From Desulfurococcales archaeon (lineage in GTDB: Archaea > Thermoproteota > Thermoprotei_A > Sulfolobales > NBVN01): a DNA stretch of 64,000 bases. The DNA is taken from assembly GCA_023255955.1 (NCBI GenBank), contig JAGDWD010000003.1, positions 1-64,000 on the forward strand, in the 5' to 3' direction. Positions 1 to 64,000 of the stretch are shown one piece after another. How positions within the stretch are numbered: the first letter of the stretch is position 1; each line of letters begins with the position of its first letter. The translations under genes and the position numbers were made by a program. Under the pieces are notes generated by a model. The model made no database searches, was not told where the DNA came from, and worked only from the letters and a program-made list of their open reading frames with translations.

Positions 1-151
1 GTTCCTGCCTAGTGTAAACTTTCATCCCTTTCCTCCTCATATCATGGGAGGGTCTCCGCTGTAGTGGATGAAGCCGGTACCCCTCTTTACCTACACCTAT
101 TCAGATTTGTCCTACCCTACATACCGGGCATAGACACGGCACTTTAATCAT
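1..151 (-). pseudogene. possible relic of a small zinc-ribbon protein gene
   Basis: On the minus strand an ATG at 151, preceded by an in-frame TTG, opens a frame encoding MMIKVPCLCPVCRVGQI, with a CxCPxC zinc-ribbon-like start. It stops at a TGA at 101-103. The same frame continues as IGVGKEGYRLHPLQRR and stops again near position 30. A second frame then reads MRRKGMKVYTRQE to the window edge. This looks like a decayed or frameshifted zinc-ribbon gene, but the left end is cut off and the family is not identified. A chance ORF cannot be excluded. Confidence 0.25.
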
Positions 152-233
152 CAAATAATGAACTTTACGTAAGATAGAAGCGGTTCCTCCATCCCGCTCA
201 GCCCCATTATACGAAAAACGAATATAACCTCAT

Positions 234-617
234 GTGTTTCTTAGATATTGGTGGCATCTAACGGGAGTAAAGCACGTAGTAAGTAAGGTAGATGATCAGC
301 CTATCAATGTGGTCATACCTTCACATGTAGATCCAGGTAAACTCATAGCAAAGCTTACCGAAGTCCTAGGTCGCTCCGGTAGTAGGAGGTTCAACCTGTT
401 CTTAGTGAAAAGTGGTGAAGCTAGAGACCTTGAAGAGCTGAAGGACCTCATCCTAAGCAACTATACGTGGACCATCAACATATACTTACTCAACGACACC
501 CGCAACCTAGTGCCAAAGATATGTAGTGGCAGGATTGTGCTCGTCTCTTCAGGGGAGATGGTCCGATCCCTTAGAGAACATTGCCATAGCAACCTCGAGA
601 TCGAGGTTGTTGAGTGA
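234..617 (+). CDS. unknown 127-aa protein upstream of a radical SAM gene
   Basis: I do not recognise this protein. It is soluble, with alternating hydrophobic strands and charged helices (INVVIPSHVDPGKLIAKL near residues 24-41; SGRIVLVSSGEMVRSLRE near 98-115) and no membrane segment or cysteine cluster. The frame begins at GTG 234; a TATA-like AATATAAC lies only a few bases upstream, so the start is uncertain. The stop overlaps the GTG of the following B12-type radical SAM gene (GTGA at 614-617), implying cotranscription and perhaps a shared function. Confidence 0.6.
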   Translation: MFLRYWWHLTGVKHVVSKVDDQPINVVIPSHVDPGKLIAKLTEVLGRSGSRRFNLFLVKSGEARDLEELKDLILSNYTWTINIYLLNDTRNLVPKICSGRIVLVSSGEMVRSLREHCHSNLEIEVVE

Positions 618-2128
618 TGTTTGAGGTAGTGCTCACTACGGATAGGACGATGATGAGTAACCACCATGGGAAGGAGTTCCTGGGTTTCATTGCTACAGGT
701 CCCCCTATAGGGATGCCTGAGTGGTTGTGGATGAAACTGGCAGCCCCTAAGGTGAAGGTAGATAGACTTGGAAGACCGGTCGAGGCTCCCTACGGTATGA
801 GGAAGATCGAGGCAGTTCTCCAAGAGGCGGGCTTCAACGCCGGCATAGTGGACCCGGATCATCTCCACAAGCATCTTCACACGATGAAGGTCTTAATGCT
901 CAGTCACCACGATTACTTCGCTTACGGACCTCCCAGTAGTGAGTGGTGGGCTCTGACCGGGCGGGAACCTATAAATAGGAGGAGCTTCTTCAAGTTGATG
1001 AATAGCCCTATAATCAGGAAGGCGAAGGAGAGGGGTGTTAAGATAATAGCTGGAGGTCCAGCTGCGTGGCAGTGGCTATACGAGCTTGAACTCATGGATA
1101 GGTGGGGTGTTGACGTAGTTGTCGATGGTGAGGGTGAGAAGGTCGTCGTGGACTTAGTTAGGAAGGCCCTCAACGGTGAGCCCCTACCTAGATACATCTA
1201 CGTAGGTGTCGATGATGTCCCGAGAATCGAGGAGATCCCAACCATAAAGGGTGCTAGTGTTAACGGTCTTGTGGAGATTATGAGGGGGTGCCCTAGGGGC
1301 TGTAAATTCTGCAGTGTGACTCTGAGACCCCTCAGATTCATCCCTCTCGAGAAGATCCTAGCTGAGGTCGAGATAAACCTACGATCAGGGGTTAGAGGAG
1401 TCATACTTCACAGCGAGGACGTCCTACTCTACCATGCGGACGGGGTTAAACCCCGCCCAGAACCCTTACTCAAACTCCACGAAGAGGTTTTGAAGAGGGT
1501 TGGGGAGAGAGGTAGTTTTGCGTGGGCCCATGCTAGCCTAGCAGCCATTAAGTACGCGGAAGATACTTACGGCCTGATATCAAAGCTCACTAAGGAGTAC
1601 ATACTGAACGAACACAGGAAAATACTGGGAGTTGAGGTAGGTATTGAGACAGGGAGCCCGGAGCTTGCCCGGAAGATCATGATAGCAAAGTCCGCCCCGT
1701 ACCCCCCGGAGCAGTGGCCGGAAGTAGTTGAAGATGCTTTCAGCATAATGCATGAGAACATGGTGGTACCAGCCGCTACAGTAATTCTCGGCATACCTGG
1801 AGAGACCCCGGACGACGTAGTTAAGACGGTTGAGCTCTTGGATAGGCTTAAACCGTACAGGAGCATCATAGTGCCGATGTTTTTCGTACCTATGGGCACA
1901 CTAAAGAGGAACGTGTGGTTCCTGAGGGAGCACCTAACGAGGGAACATGTAGACGCTATGTTGAAGATGTATGAACACTCTATCTACTGGGCTGAAGACA
2001 TAATTAATATATACATGAGTAGCGCAGTACACGCACCTCTCAAACTACTAATCAAGTATTTCCTCAAGTACGTTAGGAGGAACGTAAGTAAGTATCGTGG
2101 TAAACTCGAGGAGCTCCTCAAGAAATAA
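614..2128 (+). CDS. B12-binding-domain radical SAM protein
   Basis: This 504-residue protein has the Fe-S motif RGCPRGCKFCS (CxxxCxxC), which binds the 4Fe-4S cluster that cleaves S-adenosylmethionine. An N-terminal Rossmann-like region (IVDPDHLHKHLH, IIAGGPAAW, VVDGEGEKVVVDL) matches the cobalamin-binding-like domain of class B radical SAM enzymes. Later TIM-barrel strands include GVEVGIETGSPELARKIM and TVILGIPGETPDDVV. Such enzymes do difficult methylations or rearrangements; the substrate is not evident. Translation can start at GTG 614 or ATG 617. The preceding unknown gene overlaps by 4 bp. Confidence 0.8.
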   Translation: MMFEVVLTTDRTMMSNHHGKEFLGFIATGPPIGMPEWLWMKLAAPKVKVDRLGRPVEAPYGMRKIEAVLQEAGFNAGIVDPDHLHKHLHTMKVLMLSHHDYFAYGPPSSEWWALTGREPINRRSFFKLMNSPIIRKAKERGVKIIAGGPAAWQWLYELELMDRWGVDVVVDGEGEKVVVDLVRKALNGEPLPRYIYVGVDDVPRIEEIPTIKGASVNGLVEIMRGCPRGCKFCSVTLRPLRFIPLEKILAEVEINLRSGVRGVILHSEDVLLYHADGVKPRPEPLLKLHEEVLKRVGERGSFAWAHASLAAIKYAEDTYGLISKLTKEYILNEHRKILGVEVGIETGSPELARKIMIAKSAPYPPEQWPEVVEDAFSIMHENMVVPAATVILGIPGETPDDVVKTVELLDRLKPYRSIIVPMFFVPMGTLKRNVWFLREHLTREHVDAMLKMYEHSIYWAEDIINIYMSSAVHAPLKLLIKYFLKYVRRNVSKYRGKLEELLKK

Positions 2129-2246
2129 GCCTAGGTATCCACGGATTCTGCTCGGTGTTAGCACCACTTAATCTAAAAATAGAAAGCGGAAGCTGTCGGT
2201 TTAGTTGTGCTAGAGTTGAAGCTTATTTCAGCTTGATCGTTCATTT

Positions 2247-3635
2247 ATGAGGTGGTGGACGTTACCGGCTGAGGAGAGTACTCTAGACCACTACCGCTCG
2301 ATGATTGTCCACGGGTCGTTCTATAGGACCCTCCTAAAGCTCGCATTACCCATGATCGTCTTCGAGGTCGTAAACGTATCGTACAACCTAGTTGACGCAT
2401 ACTGGCTTGGTTTCTGGGGTGGGGCGACCTTCACCGTACCACGCCTCGTTAGACCTACCTACATGTTCTTCGAGGCCGTGTTCATGGGTTTGGGAGCGGC
2501 TAACCTAGCTTTAATGTCTCAGTACATTGGTGGGAGAAGATATGAGGAAGCTGCTAAAACGTTCTCGAGATTCCTAACCTTAAATATCTTCCTAGGGCTG
2601 ATCCTAACCCCAACCTATATCGAGGTAAACGACCTCCTAGTAAGGTACGTCATCCGAGCACCTCCTGAGGTAGTAGGTCCCACACTCTCATACGCCAATA
2701 TAATCGCACTAGACATCTTCCTCTACGGTCTCGACTCGACGTTCACGAACGCCTTTCAGTCCGTAGGGAACACTAAGCTACCGGCTACCGCAGGGATAAT
2801 ATCATCCTTACTAAACTTCGTTCTAGACCCCATACTCATCATCGGCCTAGCAGGACTGCCCAGCATGGGACCTGCCGGCGCTGCCGCAGCCACCGTTATC
2901 TCAAGACTTGCTAAAGTGCTTACCCTAGCCTACGCATTTACGAGGGAGTTCCCTGAGATAGGTGTTAGACTAACTAGAGACTTCGACATACCATGGTTGA
3001 AGAATGTTATCGCTGTGGGAGGCCCGATGTTCTTGAGACAGGCTACTAACAGCGTGGGGGTGATGATCCAGTACTCTATAGTTAACTCCTTCGGTGTCGT
3101 AGCTACACAAGCTTACACTATAGGCTTCCTATTCATGGACATAGCTGAGGCCGTTGTGCGGGGGTCTACAACACCTATAGCAGTCATGGTGGGCCAGAAC
3201 CTGGGTGCTAGGAACCTAGACCGCGCTAGGGAGATAGGGATCAAGTCGAGCTTGACCATGGGGAGCGTGACGGCTGCTGTGTCCTTAGTTCTTTTCCTTG
3301 CTAGGGAGGAGCTGGCAAGGATCTTCACGAGTGATCCGGTAGTTCTCGGAGAGTCTATGAAGTTCCTGGGAGTATTCCTCCCGACACTACCGTTCCTGAC
3401 ACTACTCTTCGTAGGGGTAGCTATAGGGCGTGGTTCGGGAAGTACTCTAACCCCCCTAGTCATAACGCTCGTGAGAATGTGGGGTATGAGGATCTTCCTA
3501 GCATATCTCCTATCTGTGGTTGTAGGTATGGGCACTGACGGGGTGTGGATCTCCATATCTCTAGGTAACGTAGTAGCTGGAATAGCTTCAGTAGTCTGGA
3601 TAGCTGTAGGTAGGTGGTGTAAACCTATAGTATAG
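2247..3635 (+). CDS. MATE family multidrug/cation antiporter
   Basis: A 462-residue polytopic membrane protein with about 12 predicted helices in two similar halves, the usual size and architecture of MATE exporters, which expel drugs or metabolites in exchange for Na+ or H+. The first half has KLALPMIVFEVVNVSYNLVD, typical of MATE helix 1, and the second half starts around VIAVGGPMFLRQATNSVGVM. An N-terminal cytoplasmic segment of about 25 residues precedes helix 1. The ATG at 2247 is the likely start. The substrate cannot be told. It appears to be a single-gene unit between the radical SAM gene and convergent pcm. Confidence 0.85.
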   Translation: MRWWTLPAEESTLDHYRSMIVHGSFYRTLLKLALPMIVFEVVNVSYNLVDAYWLGFWGGATFTVPRLVRPTYMFFEAVFMGLGAANLALMSQYIGGRRYEEAAKTFSRFLTLNIFLGLILTPTYIEVNDLLVRYVIRAPPEVVGPTLSYANIIALDIFLYGLDSTFTNAFQSVGNTKLPATAGIISSLLNFVLDPILIIGLAGLPSMGPAGAAAATVISRLAKVLTLAYAFTREFPEIGVRLTRDFDIPWLKNVIAVGGPMFLRQATNSVGVMIQYSIVNSFGVVATQAYTIGFLFMDIAEAVVRGSTTPIAVMVGQNLGARNLDRAREIGIKSSLTMGSVTAAVSLVLFLAREELARIFTSDPVVLGESMKFLGVFLPTLPFLTLLFVGVAIGRGSGSTLTPLVITLVRMWGMRIFLAYLLSVVVGMGTDGVWISISLGNVVAGIASVVWIAVGRWCKPIV

Positions 3636-3720
3636 TACAGGGCATAACCACCATCAAACCCGGCCCCCAGCCATAGATAAGCAGAACAATCAGCTGTTTA
3701 CCGCAGAGATTTCCACAGAG

Positions 3721-4392
3721 TCATCTCCTAAAGCCGTACCTACCCACGAGAGGTACGAAGACACAGGGTATGCTTGTCTCATGTCTTATCTTACTACCCT
3801 CCTTTACCACCACCTTGAGGACCTGGAGCCATAACTCTCCCACCGGGATCACGAGCCTACCCCCATCCTTCAGTTGCTCAAGCATCGGCCTAGGTACCTC
3901 AGGTGCTGCTGCTGTAACTATGATCCTATCGTAGGGTGCCGCAGGCTCGAATCCCCCGCTCCCGTCACCTACAACTATAGATACCCTATCTAAGTAGCCT
4001 GCCCTCCTTAAGTTATTGAGGGCGAACTCCGCTAGCTGAGGTATCCTCTCAACCGTCCAGACATGGCCCTCCACCCCCACTATCTCCGCTATCACAGCAG
4101 CCTGATAACCACTCCCCGTACCCACCTCAAGTACCCTCTGACCAGGTTGAGGGCTGAGGAGCTCGGTCATGATGGCTACCATGTGAGGTGCGCTTATGGT
4201 CTGCCCGTAGCCTATGGGGAGCGGTGTGTCGCTATAGCTATACCTCCGATACTCCTCAGGAACGAAGTACTCCCTAGGAACCCTCATCATAGCATCGATA
4301 ACACTCTGACTCCTCAGGAATCCCTCGGAGATCAGGACATCGATAAGCCTCCTCCTCTCGCTCTCAAAAATGTTAATACACCATAATACCAT
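3721..4392 (-). CDS. pcm: protein-L-isoaspartate O-methyltransferase
   Basis: This 223-residue SAM-dependent methyltransferase repairs isoaspartyl residues formed by spontaneous Asn/Asp damage, a useful function at high temperature. Motif I is VLEVGTGSGYQAAV. The family-specific stretches VPREYFVPEEYR, PLPIGYGQTISAPHMVA and YDRIIVTAAAPEVP are all present, and length is normal. The ATG at 4392 follows an AT-rich element (AAAAACTTTAA, 4407-4417) shared with the divergent DUF371 gene, so both may be expressed from one small intergenic region of about 50 bp. Confidence 0.95.
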   Translation of the reverse strand: MVLWCINIFESERRRLIDVLISEGFLRSQSVIDAMMRVPREYFVPEEYRRYSYSDTPLPIGYGQTISAPHMVAIMTELLSPQPGQRVLEVGTGSGYQAAVIAEIVGVEGHVWTVERIPQLAEFALNNLRRAGYLDRVSIVVGDGSGGFEPAAPYDRIIVTAAAPEVPRPMLEQLKDGGRLVIPVGELWLQVLKVVVKEGSKIRHETSIPCVFVPLVGRYGFRR

Positions 4393-4441
4393 AGTGCAGA
4401 AACAGTAAAAACTTTAACCAAGAGCCTGACTTGGTGATCTA

Positions 4442-4873
4442 TTGAGGTACTGCGTTGACGTGGTAACGTTCCGAGGACACCGCAATGTTCGGGCAGAACA
4501 TCAAACCACCCTAGAGGTAACGAAGGACGAGTTCCTGACCCCTAGAGGTGACTGCATAGTCGGTATAGCAAGTAGTAAGGGGGCGTTGGAGATAGATGAA
4601 TGCGTTAAGGAGGTACTCAGGGAGGGTGGGAAGCTACTAGCTATCCTGGTCGTGGAGAACGGCCTCTTCGACTACGTAGTAGCTGAAGGATCTAACTCCA
4701 TGACGTTCAGCAACGACCAGAAGATCATTATACGTAGATCTACCTACGTAGACGGCTCCACGATCGGTATTAGAGCTAGTAAAGCAGCTAAGGATATCAG
4801 GAGGGACCTCATAGAGTCTCTAAAGCAGGGTTTGAAGGGGCACTTAATACTAATAGCTATACGCGGTACCTAA
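4442..4873 (+). CDS. DUF371 family protein
   Basis: A 143-residue protein of the archaeal DUF371 family, whose biochemical role is unknown. Family signatures visible are FRGHRNVRAEHQTTLEVTKD at the N-terminus, CIVGIASSKGALEID in the middle and the polar core DGSTIGIRASKAAKDIRRDL near the end. The start is a TTG at 4442 about 28 bp from the centre of an AT-rich TATA-like element, compatible with a leaderless mRNA. It is divergent from pcm. Confidence 0.85.
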   Translation: MRYCVDVVTFRGHRNVRAEHQTTLEVTKDEFLTPRGDCIVGIASSKGALEIDECVKEVLREGGKLLAILVVENGLFDYVVAEGSNSMTFSNDQKIIIRRSTYVDGSTIGIRASKAAKDIRRDLIESLKQGLKGHLILIAIRGT

Positions 4874-5083
4874 CCGAGGAAGGTAGCTCCCATGAATTAA
4901 AGTACTTAAAGCGGTACCTGAAGCCTCAGGCTCAGTTTACTCCCTAGAAGATCCACGTTTAGAGGTGATTACCTGCCACTACCGTAATAAGCTTCCAGCT
5001 AATTTATTAGGGCAGGCTATCCCCCATTACTTAATCACAGCTAAGGCATGGTGTCTCAAGTTGGGGACTCTGTTAGGTGGTGC

Positions 5084-6367
5084 TTAGAGAGGTAAGGTGA
5101 TGGCTTTCTTTATAGCTCTACCCTCCTTTATTACGGCGACTATATTCTCCCGATTTGTGAGGAGTTTTACATCAGTTAGCGGGTCACCCCTCACTATCAC
5201 TATGTCGGCTAGCTTACCCTTCTCGAGAGTCCCAACGCGTTTTTCCAGCCCAGCAGACTCAGCAGCGTTCTTCGTTGCGCAGGTTATTGCTTCGAGCGGG
5301 CTCATACCTAATTTCTCTACGAATATCTCTAGCTCCACAGCGTTATCTCCGTGTTTAAGTGCCTTGGTCCCACCTACGAAGTCCGTCCCAGTTGCTAACT
5401 TGACTCCCGCTCTGTAGGCTCTCCTTATGTTCTCTATATGTGCTTCGTACACCTCCCTAGCTTTCTCGAGGCCCCACCTAGGTGTTCCAAGCTCCTCACC
5501 GTATCTCAGTATCTGGTCGACTATAGCGAATGTCGGTACTACCACCGCGTTTCTTTCCTTAGCTAGCTCTATACCCTCATCGTCTATGAATATACCGTGC
5601 GCGATCACCTTAACCCCAGCCTTCAAAGCGTTGACTATACCCCTACTACCCTGAGCGTGAGCGTGAACCCACCTACCAGCATGCTCAGCTTCCTCAACTA
5701 TAGCTCTCACCTCCTCCAGGGTGAACTGAACGTACTCGGGCCTATCCCTCTCAGAGAGAACTCCCCCGGTCGTGCAGATCTTAATGAAGTCAGCCCCCTC
5801 CCTCAACACAAACCTAGCTGCCTTCCTACACTCCTCAACACCATCACACAGAACCGAGAACCCTCCGAGCTTTGAGGTCCTCACATCCACATACTCCGGA
5901 GGTAGGTAGTGGGTATCACCATGGCCGAACGTCTGACTTATTACATGCCCCGCCGAGACTACTCTAGGACCTACGATCGTGCCCTCAGCTAAGGCATGCT
6001 TTATAGGTACACCGATATCACTCCCAGCATCCACAACAGTAGTAAAACCTGCCTCTATCAGCGACCTAAGATCCTGAACTACCCTAGCCACCCTCGTAGC
6101 ATACGGGACTAGCAGAGGCTCCTTAACCATATCGAGAGTTCTATACCCAAGTAGGTGCATGTGAGCATCTATGAGGCCGGGTAGCGCTGTATACCCCCTA
6201 AGCTCCACTACATCAGCATTAGGAGGTACCTCCACAGATCCCGAGCTACCTACATCCCTAATTAGAGAACCCTCAATCACTATAACACCGTTCTCGATTG
6301 AAGGCTCCCCAGTGCCCTTCACAATCCTAAGCCCGGAGAGTGCTACTACTCTAACCAAGACTAGCAC
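5084..6367 (-). CDS. metal-dependent amidohydrolase (Xaa-Pro dipeptidase-like)
   Basis: A 427-residue amidohydrolase-superfamily enzyme related to the group of Xaa-Arg/Xaa-Pro dipeptidase-like hydrolases. Metal ligands are evident: LIDAHMHL (HxH), the candidate carbamylated lysine in DFIKICTTGG, WVHAHAQG, IAHGIF and the aspartate in LATGTDFVGG. The C-terminus has the usual NAAESAGLEKRVGTLEKGKL and ADIVIVRGDPL beta-sandwich return. It probably hydrolyses a peptide-like or cyclic amide bond in the cytosol; the substrate is not determined. It is monocistronic and divergent from the following PLP gene. Confidence 0.85.
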   Translation of the reverse strand: MLVLVRVVALSGLRIVKGTGEPSIENGVIVIEGSLIRDVGSSGSVEVPPNADVVELRGYTALPGLIDAHMHLLGYRTLDMVKEPLLVPYATRVARVVQDLRSLIEAGFTTVVDAGSDIGVPIKHALAEGTIVGPRVVSAGHVISQTFGHGDTHYLPPEYVDVRTSKLGGFSVLCDGVEECRKAARFVLREGADFIKICTTGGVLSERDRPEYVQFTLEEVRAIVEEAEHAGRWVHAHAQGSRGIVNALKAGVKVIAHGIFIDDEGIELAKERNAVVVPTFAIVDQILRYGEELGTPRWGLEKAREVYEAHIENIRRAYRAGVKLATGTDFVGGTKALKHGDNAVELEIFVEKLGMSPLEAITCATKNAAESAGLEKRVGTLEKGKLADIVIVRGDPLTDVKLLTNRENIVAVIKEGRAIKKAITLPL

Positions 6368-6455
6368 CCGCTATGACATCCCTCAAAAATAAAAGTATGT
6401 TCTGCTACACTACCCGAACTTTAAACCCTCCTCAACGTTTTAATTGGTGTGTTAA

Positions 6456-7613
6456 TTGGGTCTAGGCACGGAACTGGTAGGTGGGGATAGGTTTGAGGAT
6501 CGTTACGGTTCCCATATACCACCCATATACTTAAGTGTAGTCTACGATTATTTGGACTATGAAGCGGGTCTAGCAGTCTTTAGTGATAGGGGAACTTACA
6601 TCAGGTACAGCCGGGAAGAGAACCCCACTGTAAGGGCTCTCGAGAAGATATTAACTAAGATTGAAGGGGGTGGGGATGCTCTTGCCTTCAATAGCGGTAT
6701 GTCAGCAGAGCTCACACTATTCCTACATCTTTTAAAGCCTGGATCGAAGGTGGTAATACCCTTTGAAGTTTACGGTAGCACTCTCACATTACTTGAGAAA
6801 CTCTCAGCTATGATCAACTTCAAGGTTGTGAAGGTATGGCCTAGTGCCGAGAGCATTGTTGAAGCTGTCACTGAGGACACTTCCCTAGTGTTTGTCGAGA
6901 CCATGACGAACCCTACACTCAAAATCATAGATCTAGCCGAGCTATCTGGCCTAGCTGATGAGGGTGTTACTCTAGTAGTTGACAACACGTTCACAACACC
7001 AATCCTCGTAAAACCAATAAAGTATGGGGCCAGCTACGTAATCCACAGCATCACGAAGTATATAGCTGGACACAACGATGTGGTGGGAGGTATCCTCGTA
7101 TCTAGATCCACTCATATAGGGGATCTATGGGACTGGAGAAGGATGAGTGGGACCATTCTCCAACCGCTGGAGGCGTACCTAGCTCTGAGAGGGTTGAAGA
7201 CCTTGGAGGTAAGGTTCGAAAGACAGTCTAAGACTGCCCTCGAGCTAGCTGAGTTCCTCAGTGAGCATCCTAGAGTAGAGGAGGTTCACTACCCAGGCCT
7301 TACCACCAGCCCCTACCACGAACTAGCTAACAAGCTCTTCGAGAGAAGACTATACGGGGGAGTTATCAGCTTTAAGATTAGGGGAAGCTATGGAGATGCC
7401 GTTGAGTTCATGAGGAAGCTGAGTATCGTGAGAAGAGCTGCAAGTCTCGGAGGAGTTGAGTCCCTTGCTGTACTACCAGCTAAGGCGGGTAGTGCCTTCA
7501 TACCGAGCGATATAAGACAGAAACTAGGGATCTCAGAGAACCTCGTTAGACTGTCCGTAGGGTTGGAGGATCCTGAGGACCTAAAGGAGGACCTAGATAG
7601 AGCACTTAAATAA
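6456..7613 (+). CDS. PLP-dependent Cys/Met metabolism enzyme (cystathionine gamma-synthase/lyase type)
   Basis: A fold-type I PLP enzyme of the Cys/Met metabolism family (385 residues, standard size). It has the substrate-loop YIRYSREENPTVRALEKIL, NSGMSAELTLFLHLLKPG for cofactor binding, VVDNTFTTP, and the PLP lysine in HSITKYIAGHNDVVGG. Members make or cleave cystathionine, or act as O-acyl-homoserine sulfhydrylases or methionine gamma-lyases; sequence alone does not separate these. The start is TTG at 6456. The next gene on the same strand is a degenerate threonine-synthase homologue, so a link to the homoserine branch (Met versus Thr) is plausible. Confidence 0.85.
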   Translation: MGLGTELVGGDRFEDRYGSHIPPIYLSVVYDYLDYEAGLAVFSDRGTYIRYSREENPTVRALEKILTKIEGGGDALAFNSGMSAELTLFLHLLKPGSKVVIPFEVYGSTLTLLEKLSAMINFKVVKVWPSAESIVEAVTEDTSLVFVETMTNPTLKIIDLAELSGLADEGVTLVVDNTFTTPILVKPIKYGASYVIHSITKYIAGHNDVVGGILVSRSTHIGDLWDWRRMSGTILQPLEAYLALRGLKTLEVRFERQSKTALELAEFLSEHPRVEEVHYPGLTTSPYHELANKLFERRLYGGVISFKIRGSYGDAVEFMRKLSIVRRAASLGGVESLAVLPAKAGSAFIPSDIRQKLGISENLVRLSVGLEDPEDLKEDLDRALK

Positions 7614-7770
7614 GGATACTCGGAATTACAGCTGAAGGCAGGTCCTTCAGGACGTGGAGGAGACAGATAGCTATGTGAAACTCCAACAACTCACCATCAA
7701 CGTGTTCACCAGTTAATGCCCACTTGAACCGATATATTTAGGTGCTACACGTATTTCCCTTCATGGTTAG

Positions 7771-8922
7771 GTGGGGGAGATTCAGGTCCCGGACCACATA
7801 GTCCAGTGCGTTGTTTGCGGTGCCAGGTTTCGCAGTAATCTGTTACTTCATAGGGGGTACTGCCCTAGGTGTGGGGGTATCGTTACCGTTAGGTATGAGG
7901 GTCTCTCGTTTAGGGTTGACCCATCTGGTCCCGGTATCTGGCGGTACGCATCACTCCTCCCCGCTGTCGGTGCTAGGGTATCGCTAGGTGAGGGTCTGAC
8001 ACCTATTCAGAAGCTCGGGGAGGTTCTGGTGAAGAACGAGCGAGCTAATCCGACGGGCTCTTACAGTGATCGTGCGTCGGCACTCATAGCTTCCTACATT
8101 GCTAGCGTGAGGGCCGGTGCTGTAGCTACCCCCTACGTAGAGGACTTTACTAGGTCCCTACTCTACTACCTATCGCATGCTGACCACATAGGTAGGTTCA
8201 TCGTGGTGGTTTCGGACGTGCTCTCAGTTCCTTCTGAGGATGTCCTGTACTTCATCTCGAAGGGAGTTGAGGTCGTGAGGCAGCTGAGTCCGACAGCCAA
8301 CTTCGTAGAGGTTGACTATCTTAACCCCCTAACTATCGAAGGCCTCAAGACGATAGTCTTAGAGATCTACGAGGAGGGGGTTGAAGTAGACAGTGTAGTA
8401 GTACCTGCTGAGACAGGCCTCCTAGCATTCTCGATCTGGAAGGGGATTCAGGACCTGAAGGAGCTCGGATATGAAGCTAACTACGAGGTGGTGGCAGTCC
8501 TGGTCGGTGAACGGGACGTACCTAACATCATCTCGATGACCCGTGACATACGTGTTGTGAGGGTCTCCGATGAGGAGGCCTATGAAGCCACTAAGAAGCT
8601 CCTAGGGAAGGGAATTAAGGCTAAGCCCCTCTCAGCAGCTAGCTACTACATAGGGGAAAACCTCGGGAGGTCTATCGCAGTCATCACAGCAGGCTTTAAA
8701 CAGCCAGCTAGGGGTAGGTACGTAAGCGAGGTGAGGAAGGTAGTGAGGGAGGTACTATCGAGGAAGTCCCCCCTGACTGCCTATAACATATGGAAGGAGA
8801 AACCCGTCTTCACATTGAGGGGAATATACAGAGCCGTTAAGTCCATGGAGCAGAGTGGTGAACTCTGCTACGAGGTCTCCTCCCACGGTAAGAGAAAGAT
8901 CAAGCTATACTACCTATGCTAG
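7771..8922 (+). CDS. threonine-synthase-like pseudoenzyme with C-terminal winged-helix-like domain
   Basis: The N-terminus has the zinc-ribbon of archaeal threonine synthases (CVVC at 13-16, CPRC at 31-34) and the family stretch SLGEGLTPIQKL at 71-82. Where active enzymes have NPTGSFKDR with the PLP Schiff-base lysine, this protein reads NPTGSYSDR (93-101), so Ser99 replaces lysine. The Gly/Ser-rich phosphate loop after it is also unlike the family (AVATPYVEDFTRS). The last ~60 residues (SPLTAYNIWKEKPVFTLRGI, then AVKSMEQSGELCYEV) look like a winged helix. I infer loss of catalysis and possible reuse as a ligand-sensing regulator. Start GTG 7771. Confidence 0.75.
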   Translation: MGEIQVPDHIVQCVVCGARFRSNLLLHRGYCPRCGGIVTVRYEGLSFRVDPSGPGIWRYASLLPAVGARVSLGEGLTPIQKLGEVLVKNERANPTGSYSDRASALIASYIASVRAGAVATPYVEDFTRSLLYYLSHADHIGRFIVVVSDVLSVPSEDVLYFISKGVEVVRQLSPTANFVEVDYLNPLTIEGLKTIVLEIYEEGVEVDSVVVPAETGLLAFSIWKGIQDLKELGYEANYEVVAVLVGERDVPNIISMTRDIRVVRVSDEEAYEATKKLLGKGIKAKPLSAASYYIGENLGRSIAVITAGFKQPARGRYVSEVRKVVREVLSRKSPLTAYNIWKEKPVFTLRGIYRAVKSMEQSGELCYEVSSHGKRKIKLYYLC

Positions 8923-8965
8923 TTAACCAGGTATCATCTTCACCTACCTCGATGATCGGGCACCC

Positions 8966-8982
8966 ACACCTTATATATAGTC
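8966..8982 (+). promoter_or_regulatory. strong TATA promoter left in front of the first mobile element copy
   Basis: CACACCTTATATATAGTC contains an excellent archaeal TATA box at 8971-8980. Transcription would start near 9002, 12 bp before the repeat element that begins at 9014. No intact plus-strand gene follows; a 33-codon frame from ATG 9010 runs into the element and stops at 9111. The promoter probably belonged to a lost gene, or now transcribes the element. Confidence 0.5.
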
Positions 8983-9013
8983 TAAATCCATACAAAGCTG
9001 TGGGAGTTGATGG

Positions 9014-9312
9014 GGGCTGTTCTGTTTTTGATTAGTGGTCTCTGTGTTTATGGTTTTAGGGTTGCTGTGTCCTGGGATTATATGTTGAGCTCATTAACTC
9101 CATTCCTATAAGTAGCTTGGATACCCGCTGAGTGATGGGGGCAATGCTCCGAGCTCTGCGGGGTTAGACGTAGATGGGGGCCCCATGCCGTTCGGGACGA
9201 ACGCCACCCATGACCCCACAGAGGTACCGAAAACCCTGTGGACGAGGTGGAAGTCCCTAGATGTGATGAACAAACATGAACTCACATCAATGAGCATCTA
9301 GGGACAAACGGT
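9014..9312 (+). mobile_element. IS200/IS605-derived non-autonomous element, copy 1
   Basis: This 299 bp segment recurs at 14521-14820 with most positions identical; both copies begin GGGCTGTTCTGTTTTTGATT and end ACAAACGGT, with unrelated flanks. The right end has a perfect 11-bp hairpin (GTCCCTAGATG/CATCTAGGGAC, 9252-9305) as in IS200/IS605 right ends. The frame through 9116-9301 (SAGLDVDGGPMP, ATHDP, then a stop in the hairpin) resembles a TnpB C-terminus. I read it as a left end joined to the last part of tnpB plus right end, i.e. a MITE-like derivative. No transposase gene is present. There are no target duplications, as expected for the family. Confidence 0.55.
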
Positions 9313-9339
9313 TTGATTAGTTTAGGGAGAATATTGGTC

Positions 9340-11016
9340 TTAGAATATCTCAGGTGCTCTCCACTCTCCCCAGACTTCCCTGAGGACTCTGCTGATTTCA
9401 CCTACCGTAGCGCCTACTTTAACGGCCTCATATATCGGTGGGAAGATATTGACTTCCTCTTTCTCAGCTGCTTTTCTGACGTTGTCTAGGGCTGTCCTGA
9501 CCTTGACCTGATCCCTACTCTCCCTGAACTTCCTTAGCCTGCTAACTACCCTCTCCCTAGCTGCTGGATCAACCTTCAGTATCTTCACCTTAGGTATCTC
9601 AGGCTCTACAAACATGTTGATTCCTACGATAGGAATCTCACCCTTCTCTACCTTTAACTGCCACTCGTAGGCTGCCTTAGCTATCTCCCTCTGCGGGTAC
9701 CCGAGCTTTACAGCCCTCAGCATACCACCCATCCGCTCTATCTCGTCAATGTACTTCCAGGCCCTCTCCTCGATCTGGTCAGTTAACCACTCAATGTAGT
9801 AAGCACCGCCTAGTGGGTCCACAGTATCGACGACTCCGGACTCATAGAGTATTACCTGCTGAACCCTAACTGATAGCTTCACTGACTCCTCGGTCGGTAA
9901 GCAGAGGGCTTCGTCGTAGGAGTTTACGTGGAGTGACTGTGTTCCTCCTAATACGGCTGCTAGTGCCTGGAGGGTGGTCCTAATTATGTTTACCATGGGT
10001 TGCTGAGCTGTTAGTAGGACACCAGCTGTCTGGGTGTGGAACCTGAGCATCATTGACCTCGGGTCCTTAGCTCCGAACCGGTCCTTCATTACCTTAGCCC
10101 ATATCCTCCTAGCTGCCCTGAACTTCGCTATCTGCTCGAAGAGGTTTGTCCTAGCCGCAAAGAAGAAGGAGAGTCTCGGGGCGAAGGAGTCTACTGGGAC
10201 CTTACCCCTCTCCATTACCCACTTAACGTACTCCATACCGTCAGCTATGGTGAAAGCTACCTCCATAGCTGGGGTGGCACCGGCCTCCTCCATGTGGTAG
10301 CCGCTTATACTTATCGAGTTCCACTTGGGCATCTCCTTAGCTGCGTAGAGTATTAGGTCTACTGAGTATCTCATGGAGGGCTCCGGCGGGTATATGTAGT
10401 TGTTCCTAGCTATGTACTCCTTCAGTATATCGTTCTGTACGGTCCCGTCTAGAACGGCTTTGGGGACCCCCCTAGACTCAGCTACCGCAACATACATCGA
10501 CAGTATCTCTATGGCTGTCGCGTTTATGGTCATGGAGGTCGAGATCTTATCCATAGGTATGCCACTGAAAACTATGTCCATCTCCTGGATAGTCGGCATT
10601 GAGACACCGACCTTACCTACCTCATACCAAGCTAGTGGGTCGTCAGGGTCGTAGCCGAGCTGGGTCGGTAGGTCGAAAGCCATGCTGAGGCCTGTCTGCC
10701 CTATGCTGAGTAGGTACCTATACCTCTCGTTAGTGTCCTCGGCAGAGCCGTAGCCAGCGTACTGCCTGATGGTCCACGGCCGCCCTCTATACATTGTTGG
10801 ATATACTCCTCTAGTGAACGGGTAGGTCCCCGGGAAGCCGAGCTTCTCCAGGTAGTCCCACTTCTCTAGGTCTAAGGGGGTGTAAAGCCTCTTTACTTCT
10901 ATACCCTCCTCAGTCAGGAAGACCTTCTTCCTCTCAGGTGCTTTCTTCAGTAGGGGCTCTACTACCTCCTTCTCCCACTCAAGTAGCTTCTCCCGAATCT
11001 TCTCCGAATCACTCAC
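9340..11016 (-). CDS. mcmA1: methylmalonyl-CoA mutase, large (catalytic) subunit
   Basis: A 558-residue catalytic subunit that, with the B12 subunit, interconverts (R)-methylmalonyl-CoA and succinyl-CoA. Family motifs include PFTRGVYPTMYRGRPWTIRQ, YAGYGSAEDTNERYRYLL, GLSMAFDLPTQLGYDPDDP, ISGYHMEEAGATPAMEVAF and SLHVNSYDEALCLPTEES. The cobalamin domain is absent here and is encoded separately (11417-11827), as usual in archaea. The GTG start at 11016 overlaps the stop of the epimerase gene by 4 bp. A MeaB/ArgK-type chaperone GTPase is not in the window. Confidence 0.95.
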   Translation of the reverse strand: MSDSEKIREKLLEWEKEVVEPLLKKAPERKKVFLTEEGIEVKRLYTPLDLEKWDYLEKLGFPGTYPFTRGVYPTMYRGRPWTIRQYAGYGSAEDTNERYRYLLSIGQTGLSMAFDLPTQLGYDPDDPLAWYEVGKVGVSMPTIQEMDIVFSGIPMDKISTSMTINATAIEILSMYVAVAESRGVPKAVLDGTVQNDILKEYIARNNYIYPPEPSMRYSVDLILYAAKEMPKWNSISISGYHMEEAGATPAMEVAFTIADGMEYVKWVMERGKVPVDSFAPRLSFFFAARTNLFEQIAKFRAARRIWAKVMKDRFGAKDPRSMMLRFHTQTAGVLLTAQQPMVNIIRTTLQALAAVLGGTQSLHVNSYDEALCLPTEESVKLSVRVQQVILYESGVVDTVDPLGGAYYIEWLTDQIEERAWKYIDEIERMGGMLRAVKLGYPQREIAKAAYEWQLKVEKGEIPIVGINMFVEPEIPKVKILKVDPAARERVVSRLRKFRESRDQVKVRTALDNVRKAAEKEEVNIFPPIYEAVKVGATVGEISRVLREVWGEWRAPEIF

Positions 11017-11420
11017 TTCTTCTCCACCCTAGTCATTATCTCTAGTAGTACTCCGAAGGTGTTTTTGGGGTGTATGAAGTTTATCTTCCTCTCACCGTGA
11101 GATACTGCCCGGGGCTTGTCGTAGGTTAGTGTGACCCCCTTAGACTTAAGCTCCTCAGTCTTCGCATCAACATCGTCTACGTGTATGGCTATGTGGTGTA
11201 TCCCCTCCCCGCGCTTCTCAATGAACTTACTGACTGCTGACTCCGGGTCAGTACCCTGTAGGAGCTCTATGTAGACGTCGCCGACCCTGAACATAGCTAT
11301 CCTTACCTTCTCCTCCGGTACCTCCTCAAGCTTAACCAGCTCAAGACCTAGTATGTCCCTGTAGAACTTTACGGCCTCATCTAGGTTCTTCACAGCTACA
11401 CCTATGTGGTCCAACCTCAC
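11013..11420 (-). CDS. mce: methylmalonyl-CoA epimerase
   Basis: This 135-residue vicinal-oxygen-chelate protein epimerises the (S)- and (R)-forms of methylmalonyl-CoA, feeding the mutase next to it. It begins RLDHIGVAVKNLDEAVKFYR, with the metal-binding His of the first beta-alpha-beta unit, continues with the second metal His in GIHHIAIHVDDVDAK, and ends with FIHPKNTFGVLLEIM carrying the Glu ligand. It lies between the B12 subunit and the catalytic subunit, overlapping each by 4 bp (GTGA), so all three should be translationally coupled. Confidence 0.93.
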   Translation of the reverse strand: MRLDHIGVAVKNLDEAVKFYRDILGLELVKLEEVPEEKVRIAMFRVGDVYIELLQGTDPESAVSKFIEKRGEGIHHIAIHVDDVDAKTEELKSKGVTLTYDKPRAVSHGERKINFIHPKNTFGVLLEIMTRVEKK

Positions 11421-11827
11421 TGTGCCTCACCTACAGCCTTCTTAAATATCTCTACTACCTTTGATAAAGGTGTTCCAGGCATTAGGACTTCGAAGACTCC
11501 CAGCTCCTTGAGCCTAGGTATGTCCTCCGGTGGTATCACACCACCGACAATTATGGGTGCTCTAACACCCCTCTCCCTAGCTATCCTCATCAGGTCTGAG
11601 ATAAGCTCCTCGTGACTACCTGACAGTATGGACACACCAATCGCCTCCACATCCTCCTCTAAAGCAACTCTAACTAGATTCTCCGGGGACTGATGCACCC
11701 CGAGGTAGACAACCCTGAACCCAGCATCGCGGAGCGCCATCGTGATGACCTTAGCCCCCCTATCGTGACCGTCAAGCCCTAGTTTAGCTACAAGTACCTT
11801 CCTTCTAACGGCCTTCTCCTGGCTCAA
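11417..11827 (-). CDS. mcmA2: methylmalonyl-CoA mutase, small (cobalamin-binding) subunit
   Basis: A 136-residue B12-binding domain. KLGLDGHDRGAKVI contains DxHxxG, whose histidine is the lower axial ligand of cobalamin; ISILSGSHEELISDL and IIVGGVIPPEDIPRL match the remaining nucleotide-binding loops. It forms the holoenzyme with the catalytic subunit downstream. It is the promoter-proximal gene of the mcmA2-mce-mcmA1 operon, starting at TTG 11827. A TATA box (CCTATATTTTTC, 11857-11868) puts the transcription start about 9 nt before the TTG. Confidence 0.94.
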   Translation of the reverse strand: MSQEKAVRRKVLVAKLGLDGHDRGAKVITMALRDAGFRVVYLGVHQSPENLVRVALEEDVEAIGVSILSGSHEELISDLMRIARERGVRAPIIVGGVIPPEDIPRLKELGVFEVLMPGTPLSKVVEIFKKAVGEAQ

Positions 11828-11907
11828 CCTACCACCATGTAAACTACTTTTACAAGAAAAATATAGGTTAAGGTATGAAAATCTACTTAACTTAAACTAC
11901 AGAAGAT

Positions 11908-12312
11908 TTAAGCACCACCTTGAGTTAGGTGGCCGAAGAGTTCCGGGCATATGCGGCACTTAAGTGGGTCAACACCGAAGTAGCGTGCGTGATAGCCGCA
12001 GAAGTACCTCCTAGCTAGAGCTTGCATAGCTACCTTAACTAGCCTACCTTCCACAGCATACTCATCTAAGTCTCCCGTAGCTACCTCCTCAGCTAGCTTC
12101 CTCAAACCAGTCTCCACTACCTGAACCTTAGATACGTCCAGGTAAGCCCCCCTCTCACGGCTTAAGTACCTGCTGACAGCTGAGGGGCTTATACCTAGCT
12201 TCCTAGCTATCTCCACCCTGCTCAGCTTAAACTCCTCGTGGAGTATCTCAACGAGCCTCCTCCTCAGGGAAGGTATCACGTACCTGTAACCTAGCTCTAG
12301 GACTGATGACAC
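11908..12312 (-). CDS. HTH transcriptional regulator with cysteine-rich C-terminus
   Basis: A 134-residue protein of the archaeal predicted-regulator group COG2522. The helix-turn-helix is at about residues 32-52 (SRVEIARKLGISPSAVSRYL). The C-terminal half carries spaced cysteines (FCGYHARYF, LKCRICPELFG) that could bind a metal or Fe-S cluster. Its GTG start lies one base after the stop of the DUF438/hemerythrin-PAS gene, so the two are cotranscribed. A sensor-regulator pair for redox, oxygen or NO is an inference. Confidence 0.75.
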   Translation of the reverse strand: MSSVLELGYRYVIPSLRRRLVEILHEEFKLSRVEIARKLGISPSAVSRYLSRERGAYLDVSKVQVVETGLRKLAEEVATGDLDEYAVEGRLVKVAMQALARRYFCGYHARYFGVDPLKCRICPELFGHLTQGGA

Positions 12313-12313
12313 T

Positions 12314-13615
12314 TCATAGCACCAGGATATTCTTCAGGACCTCCTCAGGGTTCTTAATTATCTCAGTTAAGTCCTCGACTACCTCGAGAGTTCCTAGATA
12401 CCTCCCATCACTACTCCTAACAGGTACTACTAGGACCCTTATGATCCTGTCCCCCAGCCTGGTCCAGTACTCCTTATACTCAGCTTCACCTCTCTTCAGT
12501 CTCTCCACGACGTTCCTTATCATAGGCTCTAACCTAGGTGGGTGGCAGAAGAGTAGTCTACGCCCGATTATGGTCTTAGATCTAGCGAAGCCCTTCATAA
12601 GCTTACTCTTACTGTAGAACCTGACCCTATCGTTCTCATCTGCGTACGTTATCTCTAGGGGTAGTGAGTCTAGTATAGCCTCGAACTCCTCGGGCTTTAA
12701 GAACCCCTTCGAGAGCTCTACATCCCCCTCCTTTCTAACACTGTAATTATCGGGTTCCAGCTTAGCTAGAGCTTGCTGCTTAAACTCGGGTGGTAGTCTA
12801 GCTATCTGCTCCTCACTTATCCCCGGCTCTACCTCGTACGGCATGATAGGTCTCGCGGAGGGTGTCCACTCCCCGTCAGCTTGTACTAGGTAGCCGAACT
12901 CCTTAGCTATCTCAGCTATAGCAGCCCACTCACCCTCGCTAAGTAGAGCCCAGACAGCTGGGAACAGGATCTTATTCTCCCTGAACACCAGCTCGGAGAC
13001 TTCCTTCGAGACCTCGAGGGCTTTCTCAGCTACCTTACTAATAGACTCCCCATCCGAGGCTTTCTCAGCCAGCTGGAGAGCTTCCCTAAGCTTCACGATT
13101 ACCTGATCCTCACGTCCCCATAGAACCCTCGGAATAGCTACTATACCTCTCCTCTCTAGGTACGGGAAGATCAGCATCTGCACCTTCCTGTAGTGTAGCC
13201 GGATAGATCTGAGCTCCTGGAGTACCTTCTTGAGTTGCTCGAATATCTCGTGAGGATGTTCTGGGGACTTAAGTACAGCGGAGGCGTAGAGACCTAGGAC
13301 TTCCCCGAGCTTCACTATGACCTCGTTCTCTTTTAGTAGTAGATCTAGGGGGTGGCCCTTAGGCACCCCACTAAGCTCCCTAGATGCTAGGTATTCCCTA
13401 AATAGCTGTACATGGAGATCGCACAACTTAAGTATATCTCCTATCGGGACCCCTTCCCTAACAAGCTGCTGCTCTATGAGCACTATCTCGACAGGACTTA
13501 CCTTAGATAGAACCTCCCTGAACTTAGAGCTAAGCTCCTCGGGCTTAGCACCCTCATGTATAGCTCTGAGCAGGGACTTAACCAGCTCGACTTTACTTCT
13601 CACATCATTTGACAT
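12314..13615 (-). CDS. DUF438 / hemerythrin-like / PAS sensor protein
   Basis: A 433-residue protein with DUF438 at about 1-75 (LLRAIHEGAKPEELSSKFRE), a hemerythrin-like helical bundle at about 85-260 with His/Glu residues suited to a diiron site (HPLDLLLKENEVIVKL, EHPHEIFEQL, HYRKVQMLIFPYLERRGI), and a C-terminal PAS domain (LPLEITYADENDRVRFYSKS, GRRLLFCHPP, YLGTLEVVEDLTEI). No kinase domain or membrane helix is seen. It could sense O2, NO or redox state and act through the adjacent HTH protein. A TATA box (AAGCTTATAAGC, 13646-13657) lies about 35 bp upstream of ATG 13615. Confidence 0.85.
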   Translation of the reverse strand: MSNDVRSKVELVKSLLRAIHEGAKPEELSSKFREVLSKVSPVEIVLIEQQLVREGVPIGDILKLCDLHVQLFREYLASRELSGVPKGHPLDLLLKENEVIVKLGEVLGLYASAVLKSPEHPHEIFEQLKKVLQELRSIRLHYRKVQMLIFPYLERRGIVAIPRVLWGREDQVIVKLREALQLAEKASDGESISKVAEKALEVSKEVSELVFRENKILFPAVWALLSEGEWAAIAEIAKEFGYLVQADGEWTPSARPIMPYEVEPGISEEQIARLPPEFKQQALAKLEPDNYSVRKEGDVELSKGFLKPEEFEAILDSLPLEITYADENDRVRFYSKSKLMKGFARSKTIIGRRLLFCHPPRLEPMIRNVVERLKRGEAEYKEYWTRLGDRIIRVLVVPVRSSDGRYLGTLEVVEDLTEIIKNPEEVLKNILVL

Positions 13616-13847
13616 ATGTCACACCAAGATACTTACACTTCCAGAGCTTATAAGCTTTACACCCCCATCGCACACAACGTAGAAACAACCTGAACCAGCT
13701 AACAGATCCCTACGTGAAGAACCTCACCGAAAGTAGCTGAAGCAGTTAAAGACCTTAACTCCCCGCAACATCAACTAAGATTAGAACCGTAAAGAAAGCC
13801 TGTAGTACTGGGCTCCTACCGTAGGTATCTCCTTCACTAACCTCCAC

Positions 13848-14327
13848 CTAAGCTTTAACGACCCTCCATCTCTCAACAACCCTACCATCAGGTAGAAATA
13901 CCGGTTCCCCAACCATCTCAGCTCTCATGCCGAAGTACTTTAAACACGCGAACATAAGTGACGTTGATATGTGGGGTGGAACCATCCCCTCCTCAATTAA
14001 TCTCTTAGCACCTCCACCAGGAGGGAAGTACCTGCACTTAGATCTCGCAATGACGGGCTCCGACATTATGTACTCTATCTCGTCCTCGGATACTCTATTA
14101 ATGTTAATGTCAGCTATGTAGCCGGATTTCTTAAGGAAGCTAGCTAAGTTCTCCAACGATTTAAATAGGTCACCGGGGACTAGAACCTCGTCCTTAATCT
14201 TATCGAAGACTATCTCACCCGATCTCCAAACAACACTCCACGTCTTTTCACCAGCTATCTCGTATATAGCCTTGTATACAGAGTACACGTAGAGGTCGAA
14301 AAATTCTGGGTCTATCGCGGAACCCAC
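13848..14327 (-). CDS. unknown 159-aa protein, possibly V4R-like
   Basis: I cannot assign this protein with confidence. The N-terminal part (VYKAIYEIAGEKTWSVVWRS, GEIVFDKIKD) and the order of predicted helices and strands recall the V4R/heme-NO-binding-like ligand fold, with two central cysteines (ARSKCRYFPPGGG, LMFACLKYFGM). It has no membrane segment. It sits upstream of the hemerythrin-PAS/HTH pair on the same strand but is separated by 232 bp, so it may form its own unit. A small-molecule-sensing role is only a suggestion. Confidence 0.5.
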   Translation of the reverse strand: MGSAIDPEFFDLYVYSVYKAIYEIAGEKTWSVVWRSGEIVFDKIKDEVLVPGDLFKSLENLASFLKKSGYIADININRVSEDEIEYIMSEPVIARSKCRYFPPGGGAKRLIEEGMVPPHISTSLMFACLKYFGMRAEMVGEPVFLPDGRVVERWRVVKA

Positions 14328-14520
14328 CGAAGTTTACACCCACATGCTAACACAGCCCAAGATTAAATAATTACGTACCTGTATCCTCCTTGAGGAGGAG
14401 CTTATACACACCCCACTTTCCTGAATCTCACAGCACCTAGACCTAAGGTGTCGATCCTACGTCTCCTCATGGACCAAAGGGTTTAGCTAGCTCAGGTAGA
14501 AGAAATGCTTCTATTTGCGT

Positions 14521-14820
14521 GGGCTGTTCTGTTTTTGATTAGTGGATGCTGTGTTTATGGTTTTTAGGGTTGCTGTTTCCTGGGATTGTATGTTAAGCTT
14601 ATAAACTTCATTCCTATAAGTAGTTCGGATACCCTGCTGAGTGATGGGAGCAGTGCTCCGAGCTCTGCGGGGTTAGACGTAGATGGGAGCCCCATGCCGT
14701 TGGGCTCGACAGCCACCCATGACCCGCAGGGGTAGGGAAACCCCTGTGAGCGAGGTAGAAGTCCCTAGATGCGATGAACGAACATAAACCCACATCAACG
14801 AGCATCTAGGGACAAACGGT
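14521..14820 (+). mobile_element. IS200/IS605-derived non-autonomous element, copy 2
   Basis: Second copy of the ~300 bp element at 9014-9312, same orientation. It keeps the 11-bp terminal hairpin (14760-14813) and the ACAAACGGT end. The TnpB-like frame is shortened by a TAG after ATHDPQG and has lost a base register upstream, so it is non-coding. A second stem (CAGGGGT/ACCCCTG around 14733-14752) corresponds to a weaker stem in copy 1. It ends exactly where the SDR coding sequence resumes, so the insertion or a later deletion destroyed that gene. Confidence 0.55.
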
Positions 14821-15178
14821 CCCAGGGTTAGTACACTATGGTGCTGCCAAGGCAGGTGTTGTAGGGTTGACAAGGTGCTTAGCAGCTGAGCTAGCCCCGC
14901 ATAACGTAACAGTTAACGCTATAGCTCCAGGACCTATCCTAACCCCGGGGGTGCGTTCAATATGGTCTCAAGAAGATATAAGACTGCAGGAGCTCGTTAA
15001 CCCGATTAAGAGATTTGGGTTACCTAAAGACGTGGCTAACCTCGTCGTCTTCCTTGTAAGCGACTACGCAGAATTCATAACCGGGCAGCTGTTCATAGTT
15101 GACGGAGGGTTAACCTTCGTAAATCCAAGGCTTGTAGTTAAGGAAATCTTAGCACTTAAAGAAAAAGGTCAGTTATAG
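14821..15178 (+). pseudogene. 5'-truncated SDR oxidoreductase
   Basis: The sequence immediately after the element is in frame as PGLVHYGAAKAGVVGLT, with the SDR catalytic YxxxK, then LAPHNVTVNAIAPGPILTPG, DVANLVVFLVSDYAEFITGQ and VDGGLTFV. This is the C-terminal half of a short-chain dehydrogenase/reductase. The N-terminal Rossmann half (TGxxxGxG, NNAG) is missing, and the 193 bp upstream of the element contain no SDR-like coding. An internal TTG at 14867 could start a 103-residue peptide, but it would lack the Tyr and Lys. A T-rich run follows at 15201-15210. Confidence 0.8.
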
Positions 15179-15382
15179 GTTAGAGCTCTCTAAATTCTAT
15201 GTTTTTATTTAGCTCAACTTCCATAATTCTCCCTGAACTGAAACTGGGATTTAATTACGGGCTCTGTTTAGGCTGTCTACCTAACGAGGTAAGAGAATAC
15301 GTATGTTAATAACTAGAGACACCTACTTTACCATCTTAAGATCTCGTGAAGTATCAAGGCATATGGAGATCGGGGCTCTAAA

Positions 15383-16582
15383 TTACCTAGGTCCCTTCGT
15401 GAGTCTAGCTATGAAGAAGCCATCGCTTAAGTGGGTATGCGGGAACATTCTGCAGACAGTGTCAGAGATTGGGTACCCTGGGTAGCCGTTGGAGCAGAGT
15501 TTCGCTAGTCTATGGGGGCTTACCTGGAAGTCCTCGAAGCTGGAGAGGGCATTAGTTACCACCTCCTCACCTTCCTCCGGAAGTATTGAGCATACGGAGT
15601 AGACGACTAGATCCGATGTCTGGAGGGCTTTTGAGAGTAGTTTAAGTTGGGTACTACTGTAGAACTCTACCTTCCCCTGTGTTAGGGTAGCCTTGATCCC
15701 AGGATCCTTACCAGCGGCCCCTGAGTTACTGCACGGTGCGTCTAGGAGTACCTTGTCTACCGACCTAACGTTGAGGTGTGTCGAGTCTGCTAGTACTAGG
15801 TTTACTGATGTTTCAGGCACCCCCAGCCTCTTGAGGAGGTGTCTAGATGCGGTAAGCCTCCTACGACTTACATCTACAGCGATAACCCTAGCCTCACCCC
15901 CGGAAAGCATCGATATTAGGGACGTCTTAACTCCGGGAGCAGCACACATATCTAACACCACCTCCCCAGGCTTGACGTCGAGGTGCTCCACAGCCACTGC
16001 TGATGCTAGATCTTGAGGTACGGCCCTAAACTCCCTCACAACCCTCAGGAGCCTCACCGGCTTAGGACTCCGCAAAACCCTAACCATGTAGGGTAGCTCG
16101 CGGTGAACCTCTAACTCAACTCCCTCACTTTCCAGCTCCCTCACAACCCTCTCCTCACTACCCCGGAAAGTGTTTATGCGTAGCCACCAGAACCTCTCTC
16201 TAAATGACTCGAAGAGCCTCCAGGTTTCCTGCTCTCCTAGTAGGGGAAGTATCTTCTCGTACAGCCATTTCGGGACGGATAGCCTGCAGTACGGCTCCGC
16301 AAGCTCCGGTAGAGAACCCCCCAGCCAGAGCCTCGCTAGCTTTCTGTAACTAACCTTCCTATTACCTAAATAGCAGAGAAGCTTAACGTAGTCCGATACG
16401 AAGTCCCTGCAAAGCTGGTAAAGCCTCTCCCGCTCCTCAAACCCCTTAGCACAGCGCCCTCCGCAGACCTTCTTGAATGCTACGTCTACAGAGATTCTCT
16501 TCTCCACTACCTCATATAGGACCCTAGCTAGTAACTCAACGACGCGGTTGCTTAAGGAGTTCCTCACGGGCGAGAACTCCAC
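15383..16582 (-). CDS. RNA m5C methyltransferase (NOL1/NOP2/Sun, RsmB-like)
   Basis: A 399-residue SAM-dependent RNA cytosine-5 methyltransferase. A NusB-like helical domain occupies about residues 1-80, as in RsmB. The catalytic domain has VLDMCAAPGVKTSLISML for SAM binding, VLLDAPCSNSGAAG with one active cysteine and VYSVCSILPEEGEEVV with the second. The target is probably rRNA or tRNA. It begins at GTG 16582, 21 bp downstream of valS on the same strand, so coexpression is likely. A second, PUA-containing paralogue lies at 46027-47193. Confidence 0.88.
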   Translation of the reverse strand: MEFSPVRNSLSNRVVELLARVLYEVVEKRISVDVAFKKVCGGRCAKGFEERERLYQLCRDFVSDYVKLLCYLGNRKVSYRKLARLWLGGSLPELAEPYCRLSVPKWLYEKILPLLGEQETWRLFESFRERFWWLRINTFRGSEERVVRELESEGVELEVHRELPYMVRVLRSPKPVRLLRVVREFRAVPQDLASAVAVEHLDVKPGEVVLDMCAAPGVKTSLISMLSGGEARVIAVDVSRRRLTASRHLLKRLGVPETSVNLVLADSTHLNVRSVDKVLLDAPCSNSGAAGKDPGIKATLTQGKVEFYSSTQLKLLSKALQTSDLVVYSVCSILPEEGEEVVTNALSSFEDFQVSPHRLAKLCSNGYPGYPISDTVCRMFPHTHLSDGFFIARLTKGPR

Positions 16583-16603
16583 CCCTAGGTTTGGGAGGCG
16601 GAT

Positions 16604-19033
16604 TTAGGCCTGGCTCAGCTTCAGATAGATCCCTGGAGCGAGCTCGTAGTCCCAGCTCTCAGGCCTACCTACCACTATCTCTCTAACGTTGTGGAAGTAT
16701 TTCAAGTCCTCGATAACGCTCCCCAGCTCCTCAGGTACGTAGAGCGTCCCCTCAATTCTCTCACTCAACCTCATACCCCTCTCCTTCTTCCACTTCCAAA
16801 TAGCTGAGTTCACCTCAACTACCCTCTCAATGAGCTCCGCCCTACCCTCACTAAATGATAGCTCCTCCTCGCTAATCCTTTCCTTAGCTATCGGCCGACC
16901 CGTAAGCGACCTCCAGATGTAGTCGGTTGTGAAAGGCATTACAGGGGATAGAAGTTTCAGCGACAGCTTCAACACTCTGTAGAGGGTGTGGATAGCTCCA
17001 GCTACCTCAGCCTCAGTAGAAGGTGATTTCCTGTAGACCCGTGGCTTCACCATCTCCATGTAGTTAGAGGCGAACACATCCCATATAAGGTGATACAGTT
17101 TAAGTGTCGGGTCGTAGACGTCCAGCTTCCTGTAGCCGTCCACCACCTCCCTCGCTATCTTACTAGCGTAGGCAAGCATGGCTTTATCTAACTCTCTGAG
17201 AGCTACCTCACCCCGAGGTTCTTCGAAGGACGTTATGAACCTCGCAATGTTTACGAGCTTCGTCGAGAAGAGGAGTCCGGACCTAACGGTAGCTTCAGAC
17301 CACCTGTAATCACTCCCAAGCTTGCTAGCTACAGCTGACCAGAACCTGAACGCGTCCGCACCGTACTTCTCTATGTACGGCTCAGGGTAGATTACATTAC
17401 CTAGAGACTTATGCATGGCCCTACCCTTCTCGTCTAGGCCCATACCGGTTATCCGAACCCACCTGAAGGGAGGTCTGGAGGTCAGTAGCCAGACACGTAG
17501 GGTCGTGTAGTAGAGCCAGGTCCTTACGATGTCGTAGCCCTGCGGCCTCATAGCCTTTGAGAGAGCCTTACTCGCAGCTTCAGGGTTCCTCAACCAGTTA
17601 GTGACGTAGAGTACCGAAACAGACGAGTCGAACCACGTGTCAAAGACCCTGGTCTCACCGACTATCTGATCCTTCGCAGCTCCGCAACGCGGGCATGAGT
17701 CGACCGGGGGTGGATCCTTCCACGGGCGCACATACTGGCCTGGCTCTGAGAGGATCTCGTAACCACATCTAGAACACCTCCACACGGGTACCTCAGTTCC
17801 GTAGTATCTTGTCCTCGATATGGGCCAGTCCATAGCTAGTGACTTCACCCACTGAACAAGCCTCTCCTTATGCTCCTCCGGGTAGAACTCCATGAGGTCA
17901 GCTACCTTCAGGACATCGTCCTTAAAGTCGAGTTGCCTCAGGAAATACTCCTCTACGTGGACTATCTCGACAGGTGTCTTACACCTCCAACATGTAGGTA
18001 CCTCATGCACTATCTCCTCTGTCTTAACTAAGGCACCGACCTCCCTGAGAAGCTCAGCAATCTTTTCCCTCGCCTCCGCGACCTTCAAGCCCTTCAACGG
18101 TCCTGCGAGCTCGCTCATGGTTCCATCCTTCTCAATAACTATCCTGGGCTCTATCCCCATCTCCTTAAAGAATATTAGGTCCCTCACATCACCGTAGGAG
18201 CACATCATGGCTAAGCCTGTACCGTACTCAGGTCTAGCCATCTCGTGGGGGATTATCGGGACGGTCTGGCCGTATATCGGTACTACAGCGTGCTTTCCTT
18301 CTAAGTTCCTGTACCTCTCGTCTTTCGGGTTGTAGATGACGGCCCCGCAAGCAGCTAGTAGCTCAGGTCTGGTGGTAGCTATAACTATGTCCTCACCGGT
18401 CTCCGCTATCTTGAACTTTATGTAGTAGAGGTAGGCTTTCTCTTCATGAAACTCTATCTCAGCTTCAGCTAGGGACGTCCTACACCTAGGACACCACTGA
18501 ACCGGTTTAGTGTCCTTATAGACGAGACCACGCCTCCACATCTCAATGAAAGTCGCTTGAGTTAGTGCCCTATACTCCGGAGAGTCCGTACCACCTCTCC
18601 AGTAATCGAATAAACAACCTAATCTCCTCCAGATCGACACTAAGGCTGCCTCATTCTTGTCTAAGAGCTCCGAAACCATCCTCAAGAAAGCTTCCCTACC
18701 CTCAACAGTCTTAGCCATCTCATGAGCGATCACACCGTAAGTCTTCTCAGCAGCTACCTCAGCAGGGAGCCCGTTCCTATCAGCATAGAAGGGAACGAGG
18801 ACCTTGTAGCCGAGTAACCTCAGAGCTCTAGCAACCATGTCTATCTGAGCGTAGTGAGCTGCTTGAGCTACTCCCCAAGGACCTGACGGATACGGGGGAG
18901 GGGTATCTATGACCACGAAGTTCTCGTCGGAGGCTAGGTCGACCTCCTCCTTATATAACCCCTCCTTCTCCCACAGATCAAGTAACTTAAGTTCTTCTTC
19001 AGGACGCCACCTAACTACCTCTATCCTACCCAT
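16604..19033 (-). CDS. valS: valyl-tRNA synthetase
   Basis: A class I synthetase of 809 residues that attaches valine to tRNA(Val). ValRS features include FVVIDTPPPYPSGPW, VPFYADRNGLP, the editing domain (IATTRPELLAACGAVIYNP), zinc-type pairs (CPRC, CWRC, CSRC with CPRC), DTWFDSSVSVLYV and the KMSKS equivalent AMHKSLGNVI. The HIGH position is unusual: after PSGPW it reads GVAQAAHY, without the expected histidines. An anticodon-binding helical domain follows. The start is ATG 19033. Confidence 0.9.
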   Translation of the reverse strand: MGRIEVVRWRPEEELKLLDLWEKEGLYKEEVDLASDENFVVIDTPPPYPSGPWGVAQAAHYAQIDMVARALRLLGYKVLVPFYADRNGLPAEVAAEKTYGVIAHEMAKTVEGREAFLRMVSELLDKNEAALVSIWRRLGCLFDYWRGGTDSPEYRALTQATFIEMWRRGLVYKDTKPVQWCPRCRTSLAEAEIEFHEEKAYLYYIKFKIAETGEDIVIATTRPELLAACGAVIYNPKDERYRNLEGKHAVVPIYGQTVPIIPHEMARPEYGTGLAMMCSYGDVRDLIFFKEMGIEPRIVIEKDGTMSELAGPLKGLKVAEAREKIAELLREVGALVKTEEIVHEVPTCWRCKTPVEIVHVEEYFLRQLDFKDDVLKVADLMEFYPEEHKERLVQWVKSLAMDWPISRTRYYGTEVPVWRCSRCGYEILSEPGQYVRPWKDPPPVDSCPRCGAAKDQIVGETRVFDTWFDSSVSVLYVTNWLRNPEAASKALSKAMRPQGYDIVRTWLYYTTLRVWLLTSRPPFRWVRITGMGLDEKGRAMHKSLGNVIYPEPYIEKYGADAFRFWSAVASKLGSDYRWSEATVRSGLLFSTKLVNIARFITSFEEPRGEVALRELDKAMLAYASKIAREVVDGYRKLDVYDPTLKLYHLIWDVFASNYMEMVKPRVYRKSPSTEAEVAGAIHTLYRVLKLSLKLLSPVMPFTTDYIWRSLTGRPIAKERISEEELSFSEGRAELIERVVEVNSAIWKWKKERGMRLSERIEGTLYVPEELGSVIEDLKYFHNVREIVVGRPESWDYELAPGIYLKLSQA

Positions 19034-19283
19034 ACAGCACCACCACCTTCAGCTCTGTAGCATATTAAGCTATTAGCTACTGTAGCAGACCACAGATAAG
19101 CTAAGCCTAAGCTAAAAAAGGCGTGAATTTCTAGGTAGTGAACTAGTCCCTGAAACCTGGATAGCATATGCACATAAAGTATCCATCTCTTAGTTAAGAA
19201 TTCTCCTATAGTAGATCCTGAATGTATGTAGGAAACCTAGAAACAACTAAAATTATGTGTTAGTATGCTCCACTACTTATAGG

Positions 19284-19562
19284 TCAGTCGGTGAAGAGCC
19301 TCGTTATGTACTCCACGTCTACCGAGCCTACCCCATCTACGTTGCTTAGAAGGTTTTCAAGTTCGTATGTCCCTCCTTCATATTCCTCAGGCATGGTTAT
19401 ATAGATCCTCAGTCCGTGAAGTCCGAAGGCTATATAGAACTTCTCTACCTTCATTACATCGTACTGGGAAGGTAACGCATGTTTAATCTTATCTACTAAC
19501 TCATCTAGATTTACCTCATCGCTCTGCGGGTTTACCCTAACTACCAAGACTACCTTACCCAT
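19284..19562 (-). CDS. ef1b: elongation factor 1-beta (aEF-1B)
   Basis: The guanine-nucleotide exchange factor for EF-1 alpha, about 92 residues, the normal archaeal size. It reads GKVVLVVRVNPQSDEVNLDE at the start, YDVMKVEKFYIAFGLHGLRI in the middle and NLLSNVDGVGSVDVEYITRL at the end. I chose ATG 19562 rather than the upstream 19592 because homologues begin MGKV and because GGTGGT lies just upstream. It follows the small Zn-ribbon gene by 10 bp, the common archaeal arrangement. Confidence 0.92.
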   Translation of the reverse strand: MGKVVLVVRVNPQSDEVNLDELVDKIKHALPSQYDVMKVEKFYIAFGLHGLRIYITMPEEYEGGTYELENLLSNVDGVGSVDVEYITRLFTD

Positions 19563-19572
19563 GACTACCACC

Positions 19573-19782
19573 CTAAGGTCCTTCAAAACCACAGGAAGGG
19601 CATTTATATGGAGCAGCCAGCTTTCTGCATTTCTCGCACCGCCATATAACGACCTTCCCGCAGTTAGGGCACTGGAACCTGACCGCCCTAGTGTAGGGCT
19701 CTATTATCCTCCCACAGCTACTGCAGAGGGGTGGATTACTTGAGTCTACTATTGCCGGAACCCTCTCTAATTCTGCTCCTAT
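19573..19782 (-). CDS. small zinc-ribbon RNA-binding protein (COG2888 type), start codon unclear
   Basis: The frame encodes four zinc-binding CxxC knuckles: [36 protein letters not shown], and [11 protein letters not shown] at the end. This is the conserved ~60-residue protein usually encoded next to aEF-1 beta and implicated in translation. From the upstream in-frame TAA to the first CxxC there is no ATG, GTG or TTG. A TATA box (CTTAAATATCC, 19810-19820) would start transcription near 19789. I placed the 5' end at an ATA (19782) that follows GGGGAAAGAAG; this start is a guess. A sequencing error is the alternative. Confidence 0.75.
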
Positions 19783-19822
19783 CTTCTTTCCCCTACCTTT
19801 GGTTTCTAAGGATATTTAAGCA

Positions 19823-20683
19823 CTACTTGGAGACTCCATAGAAACTCGCTGGGTTTTCTAGTAGTATCTTCTCAGCGCACTCTCTCTCCATGATCCCAGC
19901 TTCGACGACTCTCATCACCTCCGGGCCTATGTCCCAAGGATACATTACGGCTCCAGGTCTTTTTGGGTCGTCCAGGTAGTCGCTCTCCACGAGCACGTTC
20001 CTACAAAGACCTCTGAGTTCCTTAACTACCTCGGCCTTACCTACGACACTAACGTGGAAACCGGCCTCAGCGTAGAGAGGTGCTTGAGATGGTGGTACGT
20101 GGTGTACTAGCACCCTATCTTTCGGTAGCCCGACGAGGTTGGTGAAGGTCTTAATGCTCTCTAAGGTGATGAAGCCAGAGTTCTCACTATGTATGTGTAT
20201 GGGTACGTCGTAGTCCTTTGCTAGTCTCATACTCTCCACTAACAGCAGCTCATTAACTACTAAGGATTCGGGAGGTGAAGGATAGTGAGGCCTGCCGAAC
20301 TCCCCCAAGCCATCAGCGAGGCCTTTCCTCAGCAGATCCTCGAGAGCCCTCATGTAGCTGGTTAAGAGCTCCCGGTACACCATGTCGACGTTCTTAGATG
20401 ACCTAACCAGTCTATCTACTGTTGCTGGATGTACGCCGACAAGGCAGAGCACCCCTCCCAGCTCCTTCCTGACCTCAGAACATATACCGATATGCGTATC
20501 GAGAGATTTCCTCACTCCCTCCAGGTCCGTACTATAGCCGTAGCTACTAGGAGGAAGCTGAACAAACACTATCAGCCTACCACCCGCAGCCTTAAACCTC
20601 TTAACGATCTCTCTATAGCCAAGCCCGGTAGTGGAGGCATGAGCATGGGAATCAATGAACCAGCCAGCCAAGAGATCCACCAA
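19823..20683 (-). CDS. TatD-related metal-dependent hydrolase
   Basis: A 286-residue TIM-barrel hydrolase of the archaeal TatD-like group (COG1831). Metal ligands are visible in order: FIDSHAHAS (HxH), GLGEFGRPHY (Glu), VPIHIHSENSG (His), VLVHHVPPS (His) and LVESDYLDD (Asp). Relatives are DNases or phosphoesterases, but this archaeal group has not been assigned a substrate as far as I know. Its TTG start directly follows the TAG of pyrG (no spacer), so it is translationally coupled. Confidence 0.85.
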   Translation of the reverse strand: MVDLLAGWFIDSHAHASTTGLGYREIVKRFKAAGGRLIVFVQLPPSSYGYSTDLEGVRKSLDTHIGICSEVRKELGGVLCLVGVHPATVDRLVRSSKNVDMVYRELLTSYMRALEDLLRKGLADGLGEFGRPHYPSPPESLVVNELLLVESMRLAKDYDVPIHIHSENSGFITLESIKTFTNLVGLPKDRVLVHHVPPSQAPLYAEAGFHVSVVGKAEVVKELRGLCRNVLVESDYLDDPKRPGAVMYPWDIGPEVMRVVEAGIMERECAEKILLENPASFYGVSK

Positions 20684-22306
<1,623 letters not shown>

Positions 22307-22365
22307 CTACACTTAAAAGCACATAGCTATATGTTGTGTGGCTACTAACACACGGTGAGGTGTCC

Positions 22366-22887
22366 ATGAGCTTCGAAAACGCGGCTGGGTTAGCAGAGAG
22401 GTTTGCCGGGAGGTTCGATGATATTAGGAGTAAAGCTCTAAAGAGTATTACAAGGAGTCAGGCAACAACCTTCGACTCTATCTACGAGCTATTAACGGGG
22501 GTCTCCTCATTGTTCAAGACCCTAGCAATACTGGAGAGTTCGGTGGGTTCAGGAACTGGGAGTAGGAAAATATGTGGAAACGCTGTCCTCGTTAGATCTC
22601 AAGATAGTGTCTTCTTCATGAGGTTGAATCCTCTGCGGGCTATCGCATATAATGCTTCACAAGGTCTACTCAGACTGTCTTTCGGGAGGATATCAGTTGA
22701 GGTTACAGATAACGCTATAACCGTCACGCTAGGGAGGATTAACCAGAAGATCCCCTACACAGACCCTGCTGACATAGCTAACAACGCCTCTGCTTACCGA
22801 GCGGTACTCAGTAAAGCACTACCAGTAACTAGTGAGCTGATGACTACGGTAGTATCATGCGCGAAGGCAGCCGGTGTCAGGCTGTGA
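22366..22887 (+). CDS. unknown 173-aa protein before rps7
   Basis: I do not recognise this protein. It has an N-terminal helical region (SFENAAGLAERFAGRFDDIR, then TTFDSIYELLTGVSSLFKTL) followed by a beta-rich segment (GNAVLVRSQDSVFFMRLNPL, LLRLSFGRISVEVTDNAITV) and a final helix. No membrane span or cofactor motif is seen. ATG 22366 is preferred over GTG 22336 because GGTGAGG lies 5 nt upstream. It ends 34 bp before rps7 and is probably cotranscribed with it. Confidence 0.6.
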   Translation: MSFENAAGLAERFAGRFDDIRSKALKSITRSQATTFDSIYELLTGVSSLFKTLAILESSVGSGTGSRKICGNAVLVRSQDSVFFMRLNPLRAIAYNASQGLLRLSFGRISVEVTDNAITVTLGRINQKIPYTDPADIANNASAYRAVLSKALPVTSELMTTVVSCAKAAGVRL

Positions 22888-22921
22888 AGCTTAAAAGTTC
22901 TAAGAGAATGATTAGGGAGGC

Positions 22922-23509
22922 ATGAGTATGAGTGAGGTAGTGCCTACAGAGATAAGGCTCTTCGGTAAGTGGGACTACATGAATATCCAGGTAAGGGATC
23001 CAAGCTTAAAGAAGTATATATGTCTTAGACCGCATTATGTTCCCCACACCAGTGGGAGACATGAGCACAGGAGGTTCGCGAAGGCTGAGGTACCGATAGT
23101 AGAGAGACTTATGAATAAGCTCATGAGGCCTGGTAGGAATACCGGAAAGAAGCATCTAGCATACAACATAGTCAAACTAGCTTTAGACATAATCCACGAG
23201 AGAACAGGGGAGAACCCTATACAGGTACTCGTGAGAGCTATAGAGAACAGCGCACCTAGGGAGGAGACTACGAGGATAATGTATGGAGGTATAATATACC
23301 ATGTAGCTGTAGACGTATCACCCCTGAGGAGAGTGGACCTAGCACTCAGATTCATAACGGAGGGTGCTAGAGCAGCAGCATTCAAGTCTACTAAGCACAT
23401 ATCCGAGTGCCTAGCTGAGGAGATAATCCTAGCTGCTAACAATGACTCTAGAAGCTACGCTATATCCAAGAAAGAGGAGATTGAGAGGATAGCCTTAAGC
23501 TCCAGGTAG
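22922..23509 (+). CDS. rps7: 30S ribosomal protein S7
   Basis: A 195-residue archaeal S7, which binds the 3' major domain of 16S rRNA and nucleates head assembly. Recognisable segments are [78 protein letters not shown] and [20 protein letters not shown]. The start is ATG 22922 (or 22928) after TTAGGGAGG. The usual neighbours S12, EF-2 and EF-1 alpha are not adjacent here. Confidence 0.97.
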
Positions 23510-23627
23510 AGAACGGTATTAAACAACTTAAACGTATGTTTTCACTACACTCCAGTTGGTGAGGTTACGGTACCTACCTGTATTTACAGTTAAATACTCA
23601 CTGTCTAAGGTAGGAGGAAGTCTGTCT

Positions 23628-23639
23628 AAAATATATTTT
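23628..23639 (+). promoter_or_regulatory. TATA box for the por operon
   Basis: AAAATATATTTT is centred 26 bp before the ATG of porG at 23659, with no Shine-Dalgarno sequence between, predicting a leaderless mRNA for the four-gene operon. Confidence 0.65.
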
Positions 23640-23658
23640 CTTCCGGGCTAATCGCAGG

Positions 23659-24222
23659 ATGGTGATATTCAGGGTGCTAGTGGAGATAAGGTGGCACGGG
23701 AGAGGAGGTCAGGGCGCTGTGACTGCTGCTGAGCTTGTGGCTTATGCCTCGATCATTAAGGGTTACTACGCGCTAGCTTTCCCGGAGTTCGGGGCTGAGA
23801 GGAGGGGTGCTCCAGTAACAGCATATAACAGACTATCTGATAAAGTCATTTACGATAGATCCCCAGTACTCAGCCCAGATATAGTGGTTATCTTAGATCC
23901 GACGATGGTCGGCCGAGACGTAATACATGGACTTAAAAAGCATGGTCTGGTCGTAGCTAATACTGCGAAGAAACCTAGAGAGCTGGCTGAGATACTCGGC
24001 CCGGACTACAGGGTAGCTACTGTCGACGCAACTAAGATAGCTATGGAGGTCTTCAGGTTACCTATAGTGAACACGGCCATGGTTTCCGCGCTGGTAGCGG
24101 CTTCAGGTATTATAGACTTAGACTCCCTGCTACAAGCTGTTAGCGCTAGGTTTAGTGCTAGACTGGCTTCACTGAATGAGCAGGTAATAAGGAAGGCCTA
24201 CGAATTAACTGAGGTGATGTAG
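23659..24222 (+). CDS. porG: 2-oxoacid (pyruvate):ferredoxin oxidoreductase, gamma subunit
   Basis: A 187-residue gamma subunit of the CoA-dependent oxidative decarboxylase that transfers electrons from pyruvate to ferredoxin. It starts with the family pattern VEIRWHGRGGQGAVTAAELV, then FPEFGAERRGAPVTAYNRLS, and has the later INTAMVSALV-like segment (PIVNTAMVSALVAASGII). First gene of the porGDAB operon; the stop abuts the GTG of porD. The leaderless ATG at 23659 fits the promoter. Whether the complex prefers pyruvate or branched 2-oxoacids cannot be decided here. Confidence 0.92.
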   Translation: MVIFRVLVEIRWHGRGGQGAVTAAELVAYASIIKGYYALAFPEFGAERRGAPVTAYNRLSDKVIYDRSPVLSPDIVVILDPTMVGRDVIHGLKKHGLVVANTAKKPRELAEILGPDYRVATVDATKIAMEVFRLPIVNTAMVSALVAASGIIDLDSLLQAVSARFSARLASLNEQVIRKAYELTEVM

Positions 24223-24540
24223 GTGGGGGCGCTTCCAGGATGGAGGGAGCTACCTAGAGGAGCAGCAATATTAGAGCCGGGATCATCAGTAAGATATAAG
24301 ACGTCTAGTTGGAGGGTTCTGAAGCCGGTAATAGATCAGGAGAGATGTATTAGATGTAGGATTTGCTGGACGTACTGCCCGGAACCTGCCATCCATGAGA
24401 TTGACAAGCCATACACAGCTAAGTCTGGTAGAACATATAGAGTCACCTATGAAATAGACTACGACTACTGTAAAGGTTGCGGTATCTGCGCGGAGGAGTG
24501 CCCAGTTAAAGCTATAACTATGGTTGAGGAGGTGAGGTAG
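24223..24540 (+). CDS. porD: 2-oxoacid (pyruvate):ferredoxin oxidoreductase, delta (ferredoxin) subunit
   Basis: A 105-residue ferredoxin-like subunit with two 4Fe-4S motifs, CIRCRICWTYCPEP and CKGCGICAEECPVKAI, that carries electrons from the TPP centre to external ferredoxin. The N-terminus (SWRVLKPVIDQERC) is typical of PorD. It starts with GTG directly after the porG stop and ends one base before porA, so all are translated from one message. Confidence 0.93.
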   Translation: MGALPGWRELPRGAAILEPGSSVRYKTSSWRVLKPVIDQERCIRCRICWTYCPEPAIHEIDKPYTAKSGRTYRVTYEIDYDYCKGCGICAEECPVKAITMVEEVR

Positions 24541-24541
24541 T

Positions 24542-25729
24542 GTGGGTAAGGTCATACCTATCTCCGGGAACTACGCAGTTGCTTACGCCGCTAAAGCAGC
24601 TGATGTTGACGTCATAGCTGCTTACCCGATAACACCTCAGACAGCTGTAGTTGAGAAGCTATCTGAGTTCGTAGCTAACGGGGAACTTGACGCGGAGTTC
24701 ATACACGTAGAGTCCGAGCACTCTGCTCTCTCAGCTGTGGTGGGAGCATCTGCTGTTGGGGCCAGGGTATTCACAGCGACCTCAGCCCAGGGACTGTTAT
24801 TGATGTATGAGATAATGCACATAGCATCAACGTTAAGGCTTCCCATAGTTATGGGAATAGCTGCGAGGGCTATATCAGCACCTATAAACATATGGTGCGA
24901 TCACAGCGACTTTATGGCTGCTTCAGATACCGGCTGGATAATGTTTATGGCAATGAACGCTCAGGAGGCCCACGATCTCGTGATTGCCGGTTTCAGAATC
25001 GCTGAGGATCCGAAGGTTCACCTACCCGTAGCTGTAGGCTATGACGGTTTCCTAGTGTCCCACACGATAGAGCCGGTAAACATAATTGAGAGGGATGAGG
25101 CTCTAAAATATGCTCCGAAGAGGGTGACATGGTACACCTTAAACCCGGACAAGCCGATAACTCTCGGACCACTAGCCTCCCCAGACTGGTACTTTGAATT
25201 CCGGGTACAGCTACAGGACGCTATTGAGGGAGCTAGGGAAGTCATCTCGAACGCCTTCGCGGAGTTCGCTCAGCACTTCGGTAGGAAGTATGGGGAGGTC
25301 GATGCCTACTACACAGACGACGCGGACGTGGTTCTAGTAACTATGGGTAGTGCCTCAGGTACTGCTCTAGCCTACGTGGAGGAGGCGAGGAAGGAGGGTG
25401 TGAAGGTGGGGCTGATCAACGTGAGACTCTTTAGACCTTTCCCAGAGGAGTTCATAGCTAAACATATTGAGAATGCTAAGGTAGTAGCTGTCGTGGATAG
25501 AGCAGTTAATGCTGGCTCCTCGTTTGTAGGACCTCTCTACTCAGATATTGCTGTGACAATGTTTAAGAGAGGTTTCGACATACCTGTAGTTAACTACATA
25601 ACGGGTCTAGGTGGGAGAGCAGTCCTTAAGGACCACATAGACCACATGGTCAAGCACGCACTCAGCCTCGTAGGTAAGAAGATGCGTGACATAAAGACGC
25701 ACTACGCTTTCGTCGGGGTGAGAGAATGA
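24542..25729 (+). CDS. porA: 2-oxoacid (pyruvate):ferredoxin oxidoreductase, alpha subunit
   Basis: A 395-residue alpha subunit carrying the pyrimidine-binding half of the TPP site. Signatures are GNYAVAYAAKAADVDVIAAY, YPITPQTAVVEKLSEF, HVESEHSALSAVVGASAVGA (with the catalytic Glu), FTATSAQGLLLMYE and ISAPINIWCDHSDFMAASDT. A second domain from about residue 260 (VLVTMGSASGTALAYVEEAR) matches the transketolase C-terminal-like domain. Start is GTG 24542. It overlaps porB by 4 bp. Confidence 0.94.
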   Translation: MGKVIPISGNYAVAYAAKAADVDVIAAYPITPQTAVVEKLSEFVANGELDAEFIHVESEHSALSAVVGASAVGARVFTATSAQGLLLMYEIMHIASTLRLPIVMGIAARAISAPINIWCDHSDFMAASDTGWIMFMAMNAQEAHDLVIAGFRIAEDPKVHLPVAVGYDGFLVSHTIEPVNIIERDEALKYAPKRVTWYTLNPDKPITLGPLASPDWYFEFRVQLQDAIEGAREVISNAFAEFAQHFGRKYGEVDAYYTDDADVVLVTMGSASGTALAYVEEARKEGVKVGLINVRLFRPFPEEFIAKHIENAKVVAVVDRAVNAGSSFVGPLYSDIAVTMFKRGFDIPVVNYITGLGGRAVLKDHIDHMVKHALSLVGKKMRDIKTHYAFVGVRE

Positions 25730-26670
25730 GCACCCTTACTATAGCCACACTACCCAAAGACGAGCTCCTAGCTCCAGGACATAGAATGTGTCAGGGATGC
25801 GGAGCCGCTATAGTGATGAGACACCTTCTTAAGGCGCTAGGTAAGGACATAATAATAGCCCACGCAACTGGGTGTGTGGAAGTCACCACCACACTGTACC
25901 CGGAAACTGCGTGGAGGGTTCCCTGGATCCACGTAGCATTTGAGAATGCTGCTGCCGTTGCCTCCGGTATTGAGGCGGCCGTAAAGGCCTTGAAGAGAAA
26001 GGGCTTCATAAACCCGGACAAGAAGATCAAGGTCGTAGCTATAGGTGGAGATGGAGGCACAGCCGACATAGGACTTCAAGCACTATCCGGGATGCTTGAG
26101 AGAGGACATGACGTACTGTACGTTCTCTACGATAACGAAGCCTACATGAACACCGGTATTCAGAGGAGTGGAGCTACACCGATGTACGCCTGGACAACGA
26201 CTACTCCTGCGGGGAAGGTCTGGCGCGGTGAGTGGAGGAGGAAGAAGGACATGATAAGCATAGCTGTGGCACACAAGATTCCCTACGCAGCTACAGTAAA
26301 CTTCGCCTACATAACCGACTTCTACGCTAAGATCAGGAAGGCTGCTGAAATCGAGGGCCCGACCTTCATACACGCATTCTCACCGTGTGTACCTGGGTGG
26401 AGGTATGAGCCTCACCTAACTGTTAAGATTGCGAAGCTAGCTGTTCAGACTGGTATCTGGGTGAACTACGAAGTAGAGAAAGGGGTGTTCAGAGTAACTA
26501 CACCAGTACCAAAGAGGCTCCCAGTAGAGGAGTACTTGAAGTTGCAGGGAAGGTTTGCTCACCTAACTAGAGAGGAGATAGAGAGAGTGCAGAGAATGGT
26601 AGATGAGGACGTTGACTACATAAACAAACTTGCTGGGACTACCGTCATAGGACCGGTGGAGAGGAAATAG
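25726..26670 (+). CDS. porB: 2-oxoacid (pyruvate):ferredoxin oxidoreductase, beta subunit
   Basis: A 314-residue beta subunit that binds the diphosphate of TPP and an Fe-S cluster. It has CQGCGAAIVMRHLL (CxxC) and HATGCVEVTTTLYP for cluster ligands, and the TPP/Mg motif VVAIGGDGGTADIG with LYDNEAYMNTGIQRSG. The C-terminus HAFSPCVPGWRYEP holds the last cysteine. Last gene of the operon; ATGA overlap with porA. Confidence 0.94.
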   Translation: MSTLTIATLPKDELLAPGHRMCQGCGAAIVMRHLLKALGKDIIIAHATGCVEVTTTLYPETAWRVPWIHVAFENAAAVASGIEAAVKALKRKGFINPDKKIKVVAIGGDGGTADIGLQALSGMLERGHDVLYVLYDNEAYMNTGIQRSGATPMYAWTTTTPAGKVWRGEWRRKKDMISIAVAHKIPYAATVNFAYITDFYAKIRKAAEIEGPTFIHAFSPCVPGWRYEPHLTVKIAKLAVQTGIWVNYEVEKGVFRVTTPVPKRLPVEEYLKLQGRFAHLTREEIERVQRMVDEDVDYINKLAGTTVIGPVERK

Positions 26671-26680
26671 GTGGGAGGTC

Positions 26681-27466
26681 CTACCTTAAGCTCAAGCTAT
26701 TCATTATTTTTATTGCCTTAGCGTAGTACTTCCTCAAAGCCTCTATGTAAGGCCTCTGGGAAGCTTCCTCCTGAGCTAGTTGGATACTTAACACCTCAGG
26801 TTGGCTGTCATTAGTCATATCGACTACGGTACCATCCTTCCTCACAACTAGAGTCGGGATCGACTCACCTTCCATGTAACCGCCAACTACTATTATGTTG
26901 ATATTATTCTCATATGCCCTCATCCTAGCTGCGAAGACTATGAGCTCCGGATCTACCTTCTCTAGGGGTGGTGAGAAGCTGACCAACACGTTAGATCCAG
27001 AGCTTGAACAGTACCTTGCTACCTCAGGGTACATAATATCGTCAAGCACTAGGAAGCATATCTTTATATTAGAAACCTCAACACCCGGTGACTTAGGTAA
27101 GAAACCCTTGAAGTTATTACCGTACTGAATGAACTTCCTCGATATCTCGAGCCCGGTCATTGCCTCAACTACGGAGATGAAGGAGTTGCCACCATATTGA
27201 ACGGCTACTGGACTAACATACACCCTCCCCGAGCTACTCAGTGCTGATATCCTGTTGAGGACGGCCCTAACTGCCTTCCTATAAGATGCGTACGTCTTCC
27301 TACCACTAATGAGGTCTTTAAAGATCTTCGTCGGGAGGGGTATTAGAGAGAGGTCTGCTGGCCCGACCTCAGCTGATAGCTTCTGTAGCTCCCTAATATA
27401 TTCCCGGGAGCTAGACCCTAAGTTCAGCCTATATACTGCGATGGTTGCCGAGCCCTGTCCCCCCAA
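26681..27466 (-). CDS. degenerate carbon-nitrogen hydrolase (nitrilase-fold) homologue
   Basis: A 261-residue protein whose C-terminal half resembles the nitrilase superfamily: LDDIMYPEVARYCSSSGSNV aligns with the CYDxRFPExARxLxxxGAD strand-helix, and FAARMRAYENNINIIVVGGY with the ARAxEN segment. At the nucleophile position the sequence reads LDD instead of C-Y/W-D, so the catalytic cysteine is gone, and no clear EKC triad can be traced. I infer a non-catalytic paralogue. Its TTG start (27466) lies inside the reverse gyrase gene, 38 bp overlap. Confidence 0.55.
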   Translation of the reverse strand: MGGQGSATIAVYRLNLGSSSREYIRELQKLSAEVGPADLSLIPLPTKIFKDLISGRKTYASYRKAVRAVLNRISALSSSGRVYVSPVAVQYGGNSFISVVEAMTGLEISRKFIQYGNNFKGFLPKSPGVEVSNIKICFLVLDDIMYPEVARYCSSSGSNVLVSFSPPLEKVDPELIVFAARMRAYENNINIIVVGGYMEGESIPTLVVRKDGTVVDMTNDSQPEVLSIQLAQEEASQRPYIEALRKYYAKAIKIMNSLSLR

Positions 27467-30400
27467 ACCTCACCAACCCTAGCTCTACTAGATCCTCGTG
27501 AAGTATTGACATAACCCTTAAGTAGTCATCTAAGCCCTGCTCAACTAGATCCATATTCCTTTCCAAGATCCTGGTCCGTTCCTCACTAACCAGCTTTTCG
27601 AAGCGGCTGACTAGGTACCTGTAGACCTCGATCCCGAGTGGTCTCGGTATGATGTAGCCACGACCTCGAGTTCTTATCGCATACCCTCTCTTTAATATGG
27701 TCTCAATAATCTTCGAGTATGTGCTAGGCCTACCTATACCTGACTCCTTCATTTTCCGCACTAGAGAAGACTCTGTGTGAGGTAGTACATAGCTCCTGTA
27801 GAACAGCCTGAACTTACTTGCTGTGTAAACACCCTTGGGAACTGGTCTCCTAACTCTAACTCTCTTATCATATTTAAGGAACCCCTCATTGGTTATCGAT
27901 GTATATATGGAGAGCTCTCCTGGTCCGAGCTCAACTAGGCGGCCGTCCTTGAGGTGAAGTAGGATCCTGTACTTTACCCTGGTCATGACTACCTCAGCCT
28001 CCTTCAGCTGGGAAGCTATGAACCTCCTAAATATTGTGTCGTAGATTATGTAGTGAACTTTCTGTAGCCTTACCGTAGGCTCGAGAACCCCCTCCTCGAC
28101 CAGCTTCCTAAGGGTTTCAGAGTCTATAGGTCTGGTCGGCCGGATTGCTTCGTGAGCACCTCCCTCGCCCCAGGATCTAGGCCTGAAGAGTTCCCTGTAT
28201 CTATCTCCCTCAACCTGCTTCAGATATTCCTCGGCTACACGTATCCCGACGTCGGAGACCCTCGTACTGTCAGTTCGGTGGTAGGTGATGAAACCTGCTT
28301 CGAAGAGTTCCTGGAGCACCTCCATTGCTCTAACAACAGATATCCCGTACCTAGCATTTAGCTCGGCAAGAACTGAGTCAGTAGTGAAAGGAGGTTCCGG
28401 CCTCAAGGTCACTACCTCGTCCTTCAAATCTTCAACTACGATCTCAGCAGATTCTATATCGTTCACCCTAATGTTCTTCAATTCCTCGGGTAGCTCAGCA
28501 GTAAACTCTACGTCGAAGCCTTCGATTACAGCACTAATATTTCTCTTCTTGGTTTCCTGGTACTTTCTAGCTGCGTCTATTACCCAACCTAGAACCGGTG
28601 TCTGAACCCTCCCAGCTGATAGGTTTCTGTAGCTAGTTGGATATTCCCTGCACAACAACTGATACCTCCTGCCAACAGCATTAGTTAGCTGCGGGACAAC
28701 TTCCCTACAGAACTCTACCCAGAAATCTGTCTGTAGTAGCTGGGAAAGTGAGAACCCTATCCACCTATCCTCCACACGTCTAACTAGCTGTGCTTTTACT
28801 AGGTTTATGTTTAGGTCGCGCGGATTCTTTATAGCGTTCTCAAGAGCTCTTCTAGTAACTTCGTGGAACTCTACTCTACGCACACAGCCATTCATAGGCA
28901 TGACCAAGCTGAACAAGTCGTACGCTATCTTCTCCCCCTCAGTGTCCGGGTCTGTCCCGATCAAGACCTCGTCAACCTCCAGTGCCACATCCCTTATAGC
29001 TGAGACCATGTCAGCTGAGTCAACTATGTTGGGCGACCCACAGTATGGACATACCTTCCTATCCCCCAGCTCCTCAGTGAACTGCCTCCCACAGGACAGA
29101 CACCTCTTAATCGTAGTGTATACTGGGATGTACCTACCGTTTCTGTACATTATTCCGAAGAGGTCCACCCAGTCACCGACATCTCTCCGAAGCTTCTCGG
29201 TGTCCGTAACTAGCTCGTAGACGTGTCCTCCAGACGAGGTTATGAGGATTGTCTGGTTTCCTAGGCTAACTTCATAGACTCTGAGTCTACCGTACTCCTT
29301 AGCGCTAGGCCTCCCGAAGAACCTCGCTATGGTTCTTGCCTTATTCGGTGACTCAACTACGAGTAGGGAGGTCTTGAACTCTATGCTCCTAAGCTTCGAC
29401 AGCTCATCCTTAGATAGAGTCCCTTCACGTAACATCCTTATGATCGTTCTATCTCCATCAACCTCTTTCAGTATCTCCCCTAATTTTCGGGATATCTCAG
29501 AGTACTCTAAGAACTTAAAGTCATCTACAACCCACGACAGCCTCCTTTCAAGGCCTTTAAGTAGCCTCATATCGTCAACTATAACCACAGAGATACCGCG
29601 GCTGACCCCACCTAGGTAGAGCCTTGAGGTTCTCCCACTTGCCTGTATATATGTCGGGGAGTCGGGTATGAGGACGTAGAGAGATCCTCCATCCTCTACG
29701 ACCGCTACTTCAGGGTTCTGCTTTACTCTTCTCAGTACATCAGCGTTCTTCACAAGTTCCTTCACCATGTTCATGGCCTCGATAAACAGCTTCTCGACCG
29801 TCGTCTCCGGTTCCTTAGCGCCTCTAGTTATTTCTCTAAATCTCTCAATCACGAGGGAACCCGCTCTCCTAACAGCTCTAACTAGTCTAGCTAGGTAAGC
29901 CTCAAGCTTCTCTCTCTGCTCATCAGACTCCACAGCAACTGCTAGTATGGGAAGCAACCTCAGAACATCTGTCGGGTCTAACTCCTCAACCCGTAAGCTG
30001 ATCTTATGCCGTGGAACCCCCACAAAGACGCAGTACCTTATGTGCTCGGGGAGGTCTATCCCCCTAACTAGAACCCCGTAGTAGGTAGCTACACCTACTA
30101 AGACGTCTACCTCCCCAGCTACGAACTTATCTAGAGTGTCGGTCTTCTTACTGTGTACTACCTCCGCCCTAATGCCCAGCGATCTCAGGTACTCAGCTAG
30201 GGTATTCGCGTAGTCAATCCCCTTATCGACCGGTACATAGATTAACCCTCCCCTACCAAGCACTTTAACTACTTCAGCTGTAGCCTCCTCAAGACTCTGG
30301 CTAGGGGTTAGGTACACGTCTACAATATTTCTTATGAGTTCAGGTCTAGCACCAACATCAAATCCTAGAAGCTCCCTGAAAAGCCTGGACCTCACACCCC

Positions 30401-31292
30401 TCGGATTACCGGTAGCTGATGAGATCACGAGGACGGATTTTATATTTCTAGATCTCTCCCTCAAATATACCTCTAAGCTCCTCAGCCTATTGAGCAACTC
30501 CTCCTTCGGTCCTCTGTAAGCTAGCTCCCTCCTCAACCTCACTAACTCAAGGCCCTTAGCTATGTCGTCATCCGTGAACCCCATAAGCATTAGGATCATA
30601 TCTATAGCTTTAGAGCCCCGCATAACAGCATCTACGTCGTCTACGAAGATGTAGCTGAACCTGTTACTACGTATCTTGTCGAAGTTCTTGATTAGGTACC
30701 TAGATGTAGTTATTAATATATCGAAGGATCCGCTGGAGATAGCTTCCTCCCTCCTAGCCTTCTCCTGCTTACTTAACCTAGAATGTACTGAGATAATTAT
30801 TGCTGTGAAGCCCACCCTGGAGCAGAACTTCTCTACTAGTTTCTCCGCCTGCTTAACCAACACAGTCGTTGGCACTATAATATAGCTCTTACCGCCTTTC
30901 ATAGCGAAATAGAGAGCTACTAGGAGGCCGGCTGTGGTCTTCCCCACCCCCGTCGGGGCGAGCATAGCGAAGGACGAGCCCTTACTTATACGCTTAAACC
31001 ATAGTTTCTGAATACCCCATGGTTCGCTCCCTACAGCCTCGGTAAAGAGTTTAGTTAGTTCTCCATATCTTCGCTGTATCTCCGCTATTTCCTGGTAATT
31101 CTTAATGGTGCCCAAAGATTTCATGACATCAAATAGAGACTCACCGTGAGATAAGTGGGTCTTAGGAAGGCAGGTAGTGCATGGTAATCCTAGGTGGAGT
31201 CTTTTATCGCTAATAGCTCCTCCACAGTTAGGACAGCTCCTCAAGTAGAGGACCAGCGACGCTTCCTCAAGCTCCCTCCTAAACATTACCAC
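27429..31292 (-). CDS. rgy: reverse gyrase
   Basis: This 1287-residue enzyme introduces positive supercoils and is a hallmark of hyperthermophiles. An N-terminal zinc finger (CPNC, CTTC at about 20-41) precedes the helicase-like domain with Walker A LAPTGVGKTTAGL (Lys118) and Walker B-like IFVDDVDAV. Motif YIQASGRTSRLYLGGVS lies in its second half. The topoisomerase IA module starts with the TOPRIM LVVESPNKARTIARFFG, includes a second zinc finger (CLSC, CPYC), TDPDTEGEKIAYD, and the catalytic tyrosine Tyr1004 in FITYHRTDSTRVS. Start is GTG 31292 or ATG 31286. The downstream gene overlaps its 3' end by 38 bp. Confidence 0.97.
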   Translation of the reverse strand: MVMFRRELEEASLVLYLRSCPNCGGAISDKRLHLGLPCTTCLPKTHLSHGESLFDVMKSLGTIKNYQEIAEIQRRYGELTKLFTEAVGSEPWGIQKLWFKRISKGSSFAMLAPTGVGKTTAGLLVALYFAMKGGKSYIIVPTTVLVKQAEKLVEKFCSRVGFTAIIISVHSRLSKQEKARREEAISSGSFDILITTSRYLIKNFDKIRSNRFSYIFVDDVDAVMRGSKAIDMILMLMGFTDDDIAKGLELVRLRRELAYRGPKEELLNRLRSLEVYLRERSRNIKSVLVISSATGNPRGVRSRLFRELLGFDVGARPELIRNIVDVYLTPSQSLEEATAEVVKVLGRGGLIYVPVDKGIDYANTLAEYLRSLGIRAEVVHSKKTDTLDKFVAGEVDVLVGVATYYGVLVRGIDLPEHIRYCVFVGVPRHKISLRVEELDPTDVLRLLPILAVAVESDEQREKLEAYLARLVRAVRRAGSLVIERFREITRGAKEPETTVEKLFIEAMNMVKELVKNADVLRRVKQNPEVAVVEDGGSLYVLIPDSPTYIQASGRTSRLYLGGVSRGISVVIVDDMRLLKGLERRLSWVVDDFKFLEYSEISRKLGEILKEVDGDRTIIRMLREGTLSKDELSKLRSIEFKTSLLVVESPNKARTIARFFGRPSAKEYGRLRVYEVSLGNQTILITSSGGHVYELVTDTEKLRRDVGDWVDLFGIMYRNGRYIPVYTTIKRCLSCGRQFTEELGDRKVCPYCGSPNIVDSADMVSAIRDVALEVDEVLIGTDPDTEGEKIAYDLFSLVMPMNGCVRRVEFHEVTRRALENAIKNPRDLNINLVKAQLVRRVEDRWIGFSLSQLLQTDFWVEFCREVVPQLTNAVGRRYQLLCREYPTSYRNLSAGRVQTPVLGWVIDAARKYQETKKRNISAVIEGFDVEFTAELPEELKNIRVNDIESAEIVVEDLKDEVVTLRPEPPFTTDSVLAELNARYGISVVRAMEVLQELFEAGFITYHRTDSTRVSDVGIRVAEEYLKQVEGDRYRELFRPRSWGEGGAHEAIRPTRPIDSETLRKLVEEGVLEPTVRLQKVHYIIYDTIFRRFIASQLKEAEVVMTRVKYRILLHLKDGRLVELGPGELSIYTSITNEGFLKYDKRVRVRRPVPKGVYTASKFRLFYRSYVLPHTESSLVRKMKESGIGRPSTYSKIIETILKRGYAIRTRGRGYIIPRPLGIEVYRYLVSRFEKLVSEERTRILERNMDLVEQGLDDYLRVMSILHEDLVELGLVRFGGTGLGNHRSI

Positions 31293-31483
31293 CCCACTAA
31301 GCCGGATATTCCTCTTCCTTTCTTCTAGGTGTGAAGTACCTTAAAAACACTAAGTAAGCTCCCAGGCTCAAAGTTCTTAGGTAGTAGCATCACATTCATT
31401 TTATTCGCTTCCATATCTGAAGAACTACTGAAACCCACTAACCATAGCTACCCCAAGTGAACACCTCTAAATACTGCCTAGGG

Positions 31484-32458
31484 CTATGAGTTACTAGGTT
31501 CTCGCGGTTCTTGGATGTTATCCAAGACGTAAGCCACTAGTATTGGGAGGACAACCGTTGCGTCCCCATATACTGTAACATGTTTTGCTTTGGGGCTGAT
31601 CTTACCCCAGGAAACGGCCTCCTTAGTTCTAGCCCCGCTGAGAGAGCCGTCCCATTCTGTAGCGGTGGTTATGTAGATAGCATAGTCTAAGCCTCCCTTG
31701 AATTGGTTCCACCATATTGTATGGTGCTTGCTTATCCCGCCCCCGATTATTAATGCCATACTCTTCTTAGATGAGAACACTATGTCGGCCAACTCCTTCA
31801 TGTCCTTAAATAGGTCAAGCTGAATCTTCTTGAACTGAGAATATATGAAGAGGTTAGTCCCGAACGAGCCGTCAACTATCCCGGGCACATATACCCTCAC
31901 CCCTGCTCTAAAGGCCGCACCTAGAATTGAGTTAGGATATCCACTAAGATCTCTCCCAACTTCCTGCATTAGTTCCCGCACCCCCCAAGACTGCTTCACT
32001 GACGCTAACCTCTCAACAAGCTTCTTGACGTAGGACTCTATTATCATCCCGTAACTCTCCTTAGGTACCAAGACGTTGCCCAGCCTATGTACCCCCCTCT
32101 CAGCTAGCTCGAAGTCATCCATATCGAAATCTCCCTTATAGTAAGAACCCCCTAAACTCCTCGCGATGTCGTGATCCACAGTACCGCAGGTAGTTATAAC
32201 GACGTTGAAGAGACCTAGATCCAGAAGCTGGGCTAGAACACCCCTCAACCCTGTTGCTACTAGGTTCCCTGTGAAAGCGAGGAAACGTGTGTCTGAGTTC
32301 CTTAAACCTTCTAGGAGGATCTGAGATGCTCTAAATATGGAGCTAGCTGTGAAACCATGCATCCTCCCATAAGCCTCAACTAGGTCCTTAATCCTCATAT
32401 CCCTCCATACCTTCACGTCCTCGACTGGCTCCGGGAGTGCCGGTTCCTCATTAACCAT
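31484..32458 (-). CDS. dys: deoxyhypusine synthase
   Basis: A 324-residue NAD-dependent enzyme that transfers the aminobutyl group of spermidine to a lysine of aIF5A. Typical segments are FTGNLVATGLRGVLAQLLDL, VVITTCGTVDHDIARSLG, the active-site lysine loop LIIGGGISKHHTIWWNQF, YAIYITTATEWDGSLSGART and VTVYGDATVVLPILVAYVLD. Full length, start ATG 32458. Single gene between hisS and reverse gyrase, all on the minus strand. Confidence 0.96.
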   Translation of the reverse strand: MVNEEPALPEPVEDVKVWRDMRIKDLVEAYGRMHGFTASSIFRASQILLEGLRNSDTRFLAFTGNLVATGLRGVLAQLLDLGLFNVVITTCGTVDHDIARSLGGSYYKGDFDMDDFELAERGVHRLGNVLVPKESYGMIIESYVKKLVERLASVKQSWGVRELMQEVGRDLSGYPNSILGAAFRAGVRVYVPGIVDGSFGTNLFIYSQFKKIQLDLFKDMKELADIVFSSKKSMALIIGGGISKHHTIWWNQFKGGLDYAIYITTATEWDGSLSGARTKEAVSWGKISPKAKHVTVYGDATVVLPILVAYVLDNIQEPREPSNS

Positions 32459-32614
32459 AGGATAGCCCTAACTAGCTACTCTCACAATCTATAAAGCTGT
32501 ATAGGAAAGAGATCGTCTAAACACTTCTAAATTTTCAGGTTGGGACCCTCTATAACATGCTCACCGCCGTGAAGTAAGAAACCTCGGCTCTCTTAAGTGT
32601 CGGGATCTCTAGGC

Positions 32615-33898
32615 CTAGAAGCTCAGCTCGAACTCTAAGCGGTCTACGTCTATAGATACCTGCTTACCGGTCTTCATGTTCTTCACAGTGACCTTCCTAC
32701 TCTTCAACTCCGCTTCACCTACTATCGCCACATAATCGTAGCCGAACTTAGATGCTTGTCCCACCATATCTGATAGTCTCTGCTTCTGAGTAAACCTAAC
32801 ATCTACTACGATACCCATCCCACGTACCTTGCTCGATACCTCATCAACGAACCCTACGCTCTCCACTAAAGATATTAACATCATGGTAGGTCTAGCCCTC
32901 CTCAAGTTATCGACGAGCTTCTCCGCCTCTAAGGCTAAGATAGTCCTCTCAACACCTAGGGAGAATCCGGTAGCCGGGACACTGACTCCACCAAGTATCT
33001 GCGATAAAGTATCGTATCTTCCACCACCACCTATGCTTAGGTTCAGGCTCGGGACAGATATTTCGAATATAGTGCCCGTGTAGTAAGCTAGTCCCCGAAC
33101 TAGCTTCAGATCTACATAGACATTGAGACCTAAACTCAGTAGGATCTCAAATAGCTTAGTAAGCCTCTCCAAGCCGGTTAAGCTGTCCTCCGATGCTATC
33201 CCTAACCTACTAACATCAGATCTCAGGTCCTCAGGTGTGCGGACCTCCACCTTGAGTAGCTCCTCGAGTACGGATACGTTAGAGCCAGCGTACTGACCTA
33301 CTAGGCTAACTGCCTTCTGTATCTCACCCTTATCTATGAGGTGTAAAACCTCGTCCTGTACCTCCTCCGGCACCTTCCATTCTCTGAGAAGGCCCCTAAT
33401 GATCGAGATATCATTTATCCTGAAACTATAGCTGGTCAGACCGATCGACTTGTAGAAGTCCCTAATTAGCTGGAATAGCTCTATATCAGCATAGATCCTG
33501 GGGTCACCAATGTACTCCACGCCAACCTGGTAGAACTCCCTGTACCTACCGAACTGCGGCTCATCATACCTGAACACCTGCCCGAAGTAGTATAGCTTAA
33601 CTGGCTTGGGCCGAGCTAGTAGGTGCTTCAGGTATGCTCTGACTATACTTGCTGTGAACTCAGGCCTTAAGCATATGGTCCTACCAGCCTTATCTTGAAA
33701 TACGTACATACTCTTACTTATGCCCGGACCAGACTTAGCCTCGTAGATCTCGAAATGCTCTATTGTTGGGACTATAGCTAGTCTATAGCCGTAAAGCTCA
33801 GCTACCTCAGAGAACTTATCGAATACTCCCTTATAGTACTCCGAGTCTGGGGGTAGGATGTCCCGGGTACCTCTAGCAGGCTCAAGCTGAGTCCTCAA
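32615..33898 (-). CDS. hisS: histidyl-tRNA synthetase
   Basis: A 427-residue class II synthetase. Motif 1 region ARGTRDILPPDSEYYKGVF, motif 2 LYYFGQVFRYDEPQFGRYRE, the histidine-binding LVRGLAYYTGTIFEI and motif 3 GFSLGVERTILAL are all present. The C-terminal anticodon-binding domain (VDVRFTQKQRLSDMVGQASK) is complete. The TTG start at 33898 is 17 bp inside the end of the EndA-like gene, so the pair is cotranscribed. Confidence 0.96.
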   Translation of the reverse strand: MRTQLEPARGTRDILPPDSEYYKGVFDKFSEVAELYGYRLAIVPTIEHFEIYEAKSGPGISKSMYVFQDKAGRTICLRPEFTASIVRAYLKHLLARPKPVKLYYFGQVFRYDEPQFGRYREFYQVGVEYIGDPRIYADIELFQLIRDFYKSIGLTSYSFRINDISIIRGLLREWKVPEEVQDEVLHLIDKGEIQKAVSLVGQYAGSNVSVLEELLKVEVRTPEDLRSDVSRLGIASEDSLTGLERLTKLFEILLSLGLNVYVDLKLVRGLAYYTGTIFEISVPSLNLSIGGGGRYDTLSQILGGVSVPATGFSLGVERTILALEAEKLVDNLRRARPTMMLISLVESVGFVDEVSSKVRGMGIVVDVRFTQKQRLSDMVGQASKFGYDYVAIVGEAELKSRKVTVKNMKTGKQVSIDVDRLEFELSF

Positions 33899-34445
33899 CC
33901 TGGTACACCCGACTTAAGTCCTCGGCTCTTGCTAGCCCAGCCGAGTAGTAGGTTACATCCCCGTGCGCATCTACCACCGCTATGACCGGTGTGTACTCAC
34001 GCATTATTGCTGACCTAACCCAATCAGCTATCTCAGAGGCGCTAACAAGAGTGTTCTCCTCGAGTACGAGGATCAGGACCTTCAGGCCCCCCTTAACGTA
34101 GAGTAGCTCTCGAGGAGAGAACCCCGACTTAGCCCTCCTACCCCTCTCCCTCAGGTCCAGCAACACAGTGAATTTAGACCAGGCATAACTCATCTGAGGA
34201 TAGCTAGAGTAGAGTGTTGTGAGGTCACACCTAGATTCCTTCAGGTATATGTCGGCTAGACCCTTATAGACTATGTAGGTTACCTCAGCCATATCCACGA
34301 AGTACCTACCGGATCCGATAGGCCATCCAAGACCGAGCTCCTCCACCACACCGTCAACATCCTCAACTACAAATCTCCAGTTATCGACACCCACTATCCT
34401 AACAGCTCGCCTCACCTGTGTGCGTACCGAAACCACCTCTAACAT
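33882..34445 (-). CDS. tRNA-splicing endonuclease-like non-catalytic (structural) subunit
   Basis: A 187-residue EndA homologue. The central LLDLRERGRRAKSGFSPREL matches the YxDLRxRGYxVKxGLxFG region and VIAVVDAHGDVTYY matches the C-terminal strand pair of EndA. The catalytic His is absent (NTLVSASEIADWVRS where HxxYLVH/VRK is expected) and the final Lys is not at its place. Crenarchaeal splicing endonuclease is an alpha2-beta2 enzyme with an inactive structural subunit, and this protein fits that role. Start ATG 34445, about 22-26 bp after a TATA element (TTAGTTAAATCC). Overlaps hisS. Confidence 0.7.
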   Translation of the reverse strand: MLEVVSVRTQVRRAVRIVGVDNWRFVVEDVDGVVEELGLGWPIGSGRYFVDMAEVTYIVYKGLADIYLKESRCDLTTLYSSYPQMSYAWSKFTVLLDLRERGRRAKSGFSPRELLYVKGGLKVLILVLEENTLVSASEIADWVRSAIMREYTPVIAVVDAHGDVTYYSAGLARAEDLSRVYQVEDSA

Positions 34446-34585
34446 ACTCAGACAAATACAGGATTTAACTAAACATCCCCAGCACTTACGAGTTCCCTAC
34501 TTACGGGATAACCTCTCGACATGTTCACAGCTAAACCTAGGTGTAGATATTTAATCATGAGGAGGTGAGGGGTAGCTAACCGAAC

Positions 34586-35149
34586 CTAGGGGATCTTAAC
34601 TTGTTTAATGTAATCAACTATTCTCACTACCCTGAATCTAGGACCGCACTCCCTGTCGCTTGTTACGCACATGAATGCTACGAGGGCACTATTTTCCTCT
34701 CCAAGTACTTTCAACTCTACCGCACGCCCTCGAGGGCTCTCCACTATCTTAGGTCTTAGGGCTTGGAGTAGGTACGAGGAGACGGTTTCAGGGAATCCTT
34801 TCGGGACAGTACTCGGTACTAGTATGAGTTCCTCTAGTCCTAAAGGTCTTTGAGACTCCGGTAGCTCCCTCATGAGGGTTACCCCACTAAGTTTAAGAAG
34901 GAATAGAACCTCGAGGTCCGCACCTCTAGGTTCAGCGTAGAGTAGTGATGAGGGGTTACCACTCTTCTCCAGGACGATGAGAACGCCGTAAGCCCCGAGA
35001 GACGTTGCCCTAGTAGCTAGTTCGGTATATGTAGCCTTCCCCCTATTTACTCTAACAGAGTGGGGTAAGACTACGCTAAGGTCTTTAACGAAGCTGCGGG
35101 TCCTCTTAGATGGCTCCCTGGATGTAGTTATGAGTAGTTTACTGGTCAA
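34586..35149 (-). CDS. Brix/Imp4-like ribosome-biogenesis protein
   Basis: A 187-residue archaeal Brix-domain protein. It starts with LLITTSREPSKRTRSFVKDL followed by SVRVNRGKATYTELATRATS, the family pattern, with a middle segment YGVLIVLEKSGNPSSLLYAE. Archaeal members probably help 16S/23S rRNA folding or processing as Imp4/Rpf1 do in eukaryotes. Its TTG start overlaps the rpl37ae stop by 4 bp, a common archaeal pairing. Confidence 0.85.
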   Translation of the reverse strand: MTSKLLITTSREPSKRTRSFVKDLSVVLPHSVRVNRGKATYTELATRATSLGAYGVLIVLEKSGNPSSLLYAEPRGADLEVLFLLKLSGVTLMRELPESQRPLGLEELILVPSTVPKGFPETVSSYLLQALRPKIVESPRGRAVELKVLGEENSALVAFMCVTSDRECGPRFRVVRIVDYIKQVKIP

Positions 35150-35433
35150 GAAATCGACCTTTTCTGGGAGCCGGCTCCGGCAATGCCCGAGACGACTATG
35201 GTTTTACCGATCTCAGTGTACGGCTGGTAAGCCCCACCAGCGAAGACCCTACCACACTTAGGGCAGGCCCACACCCCAACTGAGATCCTTCTGAAAGATG
35301 TCTTCGTACCGCAGAGTGGGCACTCGTACTCAGCGTATCTCCGATCCATAACCTCCTTCCACTTCTTCCTCAAGGAAGAACCGTACCTAGCACCAAATCT
35401 ACCTGCGATACCGACTACCTTAGTTCTACCCAC
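35146..35433 (-). CDS. rpl37ae: 50S ribosomal protein L37Ae
   Basis: A ~95-residue zinc-ribbon ribosomal protein. GRTKVVGIAGRFGARYGSSL opens it; zinc ligands are YECPLCGTKTSF and WACPKCGRVFAGGAYQPYT. Homologues start M-GRTK, so I chose GTG 35433, seven bases after GAGGT, rather than GTG 35442. It is first in a two-gene operon with the Imp4-like gene. Confidence 0.95.
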   Translation of the reverse strand: MGRTKVVGIAGRFGARYGSSLRKKWKEVMDRRYAEYECPLCGTKTSFRRISVGVWACPKCGRVFAGGAYQPYTEIGKTIVVSGIAGAGSQKRSIS

Positions 35434-35579
35434 TACCAGCACCTCAACAAATAGGGCTATGAGGGCTTAAAAGCGTTGTGGGACCCCGCTGAGGTCGGAG
35501 CTATGCACCTTGCTATGTGATTGGCCTTGATGGTAAAAGCTTTTAAGGCTCCCCAATATATGTACTGGGTGTCCAAACG

Positions 35580-36683
35580 GTGACCAAAGAGGAGCCTGCC
35601 CATAAGCGCGGTCTAATAATAGCAGCCCTAGCAGTAGTGATGCTACTTGTTGGGGTAGCTATAGGGGTAGCTATCTCACCAAGGTACGCACCAGAGACTA
35701 CTACAACAGTGTACACCTCCATAACCCATGTGGTCACAACTAAGGAACCCGTACGGATTTCAGTAGTAGATGCTCTCGGGAGAGAAGTGGTCTTCGAGGG
35801 TGCGCCGAGGAGGGTTGTCTCGCTAGCTCCATCAATAACTGAGATACTCTTCGCTCTCGGACTCGGGGATAGAGTAGTAGGTGTGACAAGCTTCTGTAAC
35901 TACCCCCCGGAGGTCCCGAAGCTCGTAAGTGAGGGTAGGATTTCAGTTATCGGTGGGTTCTGGAACCCTGATCTGGAAAAGATAGTTTCTCTGAGGCCGG
36001 ATGTAGTCATAGGTTCGGCCGGTACGAGAGCTCACCTACAACTGAAGGATCCACTGGAGGGAGCTGGGATAAAGGTGGTTTATGTGTACGGTAATGAAGC
36101 TGGGAACTTCTACGATGTCGTTAGGGATATACGTACGATAGCTAAGATATTCGGAGTAGAGGAAACTGCTGAGAAGCTCGTTAGTGAGTTAGAGAGGGAG
36201 ATAGAGAACGTCGTATCTACCATAGCTAACACTACTAGTGGCTCTACTAAACCTAAGGTACTAGTTCTTTTGGGTCCCCCATCCTTCGGTCTCTACAGTG
36301 CTGGAGGGAATACGTTCATCGGGTGGATCATATCAGCTGTTGGAGGCATCAACATAGCTGGGAAGTTCTCGGGTTGGCCAATCCTGGACTATGAGTACAT
36401 ACTCTCAAATAACCCGGACATCATAGTAGTGAGTGCTATGGGAGCTAGCTACGCAGAGCTTGCTGAGGAAATAGGTGCCACACCTCTAGCTGAAACAAAA
36501 GCATATAGGGAGGGCAGAGTCTACCTAGTGGATCAGGAAGCCAACGACGTGTTGATGAGGCCGGGACCGAGGATAGCTTCAGCAGTCAGGCTTATGGCTA
36601 GCATTTTATACCCTGAACTTTTCGGGGAACCTAAAATCCCGGTGGTCTATAAGGTAGTGGAATTTGTGAAACCATCGGGTTGA
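35580..36683 (+). CDS. btuF: ABC transporter substrate-binding protein, cobalamin/iron-chelate type (BtuF-like)
   Basis: A 367-residue class III solute-binding lipoprotein-like receptor. A single N-terminal membrane anchor (LIIAALAVVMLLVGVAIGVA, about 12-31) and Thr-rich linker (ETTTTVYTS) tether it outside the cell. The mature domain has RRVVSLAPSITEILFALGLG, SVIGGFWNPDLEKIVSLRPD, and YILSNNPDIIVVSAMGAS. Ligands of this family are B12, haem or siderophores; B12 is suggested by methylmalonyl-CoA mutase nearby, which is inference. Start GTG 35580; permease follows immediately. Confidence 0.85.
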   Translation: MTKEEPAHKRGLIIAALAVVMLLVGVAIGVAISPRYAPETTTTVYTSITHVVTTKEPVRISVVDALGREVVFEGAPRRVVSLAPSITEILFALGLGDRVVGVTSFCNYPPEVPKLVSEGRISVIGGFWNPDLEKIVSLRPDVVIGSAGTRAHLQLKDPLEGAGIKVVYVYGNEAGNFYDVVRDIRTIAKIFGVEETAEKLVSELEREIENVVSTIANTTSGSTKPKVLVLLGPPSFGLYSAGGNTFIGWIISAVGGINIAGKFSGWPILDYEYILSNNPDIIVVSAMGASYAELAEEIGATPLAETKAYREGRVYLVDQEANDVLMRPGPRIASAVRLMASILYPELFGEPKIPVVYKVVEFVKPSG

Positions 36684-36694
36684 GGAGGGTAATA

Positions 36695-37738
36695 ATGTCC
36701 CGCAAGTTTTTATTTAGTGGCGGGAGGAGATTTCCTCTCCTGTTTTTACTGCTTACTGTAGCTTTAGTTGCTTCACTGTTTTTCTCCCTTTCGGTAGGGG
36801 CATCACTAATTCCCCCAGAAGAGATCTTGAACTGCCTTCTAACATCTAAATGCGGTAAGAGCACTGAACTTATATTAAGTATTAGATTAGTACGTACCTG
36901 CGTAGCCGCCCTCTCAGGGGCTATGCTTGCTCTTGCAGGAACTTTAGTACAGGGTATAACCAGGAACCCGCTAGCAGATCCTTACGTAATAGGTGTCCTA
37001 TCAACGTCCCTTGCTACCGTATCAGCAGTCATACTGATAAGCCCCTCCATACTAGTACATAGACAAGTCATGATAGCTATAGCCTTCGTTGGTGCGCTAC
37101 TTGGGTATATCCTCACAACAACAATAAGCTTACTTTCCGGAGGTACCGGAACCTCTCTAGTACTTTCCGGCATAGCTGTATCAGCACTGTTTTCAGGGGT
37201 CTCTCATGTTCTACTATATCTATCGCAGGACAGGATAGCTCAGCTAGGTAAGCACTACGTATTCCTGCTTCTAGGGTCGACAGCGGGTGTTCTGAGGCAG
37301 GATGTGACCTACCTAGCTATCTCGCTTGCCATATCCTTGATAATAATCTTCGTCCTGGGCATACCGAAAGCCCTGAACGCCTACCTATTCGGTGAGCTTC
37401 ACGCTTCACAACTTGGATACAGAGTTAGAACTCTAACTGTAATCACCGCCCTAGTTTCCAGCATATTAGCGGGAGCTACCGTAGCTGTGGTGGGGGTAGT
37501 AGGCTTCATAGGTCTAGCAGGGCCCCACATAGCTAGGATCTCCGCAGGTACATCAGATCATAGAGTTACTGTAGTTCTCTCGATGTTGACGGGCTCCATC
37601 CTAACAGTCCTCGCAGACTCCTCAACTAGGATCGTCTCAGCCTTTACCTCGTGGGGTGAGCTACCCCTAGGAGTAGTTACGGGTATGATTGGTGCTCCCT
37701 TCCTTGCTTACCTGGTTGTGAGAGGTAGTAGAGGATGA
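36695..37738 (+). CDS. btuC: ABC transporter permease, FecCD/BtuC family
   Basis: A ~347-residue permease with about ten membrane helices. Hallmarks are LSIRLVRTCVAALSGAMLAL, LAGTLVQGITRNPLADPYVI and AVVGVVGFIGLAGPHIAR. ATG 36695 is preferred over the TTG at 36680 because GAGGAGG lies about six bases upstream of it. The 3' end overlaps the ATPase gene by 4 bp (ATGA). Confidence 0.9.
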   Translation: MSRKFLFSGGRRFPLLFLLLTVALVASLFFSLSVGASLIPPEEILNCLLTSKCGKSTELILSIRLVRTCVAALSGAMLALAGTLVQGITRNPLADPYVIGVLSTSLATVSAVILISPSILVHRQVMIAIAFVGALLGYILTTTISLLSGGTGTSLVLSGIAVSALFSGVSHVLLYLSQDRIAQLGKHYVFLLLGSTAGVLRQDVTYLAISLAISLIIIFVLGIPKALNAYLFGELHASQLGYRVRTLTVITALVSSILAGATVAVVGVVGFIGLAGPHIARISAGTSDHRVTVVLSMLTGSILTVLADSSTRIVSAFTSWGELPLGVVTGMIGAPFLAYLVVRGSRG

Positions 37739-38544
37739 GGGTGCGAGTTGAGGACGTAACATTCAGCTATAACTCCGTGAAAGCCCTTGAGGACGTGACC
37801 ATCGATATCGAGAGTGGGAGAATGACGTGTCTCCTAGGTCCGAACGGGGCTGGAAAGACTACCCTGCTAAGACTCATAGCTTCGTACATTAAGCCGGAGA
37901 GGGGTGTAGTGTATATTGATGGTAAGGACTTGAGGACCTACAACCCGAGAGAGCTTGCTAAACTTATCTCCATAGCGGACCCGCATCTCCCAAGAACTCT
38001 ACCTATGCGTGTAATAGACTTCGTGCTCACTGCTAGGTACCCGTTTCAGGGGGCATTTCAATATCTTGAGGGGGACTCAGACCTTAAGGTGGTTGAGGAG
38101 GTCTCTAGGGAGACTCTAATCTCTCACCTACTGTATCGGAGACTCGACCAGCTCAGTAGCGGAGAGTTGCAGAGGGTCATAGTGGCTACAGCTCTCGCTA
38201 AGAGACCCAGGGTCCTACTACTCGATGAGCCCTCCGCTTTCCTGGATATTCGCTATAGGTTCGACATACTCAAGGTCATCAAGAGATATACCTTAACGAG
38301 AAATACGGTGAGTATCATAGCTCTCCACGACCTATACCTAGCTTCCCTCTACTGCGACACAGTGATCCTACTTAATAGGGGGAGGATAGTATCGTGCGGA
38401 TCTCCGCGAGAGGTCTTCACATCCCAGGTAATAGAAAAAGTCTACGGAGTGAAGGTCAGGGTCTTCCCCGTTAACGGAGATATGATCCTAGCATTCCCAT
38501 TACCTCCCGAAGAAGATGTCCTGACCGCAGCACGAACCGGCTAG
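37735..38544 (+). CDS. btuD: ABC transporter ATPase, cobalamin/iron-chelate type (BtuD-like)
   Basis: A 269-residue ATP-binding subunit that powers the BtuFC-type importer. Walker A is LLGPNGAGKTTLLRL, the signature is LSSGELQRVIVATAL, Walker B is VLLLDEPSAFLDI and the switch His is in SIIALHDLYLA. The C-terminal tail (YGVKVRVFPVNGDMILAFPL) is typical of iron-chelate/B12 ATPases. Third gene of the operon. Confidence 0.93.
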   Translation: MRVRVEDVTFSYNSVKALEDVTIDIESGRMTCLLGPNGAGKTTLLRLIASYIKPERGVVYIDGKDLRTYNPRELAKLISIADPHLPRTLPMRVIDFVLTARYPFQGAFQYLEGDSDLKVVEEVSRETLISHLLYRRLDQLSSGELQRVIVATALAKRPRVLLLDEPSAFLDIRYRFDILKVIKRYTLTRNTVSIIALHDLYLASLYCDTVILLNRGRIVSCGSPREVFTSQVIEKVYGVKVRVFPVNGDMILAFPLPPEEDVLTAARTG

Positions 38545-38616
38545 GAGTATCCCACACTGCTCCCCAGTGGCGTAGTATTTTAAAGTTTAGAACACGAGTG
38601 AAGGTTAGGATCCGCG

Positions 38617-39369
38617 TTGGGCGTTTACGTAAAGTTAAGAAAGAGCGTGACCGGTAAGGAAGCCCTGCTAGTGGGCCTACCAGGTATGGGTAGAGTAGGG
38701 TATATAGCTGTTAACTACCTAGTTGAGAAACTCCGCGGTGTGTTGGTGGGTGAGGTCTACTCTACTTACTTTCCTTCGGAGCTAGACGTAGATGAGCACG
38801 GCTTAGGAAGCCTCGTAGTCGGTAAGATATATGATGTAGGGAAAGCACTGGTCTTCACAGCTGACTCACAGCCCCAGAGCCCTGAGGGACAGAACCTACT
38901 GTCTAAGAAGGTGGTGGAGTTCGCTAGCAGGAAGGGTGTGAAGATGGTTATAGCTGCTGCCGCATATGTCGTTCCTACCGTAGAGCATACTAGGAGGGTT
39001 TACGTAGCAGGTACAGATAGGAAGACCTTAGAGATATTCACATCGCTCGGTGCTATAGTACTTAGGGGTGGGGTTATCAGTGGTATTAATGGTGTGGTAA
39101 TTGGTTGGAGTAGGTACTACGGGTTACCGGCAGCAGTTCTACTCGGTGAGACCTGGGCACCTCTAGTTGAAGTTGGTGAGTCAGACTTCAGGGCTTCTAG
39201 GTCGGTTATCGAGGTAATCACTAAATTCTTAGGAATTCAGATAGACTCAGCAGAACTCGACCAGCTTGCTACCCAGATCGAAAAAGGTGTAGCAGCTGCT
39301 CTAGCTAAGATGCCGAGCCGCAGAGAGGAACCTGAGAAGACTATTCAACGCGATCGTGAGGTCATGTAG
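38617..39369 (+). CDS. PAC2 family protein (proteasome-assembly-chaperone-like)
   Basis: A 250-residue member of the PAC2 family, related to eukaryotic proteasome assembly chaperones. It has GKEALLVGLPGMGRVGYIAV at the N-terminus, STYFPSELDVDEHGLGSLVV, TADSQPQSPEGQ and GGVISGINGVVIG. The archaeal function is not established. Start TTG 38617. The HAD gene follows 9 bp later and the M50 gene after that, so the three may form an operon. Confidence 0.85.
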   Translation: MGVYVKLRKSVTGKEALLVGLPGMGRVGYIAVNYLVEKLRGVLVGEVYSTYFPSELDVDEHGLGSLVVGKIYDVGKALVFTADSQPQSPEGQNLLSKKVVEFASRKGVKMVIAAAAYVVPTVEHTRRVYVAGTDRKTLEIFTSLGAIVLRGGVISGINGVVIGWSRYYGLPAAVLLGETWAPLVEVGESDFRASRSVIEVITKFLGIQIDSAELDQLATQIEKGVAAALAKMPSRREEPEKTIQRDREVM

Positions 39370-39378
39370 GGAGCCTAC

Positions 39379-40020
39379 TTGATCTTCAAGCTAGTTGTTT
39401 TCGATCTTGACGGGACGTTAATAGACAGTGTCAAAGTCCATGCTGAGGGATGGGCATACGCATTTAACGTTCTAGGACTAGCTAACGTCAAGGCCAAAGC
39501 CCTAGAGGACCTTATAGGCTTACCTGGTGGCACCATAGTTGAGAGGATCCTGGGACAGGCAGGACTAGAACACTACCAGAAAATTAGGTGGCTTAAGGAT
39601 AGGCACTTCCTCAAGTACGTGATGGGGAACTCCGTGAGGCTTTTTCCTGACGTCATACAATGTTTTCAATATCTTAGAAGAAGGAACTATCTTCTAGGTA
39701 TAGCTACGTCAACACCTAACTATATACTCATTCCTTTACTAGAGAAGTTAAGTATAATCGAATACTTTAACATAGTAGTAGGCGGTGATGAGGTTTCGAG
39801 GGGTAAGCCGGAGCCTGACATATTCCTCAGAGCTGCTGAGAAAGCTGGTTTACCACCTAGGGAAGTGGTTGTGGTTGGTGACACAATATATGACACTATC
39901 CCGGCGAGGAAGGTTGGTATGTTCTCAGTACTTATTGCTAGAAATAAAAATCTGAGGTTAAGTGAGGTAGTTGCTGACGCGGTTATTACCGACCTCAATG
40001 ATTTAAGTGCCTTCCTATAG
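39379..40020 (+). CDS. HAD-superfamily hydrolase (phosphoglycolate phosphatase-like)
   Basis: A 213-residue phosphatase with all HAD motifs: VFDLDGTLIDS (nucleophile Asp), GIATSTPN (Thr/Ser), SRGKPEPDIFL (Lys) and VVVGDTIYDTIPARK (acidic pair). The helical cap between motifs I and II marks subfamily IA, which includes phosphoglycolate phosphatase and beta-phosphoglucomutase. The substrate is not evident. Start TTG 39379. Confidence 0.88.
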   Translation: MIFKLVVFDLDGTLIDSVKVHAEGWAYAFNVLGLANVKAKALEDLIGLPGGTIVERILGQAGLEHYQKIRWLKDRHFLKYVMGNSVRLFPDVIQCFQYLRRRNYLLGIATSTPNYILIPLLEKLSIIEYFNIVVGGDEVSRGKPEPDIFLRAAEKAGLPPREVVVVGDTIYDTIPARKVGMFSVLIARNKNLRLSEVVADAVITDLNDLSAFL

Positions 40021-40031
40021 TACTGTGGGTG

Positions 40032-41246
40032 ATGGCTGTGGAGAAAGAGATAGCTGTGGCAGTCATGCTCTCCTTAGTTACTCTCGAGCTCGCCCTCTAC
40101 TACGCAATCAAAGGCTCGGAAAGAGTTAGAAACACCCTCTCCAGGTTCAAAATAAGCGCTGAGCCCGGGGCTATACTCATAGATATTGGGAGGGGTGTTA
40201 ACCCGAGGAGCACTAATAGGCTGCTCAGATATGCCCTACTGGCAGCATCAACTGGTAGTGTTGTCTTATCTCTCTACCTGTTCTATAGCACTGTCCTCAG
40301 CTACGTTGTTGATTTACTTCTCTCCATCGTTAGAAGCCAGCCAACACCACAATCTCCACTAGTCCCAGTGATCCCAGGTATCACTCTAGGGTTCGAGATA
40401 CTTCCCCCACTACTAGTTTCAATAGGTGTTGGGCTGGTAGTCCACGAGTTCTCCCACCTCGTAGCTGCGATATTAAACAATATCCCAGTTGAGGGTTGGG
40501 GTATCGGAATATTCCTCATATTCCCTGTAGCTTACGTAAGGGTGGAGGAGACAGCGTTCTCCAAGTCCAGCTTAATGGTTAAGGCCTCAGTCCTGGGCGC
40601 GGGAGTTCTAGCTAACCTAGCAGTGGGGCTTCTTTCCCTCGTAGTCCTAGGTACCCTAACTCAGCCACTATTAGTAGGTATGCTGGACGGTCCTCACATG
40701 GTTGTAGTGGGGATAGACCCTGAAATGCCTGCTGGGCGCTCCGGAATGAAGTTCCCGGCCATACTATTAGAGATAAATGGTAGTAGGATACAGTCACTCG
40801 ATGAATTGAGGAACGTACTCAACAAGTCGTTGGAGGGTAGAGTAGTATTTAGAGTTAAGACTGTCCCTGTGGAGGCCTCGGTATGCGGCTACTACAAAGA
40901 GTCCAGTAGATATGAGGAGTACCTAGTTATCAGGGAAATTGAGGATGTGGAGAAATACGGCTATAGAATTGGAATAGTTGTGGCCCCGGAATCATATGTT
41001 TTCTCTAACACTACACCTGGCTACCTCCTCTACACTGAATGCCAACTTCGGTTACTCTACATAGTAAACGTATCCCTAGCTATAGTGAACTCAGCACCGA
41101 TAATAATAACAGACGGAGGTAAACTACTGACAGAAATCTTCAGAAAGCTTAAGGCGCAGAAAGTAGATAAGGTAGTGCAGTGGGTCACCATAACGATAAC
41201 CGTGCTCACGGTCTTTATGGGGCTGTGGCGTTCACTATCTGGCTAA
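40032..41246 (+). CDS. M50 family membrane zinc protease (site-2 protease type) with PDZ domain
   Basis: A ~404-residue intramembrane metalloprotease. The zinc motif HEFSH is in GLVVHEFSHLVAAIL and the third ligand Asp is in NSAPIIITDGGKLLTEI, the NxxPxxxxDGG motif. A PDZ-like region between them (VVVGIDPEMPAGRSGMKFPA, EINGSRIQSLDELRNVL) filters substrates. About six membrane helices are predicted. Site-2 proteases cleave membrane-bound regulators; a membrane-tethered winged-helix protein is encoded convergently 51 bp downstream. Start ATG 40032 (GTG 40029 possible). Confidence 0.88.
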   Translation: MAVEKEIAVAVMLSLVTLELALYYAIKGSERVRNTLSRFKISAEPGAILIDIGRGVNPRSTNRLLRYALLAASTGSVVLSLYLFYSTVLSYVVDLLLSIVRSQPTPQSPLVPVIPGITLGFEILPPLLVSIGVGLVVHEFSHLVAAILNNIPVEGWGIGIFLIFPVAYVRVEETAFSKSSLMVKASVLGAGVLANLAVGLLSLVVLGTLTQPLLVGMLDGPHMVVVGIDPEMPAGRSGMKFPAILLEINGSRIQSLDELRNVLNKSLEGRVVFRVKTVPVEASVCGYYKESSRYEEYLVIREIEDVEKYGYRIGIVVAPESYVFSNTTPGYLLYTECQLRLLYIVNVSLAIVNSAPIIITDGGKLLTEIFRKLKAQKVDKVVQWVTITITVLTVFMGLWRSLSG

Positions 41247-41297
41247 CAATACCACAGTCTAGGAGGGGATCTAGGTTATGAGTAGCTTAACCTTGTT

Positions 41298-42089
41298 CTA
41301 ATCCTCCCTCAGCTTGTAGAACACCCTACCCTCCTTCTTTACTTGCTCGACATAACCTAACTCTATGAGCCTCTTAATTCTTCTATAGAAAGTTGCTTTA
41401 GACATATCTGTCACTTTAATCAGTTCCTGAGGTGTCTTAGGGCCTGACTTCAACACCTCTATTATAGCCCTATCCCTCTCGTCAAGAACCTCTAATACCC
41501 TACTCACCTTCACCTTCTTCCTGAGGATCCTGAAGAGAGCATACGCTGCAACAGCTCCCACTACTGACATCCCACCAACTACCACCCATAAAGTTCCCCA
41601 GCCCTGACTCGGCCCATACTCTAAGAACATGTAGACTACCCTCACATGGCCCTCCGCGAAGACTAGGCGGTAGGAGTTCCCTGTTTTTAACATGTACTCC
41701 AATTTCGAGACCTCTAAGACTACTGCATTTGAAGGTAGGACTATGGTTAGGGTCTCGTAGGGGTTATAAAACTCTGCTACATATACTCCGTTTTGAAGCT
41801 CTGCCAACTCAGTAACGTACGTAACAGTCACATTGCTAGGTATGTTAAGCGTTAGGATCTCTAGGTAGCTGTCGGTTGGACTAACGTACGTATCTTTTGA
41901 GGTATTTACTAATGCTAAGAACTTCCCGATAATCGGGACCTCCACATACTCGGTAGTCATGTACGTGCTGAAAGATACTGTAGCTATAGACCCCTGAATG
42001 TAGCAGTAAGCAGCACCGTAGCTGGAAGCTACTACGACAGTAGCTTCAAGTGTTAGTGCTAGCAGTACTAGGTACGGTGCTACCCTCAA
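41298..42089 (-). CDS. membrane-tethered winged-helix transcriptional regulator
   Basis: A 263-residue protein with a signal peptide (PYLVLLALTLEATVVVASSY), an extracytoplasmic beta-rich sensor domain of ~150 residues, one transmembrane helix (WVVVGGMSVVGAVAAYALF, about 169-187), a basic stop-transfer stretch RILRKKVKVSR, and a cytoplasmic winged helix (DERDRAIIEVLKSGPKTPQE, DMSKATFYRRIKRLIELGYV). This is a one-component sensor topology. Its ligand and target genes are unknown. It is convergent with the site-2 protease gene, whose family could release the DNA-binding domain. Confidence 0.85.
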   Translation of the reverse strand: MRVAPYLVLLALTLEATVVVASSYGAAYCYIQGSIATVSFSTYMTTEYVEVPIIGKFLALVNTSKDTYVSPTDSYLEILTLNIPSNVTVTYVTELAELQNGVYVAEFYNPYETLTIVLPSNAVVLEVSKLEYMLKTGNSYRLVFAEGHVRVVYMFLEYGPSQGWGTLWVVVGGMSVVGAVAAYALFRILRKKVKVSRVLEVLDERDRAIIEVLKSGPKTPQELIKVTDMSKATFYRRIKRLIELGYVEQVKKEGRVFYKLRED

Positions 42090-42146
42090 CTTGATGTCCC
42101 ACTACTGGTAGGATCTAAAGGAAAAATTAAGAGTATTTATGCCCTC

Positions 42147-42476
42147 TCAACAGACCTTCTCTCCAGGGTTGACGGGCTCTGAAACTGTTAGGAGGACGGG
42201 TTTAGAGCTCTCTCCGCAGGTTGCTAGTATCATACCTTGGGAGACGTACCCCATAATCTTCTTCGGCTTCAGATTTGCTACTAGTATGACATACCTACCC
42301 TCCAGATCCTCCGGATTGTACCACTCAGCTAGTCCAGCTATTACCTGCCTCTCCTCACTCCCTATGTCCACTAAGAGTCTGAGTAGTTTCTTCGAGCCGG
42401 GTATTTTCTCGGCTTTCTTGACCTTACCTACTCTTATGTCCAGCTTTGAGAACTCCTCGAAGCTTACCTCACTCAC
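42147..42476 (-). CDS. tRNA-binding OB-fold protein (MetRS beta-subunit-like)
   Basis: A 109-residue protein equivalent to the C-terminal tRNA-binding domain of methionyl-tRNA synthetase (also CsaA/Arc1p-like). Typical segments are FSKLDIRVGKVKKAEKIPGS, LLRLLVDIGSEERQVIAGLA, VILVANLKPKKIMGYVSQGM. In archaea the domain is often a separate subunit that raises tRNA affinity. The GTG start overlaps the M42 peptidase stop by 4 bp. Confidence 0.88.
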   Translation of the reverse strand: MSEVSFEEFSKLDIRVGKVKKAEKIPGSKKLLRLLVDIGSEERQVIAGLAEWYNPEDLEGRYVILVANLKPKKIMGYVSQGMILATCGESSKPVLLTVSEPVNPGEKVC

Positions 42477-43585
42477 TTTATGACCCTCTTAGAGATTGCG
42501 AGGACCCATTCTGACGTTATCTTCGAGGAGAATATGGCGGTCAGCTTCGCAGAGTTAACTAGGTCTGCTAGGTGTATTACCTCCACTGGTGAGTGTATGT
42601 ACCTAGCTGGGATAGAGACTGTCGCGGCTGGGACGCCTTCCTTGTTTAGAGCTATAGCTGAGGCGTCGGTCGTACCACCGGGAGCTACCTCTACCTGGTG
42701 AGGTATGCCGTACTGCTTAGCTAGCTCTATGAGCTTATCCCTAACTGCTGGATGTGCTATCAACCCCGTAGCAGCCCTACCGTCAACTACCTTTATAGCG
42801 GGGCCCTTCCCCAGCTGGGTTATCCAGTCCTGTTCGGGTATCCCAGCTACATCACTCGCTATGGTGACGTCTAAGGCTAGCGCCACGTTCGGGGATATCG
42901 AGTAGGCAGCTACCCTAGCACCCTTCAACCCTACCTCCTCCTGGACCGTCGCCACAGCATACACGTCGACCTCGTTACCGTCTATAGCCTTGAAGGCCTC
43001 TATAGTAGCTACAACACCCACTCTATCGTCTATGGCCTTACCTGTCACCACGTCCGTGGATCCGCCCAGGAACGTCAGCTCCCTGTCGAAAACAGCTATA
43101 GAGCCTACCGTGACCCCCATCTTCTCTACCTCCTCCCTACTACCTGCCCCGACGTCAATGAACATGTCCTTTATCTCCGGAACCTGCTTTAACTCCTCAG
43201 GCTTCATTATGTGTGGGGGCTTACTCCCTATAACCCCGCGAATTACCCTCCCCTCACGAGTTCTTATCTGAACCCTCTGGCCGAGAAGCACTCTCTCGCT
43301 GACCCCACCTATGGGCTGGAACCTCAGGAAACCTCTCTGATCTATGAAGCTGATTATCAGCCCTATCTCATCCATGTGGCCGGCAAGCATTAACCTACCA
43401 CTACCCCTAGACCCCCTCTTAACAGCTATGACATTACCTAGTGAGTCAACCCACAGGGAATCCGCGTAAGGCTTCAGTTCCTCTATGACAATATCGCGAG
43501 CAGCATCTTCAAATCCTGACGGCCCTACTACCTCAGTTAATTTTTTAAGTAGACTGAAGACACTCTCCTTAGTTACTTCATACAT
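42473..43585 (-). CDS. M42 family aminopeptidase (endoglucanase M/TET-like)
   Basis: A 370-residue dinuclear metallopeptidase. Ligands and catalytic residues: AGHMDEIGLIIS (His), TGKAIDDRVGVVATIEAF (bridging Asp), VATVQEEVGLKGARV (catalytic Glu and ligand Glu), ALALDVTIASDV (Asp) and ARYIHSPVEVIHLAD (His). Relatives form large tetrahedral TET complexes that finish peptide degradation after the proteasome. Start ATG 43585 is preceded at 26-27 bp by GGCTTATAATTATC, indicating a leaderless mRNA. Confidence 0.92.
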   Translation of the reverse strand: MYEVTKESVFSLLKKLTEVVGPSGFEDAARDIVIEELKPYADSLWVDSLGNVIAVKRGSRGSGRLMLAGHMDEIGLIISFIDQRGFLRFQPIGGVSERVLLGQRVQIRTREGRVIRGVIGSKPPHIMKPEELKQVPEIKDMFIDVGAGSREEVEKMGVTVGSIAVFDRELTFLGGSTDVVTGKAIDDRVGVVATIEAFKAIDGNEVDVYAVATVQEEVGLKGARVAAYSISPNVALALDVTIASDVAGIPEQDWITQLGKGPAIKVVDGRAATGLIAHPAVRDKLIELAKQYGIPHQVEVAPGGTTDASAIALNKEGVPAATVSIPARYIHSPVEVIHLADLVNSAKLTAIFSSKITSEWVLAISKRVIK

Positions 43586-43604
43586 GGTTTCAACCCATAC
43601 CTAA

Positions 43605-43618
43605 GATAATTATAAGCC
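43605..43618 (-). promoter_or_regulatory. TATA box for the M42 peptidase/MetRS-beta operon
   Basis: GGCTTATAATTATC on the minus strand is centred about 27 bp before ATG 43585, which fits a leaderless start. Confidence 0.6.
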
Positions 43619-43746
43619 TAAATAAACGCATATACCTAACCTCCCCACCCCGGATGAACGTTTACTGTAGTCTTGAGAACCTCTCAGATCCTCAATCCTG
43701 AGGGTCTCGTGGATATTAGCTGGAGTAGCTATAATTACGAGGTGTA

Positions 43747-44610
43747 GTGGATATTAGGGTAATCCCCATATCGTTTGACAGCATGGGAGTAAGGTCGATG
43801 GCTACCGTCGTAGTTACCGGAGATGCTAAGATATTCATAGACCCTTCAGCTGCTCTAGCACCGATGAGATACGGTCTTCCCCCACATCAACTAGAACTTG
43901 AAGCCTTGGATAGGTCGGTATCTAGGATAGAATCAGAACTTGCCGACACAGATATAGTTGTTGTTACCCACTACCATTACGACCACCACGACCCGGGATT
44001 TAAGATCCCGGTGGAGCTCTACTCATCGAAGCTAGTGCTTGTGAAGGACCCCACCAAGAACATCAACATCTCGCAGAAGATAAGGGCATCTAGGTTCCTG
44101 AGGAAGCTTAGAGACGTCTATGCCGAGATAAGAGTAGCTGACGGGCAGGTAGTGCACTACGGTGGTACTAAGATCATCTTCTCGAATCCGGTACCACACG
44201 GTAATAGCGTTAAGCTCGGCTATGTCCTGATGCTCAGGGTTGAAGACGGTGGTGACGTTGTCAGCTACTCATCCGATGTTGAAGGTCCTCTAACCGAGTA
44301 CGCGGTCGAGTTCATGTGTGGCTCGAGAGTAGCTGTAGTTGACGGTCCTCCCACATACTTAGTCGGGAGGGCGTACAGTCAGGACGACATAGAGAGAGCT
44401 AGGAGGAACTTGATAGCACTTTCGGGCTGTGTTAAGGTGCTTGTAGTCGATCACCATCTAGTGAGGGACATAAACTACCTGAGCCTCTTCAAGGAAGTCG
44501 CGAGAGCCTCTGGGAACACCCCTATAACAGCCGCAGAGCTCTCAGGTTCCAGCCCTAATCTTCTCGAAGCTAGGAGAAGGGAACTCTATGGTCTCTCCGA
44601 AGAGGAGTAA
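43747..44610 (+). CDS. UPF0282 family metallo-beta-lactamase-fold hydrolase
   Basis: A 287-residue MBL-fold protein of the archaeal UPF0282 family. The opening IPISFDSMGVRSMATVV and IDPSAALAPMRYGLPPH are diagnostic; the metal motif is VVTHYHYDHHDPGF, and later DHHLVRDINYL adds ligands. Function is unknown; MBL enzymes often are RNases or phosphodiesterases. Start GTG 43747. The last 23 bp overlap the radical SAM gene. Confidence 0.9.
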   Translation: MDIRVIPISFDSMGVRSMATVVVTGDAKIFIDPSAALAPMRYGLPPHQLELEALDRSVSRIESELADTDIVVVTHYHYDHHDPGFKIPVELYSSKLVLVKDPTKNINISQKIRASRFLRKLRDVYAEIRVADGQVVHYGGTKIIFSNPVPHGNSVKLGYVLMLRVEDGGDVVSYSSDVEGPLTEYAVEFMCGSRVAVVDGPPTYLVGRAYSQDDIERARRNLIALSGCVKVLVVDHHLVRDINYLSLFKEVARASGNTPITAAELSGSSPNLLEARRRELYGLSEEE

Positions 44611-45379
44611 CCCGGTTGAGGTAGCTGGTGAGATAGAGAAGGCTGTAGTTAGGAGGGATTTGAGTGGTAGGATCCTGAGGAAATATTTCGGGTTTGCTCG
44701 AGGTAGATGGTACGGAGGTTCGTTCGCTGCTTACGTCATAGGATGTAACCTTGACTGTGCTTTCTGCTGGGCTTGGTTTAAGGATAGTTATGACGCTGGG
44801 GTGTATTTATCACCTGAGGATGTCGTGGAGAGATTGATATCAGCTGGGAGGACTCTTGGGATTAGAACCCTCAGGATCTCCGGTGGTGAGCCCACTATAG
44901 GGTTTGACTACCTGATCCAGGTCCTCAAGCTGTTCACTAAGAAGACTGACTCTATGAATCTCGTCGTGGAGACCAACGGCATCCTCATCGGCGCGAAGAA
45001 AACCCTGGCAAGTGAGCTCGGGGAGTTCAGTGGGAGGAACGTAATTGTGAGGATCTCCGTGAAGGGAGCTAACCCGGAGACGTTCAGTACATTAACAGGT
45101 TATCCTAGCGAGTACTTCGATTACCAACTAAACTCCATTAGGAACATCATTGAGGCAGGCTACGTACCCGGAAGAACTCTTCTGGTTGCCGTGATGTCCT
45201 CCTTCAATACCTCAAAACAGATAGCTGAGTTCATATATCAATTAACTAAGATAGATAGCACTCTAGCTGGAAGTATAGAGCTGGAGATAGTGAAGATGTA
45301 TAGAAACGTTGAAAGAAAATTGCGAGCACGTGGTATAGTACCATATAGATACTTAAATAATCGCTTCTCAGTAACATAA
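44588..45379 (+). CDS. radical SAM protein
   Basis: A 263-residue radical SAM enzyme with the cluster motif GCNLDCAFCWAWF (CxxxCxxC), the SAM-contact LRISGGEPTIGFDYL and LVVETNGILIG. Overall length and motifs resemble glycyl-radical-activating-type enzymes, but no partner enzyme is nearby, so activity is unassigned. ATG 44588 lies within the end of the UPF0282 gene, so the two are coupled. Confidence 0.85.
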   Translation: MVSPKRSNPVEVAGEIEKAVVRRDLSGRILRKYFGFARGRWYGGSFAAYVIGCNLDCAFCWAWFKDSYDAGVYLSPEDVVERLISAGRTLGIRTLRISGGEPTIGFDYLIQVLKLFTKKTDSMNLVVETNGILIGAKKTLASELGEFSGRNVIVRISVKGANPETFSTLTGYPSEYFDYQLNSIRNIIEAGYVPGRTLLVAVMSSFNTSKQIAEFIYQLTKIDSTLAGSIELEIVKMYRNVERKLRARGIVPYRYLNNRFSVT

Positions 45380-45429
45380 GCCTAGCCTGTGCTTAACTAA
45401 CTAAATTAACTTTGAAGTACTTGCTAACT

Positions 45430-45482
45430 GGGATGAAGACTACTGCCGTGACCTGAAAACTGATGAGGGCTCGTGTTGCTGA
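45430..45482 (+). ncRNA. candidate C/D-box guide sRNA
   Basis: In the gap between the radical SAM and membrane protein genes the order GGGATGA (C-like, 45430-45436), CTGA (D', 45453-45456), a 4-nt spacer, TGATGA (C', 45461-45466), a 12-nt guide and CTGA (D, 45479-45482) matches archaeal C/D sRNA spacing. A TATA-like CTAAATTAACTTT (45401-45413) would start transcription near 45433. Weak points: the C box has one mismatch, the first guide interval is 16 nt, and there is no clear terminal stem. Confidence 0.35.
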
Positions 45483-45553
45483 CCACGGAGCATCTACGCA
45501 GTTTTCGAGTACTTTATTAACCCGTAAGATACTAAGATACGGGTGCTGATGCT

Positions 45554-46024
45554 GTGCCTTCCGGACTTAGGGGCTTACTACTACCTAAATCATTAATTGT
45601 TGGAGCTGTCTATGCTATCCTTACAGCTATGGTGACAGCGTTACTGGCTTTCCCTGGGTTCGGTGTTATTATGTTTCCACAGCCTTTCCTGGAGGTCGTG
45701 ATGGGTAAAACCATCTTCTACAATTTCTCGGGTCTGAAGGCAGTTATCTGGGTTGCCTACGTGATAGTAGCTCACATCATATTCTACTACTTGGTTGAGG
45801 GGTTACTCAATGTTCGTAGATCTTACTTAGCTGTCTCCCTGATTCTCTACCTAGTTAACTTAGTGCTGGTACTAGCTGGGGCTTCAGATCCTTCGCTACC
45901 GTTTTACGTATATAGAGACACCATAGGACGTATGTTCTTCCTGGCTGGTATAGCCTTAACGATCCTCTTCGAGTTCGCGGGTCGCAGACTCGCTGAGGTC
46001 CTCCTAAGGAGCTCGCCGAAGTAA
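45554..46024 (+). CDS. unknown four-helix membrane protein
   Basis: A 156-residue protein with four predicted membrane helices: LIVGAVYAILTAMVTALLAF, AVIWVAYVIVAHIIFYYLV, LAVSLILYLVNLVLVLAG and MFFLAGIALTILFEFAG. I do not recognise the family. Start GTG 45554; a TATA box (TTTATTAACC, 45513-45522) lies about 36 bp upstream. It ends 2 bp before the 3' end of the convergent methyltransferase gene. Confidence 0.65.
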   Translation: MPSGLRGLLLPKSLIVGAVYAILTAMVTALLAFPGFGVIMFPQPFLEVVMGKTIFYNFSGLKAVIWVAYVIVAHIIFYYLVEGLLNVRRSYLAVSLILYLVNLVLVLAGASDPSLPFYVYRDTIGRMFFLAGIALTILFEFAGRRLAEVLLRSSPK

Positions 46025-46026
46025 GA

Positions 46027-47193
46027 CTAGCACTTCTTGACTAGTTTAGCTATGAAGTATCCAGGGGTGTCGTGGATATGTGGATGAAATCGAACATAGA
46101 GGCTCTTATAGTGGCCGTAAGCACCTTCTACAGCTCTTCCTATACTTATTTTGGAGGCCTCTAAACACTTCTCTTTTTCTAGAACTTCCTCTACTACTTC
46201 TTCATTCTCCTCGAGGGTAACTGTGCAGGTAGAGTAAACAATCGTACCTCCCGGTTTGAGGATTCTAGATGCTGCTCTAAGGAACTGTATCTGGTAGTTT
46301 CTCAGCATTAGGATCTCCTTATATGTTTTCCTATCACCTAGCTTAGGTCTAATCCCTAGAGCGGAGCAGGGAGGGTCGACAAGTACTCTATCTGCTCTAA
46401 TCCACGGGAAGTCCTCGTGAACGTACCTAGTATCAGCGACCCACGTCTCTACGTAGGGTATGTGGCCGAGCCTGGAGAGCTCCCTCACCATCCTAGCCAC
46501 CTTACTTTTCGACCTATCGAAGGCGATGACGTGGACCCTACCCTGCGCGAACTCAACGATATGCCCTGTCTTACCGCCGGGAGCGGCACAGAGGTCTACT
46601 ACTAACTCCCCGGGGCTCGGATCGAGAACTCTAGTAACGTACATAGCTGGGAGGCTTTGAGGGTATATGAGACCCTCAGAAAACTCCGGTAGATCTCTGA
46701 CTCTAACAGTCTTATATAGAGATTTATATACCTCAACGACGACACCCCTTCTTTTCTTAATAGCTTCATGGCAGTCCGCAGTGAGGATACCCTCAGCTAC
46801 AGGGACACTGTCCCTCGTTACTACGGTAACCTCCTCACCTACCCGAACATTGTGATAGCATTTGATAACCCCCGGTGCGTACACATTAGCTCCTAGAACC
46901 ACCGACTCAGCAGTCTCCTTATTGACTACGATAACCTTTTCTCTGAGACTTATCTCGTACGGCCCGTAAACTCGGAAGTATATTGCCTCGTGTAACTCCT
47001 CGTCCCGATAAACCTCGATGCCCCTCCCTCTAAGCTTATCCACAATCTCCCCGGGATCTGCCTTGAGGGTATTCACCCTAACGTAGAGCCTACTACCAGG
47101 TCTCTGCAGATACTCCAAGAAGCGAGGTAGCTCATCGCCGTAGACCCTTCTTAGAGATCTGAGTAGTTCTTCATCGTAGCGTAGGGGTGTCAT
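46027..47193 (-). CDS. tRNA/rRNA m5C methyltransferase with PUA domain (NSUN6-like)
   Basis: A 388-residue NOL1/NOP2/Sun family enzyme with an inserted PUA RNA-binding domain at about 90-170 (SVVLGANVYAPGVIKCYHNV, VRVGEEVTVVTRDSVPVAEG). The catalytic domain has VVDLCAAPGGKTGHIVE, VLVDPPCSALGIRP and IVYSTCTVTLEENEEVV with both active cysteines. The architecture resembles NSUN6-type tRNA methyltransferases. Start ATG 47193. It is a second paralogue to the RsmB-like protein at 15383-16582. Confidence 0.88.
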   Translation of the reverse strand: MTPLRYDEELLRSLRRVYGDELPRFLEYLQRPGSRLYVRVNTLKADPGEIVDKLRGRGIEVYRDEELHEAIYFRVYGPYEISLREKVIVVNKETAESVVLGANVYAPGVIKCYHNVRVGEEVTVVTRDSVPVAEGILTADCHEAIKKRRGVVVEVYKSLYKTVRVRDLPEFSEGLIYPQSLPAMYVTRVLDPSPGELVVDLCAAPGGKTGHIVEFAQGRVHVIAFDRSKSKVARMVRELSRLGHIPYVETWVADTRYVHEDFPWIRADRVLVDPPCSALGIRPKLGDRKTYKEILMLRNYQIQFLRAASRILKPGGTIVYSTCTVTLEENEEVVEEVLEKEKCLEASKISIGRAVEGAYGHYKSLYVRFHPHIHDTPGYFIAKLVKKC

Positions 47194-47335
47194 ACCGTCC
47201 TCAAGAAGATATCAGCAACATTTTATTAACATGTTAGTAGTCAGCGTTGGAATCGTTTCGAGGAGATCGGGGTGTCCTAGCTTCAAATAATCCTCCTTAT
47301 ATAGTTCGTTATACTAATTCCTGCAGGGGTAAGTA

Positions 47336-47662
47336 GTGAGTGAAGTTCATAGAGTACTAAAGACCCACGACAATAAATACGATGCGTTACTGTCCTTAAG
47401 CATCGAGGGTAGGAAGGTATATGTCGTTATATCAGGACTGGCGAGAGCACCGAAATCAGTTAAGGTCTTAGATATTGGTGGGGGTAAGCTCAGACTTGAA
47501 CTATTCGATCAATTCGACCAGGGATTCCTAACGTGCCTACTTGAACGTAAGCACCTAGAGGAGGACTTCGCCAGTATTAGTTGTTGTCCGGGTACTATAT
47601 GGATAATTAACGAAGACACGCTATCTAGACACAGAAAGTGTGAGAGTCCTCGGACTTCCTAG
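47336..47662 (+). CDS. unknown 108-aa protein upstream of a GTPase gene
   Basis: I do not recognise this protein. It is beta-rich (YDALLSLSIEGRKVYVVISG, SVKVLDIGGGKLRLELFDQ) with several cysteines in the C-terminal half (LTCLLERKHL, ISCCPGTIWI). A TATA box (CTTATATAG, 47296-47304) lies about 36 bp before GTG 47336. Its last 23 bp overlap the GTPase start, suggesting coupled expression. Confidence 0.55.
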   Translation: MSEVHRVLKTHDNKYDALLSLSIEGRKVYVVISGLARAPKSVKVLDIGGGKLRLELFDQFDQGFLTCLLERKHLEEDFASISCCPGTIWIINEDTLSRHRKCESPRTS

Positions 47663-48476
47663 GTTAAAATCAATGAAGTTCGCGAGCTGGAGACTTGTTG
47701 AGGAGTTAGTGAACTTCTCGGATGTAGTTCTCGAGTTAGTGGATTCCAGGGACCCTCTAAACACTAGGAGCTCGAAACTGGAGAGGATTGTAACTACATA
47801 CAGGAAGTCACTAATAATAGCACTAAATAAAGCTGACCTAGTACCAAGAGAGATATGTGAGGAATGGAAAGAGTACTTCAAGAACGTCTTAGGGTATGAG
47901 GCAGTGTACATATCAGCTCGCTACAGGAGAGGTACACGAATTCTGAGAAGCACCATAAGGAGAGTTGCTGAGAGTTCGAGAAACAGAAAAGATAGGATAG
48001 TTGTCTCAATTTTCGGTCTACCTAAGGTAGGTAAGTCCACACTAGTGAATGTACTTAAAGGAAGACACTCAACAACCACATCACCCTACCCGGGATCACC
48101 CGGGTACACAGTTAAAGCAAAGCTCTTCAACATAGGTGGTGGGATATACCTTATCGACACACCCGGTATAGTACCACCTGAAGGGGGAGATATAGAGGCA
48201 GTAATTAGGTCCAGACCGATTGATGAGATAGTGAACCCGGAGAAAGTCGCGGTAGACTTAATTAATAAGGTTCTCAAGTACAATGATAAGGCTTTTCAGG
48301 AGGCTTACAACATCAGCTCAAAGAATCCTCTAGAAATAATTGCTGAGTTAGCTAAGCAGAGAGGTTGGGTTAGAGGTGGTGAAGCTAATACCTACGAGGC
48401 TTCTAAGACCATAATAAGGGACTACCTGGACGGTAAGATAGTTTACTTCTATAGACCGGGAGATATCTTAAGGTAA
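47640..48476 (+). CDS. circularly permuted GTPase (YlqF/RbgA-YawG family)
   Basis: A 278-residue GTPase with permuted motif order: G4 LNKADLVP comes first, then G1 FGLPKVGKSTLVNVL, G2-region TSPYPGSPGYTVK and G3 LIDTPGIVPP. Bacterial and eukaryotic relatives act in large-subunit assembly. A C-terminal helical domain (IIAELAKQRGWVRGGEANTY) resembles the RbgA ANTAR-like tail. The start GTG 47640 lies within the upstream unknown gene. Confidence 0.88.
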   Translation: MRVLGLPRLKSMKFASWRLVEELVNFSDVVLELVDSRDPLNTRSSKLERIVTTYRKSLIIALNKADLVPREICEEWKEYFKNVLGYEAVYISARYRRGTRILRSTIRRVAESSRNRKDRIVVSIFGLPKVGKSTLVNVLKGRHSTTTSPYPGSPGYTVKAKLFNIGGGIYLIDTPGIVPPEGGDIEAVIRSRPIDEIVNPEKVAVDLINKVLKYNDKAFQEAYNISSKNPLEIIAELAKQRGWVRGGEANTYEASKTIIRDYLDGKIVYFYRPGDILR

Positions 48477-48627
48477 GTTAATTCATTCATGCTCTATAGT
48501 TAAGGCTCACCTAGGTAATCGCAACCTATATTCGTGGAGGTTACGTTCATATTAGCCGCACTTTTGTTATTGCTGGTATCTACTAGTTCCGCATTTACAT
48601 ACTTGAGCTGATACCGGATGAAGCTCG

Positions 48628-49335
48628 CTACGGTCTGGCCCGGATATTTCTGTAGGTCACTACCTCGACTTTACCGTCAAGCTTCCCGATTACGAGGATA
48701 TCTGTATAGCCTATGAACAGGCCGTGCTCTACTATGCCGGGTACGCTGTCCAGGGTCTGCGATATCGTCTCAGGTTCCCAACCTCTGGGAGGGCTTACAT
48801 CGATTATAGCGCCGCCTAGATCTGAAATAACCGGAGCTCTCTTACCTTGAGGTATCCTGAGCTGGCATGTGAATCCCATATCCTCGAGCTTCTTCTTAAC
48901 TATGCTGAGAGCTCGGGGAACGACCTCTACCGGTATCGGCTTCATGTACGGTACTCGGGGAACTAGCTTGAGTTCATCGATTATGAATACCCTGAGCGTA
49001 GCTGCCGACGTGAGGATCTTCTCCATGGTCATGGCCCCACCCCCTCCCTTAACCATCCTACCTAGTGGATCCACCTCGTCTGCTGAGTCAATATAGATGT
49101 CTAGCCTGTCTACAGATATGCTGTCAGTTACAGCTAGCCCTAATGACCTAGCAGTAATTACGGTATCTATCGAGGACGCTACGAGGACCTTATCAGCTAG
49201 CTTATCAATCGCGGTCCTGAGGAAGGTTTCCACTGTTGAGCCTGTGCCTAGGCCAACTACCCTAGCAGTATCCAGGAACTCCAGAACCCTTATCGAGGCA
49301 TTTCTTCTAGCTATTTCTACCTCTTCTTTACTCAT
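48628..49335 (-). CDS. rpiA: ribose-5-phosphate isomerase A
   Basis: A ~235-residue enzyme interconverting ribose-5-phosphate and ribulose-5-phosphate for nucleotide synthesis. Signatures are VVGLGTGSTVETFLR, DIYIDSADEVDPLGRMVKGG, GGAMTMEKILTSAA and FIIDELKLVPRV. The open frame extends to 49422, but homologues and a GGGAG about six bases upstream support ATG 49335. Divergent from the COG1395 regulator. Confidence 0.94.
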   Translation of the reverse strand: MSKEEVEIARRNASIRVLEFLDTARVVGLGTGSTVETFLRTAIDKLADKVLVASSIDTVITARSLGLAVTDSISVDRLDIYIDSADEVDPLGRMVKGGGGAMTMEKILTSAATLRVFIIDELKLVPRVPYMKPIPVEVVPRALSIVKKKLEDMGFTCQLRIPQGKRAPVISDLGGAIIDVSPPRGWEPETISQTLDSVPGIVEHGLFIGYTDILVIGKLDGKVEVVTYRNIRARP

Positions 49336-49407
49336 ACATACTCCCGATACTTCCTCAAGGCTTAGATATAAGTGATGCTGGGTTAACACATCACCGTTTA
49401 GGTATGT

Positions 49408-49417
49408 GTTTATAACC
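49408..49417 (+). promoter_or_regulatory. TATA box for the COG1395 regulator gene
   Basis: GTTTATAACC is centred about 28 bp before ATG 49441. This supports the internal ATG as a leaderless start over the frame's earlier start at 49423. Confidence 0.55.
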
Positions 49418-49440
49418 TTCAATTGTGTGTTATATACTGG

Positions 49441-50412
49441 ATGAGCGCGGGAAGTATATCCAGAAGAATTAGGAGTATGCTTAGGGAGATTACTGACAGA
49501 GTTGTGGAACTCGACTATCCAGCTAACTACAGAGAGAGATCTATAGACTTTGTTGCCTCCTTAGGAGGGCACCAAAGAGATAGGTTGAGGCAGCCCGTAG
49601 GGAACATAGTCATTAGGGTTAGTCCAGGTAGAGCAAGTGTTAGTAATGAGGTTGAGGAAGATCTAGCTAAGTTCTCCGATGCTGTGGATGGAGTACCGAT
49701 AGTAGTAAATGACGAGCTCTACGACAACATAGTGTTCGATTACGGTAAGGTTTTCCTGACTAACGAGAGAACCATAGAGAACCTAGTTAAGGAGAGGGAG
49801 CTTATAGCTCTCTACAGGCGTAACGAACTCTATGTAGCTCTTAACGTAAAGCTCATAGAGACGGAATTAGAGCGGGGAAACCTCAGACTCTCCGAGCTAT
49901 CGAACACCCTAGGCCTAAGCAGGAAGAGTGTTGAGTCGTGTCTGAGGGGTTTAGGCCTTATAAACATAGATAAAGCTGAGAAGCTCGTGACGGAGCTCGG
50001 TCCTGATATGGTGCGCTCCATAAACTATGAAACCCTTAGAGAGCTATTTAAGAGGAAGCAGTCCCAGGTATTAGAGGGCGGTCAGGAGCTTAGGAAGACC
50101 TTGATTTACGAGCTAAGTAAAACAGCTGTAGATTTCGTCATTAGAGGTGCTACAACAGATGTGGAATATTCTCTGAGGTTCTACGTAGACTACTCCAGAA
50201 CTAAATCAGTTAAAACCGTGAAGGCGAAGGTAGCTAACGCCCTTAAACTAGCAAGAGAGTTTAGAGCCGTCGTTGAGGTGTTAGTCCCTGACACAACACA
50301 GTTAGAGGTAGTTAAGAGAGAAATAAGTAGCGAGCTTCAGGGTGATGAAGAGCCATATATCAGGTTCTCCTTCCCGAACCAGCCACATACCTTTCAACGT
50401 AGCTCAGGGTGA
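49441..50412 (+). CDS. COG1395-type HTH transcriptional regulator
   Basis: A ~323-residue archaeal regulator. The N-terminal nuclease-like fold ends with VPIVVNDELYDNIVFDYGKV, FLTNERTIENLV; an XRE-like HTH lies at about residues 150-172 (LRLSELSNTLGLSRKSVESC) followed by LINIDKAEKLVTELG. This order is typical of the conserved archaeal family COG1395, whose targets are unknown. The 3' end overlaps the convergent DUF373 gene by 53 bp. Confidence 0.8.
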   Translation: MSAGSISRRIRSMLREITDRVVELDYPANYRERSIDFVASLGGHQRDRLRQPVGNIVIRVSPGRASVSNEVEEDLAKFSDAVDGVPIVVNDELYDNIVFDYGKVFLTNERTIENLVKERELIALYRRNELYVALNVKLIETELERGNLRLSELSNTLGLSRKSVESCLRGLGLINIDKAEKLVTELGPDMVRSINYETLRELFKRKQSQVLEGGQELRKTLIYELSKTAVDFVIRGATTDVEYSLRFYVDYSRTKSVKTVKAKVANALKLAREFRAVVEVLVPDTTQLEVVKREISSELQGDEEPYIRFSFPNQPHTFQRSSG

Positions 50413-51439
50413 CGTAGACCGCGATAAGCGTTAGGGACATCAAAGCAATGGTGTTCACCAGCCTTAGATCGTAAACTAGTGTCAGTATGCTAAGCCCCGG
50501 ATAATTTGCGACTACATCTGCTAGGTCGTTTACGTAGAAGGCCGCTATTAATGTAAAAACTATGGCTACAACATCCCGCCACATCCTAATACTCCTCCTT
50601 AAAACCCTCACAGTAAGTCTACTAGTGTACGCTACCACCAGGGAGAGTGTGAGGAAAGGTAGTAACGTCTTAATGTACGTGCTAATGGACTTAGCATCTA
50701 CCGAGAAGTTCTGAGCTACGAGAGCTCCCACGGTGAGGGCTATCCCAACAACTAGAGAGAGTGTGGATAGTACCGTAGCTACTCTATAGACTGATGAAGC
50801 GTACCATCTCTTCATTATAAACTCCAGTATGTGGAAGCCTCTGAATATCATGAAGGCACCGAGAACTCCTAGAGTAATCTCCCACGCGTAGATAGCGTAG
50901 GGAGATATACTTATAAGAACGTAGACCAGTATTAGAAGCCCTGGAAGCCCGAAGAATATCTTCGAATACTTCGGGTCCTCTATAGCCTTCCTGAGGTATT
51001 TCCCTAGGAGAACGTAGGTCTCCTCCACACCCCTTAGCTGTTCTACAACAACCCTCTCAACAGCCACTATACTTGCATGGTTCTGGACTATCGGGATAAC
51101 AAGTTCGTCCTCCACGCTATCTAGGACTAAAATAACGTCTTTAATGCCGGTTCTCTCCAGTAGCTGCCGTAGCTGCTCTCTAATCCTCCTACCGGATTCT
51201 ACGTGGCTCTCGCTACTGCCGGATACGAGAGCTATCTCAGGGTCGTAGTCCCCGCTTTTGAGCTGGTTATATAGGTGGAGAGCGTGGAAGAGGACGTTTA
51301 GGTCTGAGTCGTCCGGGAAGACTACCCCGAACTTTAGGGCTGCGTCGAGAAGCTCTGTATAGCCTAGTATAGGAGTCTCAACTCCGGCTCTGGAAATATC
51401 GTCGTCGTAATCTACTGCTAGTATGAGTACCTTCTTCAT
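50360..51439 (-). CDS. DUF373 family membrane protein
   Basis: A 359-residue protein with an N-terminal cytoplasmic domain (VLILAVDYDDDISRAGVETP, VFPDDSDLNVLFHALHLYNQ, IALVSGSS) followed by about six membrane helices from residue 160 on (FFGLPGLLILVYVLISISPY). DUF373 is an archaeal family of unknown function. It is last in the acdB/coiled-coil/DUF373 operon, with a 4-bp ATGA overlap. Confidence 0.88.
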   Translation of the reverse strand: MKKVLILAVDYDDDISRAGVETPILGYTELLDAALKFGVVFPDDSDLNVLFHALHLYNQLKSGDYDPEIALVSGSSESHVESGRRIREQLRQLLERTGIKDVILVLDSVEDELVIPIVQNHASIVAVERVVVEQLRGVEETYVLLGKYLRKAIEDPKYSKIFFGLPGLLILVYVLISISPYAIYAWEITLGVLGAFMIFRGFHILEFIMKRWYASSVYRVATVLSTLSLVVGIALTVGALVAQNFSVDAKSISTYIKTLLPFLTLSLVVAYTSRLTVRVLRRSIRMWRDVVAIVFTLIAAFYVNDLADVVANYPGLSILTLVYDLRLVNTIALMSLTLIAVYVTLSYVERYVAGSGRRT

Positions 51440-52338
51440 CTCTCTTCTTCAACTAAATCTTCGTATGAGCTATATAATATCTTAGCGTCGTGGAAGCTTA
51501 GTCTCCTGCTGGTCTTCGCTTTCTCCTCGACCTCCTTCTTCTTCCTGTCTATTATCTCCATGGTCCGCTGCCTGGACCTACTTGCCCTGAGCTCTCTGAG
51601 CTGCTCTGTGGTCCTTCTAAGCTCCTCACTTAGGGACCGTATCTGCTCCTTCACCTCGAGCAACCTCTTCACAGCTGAAGATAGTTCCTCCACTAACCTC
51701 GCTATCTCTGCTCTATGCTTCTCTATCTCGTTTCTGAGGGAGTCTACCTTGGAGCTATGTCTCGCTACTTCCTGAGTCATCCCCTCGATCTTCTTGCTGA
51801 GGTCACCTATGTTTATCTTAATGCTCGTGATCTCTGCTCTAAGTTCGTTCAGCTCGTTGGACTTCTTCACCGACTCGTAGAGCTTCTCCAGCTCCGCCTC
51901 CAGCCTAGCTATCTCCTTGACGAGCCTGTTTTCCTCCTCGAGACTTAGAGACTCTGTTATAATTCTCCACTCCAGCCTCTCAATACGTGCTCTTATAGAG
52001 CCTATCCCAGCTCTCAGTCTATTCCCGTCCTTGATGTCTAGGCTAGATAGGAGGTCGTAGAGTTTCCCGCGCTTCCTCCTCAACTCCTCTACTAGCTTCC
52101 TCCTCTCATCTATGAGTTTACGTCTCTCTTCTAGGATAGACCTTAAGCTGTTCCGTGTATTGTTGTACTCGTTTCTCAGATCTCTGAGCCTGGCTTTATA
52201 TGTAGCTATCCTTCCTTTAATCTCTCGGATGGTACTTATTAACCTATCTTTCTCAGCCCTCAGCTCGGTAAGCTTCCCTCTAAGCTCCTCGATCCTCCTT
52301 ATGATAGTGTCCTCACTAAGCTCCTGGGACAAACTCAC
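51436..52338 (-). CDS. archaeal coiled-coil protein (COG1340 type)
   Basis: A 300-residue protein that is almost entirely heptad-repeat coiled coil (IEELRGKLTELRAEKDRLIS, LRNEYNNTRNSLRSILEER, EIEKHRAEIARLVEELSSAV), rich in Glu, Lys, Arg and Leu. The last ~30 residues (SRRLSFHDAKILYSSYEDLV) are non-repetitive and typical of the COG1340 family, whose function is unknown. The GTG start overlaps acdB by 4 bp. Confidence 0.82.
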   Translation of the reverse strand: MSLSQELSEDTIIRRIEELRGKLTELRAEKDRLISTIREIKGRIATYKARLRDLRNEYNNTRNSLRSILEERRKLIDERRKLVEELRRKRGKLYDLLSSLDIKDGNRLRAGIGSIRARIERLEWRIITESLSLEEENRLVKEIARLEAELEKLYESVKKSNELNELRAEITSIKINIGDLSKKIEGMTQEVARHSSKVDSLRNEIEKHRAEIARLVEELSSAVKRLLEVKEQIRSLSEELRRTTEQLRELRASRSRQRTMEIIDRKKKEVEEKAKTSRRLSFHDAKILYSSYEDLVEEER

Positions 52339-53042
52339 ACTCTCCTAATGAGGATCCTAGCATCTGCTATCTTAGCTCCCTTACCCTCAGGGAAGACCAT
52401 AACCGGGTTTAAGTCTATGTCGGTTATCTCCTCCACACTCTCCATTATTTTGCCGACTTTAAGTATGATGTCAACTAACGCCTTACTATCCCGAGGAGGA
52501 GTTCCTCTATATCCTCGCAGTATTCTTGCTGACTTAATCTCACTCAACATTTCCTCAGCATCGTACTCTGTTAACGGGACTATCCTTAGGGACACATCTT
52601 TAAGGACCTCAACGAAGACACCTCCCAAACCAAACATCACTACCGGCCCGAATACAGGGTCTCTAGTGGATCCAACTATCACCTCCAGGTCCTGGGGAAC
52701 CATCTCCTGAACCAATATCCCGGCAACCCTCGCTCCAGGTGCCCTAACCATGACGTTACTCATTATAGTATTAAACCACTTACTTACCTCCTCGTCCGAC
52801 GCGATGTTGACCTTAACTCCCCCCACATCCGACTTGTGAACTATGTCCGGGCTCACTATCTTGAGGACCACCGGGTAACCCACCCTCTGAGCTATCTTAA
52901 CAGCTTCATCCTCACTCGTAGCTAGGCCAAATCTTGGTACGGGCAGATCGAAGGCTTTCAGAAACTCGTAGGCTTCGTGCTCCAACAGCTTGTTCCTACC
53001 CTCTTCGAGAGCCCTAACCACTATTTCTTTGGGGGACACCAT
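52335..53042 (-). CDS. acdB: ADP-forming acetyl-CoA (acyl-CoA) synthetase, beta subunit
   Basis: A 235-residue ATP-grasp subunit that, with an alpha subunit, converts acyl-CoA plus ADP and phosphate to acid plus ATP. It has HEAYEFLKAFDLPVPRFGLA, GYPVVLKIVSPDIVHKSDVG, VQEMVPQDLEVIVGSTRDPV, FGPVVMFGLGGVFVEVLKDV and DIDLNPVMVFPEGKGA. No alpha subunit is adjacent. It would conserve energy from products of the POR complex. Start ATG 53042. Confidence 0.9.
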   Translation of the reverse strand: MVSPKEIVVRALEEGRNKLLEHEAYEFLKAFDLPVPRFGLATSEDEAVKIAQRVGYPVVLKIVSPDIVHKSDVGGVKVNIASDEEVSKWFNTIMSNVMVRAPGARVAGILVQEMVPQDLEVIVGSTRDPVFGPVVMFGLGGVFVEVLKDVSLRIVPLTEYDAEEMLSEIKSARILRGYRGTPPRDSKALVDIILKVGKIMESVEEITDIDLNPVMVFPEGKGAKIADARILIRRV

Positions 53043-53097
53043 TCACGCACCAAGATACTGCTACAGCTATACCCTTATTAGCTTTACAGCTGAAGGT

Positions 53098-53330
53098 GGG
53101 GATGGTTTATAGACAACGCGTTCAGAGCTGTTACCGGTGATGCGCTCAGGGCATGGCTGAGCCAGGCGAGTATCTACGCAACATGTAAGTTCCCCGGATC
53201 ACCACTACCCTGTGTAGGGCCGGGGAACCAGGTCGCCGCTGACTAGAGGGGATGTAGCTGTGATCTTCGCAGAGAATCCTCACCCCAAGATCGAGGAGGA
53301 AGTTGAAACCCGTGACACAGTATTTTAGGA
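53098..53330 (+). other. 330-bp gap with broken coding frames and a strong hairpin
   Basis: No intact gene is present between acdB and trxB. Two adjacent plus-strand frames look like protein: one contains DNAFRAVTGDALRAWLSQAS and ends at 53240s; the next, one base shifted, contains GDVAVIFAENPHPKIEEEVE and ends near 53330. Neither has a canonical start, so a decayed gene is possible. Inside lies a perfect 9-bp hairpin, GTTCCCCGG (53189-53197) with CCGGGGAAC (53220-53228), holding an inner CCCTGTGTAGGG stem-loop. A TATA-like GGTTTATAG precedes the region. It could alternatively be a structured RNA. Confidence 0.3.
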
Positions 53331-53372
53331 CGGGATTAACTAGCTTTTTAGTTAGAAAAAACAGGTATTACG

Positions 53373-54389
53373 GTGTCAGTGAGTTTGGGGTTCAGACTTA
53401 GGTTAAAGCCCTTAAGCCCTAGGTTATCACCTGGTGAGCTCTTCGACGTAGTGATTATCGGTGGAGGTCCTGCCGGGCTCTCAGCAGCACTGTACTCTGC
53501 TAGGTTCTTCCTTAAGACTGCGGTAATTACTGAGGTCGTTGGCGGTACACTGAACGAGGCCGGACTAATTGATGACTACATAGGTATCCCAGATATACCC
53601 GGATCTGAACTAGCTAAGAGGTTTGAGGCCCACGTAGCGAAGTATAATGTACCGATAGTCACTAGTAAGGTGGTTAAGGTAGATAAGGTAGGGGATCTCT
53701 TCGACATCACACTCCACGACTCTACAACCGTGAGGAGTAGAACGATTATAGTAGCTGTTGGTAGTGTTAGGAGGAAGTTAGGGGTTCCCGGAGAGGAGAA
53801 GTTCGCTGGGAAGGGTGTGAGTTATTGTGCCCCATGTGACGCACCTATGTTTAAGGGTAGAGACGTAGCAGTAGTTGGAGGAGGTAACTCAGCACTACAG
53901 GGAGCTCTCCTACTCACCTCGTATGCTTCTAAGGTGTATCTAATCCATAGGAGGAGTAGCTTCAGGGCTTTCCCAGTCTACGTCGACTTAGTTAGGAAGA
54001 ACCCGAAGATAGAGCTAGTACTGAATTCCGTGGTGATTGAGATAGGCGGGTCAGACAAGGTTGAGTGGGTTAAGGTAAAGGACGTAGTTTCAGGTAGTGT
54101 TAGGGAGCTGAAGGTATCGGGGATTATTGTGGAGATAGGTAATGAGCCGCCCAAGGACTTCCTGAAGAGTATGGGACTGGAACTCGACGAGTACGGCTAC
54201 GTAGCTGTCCTACCGGGTCAGAGAACTAACGTGGAGGGGATCTTCGCGGCAGGGGACTGTACTGGTGGGTCCCACAAGAAGAAGTTTGACCAGGTTGTAA
54301 CGGCTGTAGCTGAGGGTGCTGTAGCTGCTTACTCAGCTTACGAGTATGTAATCAGTAAGTTCGGTTCAACTCTACTTAATCCAGGCTGA
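53373..54389 (+). CDS. trxB: thioredoxin reductase (NAD(P)H-dependent flavoprotein)
   Basis: A 338-residue FAD enzyme that reduces thioredoxin- or glutaredoxin-like proteins. FAD site DVVIIGGGPAGLSAALYSAR, redox pair SYCAPCDAP (CxxC), NAD(P) site VAVVGGGNSALQGALLL and the C-terminal FAD motif GIFAAGDCTGGSHKKKFDQV are intact. A 25-residue N-terminal extension precedes the fold. Start GTG 53373. No thioredoxin gene is adjacent. Confidence 0.92.
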   Translation: MSVSLGFRLRLKPLSPRLSPGELFDVVIIGGGPAGLSAALYSARFFLKTAVITEVVGGTLNEAGLIDDYIGIPDIPGSELAKRFEAHVAKYNVPIVTSKVVKVDKVGDLFDITLHDSTTVRSRTIIVAVGSVRRKLGVPGEEKFAGKGVSYCAPCDAPMFKGRDVAVVGGGNSALQGALLLTSYASKVYLIHRRSSFRAFPVYVDLVRKNPKIELVLNSVVIEIGGSDKVEWVKVKDVVSGSVRELKVSGIIVEIGNEPPKDFLKSMGLELDEYGYVAVLPGQRTNVEGIFAAGDCTGGSHKKKFDQVVTAVAEGAVAAYSAYEYVISKFGSTLLNPG

Positions 54390-54493
54390 GGAGTAGCTTA
54401 TCTCCATATACTGGGATACGTTATTATCTGTGAACGCTTAAATATTTCTAGGTTGTAGAAGGGCTTGGCGTGCATAAATTAGGTGGTTAGAGT

Positions 54494-55504
54494 TTGGTGG
54501 AATACCCGCAGGAGCGATCTAAGACTACTACGGTATATGCTGGCGTAACGTGGGACGACATAGTCGGTGCCGCAGCTCTCGCTATAGGGCTAAGCAAGAA
54601 AGGGTTTAGAGTCTACATAGACCTACCTGTTAAAGAGGAGTTCAACAACTTGAGGATTGTGAGGTCGTATGCCGTGGGGATCCAACCGAGAAACGGTGTG
54701 GTGTTCTCTAGCTCGACCTCCATGATATACAGTAAAGTCAAGAAGATGGGGTATGTATTCAGATACGATGAGAGTGGTAGAGGGGAGATCCTAATGAAGA
54801 TCAGCACAGTCAATTCCGTTGCTGAGGTAGTGAGGGAGTATCTAGCAACGATAAACGTGGACGTGGAGATACCTCAGCAGATTCTAGACGACATAATAGC
54901 TATGAATAATGGAGGAATAAACAAGCTCAGTAAAATTGGGAGAGTAATATACGGGATCCACAAAATCAAGAATAACGATAAGAACGTGAGGTTACTGCTC
55001 TATAACTACGCATACAACTCCATACTAACGAAAAACCTGAGATTACCTCAGGAGCTACTGACACTCTACAGTGAGTACGAGAAAGCACTGAAGATTGTTG
55101 AGGAGTTAGTAAAGGAGGGTAGGTACATGACTATAGAACCCTATAAGGTGGCCATCATATCATCTAAGTACAGCGATGAGTTCGTATCTAGCAACGTGGA
55201 GTATTTAAGGCCGTTCGTCTCGGATATACTTTCCCAACTCTGCCGGCAGAGCAATCCCGCGTTCGTAGTTTACGAGGATTACAGTAACGTCCATGAGGTG
55301 AGGGTGTGCGTTAAGTACTCTACCAGCATCGTTAAGGTCGTAGACTCGATACCTAAAGATCTTGTCGAGAAGCTTAACATCGTGACAGCACCTACATCAG
55401 TAACTATCGAGTTCCTCAACCCTCAGGAGGCTACATTAGATAATGCTTTAAACTTAGTGAACCAGATGATCTCAAAACTATCTTCAGGGACATCACGAGA
55501 GTGA
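54494..55504 (+). CDS. unknown protein with DHH-phosphoesterase-like N-terminus
   Basis: A 336-residue protein I cannot assign. The N-terminus TVYAGVTWDDIVGAAALAIG resembles the first motif of DHH-fold phosphoesterases (strand, Asp-rich turn, small-residue helix), but later DHH motifs are not recognisable, so any activity is doubtful. The rest alternates helices and strands (RLPQELLTLYSEYEKALKIV, VAIISSKYSDEFV). It starts at TTG 54494 (or GTG 54497) and overlaps the amidohydrolase gene by 4 bp, forming a three-gene operon with it and the E1-like gene. Confidence 0.6.
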   Translation: MVEYPQERSKTTTVYAGVTWDDIVGAAALAIGLSKKGFRVYIDLPVKEEFNNLRIVRSYAVGIQPRNGVVFSSSTSMIYSKVKKMGYVFRYDESGRGEILMKISTVNSVAEVVREYLATINVDVEIPQQILDDIIAMNNGGINKLSKIGRVIYGIHKIKNNDKNVRLLLYNYAYNSILTKNLRLPQELLTLYSEYEKALKIVEELVKEGRYMTIEPYKVAIISSKYSDEFVSSNVEYLRPFVSDILSQLCRQSNPAFVVYEDYSNVHEVRVCVKYSTSIVKVVDSIPKDLVEKLNIVTAPTSVTIEFLNPQEATLDNALNLVNQMISKLSSGTSRE

Positions 55505-57066
55505 AGAGTTTGTCCTGTAGAGCCGTCGCGGTCTTCGCTAGGAGGATCTACACCAGCTTCAAACCTCTGAAGGTTGTTGAGGCCTTAGTTCTACACTGTG
55601 GGAGGGTGATCTTCGCAGGGGATCGAGAGAAGGCTGTGAGAGTAGTTAGTGAGCTAGGAGGTGAAATTCTTGAGTACCCGGACTCCACCATCATACCCGG
55701 ACTCATCGACTCACATATCCATATGGAGTCTCTAGGGCTTTCTCTGAACTCTATAGACTTGAGGAACGTTAGCTCTATAGAGGAACTTAGAGAGGTGTTG
55801 AAAGAGGAAGCTGGGAGGAGTTCCGGATGGATCTTCGGTCGCGGCTGGGATCAGGAGAGGTTTAAGGAGGGTAGATTTCCCACGAGGCACGATATAGATG
55901 ATGTTCTTGGGGGTAGGCCCGCGATATTGGTTAGGGTCTGCGGTCACATGGCACTACTAAGTACTGCGGCTGCTAGGAACCTTAGGGTGGAGGAACTAGC
56001 TGGGGAGAGGGTTATTAGAGATAGCTCAGGGGAGTTTACCGGGCTTGTTGTGGAGGAGGGGGTCGACGTAGCTATGAGGCAGTTCTGGAGTATGGTGAGT
56101 GATGAGGAGTTTAGGAAATACCTAGTAAGTGCTTCTGAGCATGCTGTCCGCTACGGTATAACTACTCTCGGTCTCGCAGGTGCTTCTCTGAGGACCTTAA
56201 ACACCTTAGTAGCCCTATCCTCGGGGAAGGAGCTTAAATCTAAGGTTAGGGCATACCTAAACCTAGAAACATTTATGAAGCTGTCGGAGCTGGGTGTTAG
56301 AGCTCCGATAAGCTTCGGTAAGGTCAGGGTAGTAGGGGTTAAGCTCTTTGCTGACGGTTCTCTAGGTGCTAGGACAGCCTACCTCTCCGACCCGTACGAG
56401 GATCTCCCTGAAACTAGGGGTGTGAAGTTGTTGGATAGCTCAAGGATGGCTGAGGTCGTTACTTTAGCTGAGGGTCTGGGCTATCAAGTTGCTGTGCATG
56501 CTATAGGGGATGCTGCTCTAGATGTGGTGCTGGAGGGTTATAGAGGTGCTAGAGGGAGGCACAGAATAGAGCACCTATCTGTTGTGAGGGATGACCAGCT
56601 TAGTAGACTTCAGGAGGTTGGGGTAGTGGGGGTGGTACAGCCACACTTCGTGCTCTCTGACTGGTGGGTAGTGAGGAGGGTTGGGGTAGGAAGGTCTAGC
56701 TGGGTCTACAGGTTTAAGACTCTAAGCAAGTTCATCCCGATATCTCTATCGACAGACGCGCCAGTAGAGCCTATAGATCCCTGGGAGAACATATATGCTG
56801 CTGTGACTAGAGGTGAGAACGAGGGGGTTGAACTAGCTAGGTACACCGAGAACGAAAAGTTAACCATAGCTGAAGCTCTCCACTACTACACCTACGGCTC
56901 TGCTTACGCACTCAGGGAGGAGGAGAACTTAGGGAAGCTTGAGCCAGGCTATCAAGCTGATATGGTGGTCCTAGCTGATGACCCGCTTATCCTCCCGGTC
57001 GATGATTTGAGGAAGATTAAGGTACTTGAGGTATTTGTCGATGGAGATAGGGTATATCCAGGATAG
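55501..57066 (+). CDS. amidohydrolase family protein (YtcJ-like)
   Basis: A 521-residue metal-dependent hydrolase of the COG1574/YtcJ group. Motifs are IIPGLIDSHIHMESLGLSLN (HxH), GWIFGRGWDQERFKEGRFPT, VCGHMALLSTAAARNL, KLFADGSLGARTAYL, VAVHAIGDAALDVVLE, RHRIEHLSVV, and LSTDAPVEPIDPWENIYAAV with the metal Asp. The substrate of such proteins is mostly unknown. Start GTG 55501; the 3' end overlaps the E1-like gene. Confidence 0.88.
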   Translation: MKSLSCRAVAVFARRIYTSFKPLKVVEALVLHCGRVIFAGDREKAVRVVSELGGEILEYPDSTIIPGLIDSHIHMESLGLSLNSIDLRNVSSIEELREVLKEEAGRSSGWIFGRGWDQERFKEGRFPTRHDIDDVLGGRPAILVRVCGHMALLSTAAARNLRVEELAGERVIRDSSGEFTGLVVEEGVDVAMRQFWSMVSDEEFRKYLVSASEHAVRYGITTLGLAGASLRTLNTLVALSSGKELKSKVRAYLNLETFMKLSELGVRAPISFGKVRVVGVKLFADGSLGARTAYLSDPYEDLPETRGVKLLDSSRMAEVVTLAEGLGYQVAVHAIGDAALDVVLEGYRGARGRHRIEHLSVVRDDQLSRLQEVGVVGVVQPHFVLSDWWVVRRVGVGRSSWVYRFKTLSKFIPISLSTDAPVEPIDPWENIYAAVTRGENEGVELARYTENEKLTIAEALHYYTYGSAYALREEENLGKLEPGYQADMVVLADDPLILPVDDLRKIKVLEVFVDGDRVYPG

Positions 57067-57772
57067 GTACTCCAGACAGCTACCGCTAATAGGGCTGGAA
57101 GGTCAACTTAAGCTACTTAAGTCCACAGCACTCGTGGTTGGGGCTGGTGGGCTGGGGAGCCCCACACTCCTCTATCTAGTAGCGGCAGGTGTTGGTAGGG
57201 TCATAGTAGTCGATAAAGGGTACGTAGACCTTCCAGATCTCAACAGGCAAGTACTGTATACTGAGAGAGATATAGGTAAGCCTAAGGCTCTCGCAGCACA
57301 GGAGAGATTGCGGGAGTTAAGTAGCTCCACAACTATTATCGGGTACGTAATGGACGTACAGAACACCGACTTCGAGAAACTTGTAGCAGAGGCTGACGTA
57401 GTTATTGACTGCCTCGACAACTGGCCGGCTAGGGCAGTACTCAACGAGCTCGCTGTGAAGCACTCAAAGGTCTTAGTCCACGCCGGTATACATAGCTACT
57501 ACGGCCAGGCAACGACCGTGATTCCCGGCCAAACACCGTGCCTTAATTGCATAGTGACTAGACCTGCTGAGAGAGGAGAGCAGATACCTGTCATTGGGTA
57601 CACACCGGCTGTTTTAGGAGCTATAGAGGTCGCTGAGGCTCTCCGAGTACTCCTCGGGGAAAGACCGGCTTTAGCTGGTGAGCTTCTAATAGTCGATTTG
57701 AGGAACATGGAGTTCAGTAAGGTGAAGATAAGTAGGAGGATTGATTGTCCCGTATGTAGCTACCGGGGGTAG
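57041..57772 (+). CDS. E1-like ThiF/MoeB/UbaA adenylyltransferase
   Basis: A ~243-residue enzyme that adenylates the C-terminal glycine of a ubiquitin-like sulfur carrier (MoaD/ThiS/SAMP). It has DRYSRQLPLIGLEGQ, the nucleotide loop VVGAGGLGSPTLLYLVAAG, VDLPDLNRQVLY with the Arg finger, VVIDCLDNWPARAVLNEL, and zinc pairs CLNC and CPVC. ATG 57041 with GAGGT seven bases upstream is preferred over 57026. Third gene of the operon; it may serve molybdopterin or thiolated-tRNA synthesis. Confidence 0.9.
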   Translation: MEIGYIQDRYSRQLPLIGLEGQLKLLKSTALVVGAGGLGSPTLLYLVAAGVGRVIVVDKGYVDLPDLNRQVLYTERDIGKPKALAAQERLRELSSSTTIIGYVMDVQNTDFEKLVAEADVVIDCLDNWPARAVLNELAVKHSKVLVHAGIHSYYGQATTVIPGQTPCLNCIVTRPAERGEQIPVIGYTPAVLGAIEVAEALRVLLGERPALAGELLIVDLRNMEFSKVKISRRIDCPVCSYRG

Positions 57773-57789
57773 TTCTTAGGTATAAGTAG

Positions 57790-58078
57790 CCTACTACCAG
57801 TACTACATGTCCATACCCGGGACGCCCATAGCCCAGATTTCTATCTAAGTTAGAGCACACTACCCTATAGTTAGCTCTCTATGAGGACCTCATCTTGGGC
57901 TATAGGTCGTCCCATATTTTGGGTTACCTACGTTGCCGATATACACGTACTCCACCTCGGACTCCACTGCTACATCTCTTATTTCCAGTAGCTTCTCTAG
58001 TAGTGTAAGCATCTCTATCCACCTATCTATGTGCTAGGTAGTGCCCGTTTATGTGGGGTATTAACCTCATAGAGACTG
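57790..58078 (-). pseudogene. decayed AmrS-type radical SAM gene (C-terminal remnant)
   Basis: Minus-strand frames in this 417-bp gap read, in order, LIPHINGHYLAHR (about 58022-58072), EMLTLLEKLLEIRDVAVESE then VEYVYIGNVGNPKYGTTYSP (57893-58020), and RANYRVVCSNLDRNLGYG (57830-57885). These match consecutive parts of the C-terminus of AmmeMemoRadiSam-type radical SAM proteins (PxHxxxxxPxY, TLxxAxEIAxxxGLxYVYIGN, TYCPxCG, YxVxxxxLD). Stops and frame changes separate them and the zinc cysteines of CPxCG are lost. The radical SAM core is missing. It is a degraded gene. Confidence 0.65.
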
Positions 58079-58189
58079 GTCTTTCTCACGAAGAGAATGA
58101 GGCAACTTATTCTAGTATGTCTAAATATTATACTCAGGAAACTGGTCTGGCTACGAAGATAAAGCTATCTACAAGTACTAGAAGTACCG

Positions 58190-58423
58190 TCAGCTCGAAG
58201 ACTCCTCTTTCCTCTCCTTGGATACTTCCTTGATGTTCTGGCACTTAAGTCTCTTCAGGAAATCGTCGACCTGGTCTAGAGGTATCTTAATTGTGTATAG
58301 ATACCTTTTAGTCCTAGCCTTAATCTTGGCTATACCTTCCTTCGGCTTCCTGACGACCCTACACTCACTAGCCTTCTCCGATATCTTAATGAACTCCTCC
58401 TGGCTTCTCACTTCTATGGGCAT
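58190..58423 (-). CDS. rpl38e: 50S ribosomal protein L38e
   Basis: A 77-residue protein matching archaeal/eukaryotic L38e: SQEEFIKISEKASECRVVRK, IAKIKARTKRYLYTIKIPLD and FLKRLKC. L38e is found in Thermoproteota and eukaryotes but not in most other archaea, so it supports the placement. Start ATG 58423, with GGGGTAGGGAGC just upstream and a TATA-like ACTTAAAAGC about 44 bp away. Monocistronic. Confidence 0.85.
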   Translation of the reverse strand: MPIEVRSQEEFIKISEKASECRVVRKPKEGIAKIKARTKRYLYTIKIPLDQVDDFLKRLKCQNIKEVSKERKEESSS

Positions 58424-58598
58424 GCTCCCTACCCCTACTTCGCTATCTACTTCGATATGAGCTTTTAAGTTTTCAGTTTGGTATGTTGAGACATGGTATG
58501 CCTATGGTGAGGTCTATCCCATAACCCTAGGTAGAGGACTTTCGGTCGTAAAGATAAGTTTATATTTTCGGACTAAGTAATACCCTACGTCTATGTAG

Positions 58599-59849
58599 GT
58601 GTTAGATTTGGGTCTGGTAAACTTAGGTAGGTATGTTAATGAGGCTGTTAAGCTCCTCATCGATATGGTGTCCATCCCTACTGTGAACCCTCCGGGAGAT
58701 CATTACGTAGAGTTCGCTGAGTATGCTAAGAACGTCCTTGAGGGTATGGGTTTCGAGGTCTCTCTAGTAGAGGTCCCGGAGAGCTTTCTAGATCAGTACT
58801 ACCCGTACGCACCGGCTCATAGGGGGTACCCCAGGTACATAGTCTACGCTAGGCTTGGTAGTGGAAGACCTATCCTCCACTTCAATGGTCACTACGATGT
58901 AGTCCCTGCTGGTAGTGGGTGGACTAAAGAGCCGTTCAAGCCGGTGATTGAGGATGGGAGGATCTATGGAAGGGGTACTACAGACATGAAGGGAGGTATA
59001 GCGACGTTCATAGCGGCAGTTAAGTCATTACTTGATGAAGGTGTTGCCCTCAAAGGGACTTTAGAGGTGGCTTTAGTACCTGATGAGGAAGCTGGTGGTG
59101 CCGGTACAAGGTACTTTGCTGTGAGGAGGTTCTCAGTTCCAGACTACGTAGTGATCGGGGAGCCCTCGACGAGTAGTGTTGTCAGTATAGGTCATAAGGG
59201 GATGGTGAGGGGTATCGTCAAGGTCTTCGGTAGGCAGGTACATGGGAGCGTTCCTTGGTTAGGTGATAACGCCTTCATCAAAGCTGCTAGAGTAGCTCTG
59301 AGGTTCCTAGAACTCTACGAGCCCGTACTCAAGAGTAGGAGGACCTCAGCTCCTGTAATCTATGAGGAGGGGGTCCACCCAACCATAAATATCGGTGGTT
59401 ACGCTGAGTCCACATCGAGAAAGGACAATATCGTTCCGGGAGAGTTTAGGTTCAGTATTGATAGGAGGGTCATCCCCGAGGAAAACATAGACTCCGTAGT
59501 TGAGGAGATGCGCGAGCTTTTCAGTAGGGTTAGTAGCGAGGTCGGTGCCTCACTAAGCTTTGATGTGTTAAGTAAGGTGGAGCCTTCGATAACCCCGGCA
59601 AGCTCGTTGCTGGTTAAGACTCTCGAGGCATGCATATCTGAGGAGCTGTCCGCGGACCCGAAGGTGTTCATATCTCTCGGCCGGAACGACTCCGTATACT
59701 ACACGAACATGTTGGGCTCTCACGCTGTGAGTTACGGTCCTGGAGTGGAGGATGTTGCCCATGTACCGGATGAATACACGACCATAGAGGAGATAGAGAG
59801 GGCTCTAAAGGTCTACAGATGCGGAGTTAGAAGGCTCCTCTCAGCATGA
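58599..59849 (+). CDS. M20 family metallopeptidase (ArgE/DapE-like)
   Basis: A 416-residue dizinc hydrolase related to acetylornithine deacetylase/succinyl-diaminopimelate desuccinylase and carboxypeptidases. Motifs are HFNGHYDVVPAGSGW (His ligand), GRGTTDMKGGIATFIAAVKS (bridging Asp), VALVPDEEAGGAGTRYF (catalytic Glu pair), VVIGEPSTS (Asp/Glu ligand) and GPGVEDVAHVPDEYTTIEEI (His). A dimerisation domain spans about 195-310. Substrate unknown. Start GTG 58599 follows a TATA box (AAGTTTATATTTTC, 58556-58569). Confidence 0.9.
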   Translation: MLDLGLVNLGRYVNEAVKLLIDMVSIPTVNPPGDHYVEFAEYAKNVLEGMGFEVSLVEVPESFLDQYYPYAPAHRGYPRYIVYARLGSGRPILHFNGHYDVVPAGSGWTKEPFKPVIEDGRIYGRGTTDMKGGIATFIAAVKSLLDEGVALKGTLEVALVPDEEAGGAGTRYFAVRRFSVPDYVVIGEPSTSSVVSIGHKGMVRGIVKVFGRQVHGSVPWLGDNAFIKAARVALRFLELYEPVLKSRRTSAPVIYEEGVHPTINIGGYAESTSRKDNIVPGEFRFSIDRRVIPEENIDSVVEEMRELFSRVSSEVGASLSFDVLSKVEPSITPASSLLVKTLEACISEELSADPKVFISLGRNDSVYYTNMLGSHAVSYGPGVEDVAHVPDEYTTIEEIERALKVYRCGVRRLLSA

Positions 59850-59896
59850 TCCGCATGGGATGCTTTACAAGTAGCGGTCTCAACTAGATAGAGTCC

Positions 59897-60853
59897 CTAC
59901 CTCAAGTGATACACATCTCCAGCATCGATGTGGTGTTTCAACCCACTACTCAACACTACCAGCCTCCCAAGCTTATCCAGAGATATAGCCTCCCCAACAA
60001 TTTCTTTCCCATCTACAGTCACGACCCGTACGGTCCTACCGATCGTAGCTGACAGCTCAAGCCATTGGGCAGTGATCTTCCCAACTTCACCTACCGATAA
60101 GTAGTTATAGTACGATCTGAGTCTCGCTAGTATAACAGCCAGTAACGTAGCTCTAGGTACTGGCCGACCGGTGAGTTGGTGAAGTGTTGCTGCCGTGCTT
60201 CTCAGTTCCTCAGGGATCTCATTGTTCGCGTTAATACCCACACCTACGAGCAGGAACTTAATCTTATCGGCCTCCGCCTCCCCCTCTACGAGAATCCCGG
60301 AAACCTTCCTGTCACCCACGAGCACGTCGTTAGGCCACTTAACTCTAGCTTCAAGTCCTAGGACAGCTGTTACAGCCTCTGCTACTGAGACCCCCGCAGC
60401 GAGGCTGAGGACATGGAGAGGGCCGGAGAAATCGGGCCTCACAACTACTGTGAACCAGAGACCACCTGGAGGTGCGAACCATCTCCTCCCTAACCTCCCC
60501 CTACCAGACCTCATCTCACCGCAGACTACGGTAGTCCAGTTAGTAGCGTCGGAGTGTGCTAGCTCTCTAGCTATGTCTTGAGATGATCTATCACAACTCT
60601 CGAAGTACGTGACGTTCGCCTCTACGCGGTTAAGGGTGAGGAGATCCCGAATTTTCTGTAGTTCATCTAGCATCGGTATACGATAGCCTAGTCCGGGCCT
60701 GGCCTCGACAGGGATCCCCCAGCTTCTGAGACTGTCTATGACCTTATGGATATAGGCCCTCGAGATTCCTAGCTCCGTAGCTAGACTCTCACCACTTACG
60801 TAGCTCCCCGTGCGTAGTCTTGCTAAAACCGAGAGAGCCCTCCTACCTAGCAT
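59897..60853 (-). CDS. birA: biotin-protein ligase/biotin operon regulator BirA
   Basis: A ~318-residue bifunctional BirA. An N-terminal winged helix (SYVSGESLATELGISRAYIH, KVIDSLRSWGIPVEARPGLG) is followed by the ligase domain with SGRGRLGRRWFAPPGGLWFT (biotinyl-AMP loop), VKWPNDVLVGDRKVSGILVE and VGVGINANNEIP, and the small C-terminal SH3-like domain. It biotinylates carboxylase carrier proteins and could repress biotin genes. ATG 60853 lies 26 bp from a TATA element, so it is probably leaderless. Divergent from bioY. Confidence 0.93.
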   Translation of the reverse strand: MLGRRALSVLARLRTGSYVSGESLATELGISRAYIHKVIDSLRSWGIPVEARPGLGYRIPMLDELQKIRDLLTLNRVEANVTYFESCDRSSQDIARELAHSDATNWTTVVCGEMRSGRGRLGRRWFAPPGGLWFTVVVRPDFSGPLHVLSLAAGVSVAEAVTAVLGLEARVKWPNDVLVGDRKVSGILVEGEAEADKIKFLLVGVGINANNEIPEELRSTAATLHQLTGRPVPRATLLAVILARLRSYYNYLSVGEVGKITAQWLELSATIGRTVRVVTVDGKEIVGEAISLDKLGRLVVLSSGLKHHIDAGDVYHLR

Positions 60854-60872
60854 CACATTACTGTTAACCTAA

Positions 60873-60884
60873 ACTTTTTAAATC
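60873..60884. promoter_or_regulatory. shared AT-rich promoter element between birA and bioY
   Basis: ACTTTTTAAATC can act as a TATA box in both directions. It is centred 26 bp before the birA ATG on the minus strand and would start plus-strand transcription near 60905, before bioY. Divergent genes of one pathway with BirA carrying an HTH makes this a likely autoregulated control site. Confidence 0.5.
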
Positions 60885-60946
60885 TTAATCTGGCACTGGG
60901 TTTACGGTGTAATCAGCTGAGGAAGATCCCCGATTACGTACTGATA

Positions 60947-61570
60947 GTGTTCACTGTATCGGCGATAGCGCTCGGGGCTTGGATCAGATTCAATATCGGT
61001 CCCATACCCTACACAATGCAGAATTTCGGGGTTGTCCTAGCGTCCCTACTTCTAGACCCTAAGAGAGCTGTTACTGCTATAGCCCTATACTTAGCTATGA
61101 TAGCTATAGGAGTACCGGTTACTGCCGGTTCAGCACTCGGACCGTACGCGCTTCTGGGTTATACAGCTGGGTATCTATGGGGGTTCTTAGTGTCAGCACC
61201 TCTAGTCTCAGTATTGGTGAGAATATATCTGAGAGCTAGAAATAAGTGCCTAGACCGTCTAAAGCCCGGCGATGTGGCTATGTCAGTAATTCTTGTTACG
61301 ATTGGCATGCTCCCGACCTACCTGCTAGGTTACATCGTCTTCAGGTACTATGCCCTGTTAACACCCCAGCTACTTAATTGGGCTACCGCCGCAGCTACCT
61401 TTGCTGGGTTTTATGGTGGTAGGGAGCTGGCTTTACTTACTGCCTCGGTCCTCCTATTTCTACCGCAGGACGTGCTAGTAGATCATTTACTAGCTGTTTT
61501 GGTAGCTGGTAAGGTTTGCTCGTATCTTGAGTCTAAGGGTGTCCTGGCTGGCGAGTGCTGTAATCGTTAG
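60947..61570 (+). CDS. bioY: biotin transporter substrate-binding component BioY
   Basis: A ~207-residue, about six-helix S component of the energy-coupling-factor biotin importer. It has GAWIRFNIGPIPYTMQNFGV, LASLLLDPKRAVTAIALYLA and GVPVTAGSALGPYALLGYTA, the BioY signature region. GTG 60947 is the first canonical start; the in-frame codons from 60917 (LRKIPDYVLI) would complete the first helix but start with CTG, so the true N-terminus is uncertain. It overlaps the ATPase gene. Confidence 0.9.
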   Translation: MFTVSAIALGAWIRFNIGPIPYTMQNFGVVLASLLLDPKRAVTAIALYLAMIAIGVPVTAGSALGPYALLGYTAGYLWGFLVSAPLVSVLVRIYLRARNKCLDRLKPGDVAMSVILVTIGMLPTYLLGYIVFRYYALLTPQLLNWATAAATFAGFYGGRELALLTASVLLFLPQDVLVDHLLAVLVAGKVCSYLESKGVLAGECCNR

Positions 61571-62768
61571 GAATCTCTCAGTAGGTATTCGAGGGATGGG
61601 AATCCTCGACAACGTCAGCTTCGAGGCGGATCCAGGTACTATCTGGTTAGTGTACGGTGACTGCGGAACTGGGAAGACCACTCTAGCTAGGGTTCTCTCA
61701 GGAGCTATACCTGCTATATATAGAGGATTCGAGGTTCAGGGAGATGTCTACGTGTTCGGGTATAGACCTTCTGAGGCTTTGAGTAGGGGCATCACGATGT
61801 ACGTACCGCAAGACATATCACTCACATCTATAACTACGTCAGCATCTGAGGAGCTCGAGGCTCTAGGGCTCGGTAATAGGGTTACTGAATTACGGGGGGC
61901 TGTCGGGGAGCTAGCCGACCGGAGATTTACGTCGCTATCAGCTGGTGAGAGGTATGGTGTGCTCTCGGTAATGGCGGCATTACTCGGTAAGAAACTCATA
62001 CTACTCGACGAGCCCTCCAGCTATCTGGATCCTGAGTCGCTTAGTGATGTCCTCGATGTTTTGAGGAGCTATGCTGAGAAGTCGGGTTCCACCATCATCG
62101 TCTTCGACCACGATCCCCAACCCTATCACGGTAAGGTAGATGGTGCTATGGATCTAGGTAGGAGGACTCGGTGCTTCCCTCCAGCAGATTTAGTAGTTAA
62201 GCGCCGCGTACCGGGTGATCTGCTACTTGATGCTCACGAAGTTAGCCGCAGATTCGGTGGTAGGAGCCTCTTCTCTAATGTGTGTTTGAGGGTGTATGCG
62301 GGGAGTGTAACAGCTGTTGTAGGGCCTAACAGTTCCGGGAAGACTACTCTCTTGAAGATTCTGCTGGGCTTAACTAGGAGTTCGGGAGGTGTAATACGGA
62401 GGTACTATAGGAGGGCTTTCTACTTACCTCAACTCTCAAGCTACTGGATTCTCACAGACACCTACGGAGCTTTAAGGAAGCTCGGTTGCTTACCTTCTGT
62501 GGTGGCTGCGGCAGGGATTTCCGGGCTCGACACCAGCTCTCTTAGTTTAGGTGAGGTTAGAAGGTTATCTATATATGCTGGTGTTTACGGAGAGAGTGAT
62601 CTAGTAGTCATAGACGAACTGTCCCTCGGTATGGACCCCGCATCCCTTAAATGCGTTAAGGATGTCCTCGACGATGCTAGGGAGATGGGTAAGGCCGTGG
62701 TCTTCGCAACACACAGCGAGTATGTAGCAAGATACGTCGACCCAGACAATGTGGTTAGGTTGGGGTGA
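61539..62768 (+). CDS. ECF transporter ATPase with two fused ABC domains
   Basis: A ~409-residue protein holding two nucleotide-binding domains. Domain 1: Walker A YGDCGTGKTTLARVL, signature SLSAGERYGVLSVMAAL, Walker B LILLDEPSSYLDPES, switch FDHDP. Domain 2: Walker A GPNSSGKTTLLKIL, signature SLGEVRRLSIYAGV, Walker B LVVIDELSLGMDP, switch ATHSE. Usually EcfA and EcfA' are separate; here they are one chain. It energises BioY with EcfT. Start is ambiguous (TTG 61527 or GTG 61539), both inside bioY. Confidence 0.88.
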   Translation: MSWLASAVIVRNLSVGIRGMGILDNVSFEADPGTIWLVYGDCGTGKTTLARVLSGAIPAIYRGFEVQGDVYVFGYRPSEALSRGITMYVPQDISLTSITTSASEELEALGLGNRVTELRGAVGELADRRFTSLSAGERYGVLSVMAALLGKKLILLDEPSSYLDPESLSDVLDVLRSYAEKSGSTIIVFDHDPQPYHGKVDGAMDLGRRTRCFPPADLVVKRRVPGDLLLDAHEVSRRFGGRSLFSNVCLRVYAGSVTAVVGPNSSGKTTLLKILLGLTRSSGGVIRRYYRRAFYLPQLSSYWILTDTYGALRKLGCLPSVVAAAGISGLDTSSLSLGEVRRLSIYAGVYGESDLVVIDELSLGMDPASLKCVKDVLDDAREMGKAVVFATHSEYVARYVDPDNVVRLG

Positions 62769-63352
62769 GGAGGTTGGCTACGGAAGTTTGTAGGAAGTTG
62801 TTGAGTAGGGTCAGCCTGCTAGTACTAACTATCTTATTTATGGCCGTACTTATCTTAGCTGATGTCTCGGTAGTAGTCCCATCGCTACTGCTTTGCTGCC
62901 TATCCTTCCTTCTCGGTCGGGAAGTTGTAGCTAGAACAGCTAAAGCTGCTACTGTGTTTACCGTGTCTTTCTTCGCTCTGTCATCGCTATCTCAAATACT
63001 CGTGTTGGGACAGCCTTATGTTCTAGGTAACGCAATAATGTCTGCTAAGATGTTCTCCCTGGCTTTAGGCTCTGTAGCTATAGCAGGTAACGTCTACAGG
63101 TATCTACTACGTAGAGCCTACTCAAACTGGCAGATACTCTCACTATTTCTAGCTATGAGAAGCCTTACCGAGAGTTTTCTAGCACTCTCGGAAACCCTAG
63201 AAGCAATCAGAGTAAACTACGGTTACAGCAAGAGAAATCCTCTGTCTATGATTAAGCTGGTAGCTAGTACCGCCCCACTCCTACTGTTAGATATAGTACT
63301 AAGGAGATTCGAGGCCATAATCACTATGCTTCCAGGAAGTAAAAATAGGTAG
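62765..63352 (+). CDS. ECF transporter transmembrane component EcfT
   Basis: A 195-residue integral membrane protein with about four to five helices (SLLVLTILFMAVLILADVSV, FTVSFFALSSLSQILVLGQ) and a cytoplasmic coupling segment at the C-terminus (ALSETLEAIRVNYGYSKRNP). It is shorter than most EcfT proteins (~250 aa), but its position after BioY and the ATPase identifies it. The GTG start overlaps the ATPase stop by 4 bp. Confidence 0.8.
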   Translation: MRRLATEVCRKLLSRVSLLVLTILFMAVLILADVSVVVPSLLLCCLSFLLGREVVARTAKAATVFTVSFFALSSLSQILVLGQPYVLGNAIMSAKMFSLALGSVAIAGNVYRYLLRRAYSNWQILSLFLAMRSLTESFLALSETLEAIRVNYGYSKRNPLSMIKLVASTAPLLLLDIVLRRFEAIITMLPGSKNR

Positions 63353-63371
63353 AAATCCTCTGTACACGTCT

Positions 63372-63893
63372 TTAGGTACTGGAGGTACCAGTGGAGAAAA
63401 GCCCGGCCTCCATCAAGGCCTCCACAGCTATTCTAGCAGCTACCCCGCATACCTTACTGCAACTATGTCTAGCACCACTCTCAACGAATTCTTTCCATTC
63501 TTTAGGATCTCTCAGGTTGTAGTACCTATTGAAGAGCTTTAGATGTATGTCACGACATTTAACACCCCCAAACTCCTCTCTGAACCTATCAAGTACCTTC
63601 ATTCCGACCTCCATCGCTTTCGCATAGTCCGCTGACTGAAACGAAGGTTCGAGCTTTCTACGGCCTAGTACTAGACCGACAGCCATTAAGGCCCCGAGTA
63701 CGGCCCCACATACTTCACCAGATAGAGCTACCCCTCCTGAGAGGGGGGACGCTGCTCTGAAAGCCCCGGGATCCTCAAGACCTAGTGTGTCCTGAAGTGC
63801 TTTCAGAGTCATCTGAGCACAACCTCCGTAGACCCTGTGCAGCTCCTCCGCTAGAGAGGAGGCTCTCGAGGCTAGATCCCTTACTTGATTCAA
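63372..63893 (-). CDS. C_GCAxxG_C_C family redox-type protein
   Basis: A 173-residue cysteine-motif protein of the C_GCAxxG_C_C family. It has VYGGCAQMTLKALQDTLGLE, SGEVCGAVLGALMAVGLVLG, then VKCRDIHLKL and ARHSCSKVCGVAARIAVEAL. Relatives occur near redox proteins and may bind a metal or cofactor; no biochemical role is established. Start TTG 63893. Convergent with the ECF operon. Confidence 0.82.
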   Translation of the reverse strand: MNQVRDLASRASSLAEELHRVYGGCAQMTLKALQDTLGLEDPGAFRAASPLSGGVALSGEVCGAVLGALMAVGLVLGRRKLEPSFQSADYAKAMEVGMKVLDRFREEFGGVKCRDIHLKLFNRYYNLRDPKEWKEFVESGARHSCSKVCGVAARIAVEALMEAGLFSTGTSST

Positions 63894-64000
63894 CGAGACC
63901 CTGATAGAATGCTCCGCATACTTTTTATGTTCACAATACTGCCTTACCTATACCTACAGGCCCGGGCCCTACGTAGGGTAGGGGTGCGATTCGGGGACGG

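Follow-up and report, generated by a model that had tools for sequence, protein, structure and literature searches.

A threonine synthase-like protein lacking the Schiff-base lysine

The window analysed here is a stretch of 64,000 nucleotides from the genome of a Desulfurococcales archaeon (G000). An open reading frame on its forward strand, at 7771–8922, opens with a GTG codon immediately 3' of an in-frame TAG and encodes a protein of 383 residues, whose features are as follows.

7771–8922, + strand: threonine synthase (ThrC)-like pseudoenzyme with a C-terminal winged helix, predicted vitamin B6 regulator (383 aa)
7807–7872, + strand: N-terminal zinc ribbon, Cys13/16...31/34 (all four Cys invariant across 29 orthologs)
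8047–8073, + strand: NPTGSYSDR loop, residues 93–101, with Ser99 (8065–8067) in place of the Schiff-base Lys (from sequence and alignment)
8134–8169, + strand: YVEDFTRSLLYY, residues 122–133, in place of the PLP-binding SSGN loop (F126, S129 and Y133 invariant)
8404–8430, + strand: altered phosphate-binding loop PAETGLLAF, residues 212–220 (P212 and G216 invariant)
8701–8727, + strand: flexible linker, residues 311–319 (pLDDT below 50 at 312–316)
8728–8919, + strand: predicted winged helix (helix-helix-helix-wing), residues 320–383 (AF2 secondary structure; TAYEIW...YTLRGVYKALKSME conserved)

The body of the protein matches the PALP family of fold type II enzymes (PF00291; 72.6 bits against a gathering cut-off of 35), and its top Foldseek matches are all ThrC (2zsj, 1uin, and 6nmx, E about 1e-14). 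Its scores fall below the cut-offs of both the threonine synthase model TIGR00260 (31.4 bits, cut-off 167) and the NCBIfam threonine synthase model PRK05638 (89.6 bits, cut-off 421). As an earlier note on this DNA had read from the letters, the Schiff-base lysine is missing, the phosphate-binding loop is altered, and the zinc ribbon is kept. The loop runs N93-P-T-G-S-Y-S99-D-R, and the lysine column is occupied in the family by S, A, T, V, or M and in no ortholog by K. The note's remark that the overall length was kept holds for the total, which is similar to that of ThrC, but this near-normal length arises because internal deletions, the largest of about 25–35 residues, offset an added tail of 60 residues.

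The PLP “asparagine loop” reads YVEDFTRS in the 383-residue protein, as compared to SSGN in L002, a second ThrC-like protein encoded by the same genome in which the lysine is kept. Comparison of the 29-ortholog alignment with ThrC revealed a new conserved motif, [YF]xxDFxxS, at this former cofactor loop. Other residues are retained in the family, namely T306 (the Thr of the C-terminal “TxG” motif) and K88, E90, N93, D100, and R101. A substitute PLP lysine was sought, and the invariant K88 and K193 sit in motifs common to lysine-bearing ThrC, so neither looks like a replacement. A recent pseudogene was also rejected, since the family is conserved with intact open reading frames and the sole broken copy is in G069.

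The lysine-less family and its distribution

A search of the genome contigs with the single window protein as the query gave no match, and a search with the family alignment as the query gave 80 loci. Of 98 related genomes, about one third encode an ortholog whose alignment runs to the end of the protein. The set gathered here includes about 50 archaeal proteins of the predicted regulator family, none of which has the Schiff-base lysine. Phylogenetically, the window family forms a single group of 48 with strong support, with hosts in Desulfurococcales/Sulfolobales, Acidilobaceae, Fervidicoccus, Methanomethylicales, and some bins labelled Nitrososphaerota. The earlier note had proposed a search for homologues lacking the lysine and a comparison of their gene neighbourhoods; the search recovered such orthologs as a conserved family, and the neighbourhoods are compared below. 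Because all orthologs lack the lysine and carry the tail, the two features are not a chance occurrence.

Among 116 unique ThrC-like proteins, the lysine is absent in 76 (including L163, which is N-terminally truncated and poorly aligned), all 76 with a winged-helix-type C-terminal extension, while it is kept in 40, of which only six bathyarchaeal proteins carry a tail of this kind; the set was collected by similarity, and these counts are therefore no unbiased census.

A predicted winged helix at the C-terminus

The C-terminal ~60 residues had been taken for a winged helix, and the AF2 structure prediction agrees. The model, built with the 29-sequence alignment, has a mean pLDDT of 90 and a disordered hinge at 312–316. 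Its tail contains helices at 320–331, 337–343, and 349–361 followed by strands at 365–372 and 375–382, which matches the helix-helix-helix-strand-strand topology of winged helices across residues 320–382. Profile comparisons gave weak matches, to HTH_11 for the 383-residue protein (16.7 bits against a cut-off of 25, E 0.007) and, in the PDB, to a Fur protein alone for the profile of alignment A3 (E 0.0097). The predicted winged helix is among the best-conserved regions of the regulator, as judged from the 29-ortholog alignment and the invariant columns of A3.

Genes for vitamin B6 acquisition are the conserved neighbours

When flanking open reading frames were clustered and identified by curated models, the commonest neighbours of the regulator were PdxS and PdxT, which make up the PLP synthase. 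Both gene orders were seen, REG-pdxS-pdxT and pdxS-pdxT-REG. In G011 (L059, identical to L130), the regulator adjoins ECF S, A, and T genes, and the S component belongs to PF07155, the Pfam family of the pyridoxine transporters PdxU and PdxU2/HmpT (PMC9997740). Among genomes that are at least 95% complete, ecfS is present in 21 of the 27 that lack pdxS and in 10 of the 31 that bear it (Fisher p 0.0007, uncorrected for phylogeny); across genomes, one of the two genes tends to stand in for the other.

The earlier note had placed the protein directly downstream of a gene for a Cys/Met-family PLP enzyme and had suggested a ligand-responsive regulator of threonine/methionine metabolism. A regulator of this kind would sense Thr, Met, or O-phosphohomoserine. 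Both the ThrC ancestry and this neighbour speak for such a role. The gene does lie upstream on the same strand, at a distance of 157 bp, but it was seen beside the regulator in the window only, so the neighbour is not conserved. Also beside the regulator, at 9340–11827 on the minus strand, genes for a methylmalonyl-CoA mutase large subunit, an epimerase-like glyoxalase, and a B12-binding subunit lie in a row.

A predicted operator accompanies the proposed regulator

Upstream of pdxS at regulator loci we found a palindrome, TTGAACGTTCAA. It is present within two mismatches at all 29 distinct pdxS promoters of regulator-linked loci, and perfect at 15 of them, although pdxS promoters share descent and the 29 are therefore not independent. 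The box keeps a fixed spacing from the TATA box: it is followed by YAA, four bases, and the T of an AT-rich TATA-like stretch at +19 in 27 of 28 cases. By our own count, about 0.01 such site per promoter would be expected by chance. None of 27 pdxS promoters from regulator-free genomes has the box.

The box also occurs in trans, before pdxS genes unlinked to the regulator in three genomes (G005, G003, and G011) and before unlinked ecfS genes in four (G038, G057, G067, and G073). Seven further ecfS genes that are unlinked to the regulator, in genomes that carry it, lack the box, as do all nine ecfS promoters of regulator-free genomes. When a 20-base pattern, GAACGTTCNNYAANNNNTWW, was scanned across 98 whole genomes, it was found in 22 of the 32 regulator genomes, mostly 35–60 nt before pdxS, ecfS, or an importer, and in 4 of the 66 regulator-free genomes, where all five matches fall inside open reading frames. 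Among the exceptions, the regulator genome G071 has no box at up to one mismatch, and G085 has a doubtful box only. On this co-occurrence, TTGAACGTTCAA is the predicted operator of the regulator, and we infer that the protein binds it. The proposal that a pseudoenzyme has turned into a regulator with a winged helix thus gains support from the universal lysine loss, the AF2 model, and a family-specific operator.

The operon position with pdxST would also suit a protein that is still an enzyme, or an accessory factor of PdxST (e.g., a carrier of PLP from PdxST), with the box belonging to some other regulator. PLP could be retained without the lysine, as fold-type II enzymes can still hold it when their lysine is mutated to Ala. 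However, the presence of the box tracks that of the regulator both in trans and where pdxS is missing, and the winged helix belongs to the most conserved regions; we consider such a role quite unlikely and prefer that of a regulator acting through the box.

Candidate importers in genomes without pdxS

The genome of the window (G000, 1.64 Mb, 97% complete) has no pdxS and no matching ecfS. Its sole full-pattern match, with one mismatch to the box, lies at C5:87638–87657 on the coding strand before genes for an SBP_bac_8/6/11 solute-binding protein and an ABC permease. In the congener G003, the box is found 43 nt before a 74%-identical ortholog of this solute-binding protein, and in G005 it precedes a partial homolog. 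The predicted target of the regulator in G000 is this unlinked ABC importer operon, with a single candidate site. A second one-mismatch match in G000, at C5:3177, lies in a repeat array resembling CRISPR (L265, C5:1500–3200) and was set aside as chance.

In G063, which lacks both pdxS and ecfS, a perfect box stands at an SBP/permease pair and a further match precedes an aminotransferase–MFS pair, and G078 has one-mismatch boxes before an MFS gene and an amino acid permease gene. From their boxes, the following genes are candidates for new vitamin B6 importers.

L274:1650–2867, L275:3250–4143, L276:3036–4412, L261:1157–4322, and L264:38–3135: transporters with the box upstream (MFS, amino acid permease, and ABC importers), from genomes in which both pdxS and ecfS are absent

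Proposed function and mechanism

The assignment to the threonine/methionine branch is not supported by these data. The conserved neighbours and the operator-bearing genes are pdxST, the PF07155 ECF transporter, and importers, i.e., genes of B6 acquisition. In addition, no box precedes the Cys/Met gene in the window, where just two sites with two mismatches occur (2233 and 39463), which is chance level. We regard a threonine/methionine regulator as most improbable. The first of the two sites, TTGATCGTTCAT at 2233–2244, lies 3 bp before a MATE transporter open reading frame starting at 2247 and is statistically a chance match.

We think it highly likely that the protein at 7771–8922 binds DNA and regulates the acquisition of vitamin B6 (PLP) in Thermoproteota of hot springs, and that it is composed of a ThrC body that no longer forms a Schiff base and a winged helix. 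We further infer how it might act. A dimer of the regulator would bind the palindrome, which immediately precedes the BRE/TATA in the promoters of its targets, presumably pdxST, the PF07155 ECF transporter, and other importers. The B6 pool would be sensed through PLP, or a different B6 vitamer, held non-covalently in what was once the active site. As for the sign of regulation, we favour, without regarding the matter as settled, an apo form that activates and PLP that relieves the activation as in bacterial PdxR, because the box directly adjoins the upstream edge of the BRE and pdxST is activated by apo-PdxR in bacteria. A position just upstream of the BRE is usual for archaeal activators. In bacteria, PLP is the anti-activator of pdxST activation by apo-PdxR (PMC5320631).

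The SSGN and phosphate loops, which hold PLP in ThrC, are gone in the regulator family, and this counts against PLP as the ligand. With these loops replaced, and [YF]xxDFxxS conserved instead, the regulator of B6 genes could sense another molecule, either a substrate of PdxST (ribose 5-phosphate, glyceraldehyde 3-phosphate, or glutamine) or an amino acid that reports PLP-enzyme activity. However, the box is also found before importers in genomes without pdxS, so that end-product sensing fits better than sensing of a PdxST substrate. In addition, T306 and the K88/E90/N93/D100/R101 set are retained. We judge another ligand to be unlikely, though with an appreciable chance, and keep a B6 vitamer as the preferred signal.

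In a wider reading, which we hold with fair but limited confidence, a PLP-sensing transcription factor would have arisen independently in Archaea from a fold-type II PLP enzyme through loss of the lysine and addition of a C-terminal winged helix. The family would belong, as a single branch, to a wider radiation of “threonine synthases” that control B6 uptake and have R, I, V, F, or Y in place of the Lys, and the regulon of the family would expose unknown B6 transporters (ABC, MFS). In the non-subscription literature searched, we found no earlier description of a ThrC-derived or archaeal B6 regulator, or of the box. If true, this would provide a vitamin B6 regulator for Archaea, where MocR/PdxR are reported to be absent (PMC5320631), and B6 regulators would have been built twice in evolution, from unrelated PLP enzymes. 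The predicted operator also points to specific B6 importers, a kind of gene that, according to PMC9997740, has yet to be found in many organisms.

Related lysine-less proteins

A number of PRK05638-type proteins with a C-terminal winged helix lie beside PF07155 ECF S/A/T genes, with the lysine changed to R (L090–L092, L178, L184, L185, and L187), I (L096 and L097), or Y (L094). The proteins of these three kinds that adjoin an ECF set are 430–470 aa long. They are probably misannotated regulators, which flags the “threonine synthase” annotations of the PRK05638 type. The sequences upstream of ecfS in L092, L178, L184, L185, and L187 have in common a palindrome-like element that differs from the box, roughly AAAGTTnTTCTTAAAGnAnAAACTTTA, immediately ahead of the TATA region, and this element is a candidate operator of the K-to-R class. 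The ecfS promoters L226, L230, L233, L234, and L236, from genomes of family f2, contain repeated TTCGATTA-like elements followed by AAGCTTA. Several f2 genomes with these elements carry K-to-I proteins, and the elements are possibly another class-specific operator. In Chloroflexi/Anaerolineae, ThrC-like proteins of ~710 aa (L200 and L202–L206) keep the Lys and are extended at the C-terminus by a region similar to a response-regulator receiver domain.

Comparison with known systems

The regulator shares the zinc ribbon and the PALP fold with ThrC (TIGR00260), but it lacks the Schiff-base Lys, its cofactor loops are altered, an internal segment is lost, and its scores are far under the cut-offs. 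By the features tested, it is a descendant of ThrC and no threonine synthase. With PRK05638-type proteins it has the C-terminal winged helix in common, while those found here have Arg at the Lys column. The bathyarchaeal proteins L169, L172, and L177 likewise combine a ThrC body with a C-terminal winged helix and adjoin a PF07155-like EcfS gene; however, they keep the lysine (NPTNSFKDR), are ~470 aa long, and lie elsewhere in the tree. Their state is possibly similar to the ancestral one of the lysine-less regulators.

In PdxR, the GntR winged helix is N-terminal and the body, a fold-type I aminotransferase, keeps its lysine, whereas the regulator has a C-terminal winged helix, a fold type II body without the lysine, and an archaeal host. 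No Pfam match to MocR/PdxR domains was found in the 383-residue protein. The likeness to PdxR (MocR/GntR, Bacteria) lies in the pairing of a PLP-enzyme-derived sensor with a winged helix and in the genes under control, which for PdxR are pdxST and B6 uptake genes (PMC5320631). The operator predicted at pdxST and B6 uptake genes would therefore be a functional parallel to PdxR rather than a sign of MocR membership. By this analogy, the regulator would work like PdxR with another fold, in the opposite domain order, and in another domain of life.

Follow-up and report, generated by a model that had tools for sequence, protein, structure and literature searches.

Elements of the IS607 family (IS607, IS1535, and ISC1926) encode a serine recombinase, TnpA, together with TnpB, and are reported to insert by a GG crossover at (G)GG without target duplication (PMC6188088). 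The TnpB of the IS607 element ISXfa1 is described with a right-end RNA (reRNA) of ~150 nt, which runs past the element boundary and includes a fixed right-flanking base within its scaffold (PMC10711439). In IS200/IS605 elements, TnpB and its omega-RNA have been implicated in retention and gene drive, with the guide recording the insertion site and the nuclease cutting the empty site (PMC11870625). The role of TnpB is known for elements that encode TnpB.

Several short elements have been described as well. Staphylothermus marinus carries 14 IS607-related MITEs of ~260 nt, reported in 2009, which interrupt genes (PMC2678158), and a review lists MITEs in a Desulfurococcus (PMC10969869). The archaeal MITEs SMN1 and SM3A of Sulfolobus are non-autonomous and mobilized in trans, their partners being ISC1733 and ISC1058 (PMC3718332), and the viral IS200/IS605_NA mini-elements are non-autonomous and have ends in common with TnpB-encoding elements (PMC6004678). 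Here we analyze two short repeats in the window (the whole stretch of 64,000 nt of Desulfurococcales archaeon DNA), together with their relatives across the order, and argue that they are probably cassettes for a guide RNA, with IS607 TnpA moving them and TnpB being loaded with their RNA in trans.

Two copies of a multicopy mini-element in the window

The earlier note on this DNA had pointed out twin ~300 bp repeats in the same orientation, with common ends and unrelated flanks, and these proved to be real, the coordinates being right to within 1 base (Table 1). Both copies lie on the same strand, start with GGGCTGTTCTGTTTTTGATTAGTGG, finish with CTAGGGACAAACGG, and are 88% identical by BLAST; their flanks are unlike. 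BLAST of their own genome (G000; 1.64 Mb in 13 contigs) with copy 1, a check that the note had proposed, returned 42 matches, copy 1 itself included and the weakest at E 4e-8. The genome also contains parental elements with the same ends (see below).

In this genome, 22 copies, referred to as type A, possess both ends and measure 292–320 bp. Three further type A copies (L020, L037, and L039), which are shorter on the left, also have both ends, two of the three with slight changes, so that 25 type A copies with both ends were found. Six or seven stand-alone copies (L040, the second copy at L041, L043, L044, L047, L048, and L049) constitute type B, in which the 3' part is as in type A and the left end is a different one, GGGC(T/A)GAAAAGTTTATTAGGG, with variants. 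Mean pairwise identity across the 22 type A copies is 95% in the left end (LE), 86% in the RNA region that occupies the 3' part, and 77% in the spacer between the two. The elements are short, multicopy, and noncoding, and carry the ends of an autonomous element, as MITEs do. Terminal inverted repeats are absent: compared by eye, the LE, GGGCTGTTCTG, and the right end (RE), CTAGGGACAAACGG, are not inverted copies of each other. Ends of this kind, without terminal inverted repeats, are expected of IS607 elements. The two window copies do bracket a mutase/hemerythrin segment, as had been observed, but they represent 2 of the 25 type A copies, and the bracketing does not make a composite transposon of them.

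Table 1. Features of the two window copies, in window positions
Feature	Position	Strand	Remarks
Copy 1, type A IS607-derived mini-element	9014..9311	+	298 bp; target GGG 9014-9016, right-edge GG 9310-9311
Copy 2, type A mini-element	14521..14819	+	299 bp; target GGG 14521-14523, GG 14818-14819
Left end (LE) of copy 1, GGGCTGTTCTGTTTTTGATTAGTGG	9014..9038	+	Near-identical LE precedes the IS607 tnpA with which contig G000:C10 ends
Predicted right-end RNA (reRNA/omega-RNA scaffold), copy 1	9119..9311	+	Helix 1 starts near 9123; covariance-model match 191.3 bits
Predicted right-end RNA, copy 2	14628..14819	+	Covariance-model match 199.6 bits
Terminal stem-loop (helix 6), copy 1	9254..9304	+	Arms 9254-9264/9294-9304; 10 Watson-Crick pairs and one G-U
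Terminal stem-loop, copy 2	14762..14812	+	Arms 14762-14772/14802-14812; 11 Watson-Crick pairs
Predicted guide, copy 1	9312..9331	+	By position: host DNA abutting the right edge, taken to be ~20 nt long
Predicted guide, copy 2	14820..14839	+	By position; runs into SDR gene; G003 has GGG|TCCC there

Autonomous relatives and the probable partner transposase

An intact parent is located on contig C2 of the same genome (L046), where genes for a 215-aa serine recombinase and a 435-aa TnpB come, in this order, after a type B left end; the last ~190 bp of tnpB constitute the same RNA region and right end, the tail being 80% identical to the mini-element. The recombinase is an IS607 TnpA, matching NF033518 with 239.7 bits against a curated cut-off of 110, and also PF00239 and PF12728; the partner transposase is a serine recombinase with an N-terminal helix-turn-helix, as in the IS607 family. 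At the end of contig C10, a second parent has a type A left end, GGGCTGTTCTGTTTTTGGTTAGTG, in front of an IS607 tnpA (155.3 bits) that runs off the contig, and contig C3 opens within a tnpB that matches the mini-element in its tail at 92% identity. The end of C10 and the start of C3 presumably belong to a single autonomous type A element split between the contigs. The mini-elements and the autonomous elements have common ends (LE at C10, tail and RE at C2 and C3), and the finding of such relatives supports the earlier description, in which a left end is joined directly to the tail of tnpB and the right end. The mini-elements are very probably mobilized in trans, which had also been proposed.

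The family assignment given at the time, IS200/IS605, did not survive this comparison. Under that assignment, the mini-elements would be moved by a Y1 transposase acting through the terminal hairpin; a terminal hairpin and a tnpB tail are indeed present, and the assembly contains three Y1 transposase genes (C9:6733-8240, C12:353205-354712, and C5:114759). However, the transposase linked to these ends is an IS607 serine recombinase in both parents found (239.7 and 155.3 bits), which led us to reject the assignment, and the GGG site with a common GG (see below) agrees with what has been published for IS607 (PMC6188088). At the loci examined, the ends accompany a serine TnpA and no Y1 transposase with matching ends was found, leaving a Y1-driven element extremely improbable. 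Judged by their ends and parents, the mini-elements are non-autonomous IS607-type (serine recombinase) elements. Two of the three Y1 genes have a TnpB nearby and represent IS200/IS605-type elements in the same genome.

Insertion sites and target

The flanks of each of the 22 type A copies were joined by script, leaving 0–3 bases, to look for restored reading frames. Frames were restored with 0 or 3 bases left, and not with 1 or 2, at L012 (209 + 192 aa), L014 (246 + 190 aa), and L033 (140 + 279 aa); L003 disagrees, its longest joined frame being obtained with 1 base rather than 3, and the remaining type A copies are not clearly within genes. A 2-base core, with the empty site reading left flank, GG, right flank, failed to restore the frame at L012, L014, and L033. 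Because 0 or 3 bases restored it at these loci, we considered GGG as the target, and GGG precedes the left end in 22 of 22 type A copies.

With GGG left in place, the product at L014 reads ...AFVVLPQLF..., and the interrupted gene encodes a transporter that is uninterrupted in five of six species of the same genus (G001–G005). All six sister species have a proline (CCN) codon at the junction. This codon is CCC in G003 only, the other sisters having a third base other than C, and a full GGG is therefore present at the site in G003 alone; CTGGGGTAG in G003 corresponds to CTG-GGG-element-GG-TAG in G000. From this aligned empty site, the target is GGG and the crossover GG, with no duplication, and the empty-site comparison with related genomes that the note had called for thus yielded the IS607 pattern of insertion at (G)GG, observed at one complete empty site and one right junction. 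In the sixth sister species, the transporter (G006:C46:31658-32954, L082) has a frame shift ~10 residues from the L014 point, which may be chance, an assembly error, or a scar.

The right junction is that of copy 2, which sits in an SDR gene lacking its 5' half here (window 14520-15178). The gene is whole in G003 (276-aa frame), with GGG|TCCC exactly at the position of the junction, and G004 and G005 have GAG, not GGG, at this site. No SDR sequence flanks copy 2 on its left, and when the region was compared with G003 (L231 4780-9832), ~4.7 kb of G003 on this side was unmatched in this stretch; a deletion adjoining copy 2 is likely, perhaps via recombination between two mini-elements. Next to copy 1, the mutase gene is present in all six sister species, where the matches begin after the element, and no element match was found beside the mutase loci of these six species. 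The MFS gene interrupted by L012 has no match in the six sister species, so that L012 provides no empty site.

These sites also bear on whether the copies could belong to a domesticated family of regulatory or structural RNA genes unrelated to transposition. Such a family would account for a conserved RNA present in many stand-alone copies, but five sister species have an uninterrupted version of a gene that one copy splits, G003 has the SDR gene of copy 2 in whole form, flanks differ among copies, and no element match adjoins the mutase loci of six sister species, all of which makes this explanation very unlikely. A fixed syntenic RNA gene was not borne out at the sites checked (transporter, SDR, and mutase loci).

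The first host base following the GG of the element is T in 44 of 77 right junctions (binomial p 4e-9, kinship ignored). This bias goes beyond the GGG target and may reflect a preference of the recombinase or the nuclease.

A conserved, structured RNA at the right end

The 3' ~190 bp of the mini-element form a conserved, structured right-end RNA region, the last bases of which are the right edge of the element. To define it, 96 loci were handled, of which the duplicates L095 and L101 were dropped, while L072, for which no right end was identified, and the short L126 went unused. The resulting 92 tails were reduced to 82 at 93% identity, and the removal of two tails truncated at contig ends (L038 and L062) and of three judged decayed or doubtful (L068, L106, and L133) gave 77 tails, 29 from G000 and 48 from relatives. 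The relatives' tails derive in part from 40 hand-picked stretches, mostly spanning most of the tail, and this choice favors well-kept copies. Stand-alone and tnpB-linked copies were distinguished by tblastn, with L035, L037, and L049 corrected by hand, and the stand-alone set consisted of 49 of 61 stand-alone rows, thinned by hand.

RNAalifold on the 77 tails (alignment A1) gave 40 pairs in six helices. Among 3063 pair cells, 93.9% were standard pairs, compared with 82.7% in shuffles, and 315 cells were changed on both sides, compared with 83 in shuffles; none of 500 shuffles reached the real values of percentage paired, double-changed cells, pair-type count, or covariation score (kinship ignored). 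Two-sided change was found in 24 of the 40 pairs, a number reached by 5 of 500 shuffles, and at least once in every helix, and slid structures were only 32–45% paired. The 49 stand-alone mini-elements taken separately had 93.6% standard pairs against 81.8% in shuffles, and 204 double-changed cells against 58.5. Within 18 type A copies of this genome, 93.3% of cells were paired (shuffle mean 90.5%, maximum 91.9%; 500 shuffles, kinship ignored), with 27 double-changed cells (shuffle mean 12, maximum 22). The covariation may be partly inherited from tnpB-bearing ancestors. In folding energy, both window copies beat 200 of 200 dinucleotide shuffles (z −4.1 for copy 1 and −4.5 for copy 2), and a covariance model built on an alignment that included copy 1 recovered them at 191.3 and 199.6 bits, with a sole other, chance-level match in the window at 10.3 bits. 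An Rfam 15 scan of 6 loci (copies 1 and 2, three mini-elements from elsewhere in the genome, and the C2 parent) found nothing inside the element and one match, below the gathering score, outside it. In one tnpB-linked tail (L065, G025:C124), the inner hairpin within helix 1 is sequence-inverted and the outer helix is kept.

The perfect 11-bp terminal hairpin noted earlier holds for copy 2, whereas the stem of copy 1 contains a G-U pair (Table 1). This real stem is one helix (helix 6; 97.2% paired, two-sided changes in four of seven pairs) of the six-helix covarying RNA. The 3' part of the mini-element translates like a TnpB C-terminus, as had been stated, but it is not just a tnpB relic, being a structured RNA that has been kept. 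The tnpB frame is open in copy 1 and broken in many sister copies: in 37 of 60 stand-alone mini-elements it does not stay open for 45 codons, compared with 1 of 15 tnpB-linked tails, in a test that took in copy 1, left out copy 2, had no anchor for L036 or the tnpB-linked L065, and perhaps misanchored L125. Since the frame decays while RNA pairing persists, the mini-elements keep the RNA and not the protein tail, and since helix 1 starts at the deletion junction, they retain the RNA whole. Compared with the parents, they have kept the left end, the right end, and the whole ~190-nt right-end RNA and lost the rest.

The RNA shares with reRNA/omega-RNA its right-end position, overlap with the 3' end of tnpB, termination at the element edge, and conserved secondary structure. 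We infer that it would bind TnpB and guide cleavage; as the RNA ends at the right edge, the adjoining host DNA would be the guide. A TTTAWA-type box starting 40–25 nt before the RNA is present in 14 of 61 mini-elements (12 of 36 from relatives and 2 of 25 from G000); the adjacent 15-nt window farther upstream has such a box in 8 of 61, and the other windows in 0–5. Transcription from inside the element is thus plausible in some relatives, whereas for G000 (2 of 25) a promoter in the left part of the mini-elements is not convincing.

The main competing explanation is that these are ordinary IS607 MITEs, for which nothing but the ends would be important. The RNA fold would then be left over passively from the 3' end of tnpB and retained because a long right end is required by TnpA. 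S. marinus has such IS607-related MITEs, ~260 nt long (PMC2678158), and RNA matches occur also in genomes without partner genes (see below). Against it, the ~190 nt are kept whole, including the 5' arm of helix 1 at the deletion junction; two-sided changes keep pairs in stand-alone copies and within type A, with the frame broken in 37 of 60; and the spacer is less conserved than the RNA in the 22 type A copies (77% versus 86%). We consider a passive fold unlikely, although it is the strongest of the alternatives weighed here.

Putative partner nuclease and distribution across the order

TnpB relatives were found at 64 loci, in Desulfurococcales, Acidilobaceae, Vulcanisaeta, and other archaea. 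Residues D191, E279, and D365 are invariant in 26 TnpBs of the clade from other archaea and, from position and motif, are read as the RuvC catalytic residues, and the zinc ribbon departs from the usual four-cysteine form. The TnpB encoded at C2 matches Cas12f1-like_TNB over the cut-off and falls under the NCBIfam guided_TnpB cut-off (79.8 bits versus 100), and a sequence search of solved structures yielded two weak Cas12f matches and nothing else. More informative was the predicted model of a 74%-identical TnpB (mean pLDDT 84.2, pTM 0.73), which matched Cas12f (8j1j, E 7.1e-16), ISFba1 TnpB (8iaz, 3.3e-12), TnpB (8h1j, 8.2e-11), and ISDra2 TnpB (8exa, 9.3e-10); these matches are moderate, with query TM of 0.47–0.55 for TnpB structures and up to 0.62 for Cas12f. 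Both features of a TnpB/Cas12f-like nuclease, the RuvC-type fold and the D-E-D residues, are accordingly present in prediction. The tail of TnpB that is encoded by the RNA region is mostly unordered in the model (pLDDT <50 at 380–405 and 425–436).

A covariance model (R1) identified RNA matches, tnpB-linked ones included, in 37 of 59 genomes of the order, at least 393 in all. Up to 43 candidates per genome were scored, and since G000 and G043 reached 43, the total is a lower bound. Of the 37 RNA-bearing genomes, 20 have an IS607 TnpA over the cut-off, as do 3 of the remaining 22 (Fisher p 0.0024, kinship ignored), and the median number of RNA matches per genome is 9 with TnpA and 0 without. 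Near-full TnpB of the clade occurs in 15 genomes, which together have at least 308 RNA matches (tnpB-linked included) against at least about 31 such TnpBs, the latter counted by hand among the matches listed, with some of the genes carrying stop codons.

The association is not strict. No TnpA over the cut-off was found in 17 of the 37 RNA-bearing genomes, e.g., G036 (5 matches), G013 (5), G076 (6), and G081 (6), and, by hand count among the matches listed, 22 of the 37 have no near-full TnpB of the clade. This pattern suggests orphan elements or incomplete assemblies and counts against strict dependence on partner genes. In G036, the five RNA matches (C1:633445, 1408977, 1435622, 197140, and 1482562) have three equal and two nearly equal scores; this genome has no IS607 TnpA match and, among the matches listed, only TnpB-tail matches, and its orphan mini-elements may be recent copies.

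Proposed retention in trans

In the reading that we favor, in which the mini-elements are guide-RNA cassettes, IS607 TnpA from an autonomous copy would excise and insert them in trans, and the RNA of each mini-element would be transcribed through the right edge, so that the guide of each copy would be the host DNA on its right. The guide would start at the base following ...ACAAACGG, and GGG would be the last part of the motif adjoining the empty site. A TnpB supplied by an autonomous copy would then load the mini-element RNAs in trans and, after excision, cut the resealed empty site (GGG plus guide); because of this cutting, repair from the sister chromosome would restore the mini-element. 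With loading in trans and such repair, the mini-elements would share one nuclease for their own retention.

Guides might instead serve another end, with TnpB acting on a matching locus or on incoming DNA and the element not being restored. The many different guides per genome and the intact D-E-D residues of TnpB would suit that purpose too, but the guides, by position, derive from the insertion site, and we regard this use as improbable. Returning to retention, the chances are about even that the mini-elements further amount to a self-spreading guide-RNA array, i.e., dispersed mobile cassettes that acquire a new guide at each insertion and depend on one shared TnpB in trans. If true, a retention system would be split into a common protein and dispersed, replicating guides, with at least 393 RNA matches (tnpB-linked included) in 59 genomes. 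The excess of RNAs (at least 308) over TnpBs (at least about 31), along with the kept RNA structure, makes a clear test of TnpB retention in trans possible. Such an arrangement suggests that nature has an in-between stage linking transposons that use a guide of their own with many-guide systems such as CRISPR, and the order is a source of TnpBs from thermophiles, for which hundreds of scaffold variants occur naturally.

Comparison with known systems

The mini-elements resemble IS607-family elements, including ISXfa1 and ISFba1, in their ends, the (G)GG target, and a right-end RNA that extends to the edge, and differ from them in lacking both genes. For 23 IS607 TnpBs from 22 strains, the reported motif is AGGAG (18/22) or GAGGG (4/22) (PMC11061315), and the predicted GGG-ending motif beside the empty site fits these published motifs. 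Bacterial IS607 reRNA is reported to derive from RAGATH-18 (PMC11061315); unlike it, the mini-element RNA had no Rfam 15 match at the 6 loci scanned, although Rfam 15 may lack RAGATH-18. The same report gives 64% of RAGATH-18 RNAs (10,258/16,029) as adjoining an IS607 TnpB (PMC11061315), from which it follows that the remaining ones do not, and stand-alone reRNAs may be general beyond this order. RAGATH-18 RNAs away from TnpB are, in the available part of that report, not described as mobile mini-elements, unlike those described here.

Among short elements, the S. marinus MITEs come closest, sharing with the present ones a crenarchaeal host, similar size, IS607 partners, and interruption of genes, and they likely belong to the same class; the accessible portion of the 2009 report presents them as inverted-repeat elements resembling DNA upstream of transposase ORFs and describes no RNA or guide content (PMC2678158). 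SMN1 and SM3A share the archaeal host and non-autonomy and differ in their partners, with no omega-RNA content in the part of the source at hand (PMC3718332). The viral IS200/IS605_NA elements differ in their viral hosts and 10-bp inverted repeats, and the sections of their description that we could draw on mention no guide-RNA content (PMC6004678). The titles and opening abstracts searched, with most subscription papers outside this scope, contained no description of MITEs carrying TnpB guide RNAs. Stand-alone omega-RNAs have been noted for IscB in bacteria. IS607 MITEs themselves are already published, and the new step would be RNA-only elements that make use of TnpB retention: in the IS200/IS605 case, RNA and nuclease come from the same element, whereas here most RNA copies are without a nuclease gene.
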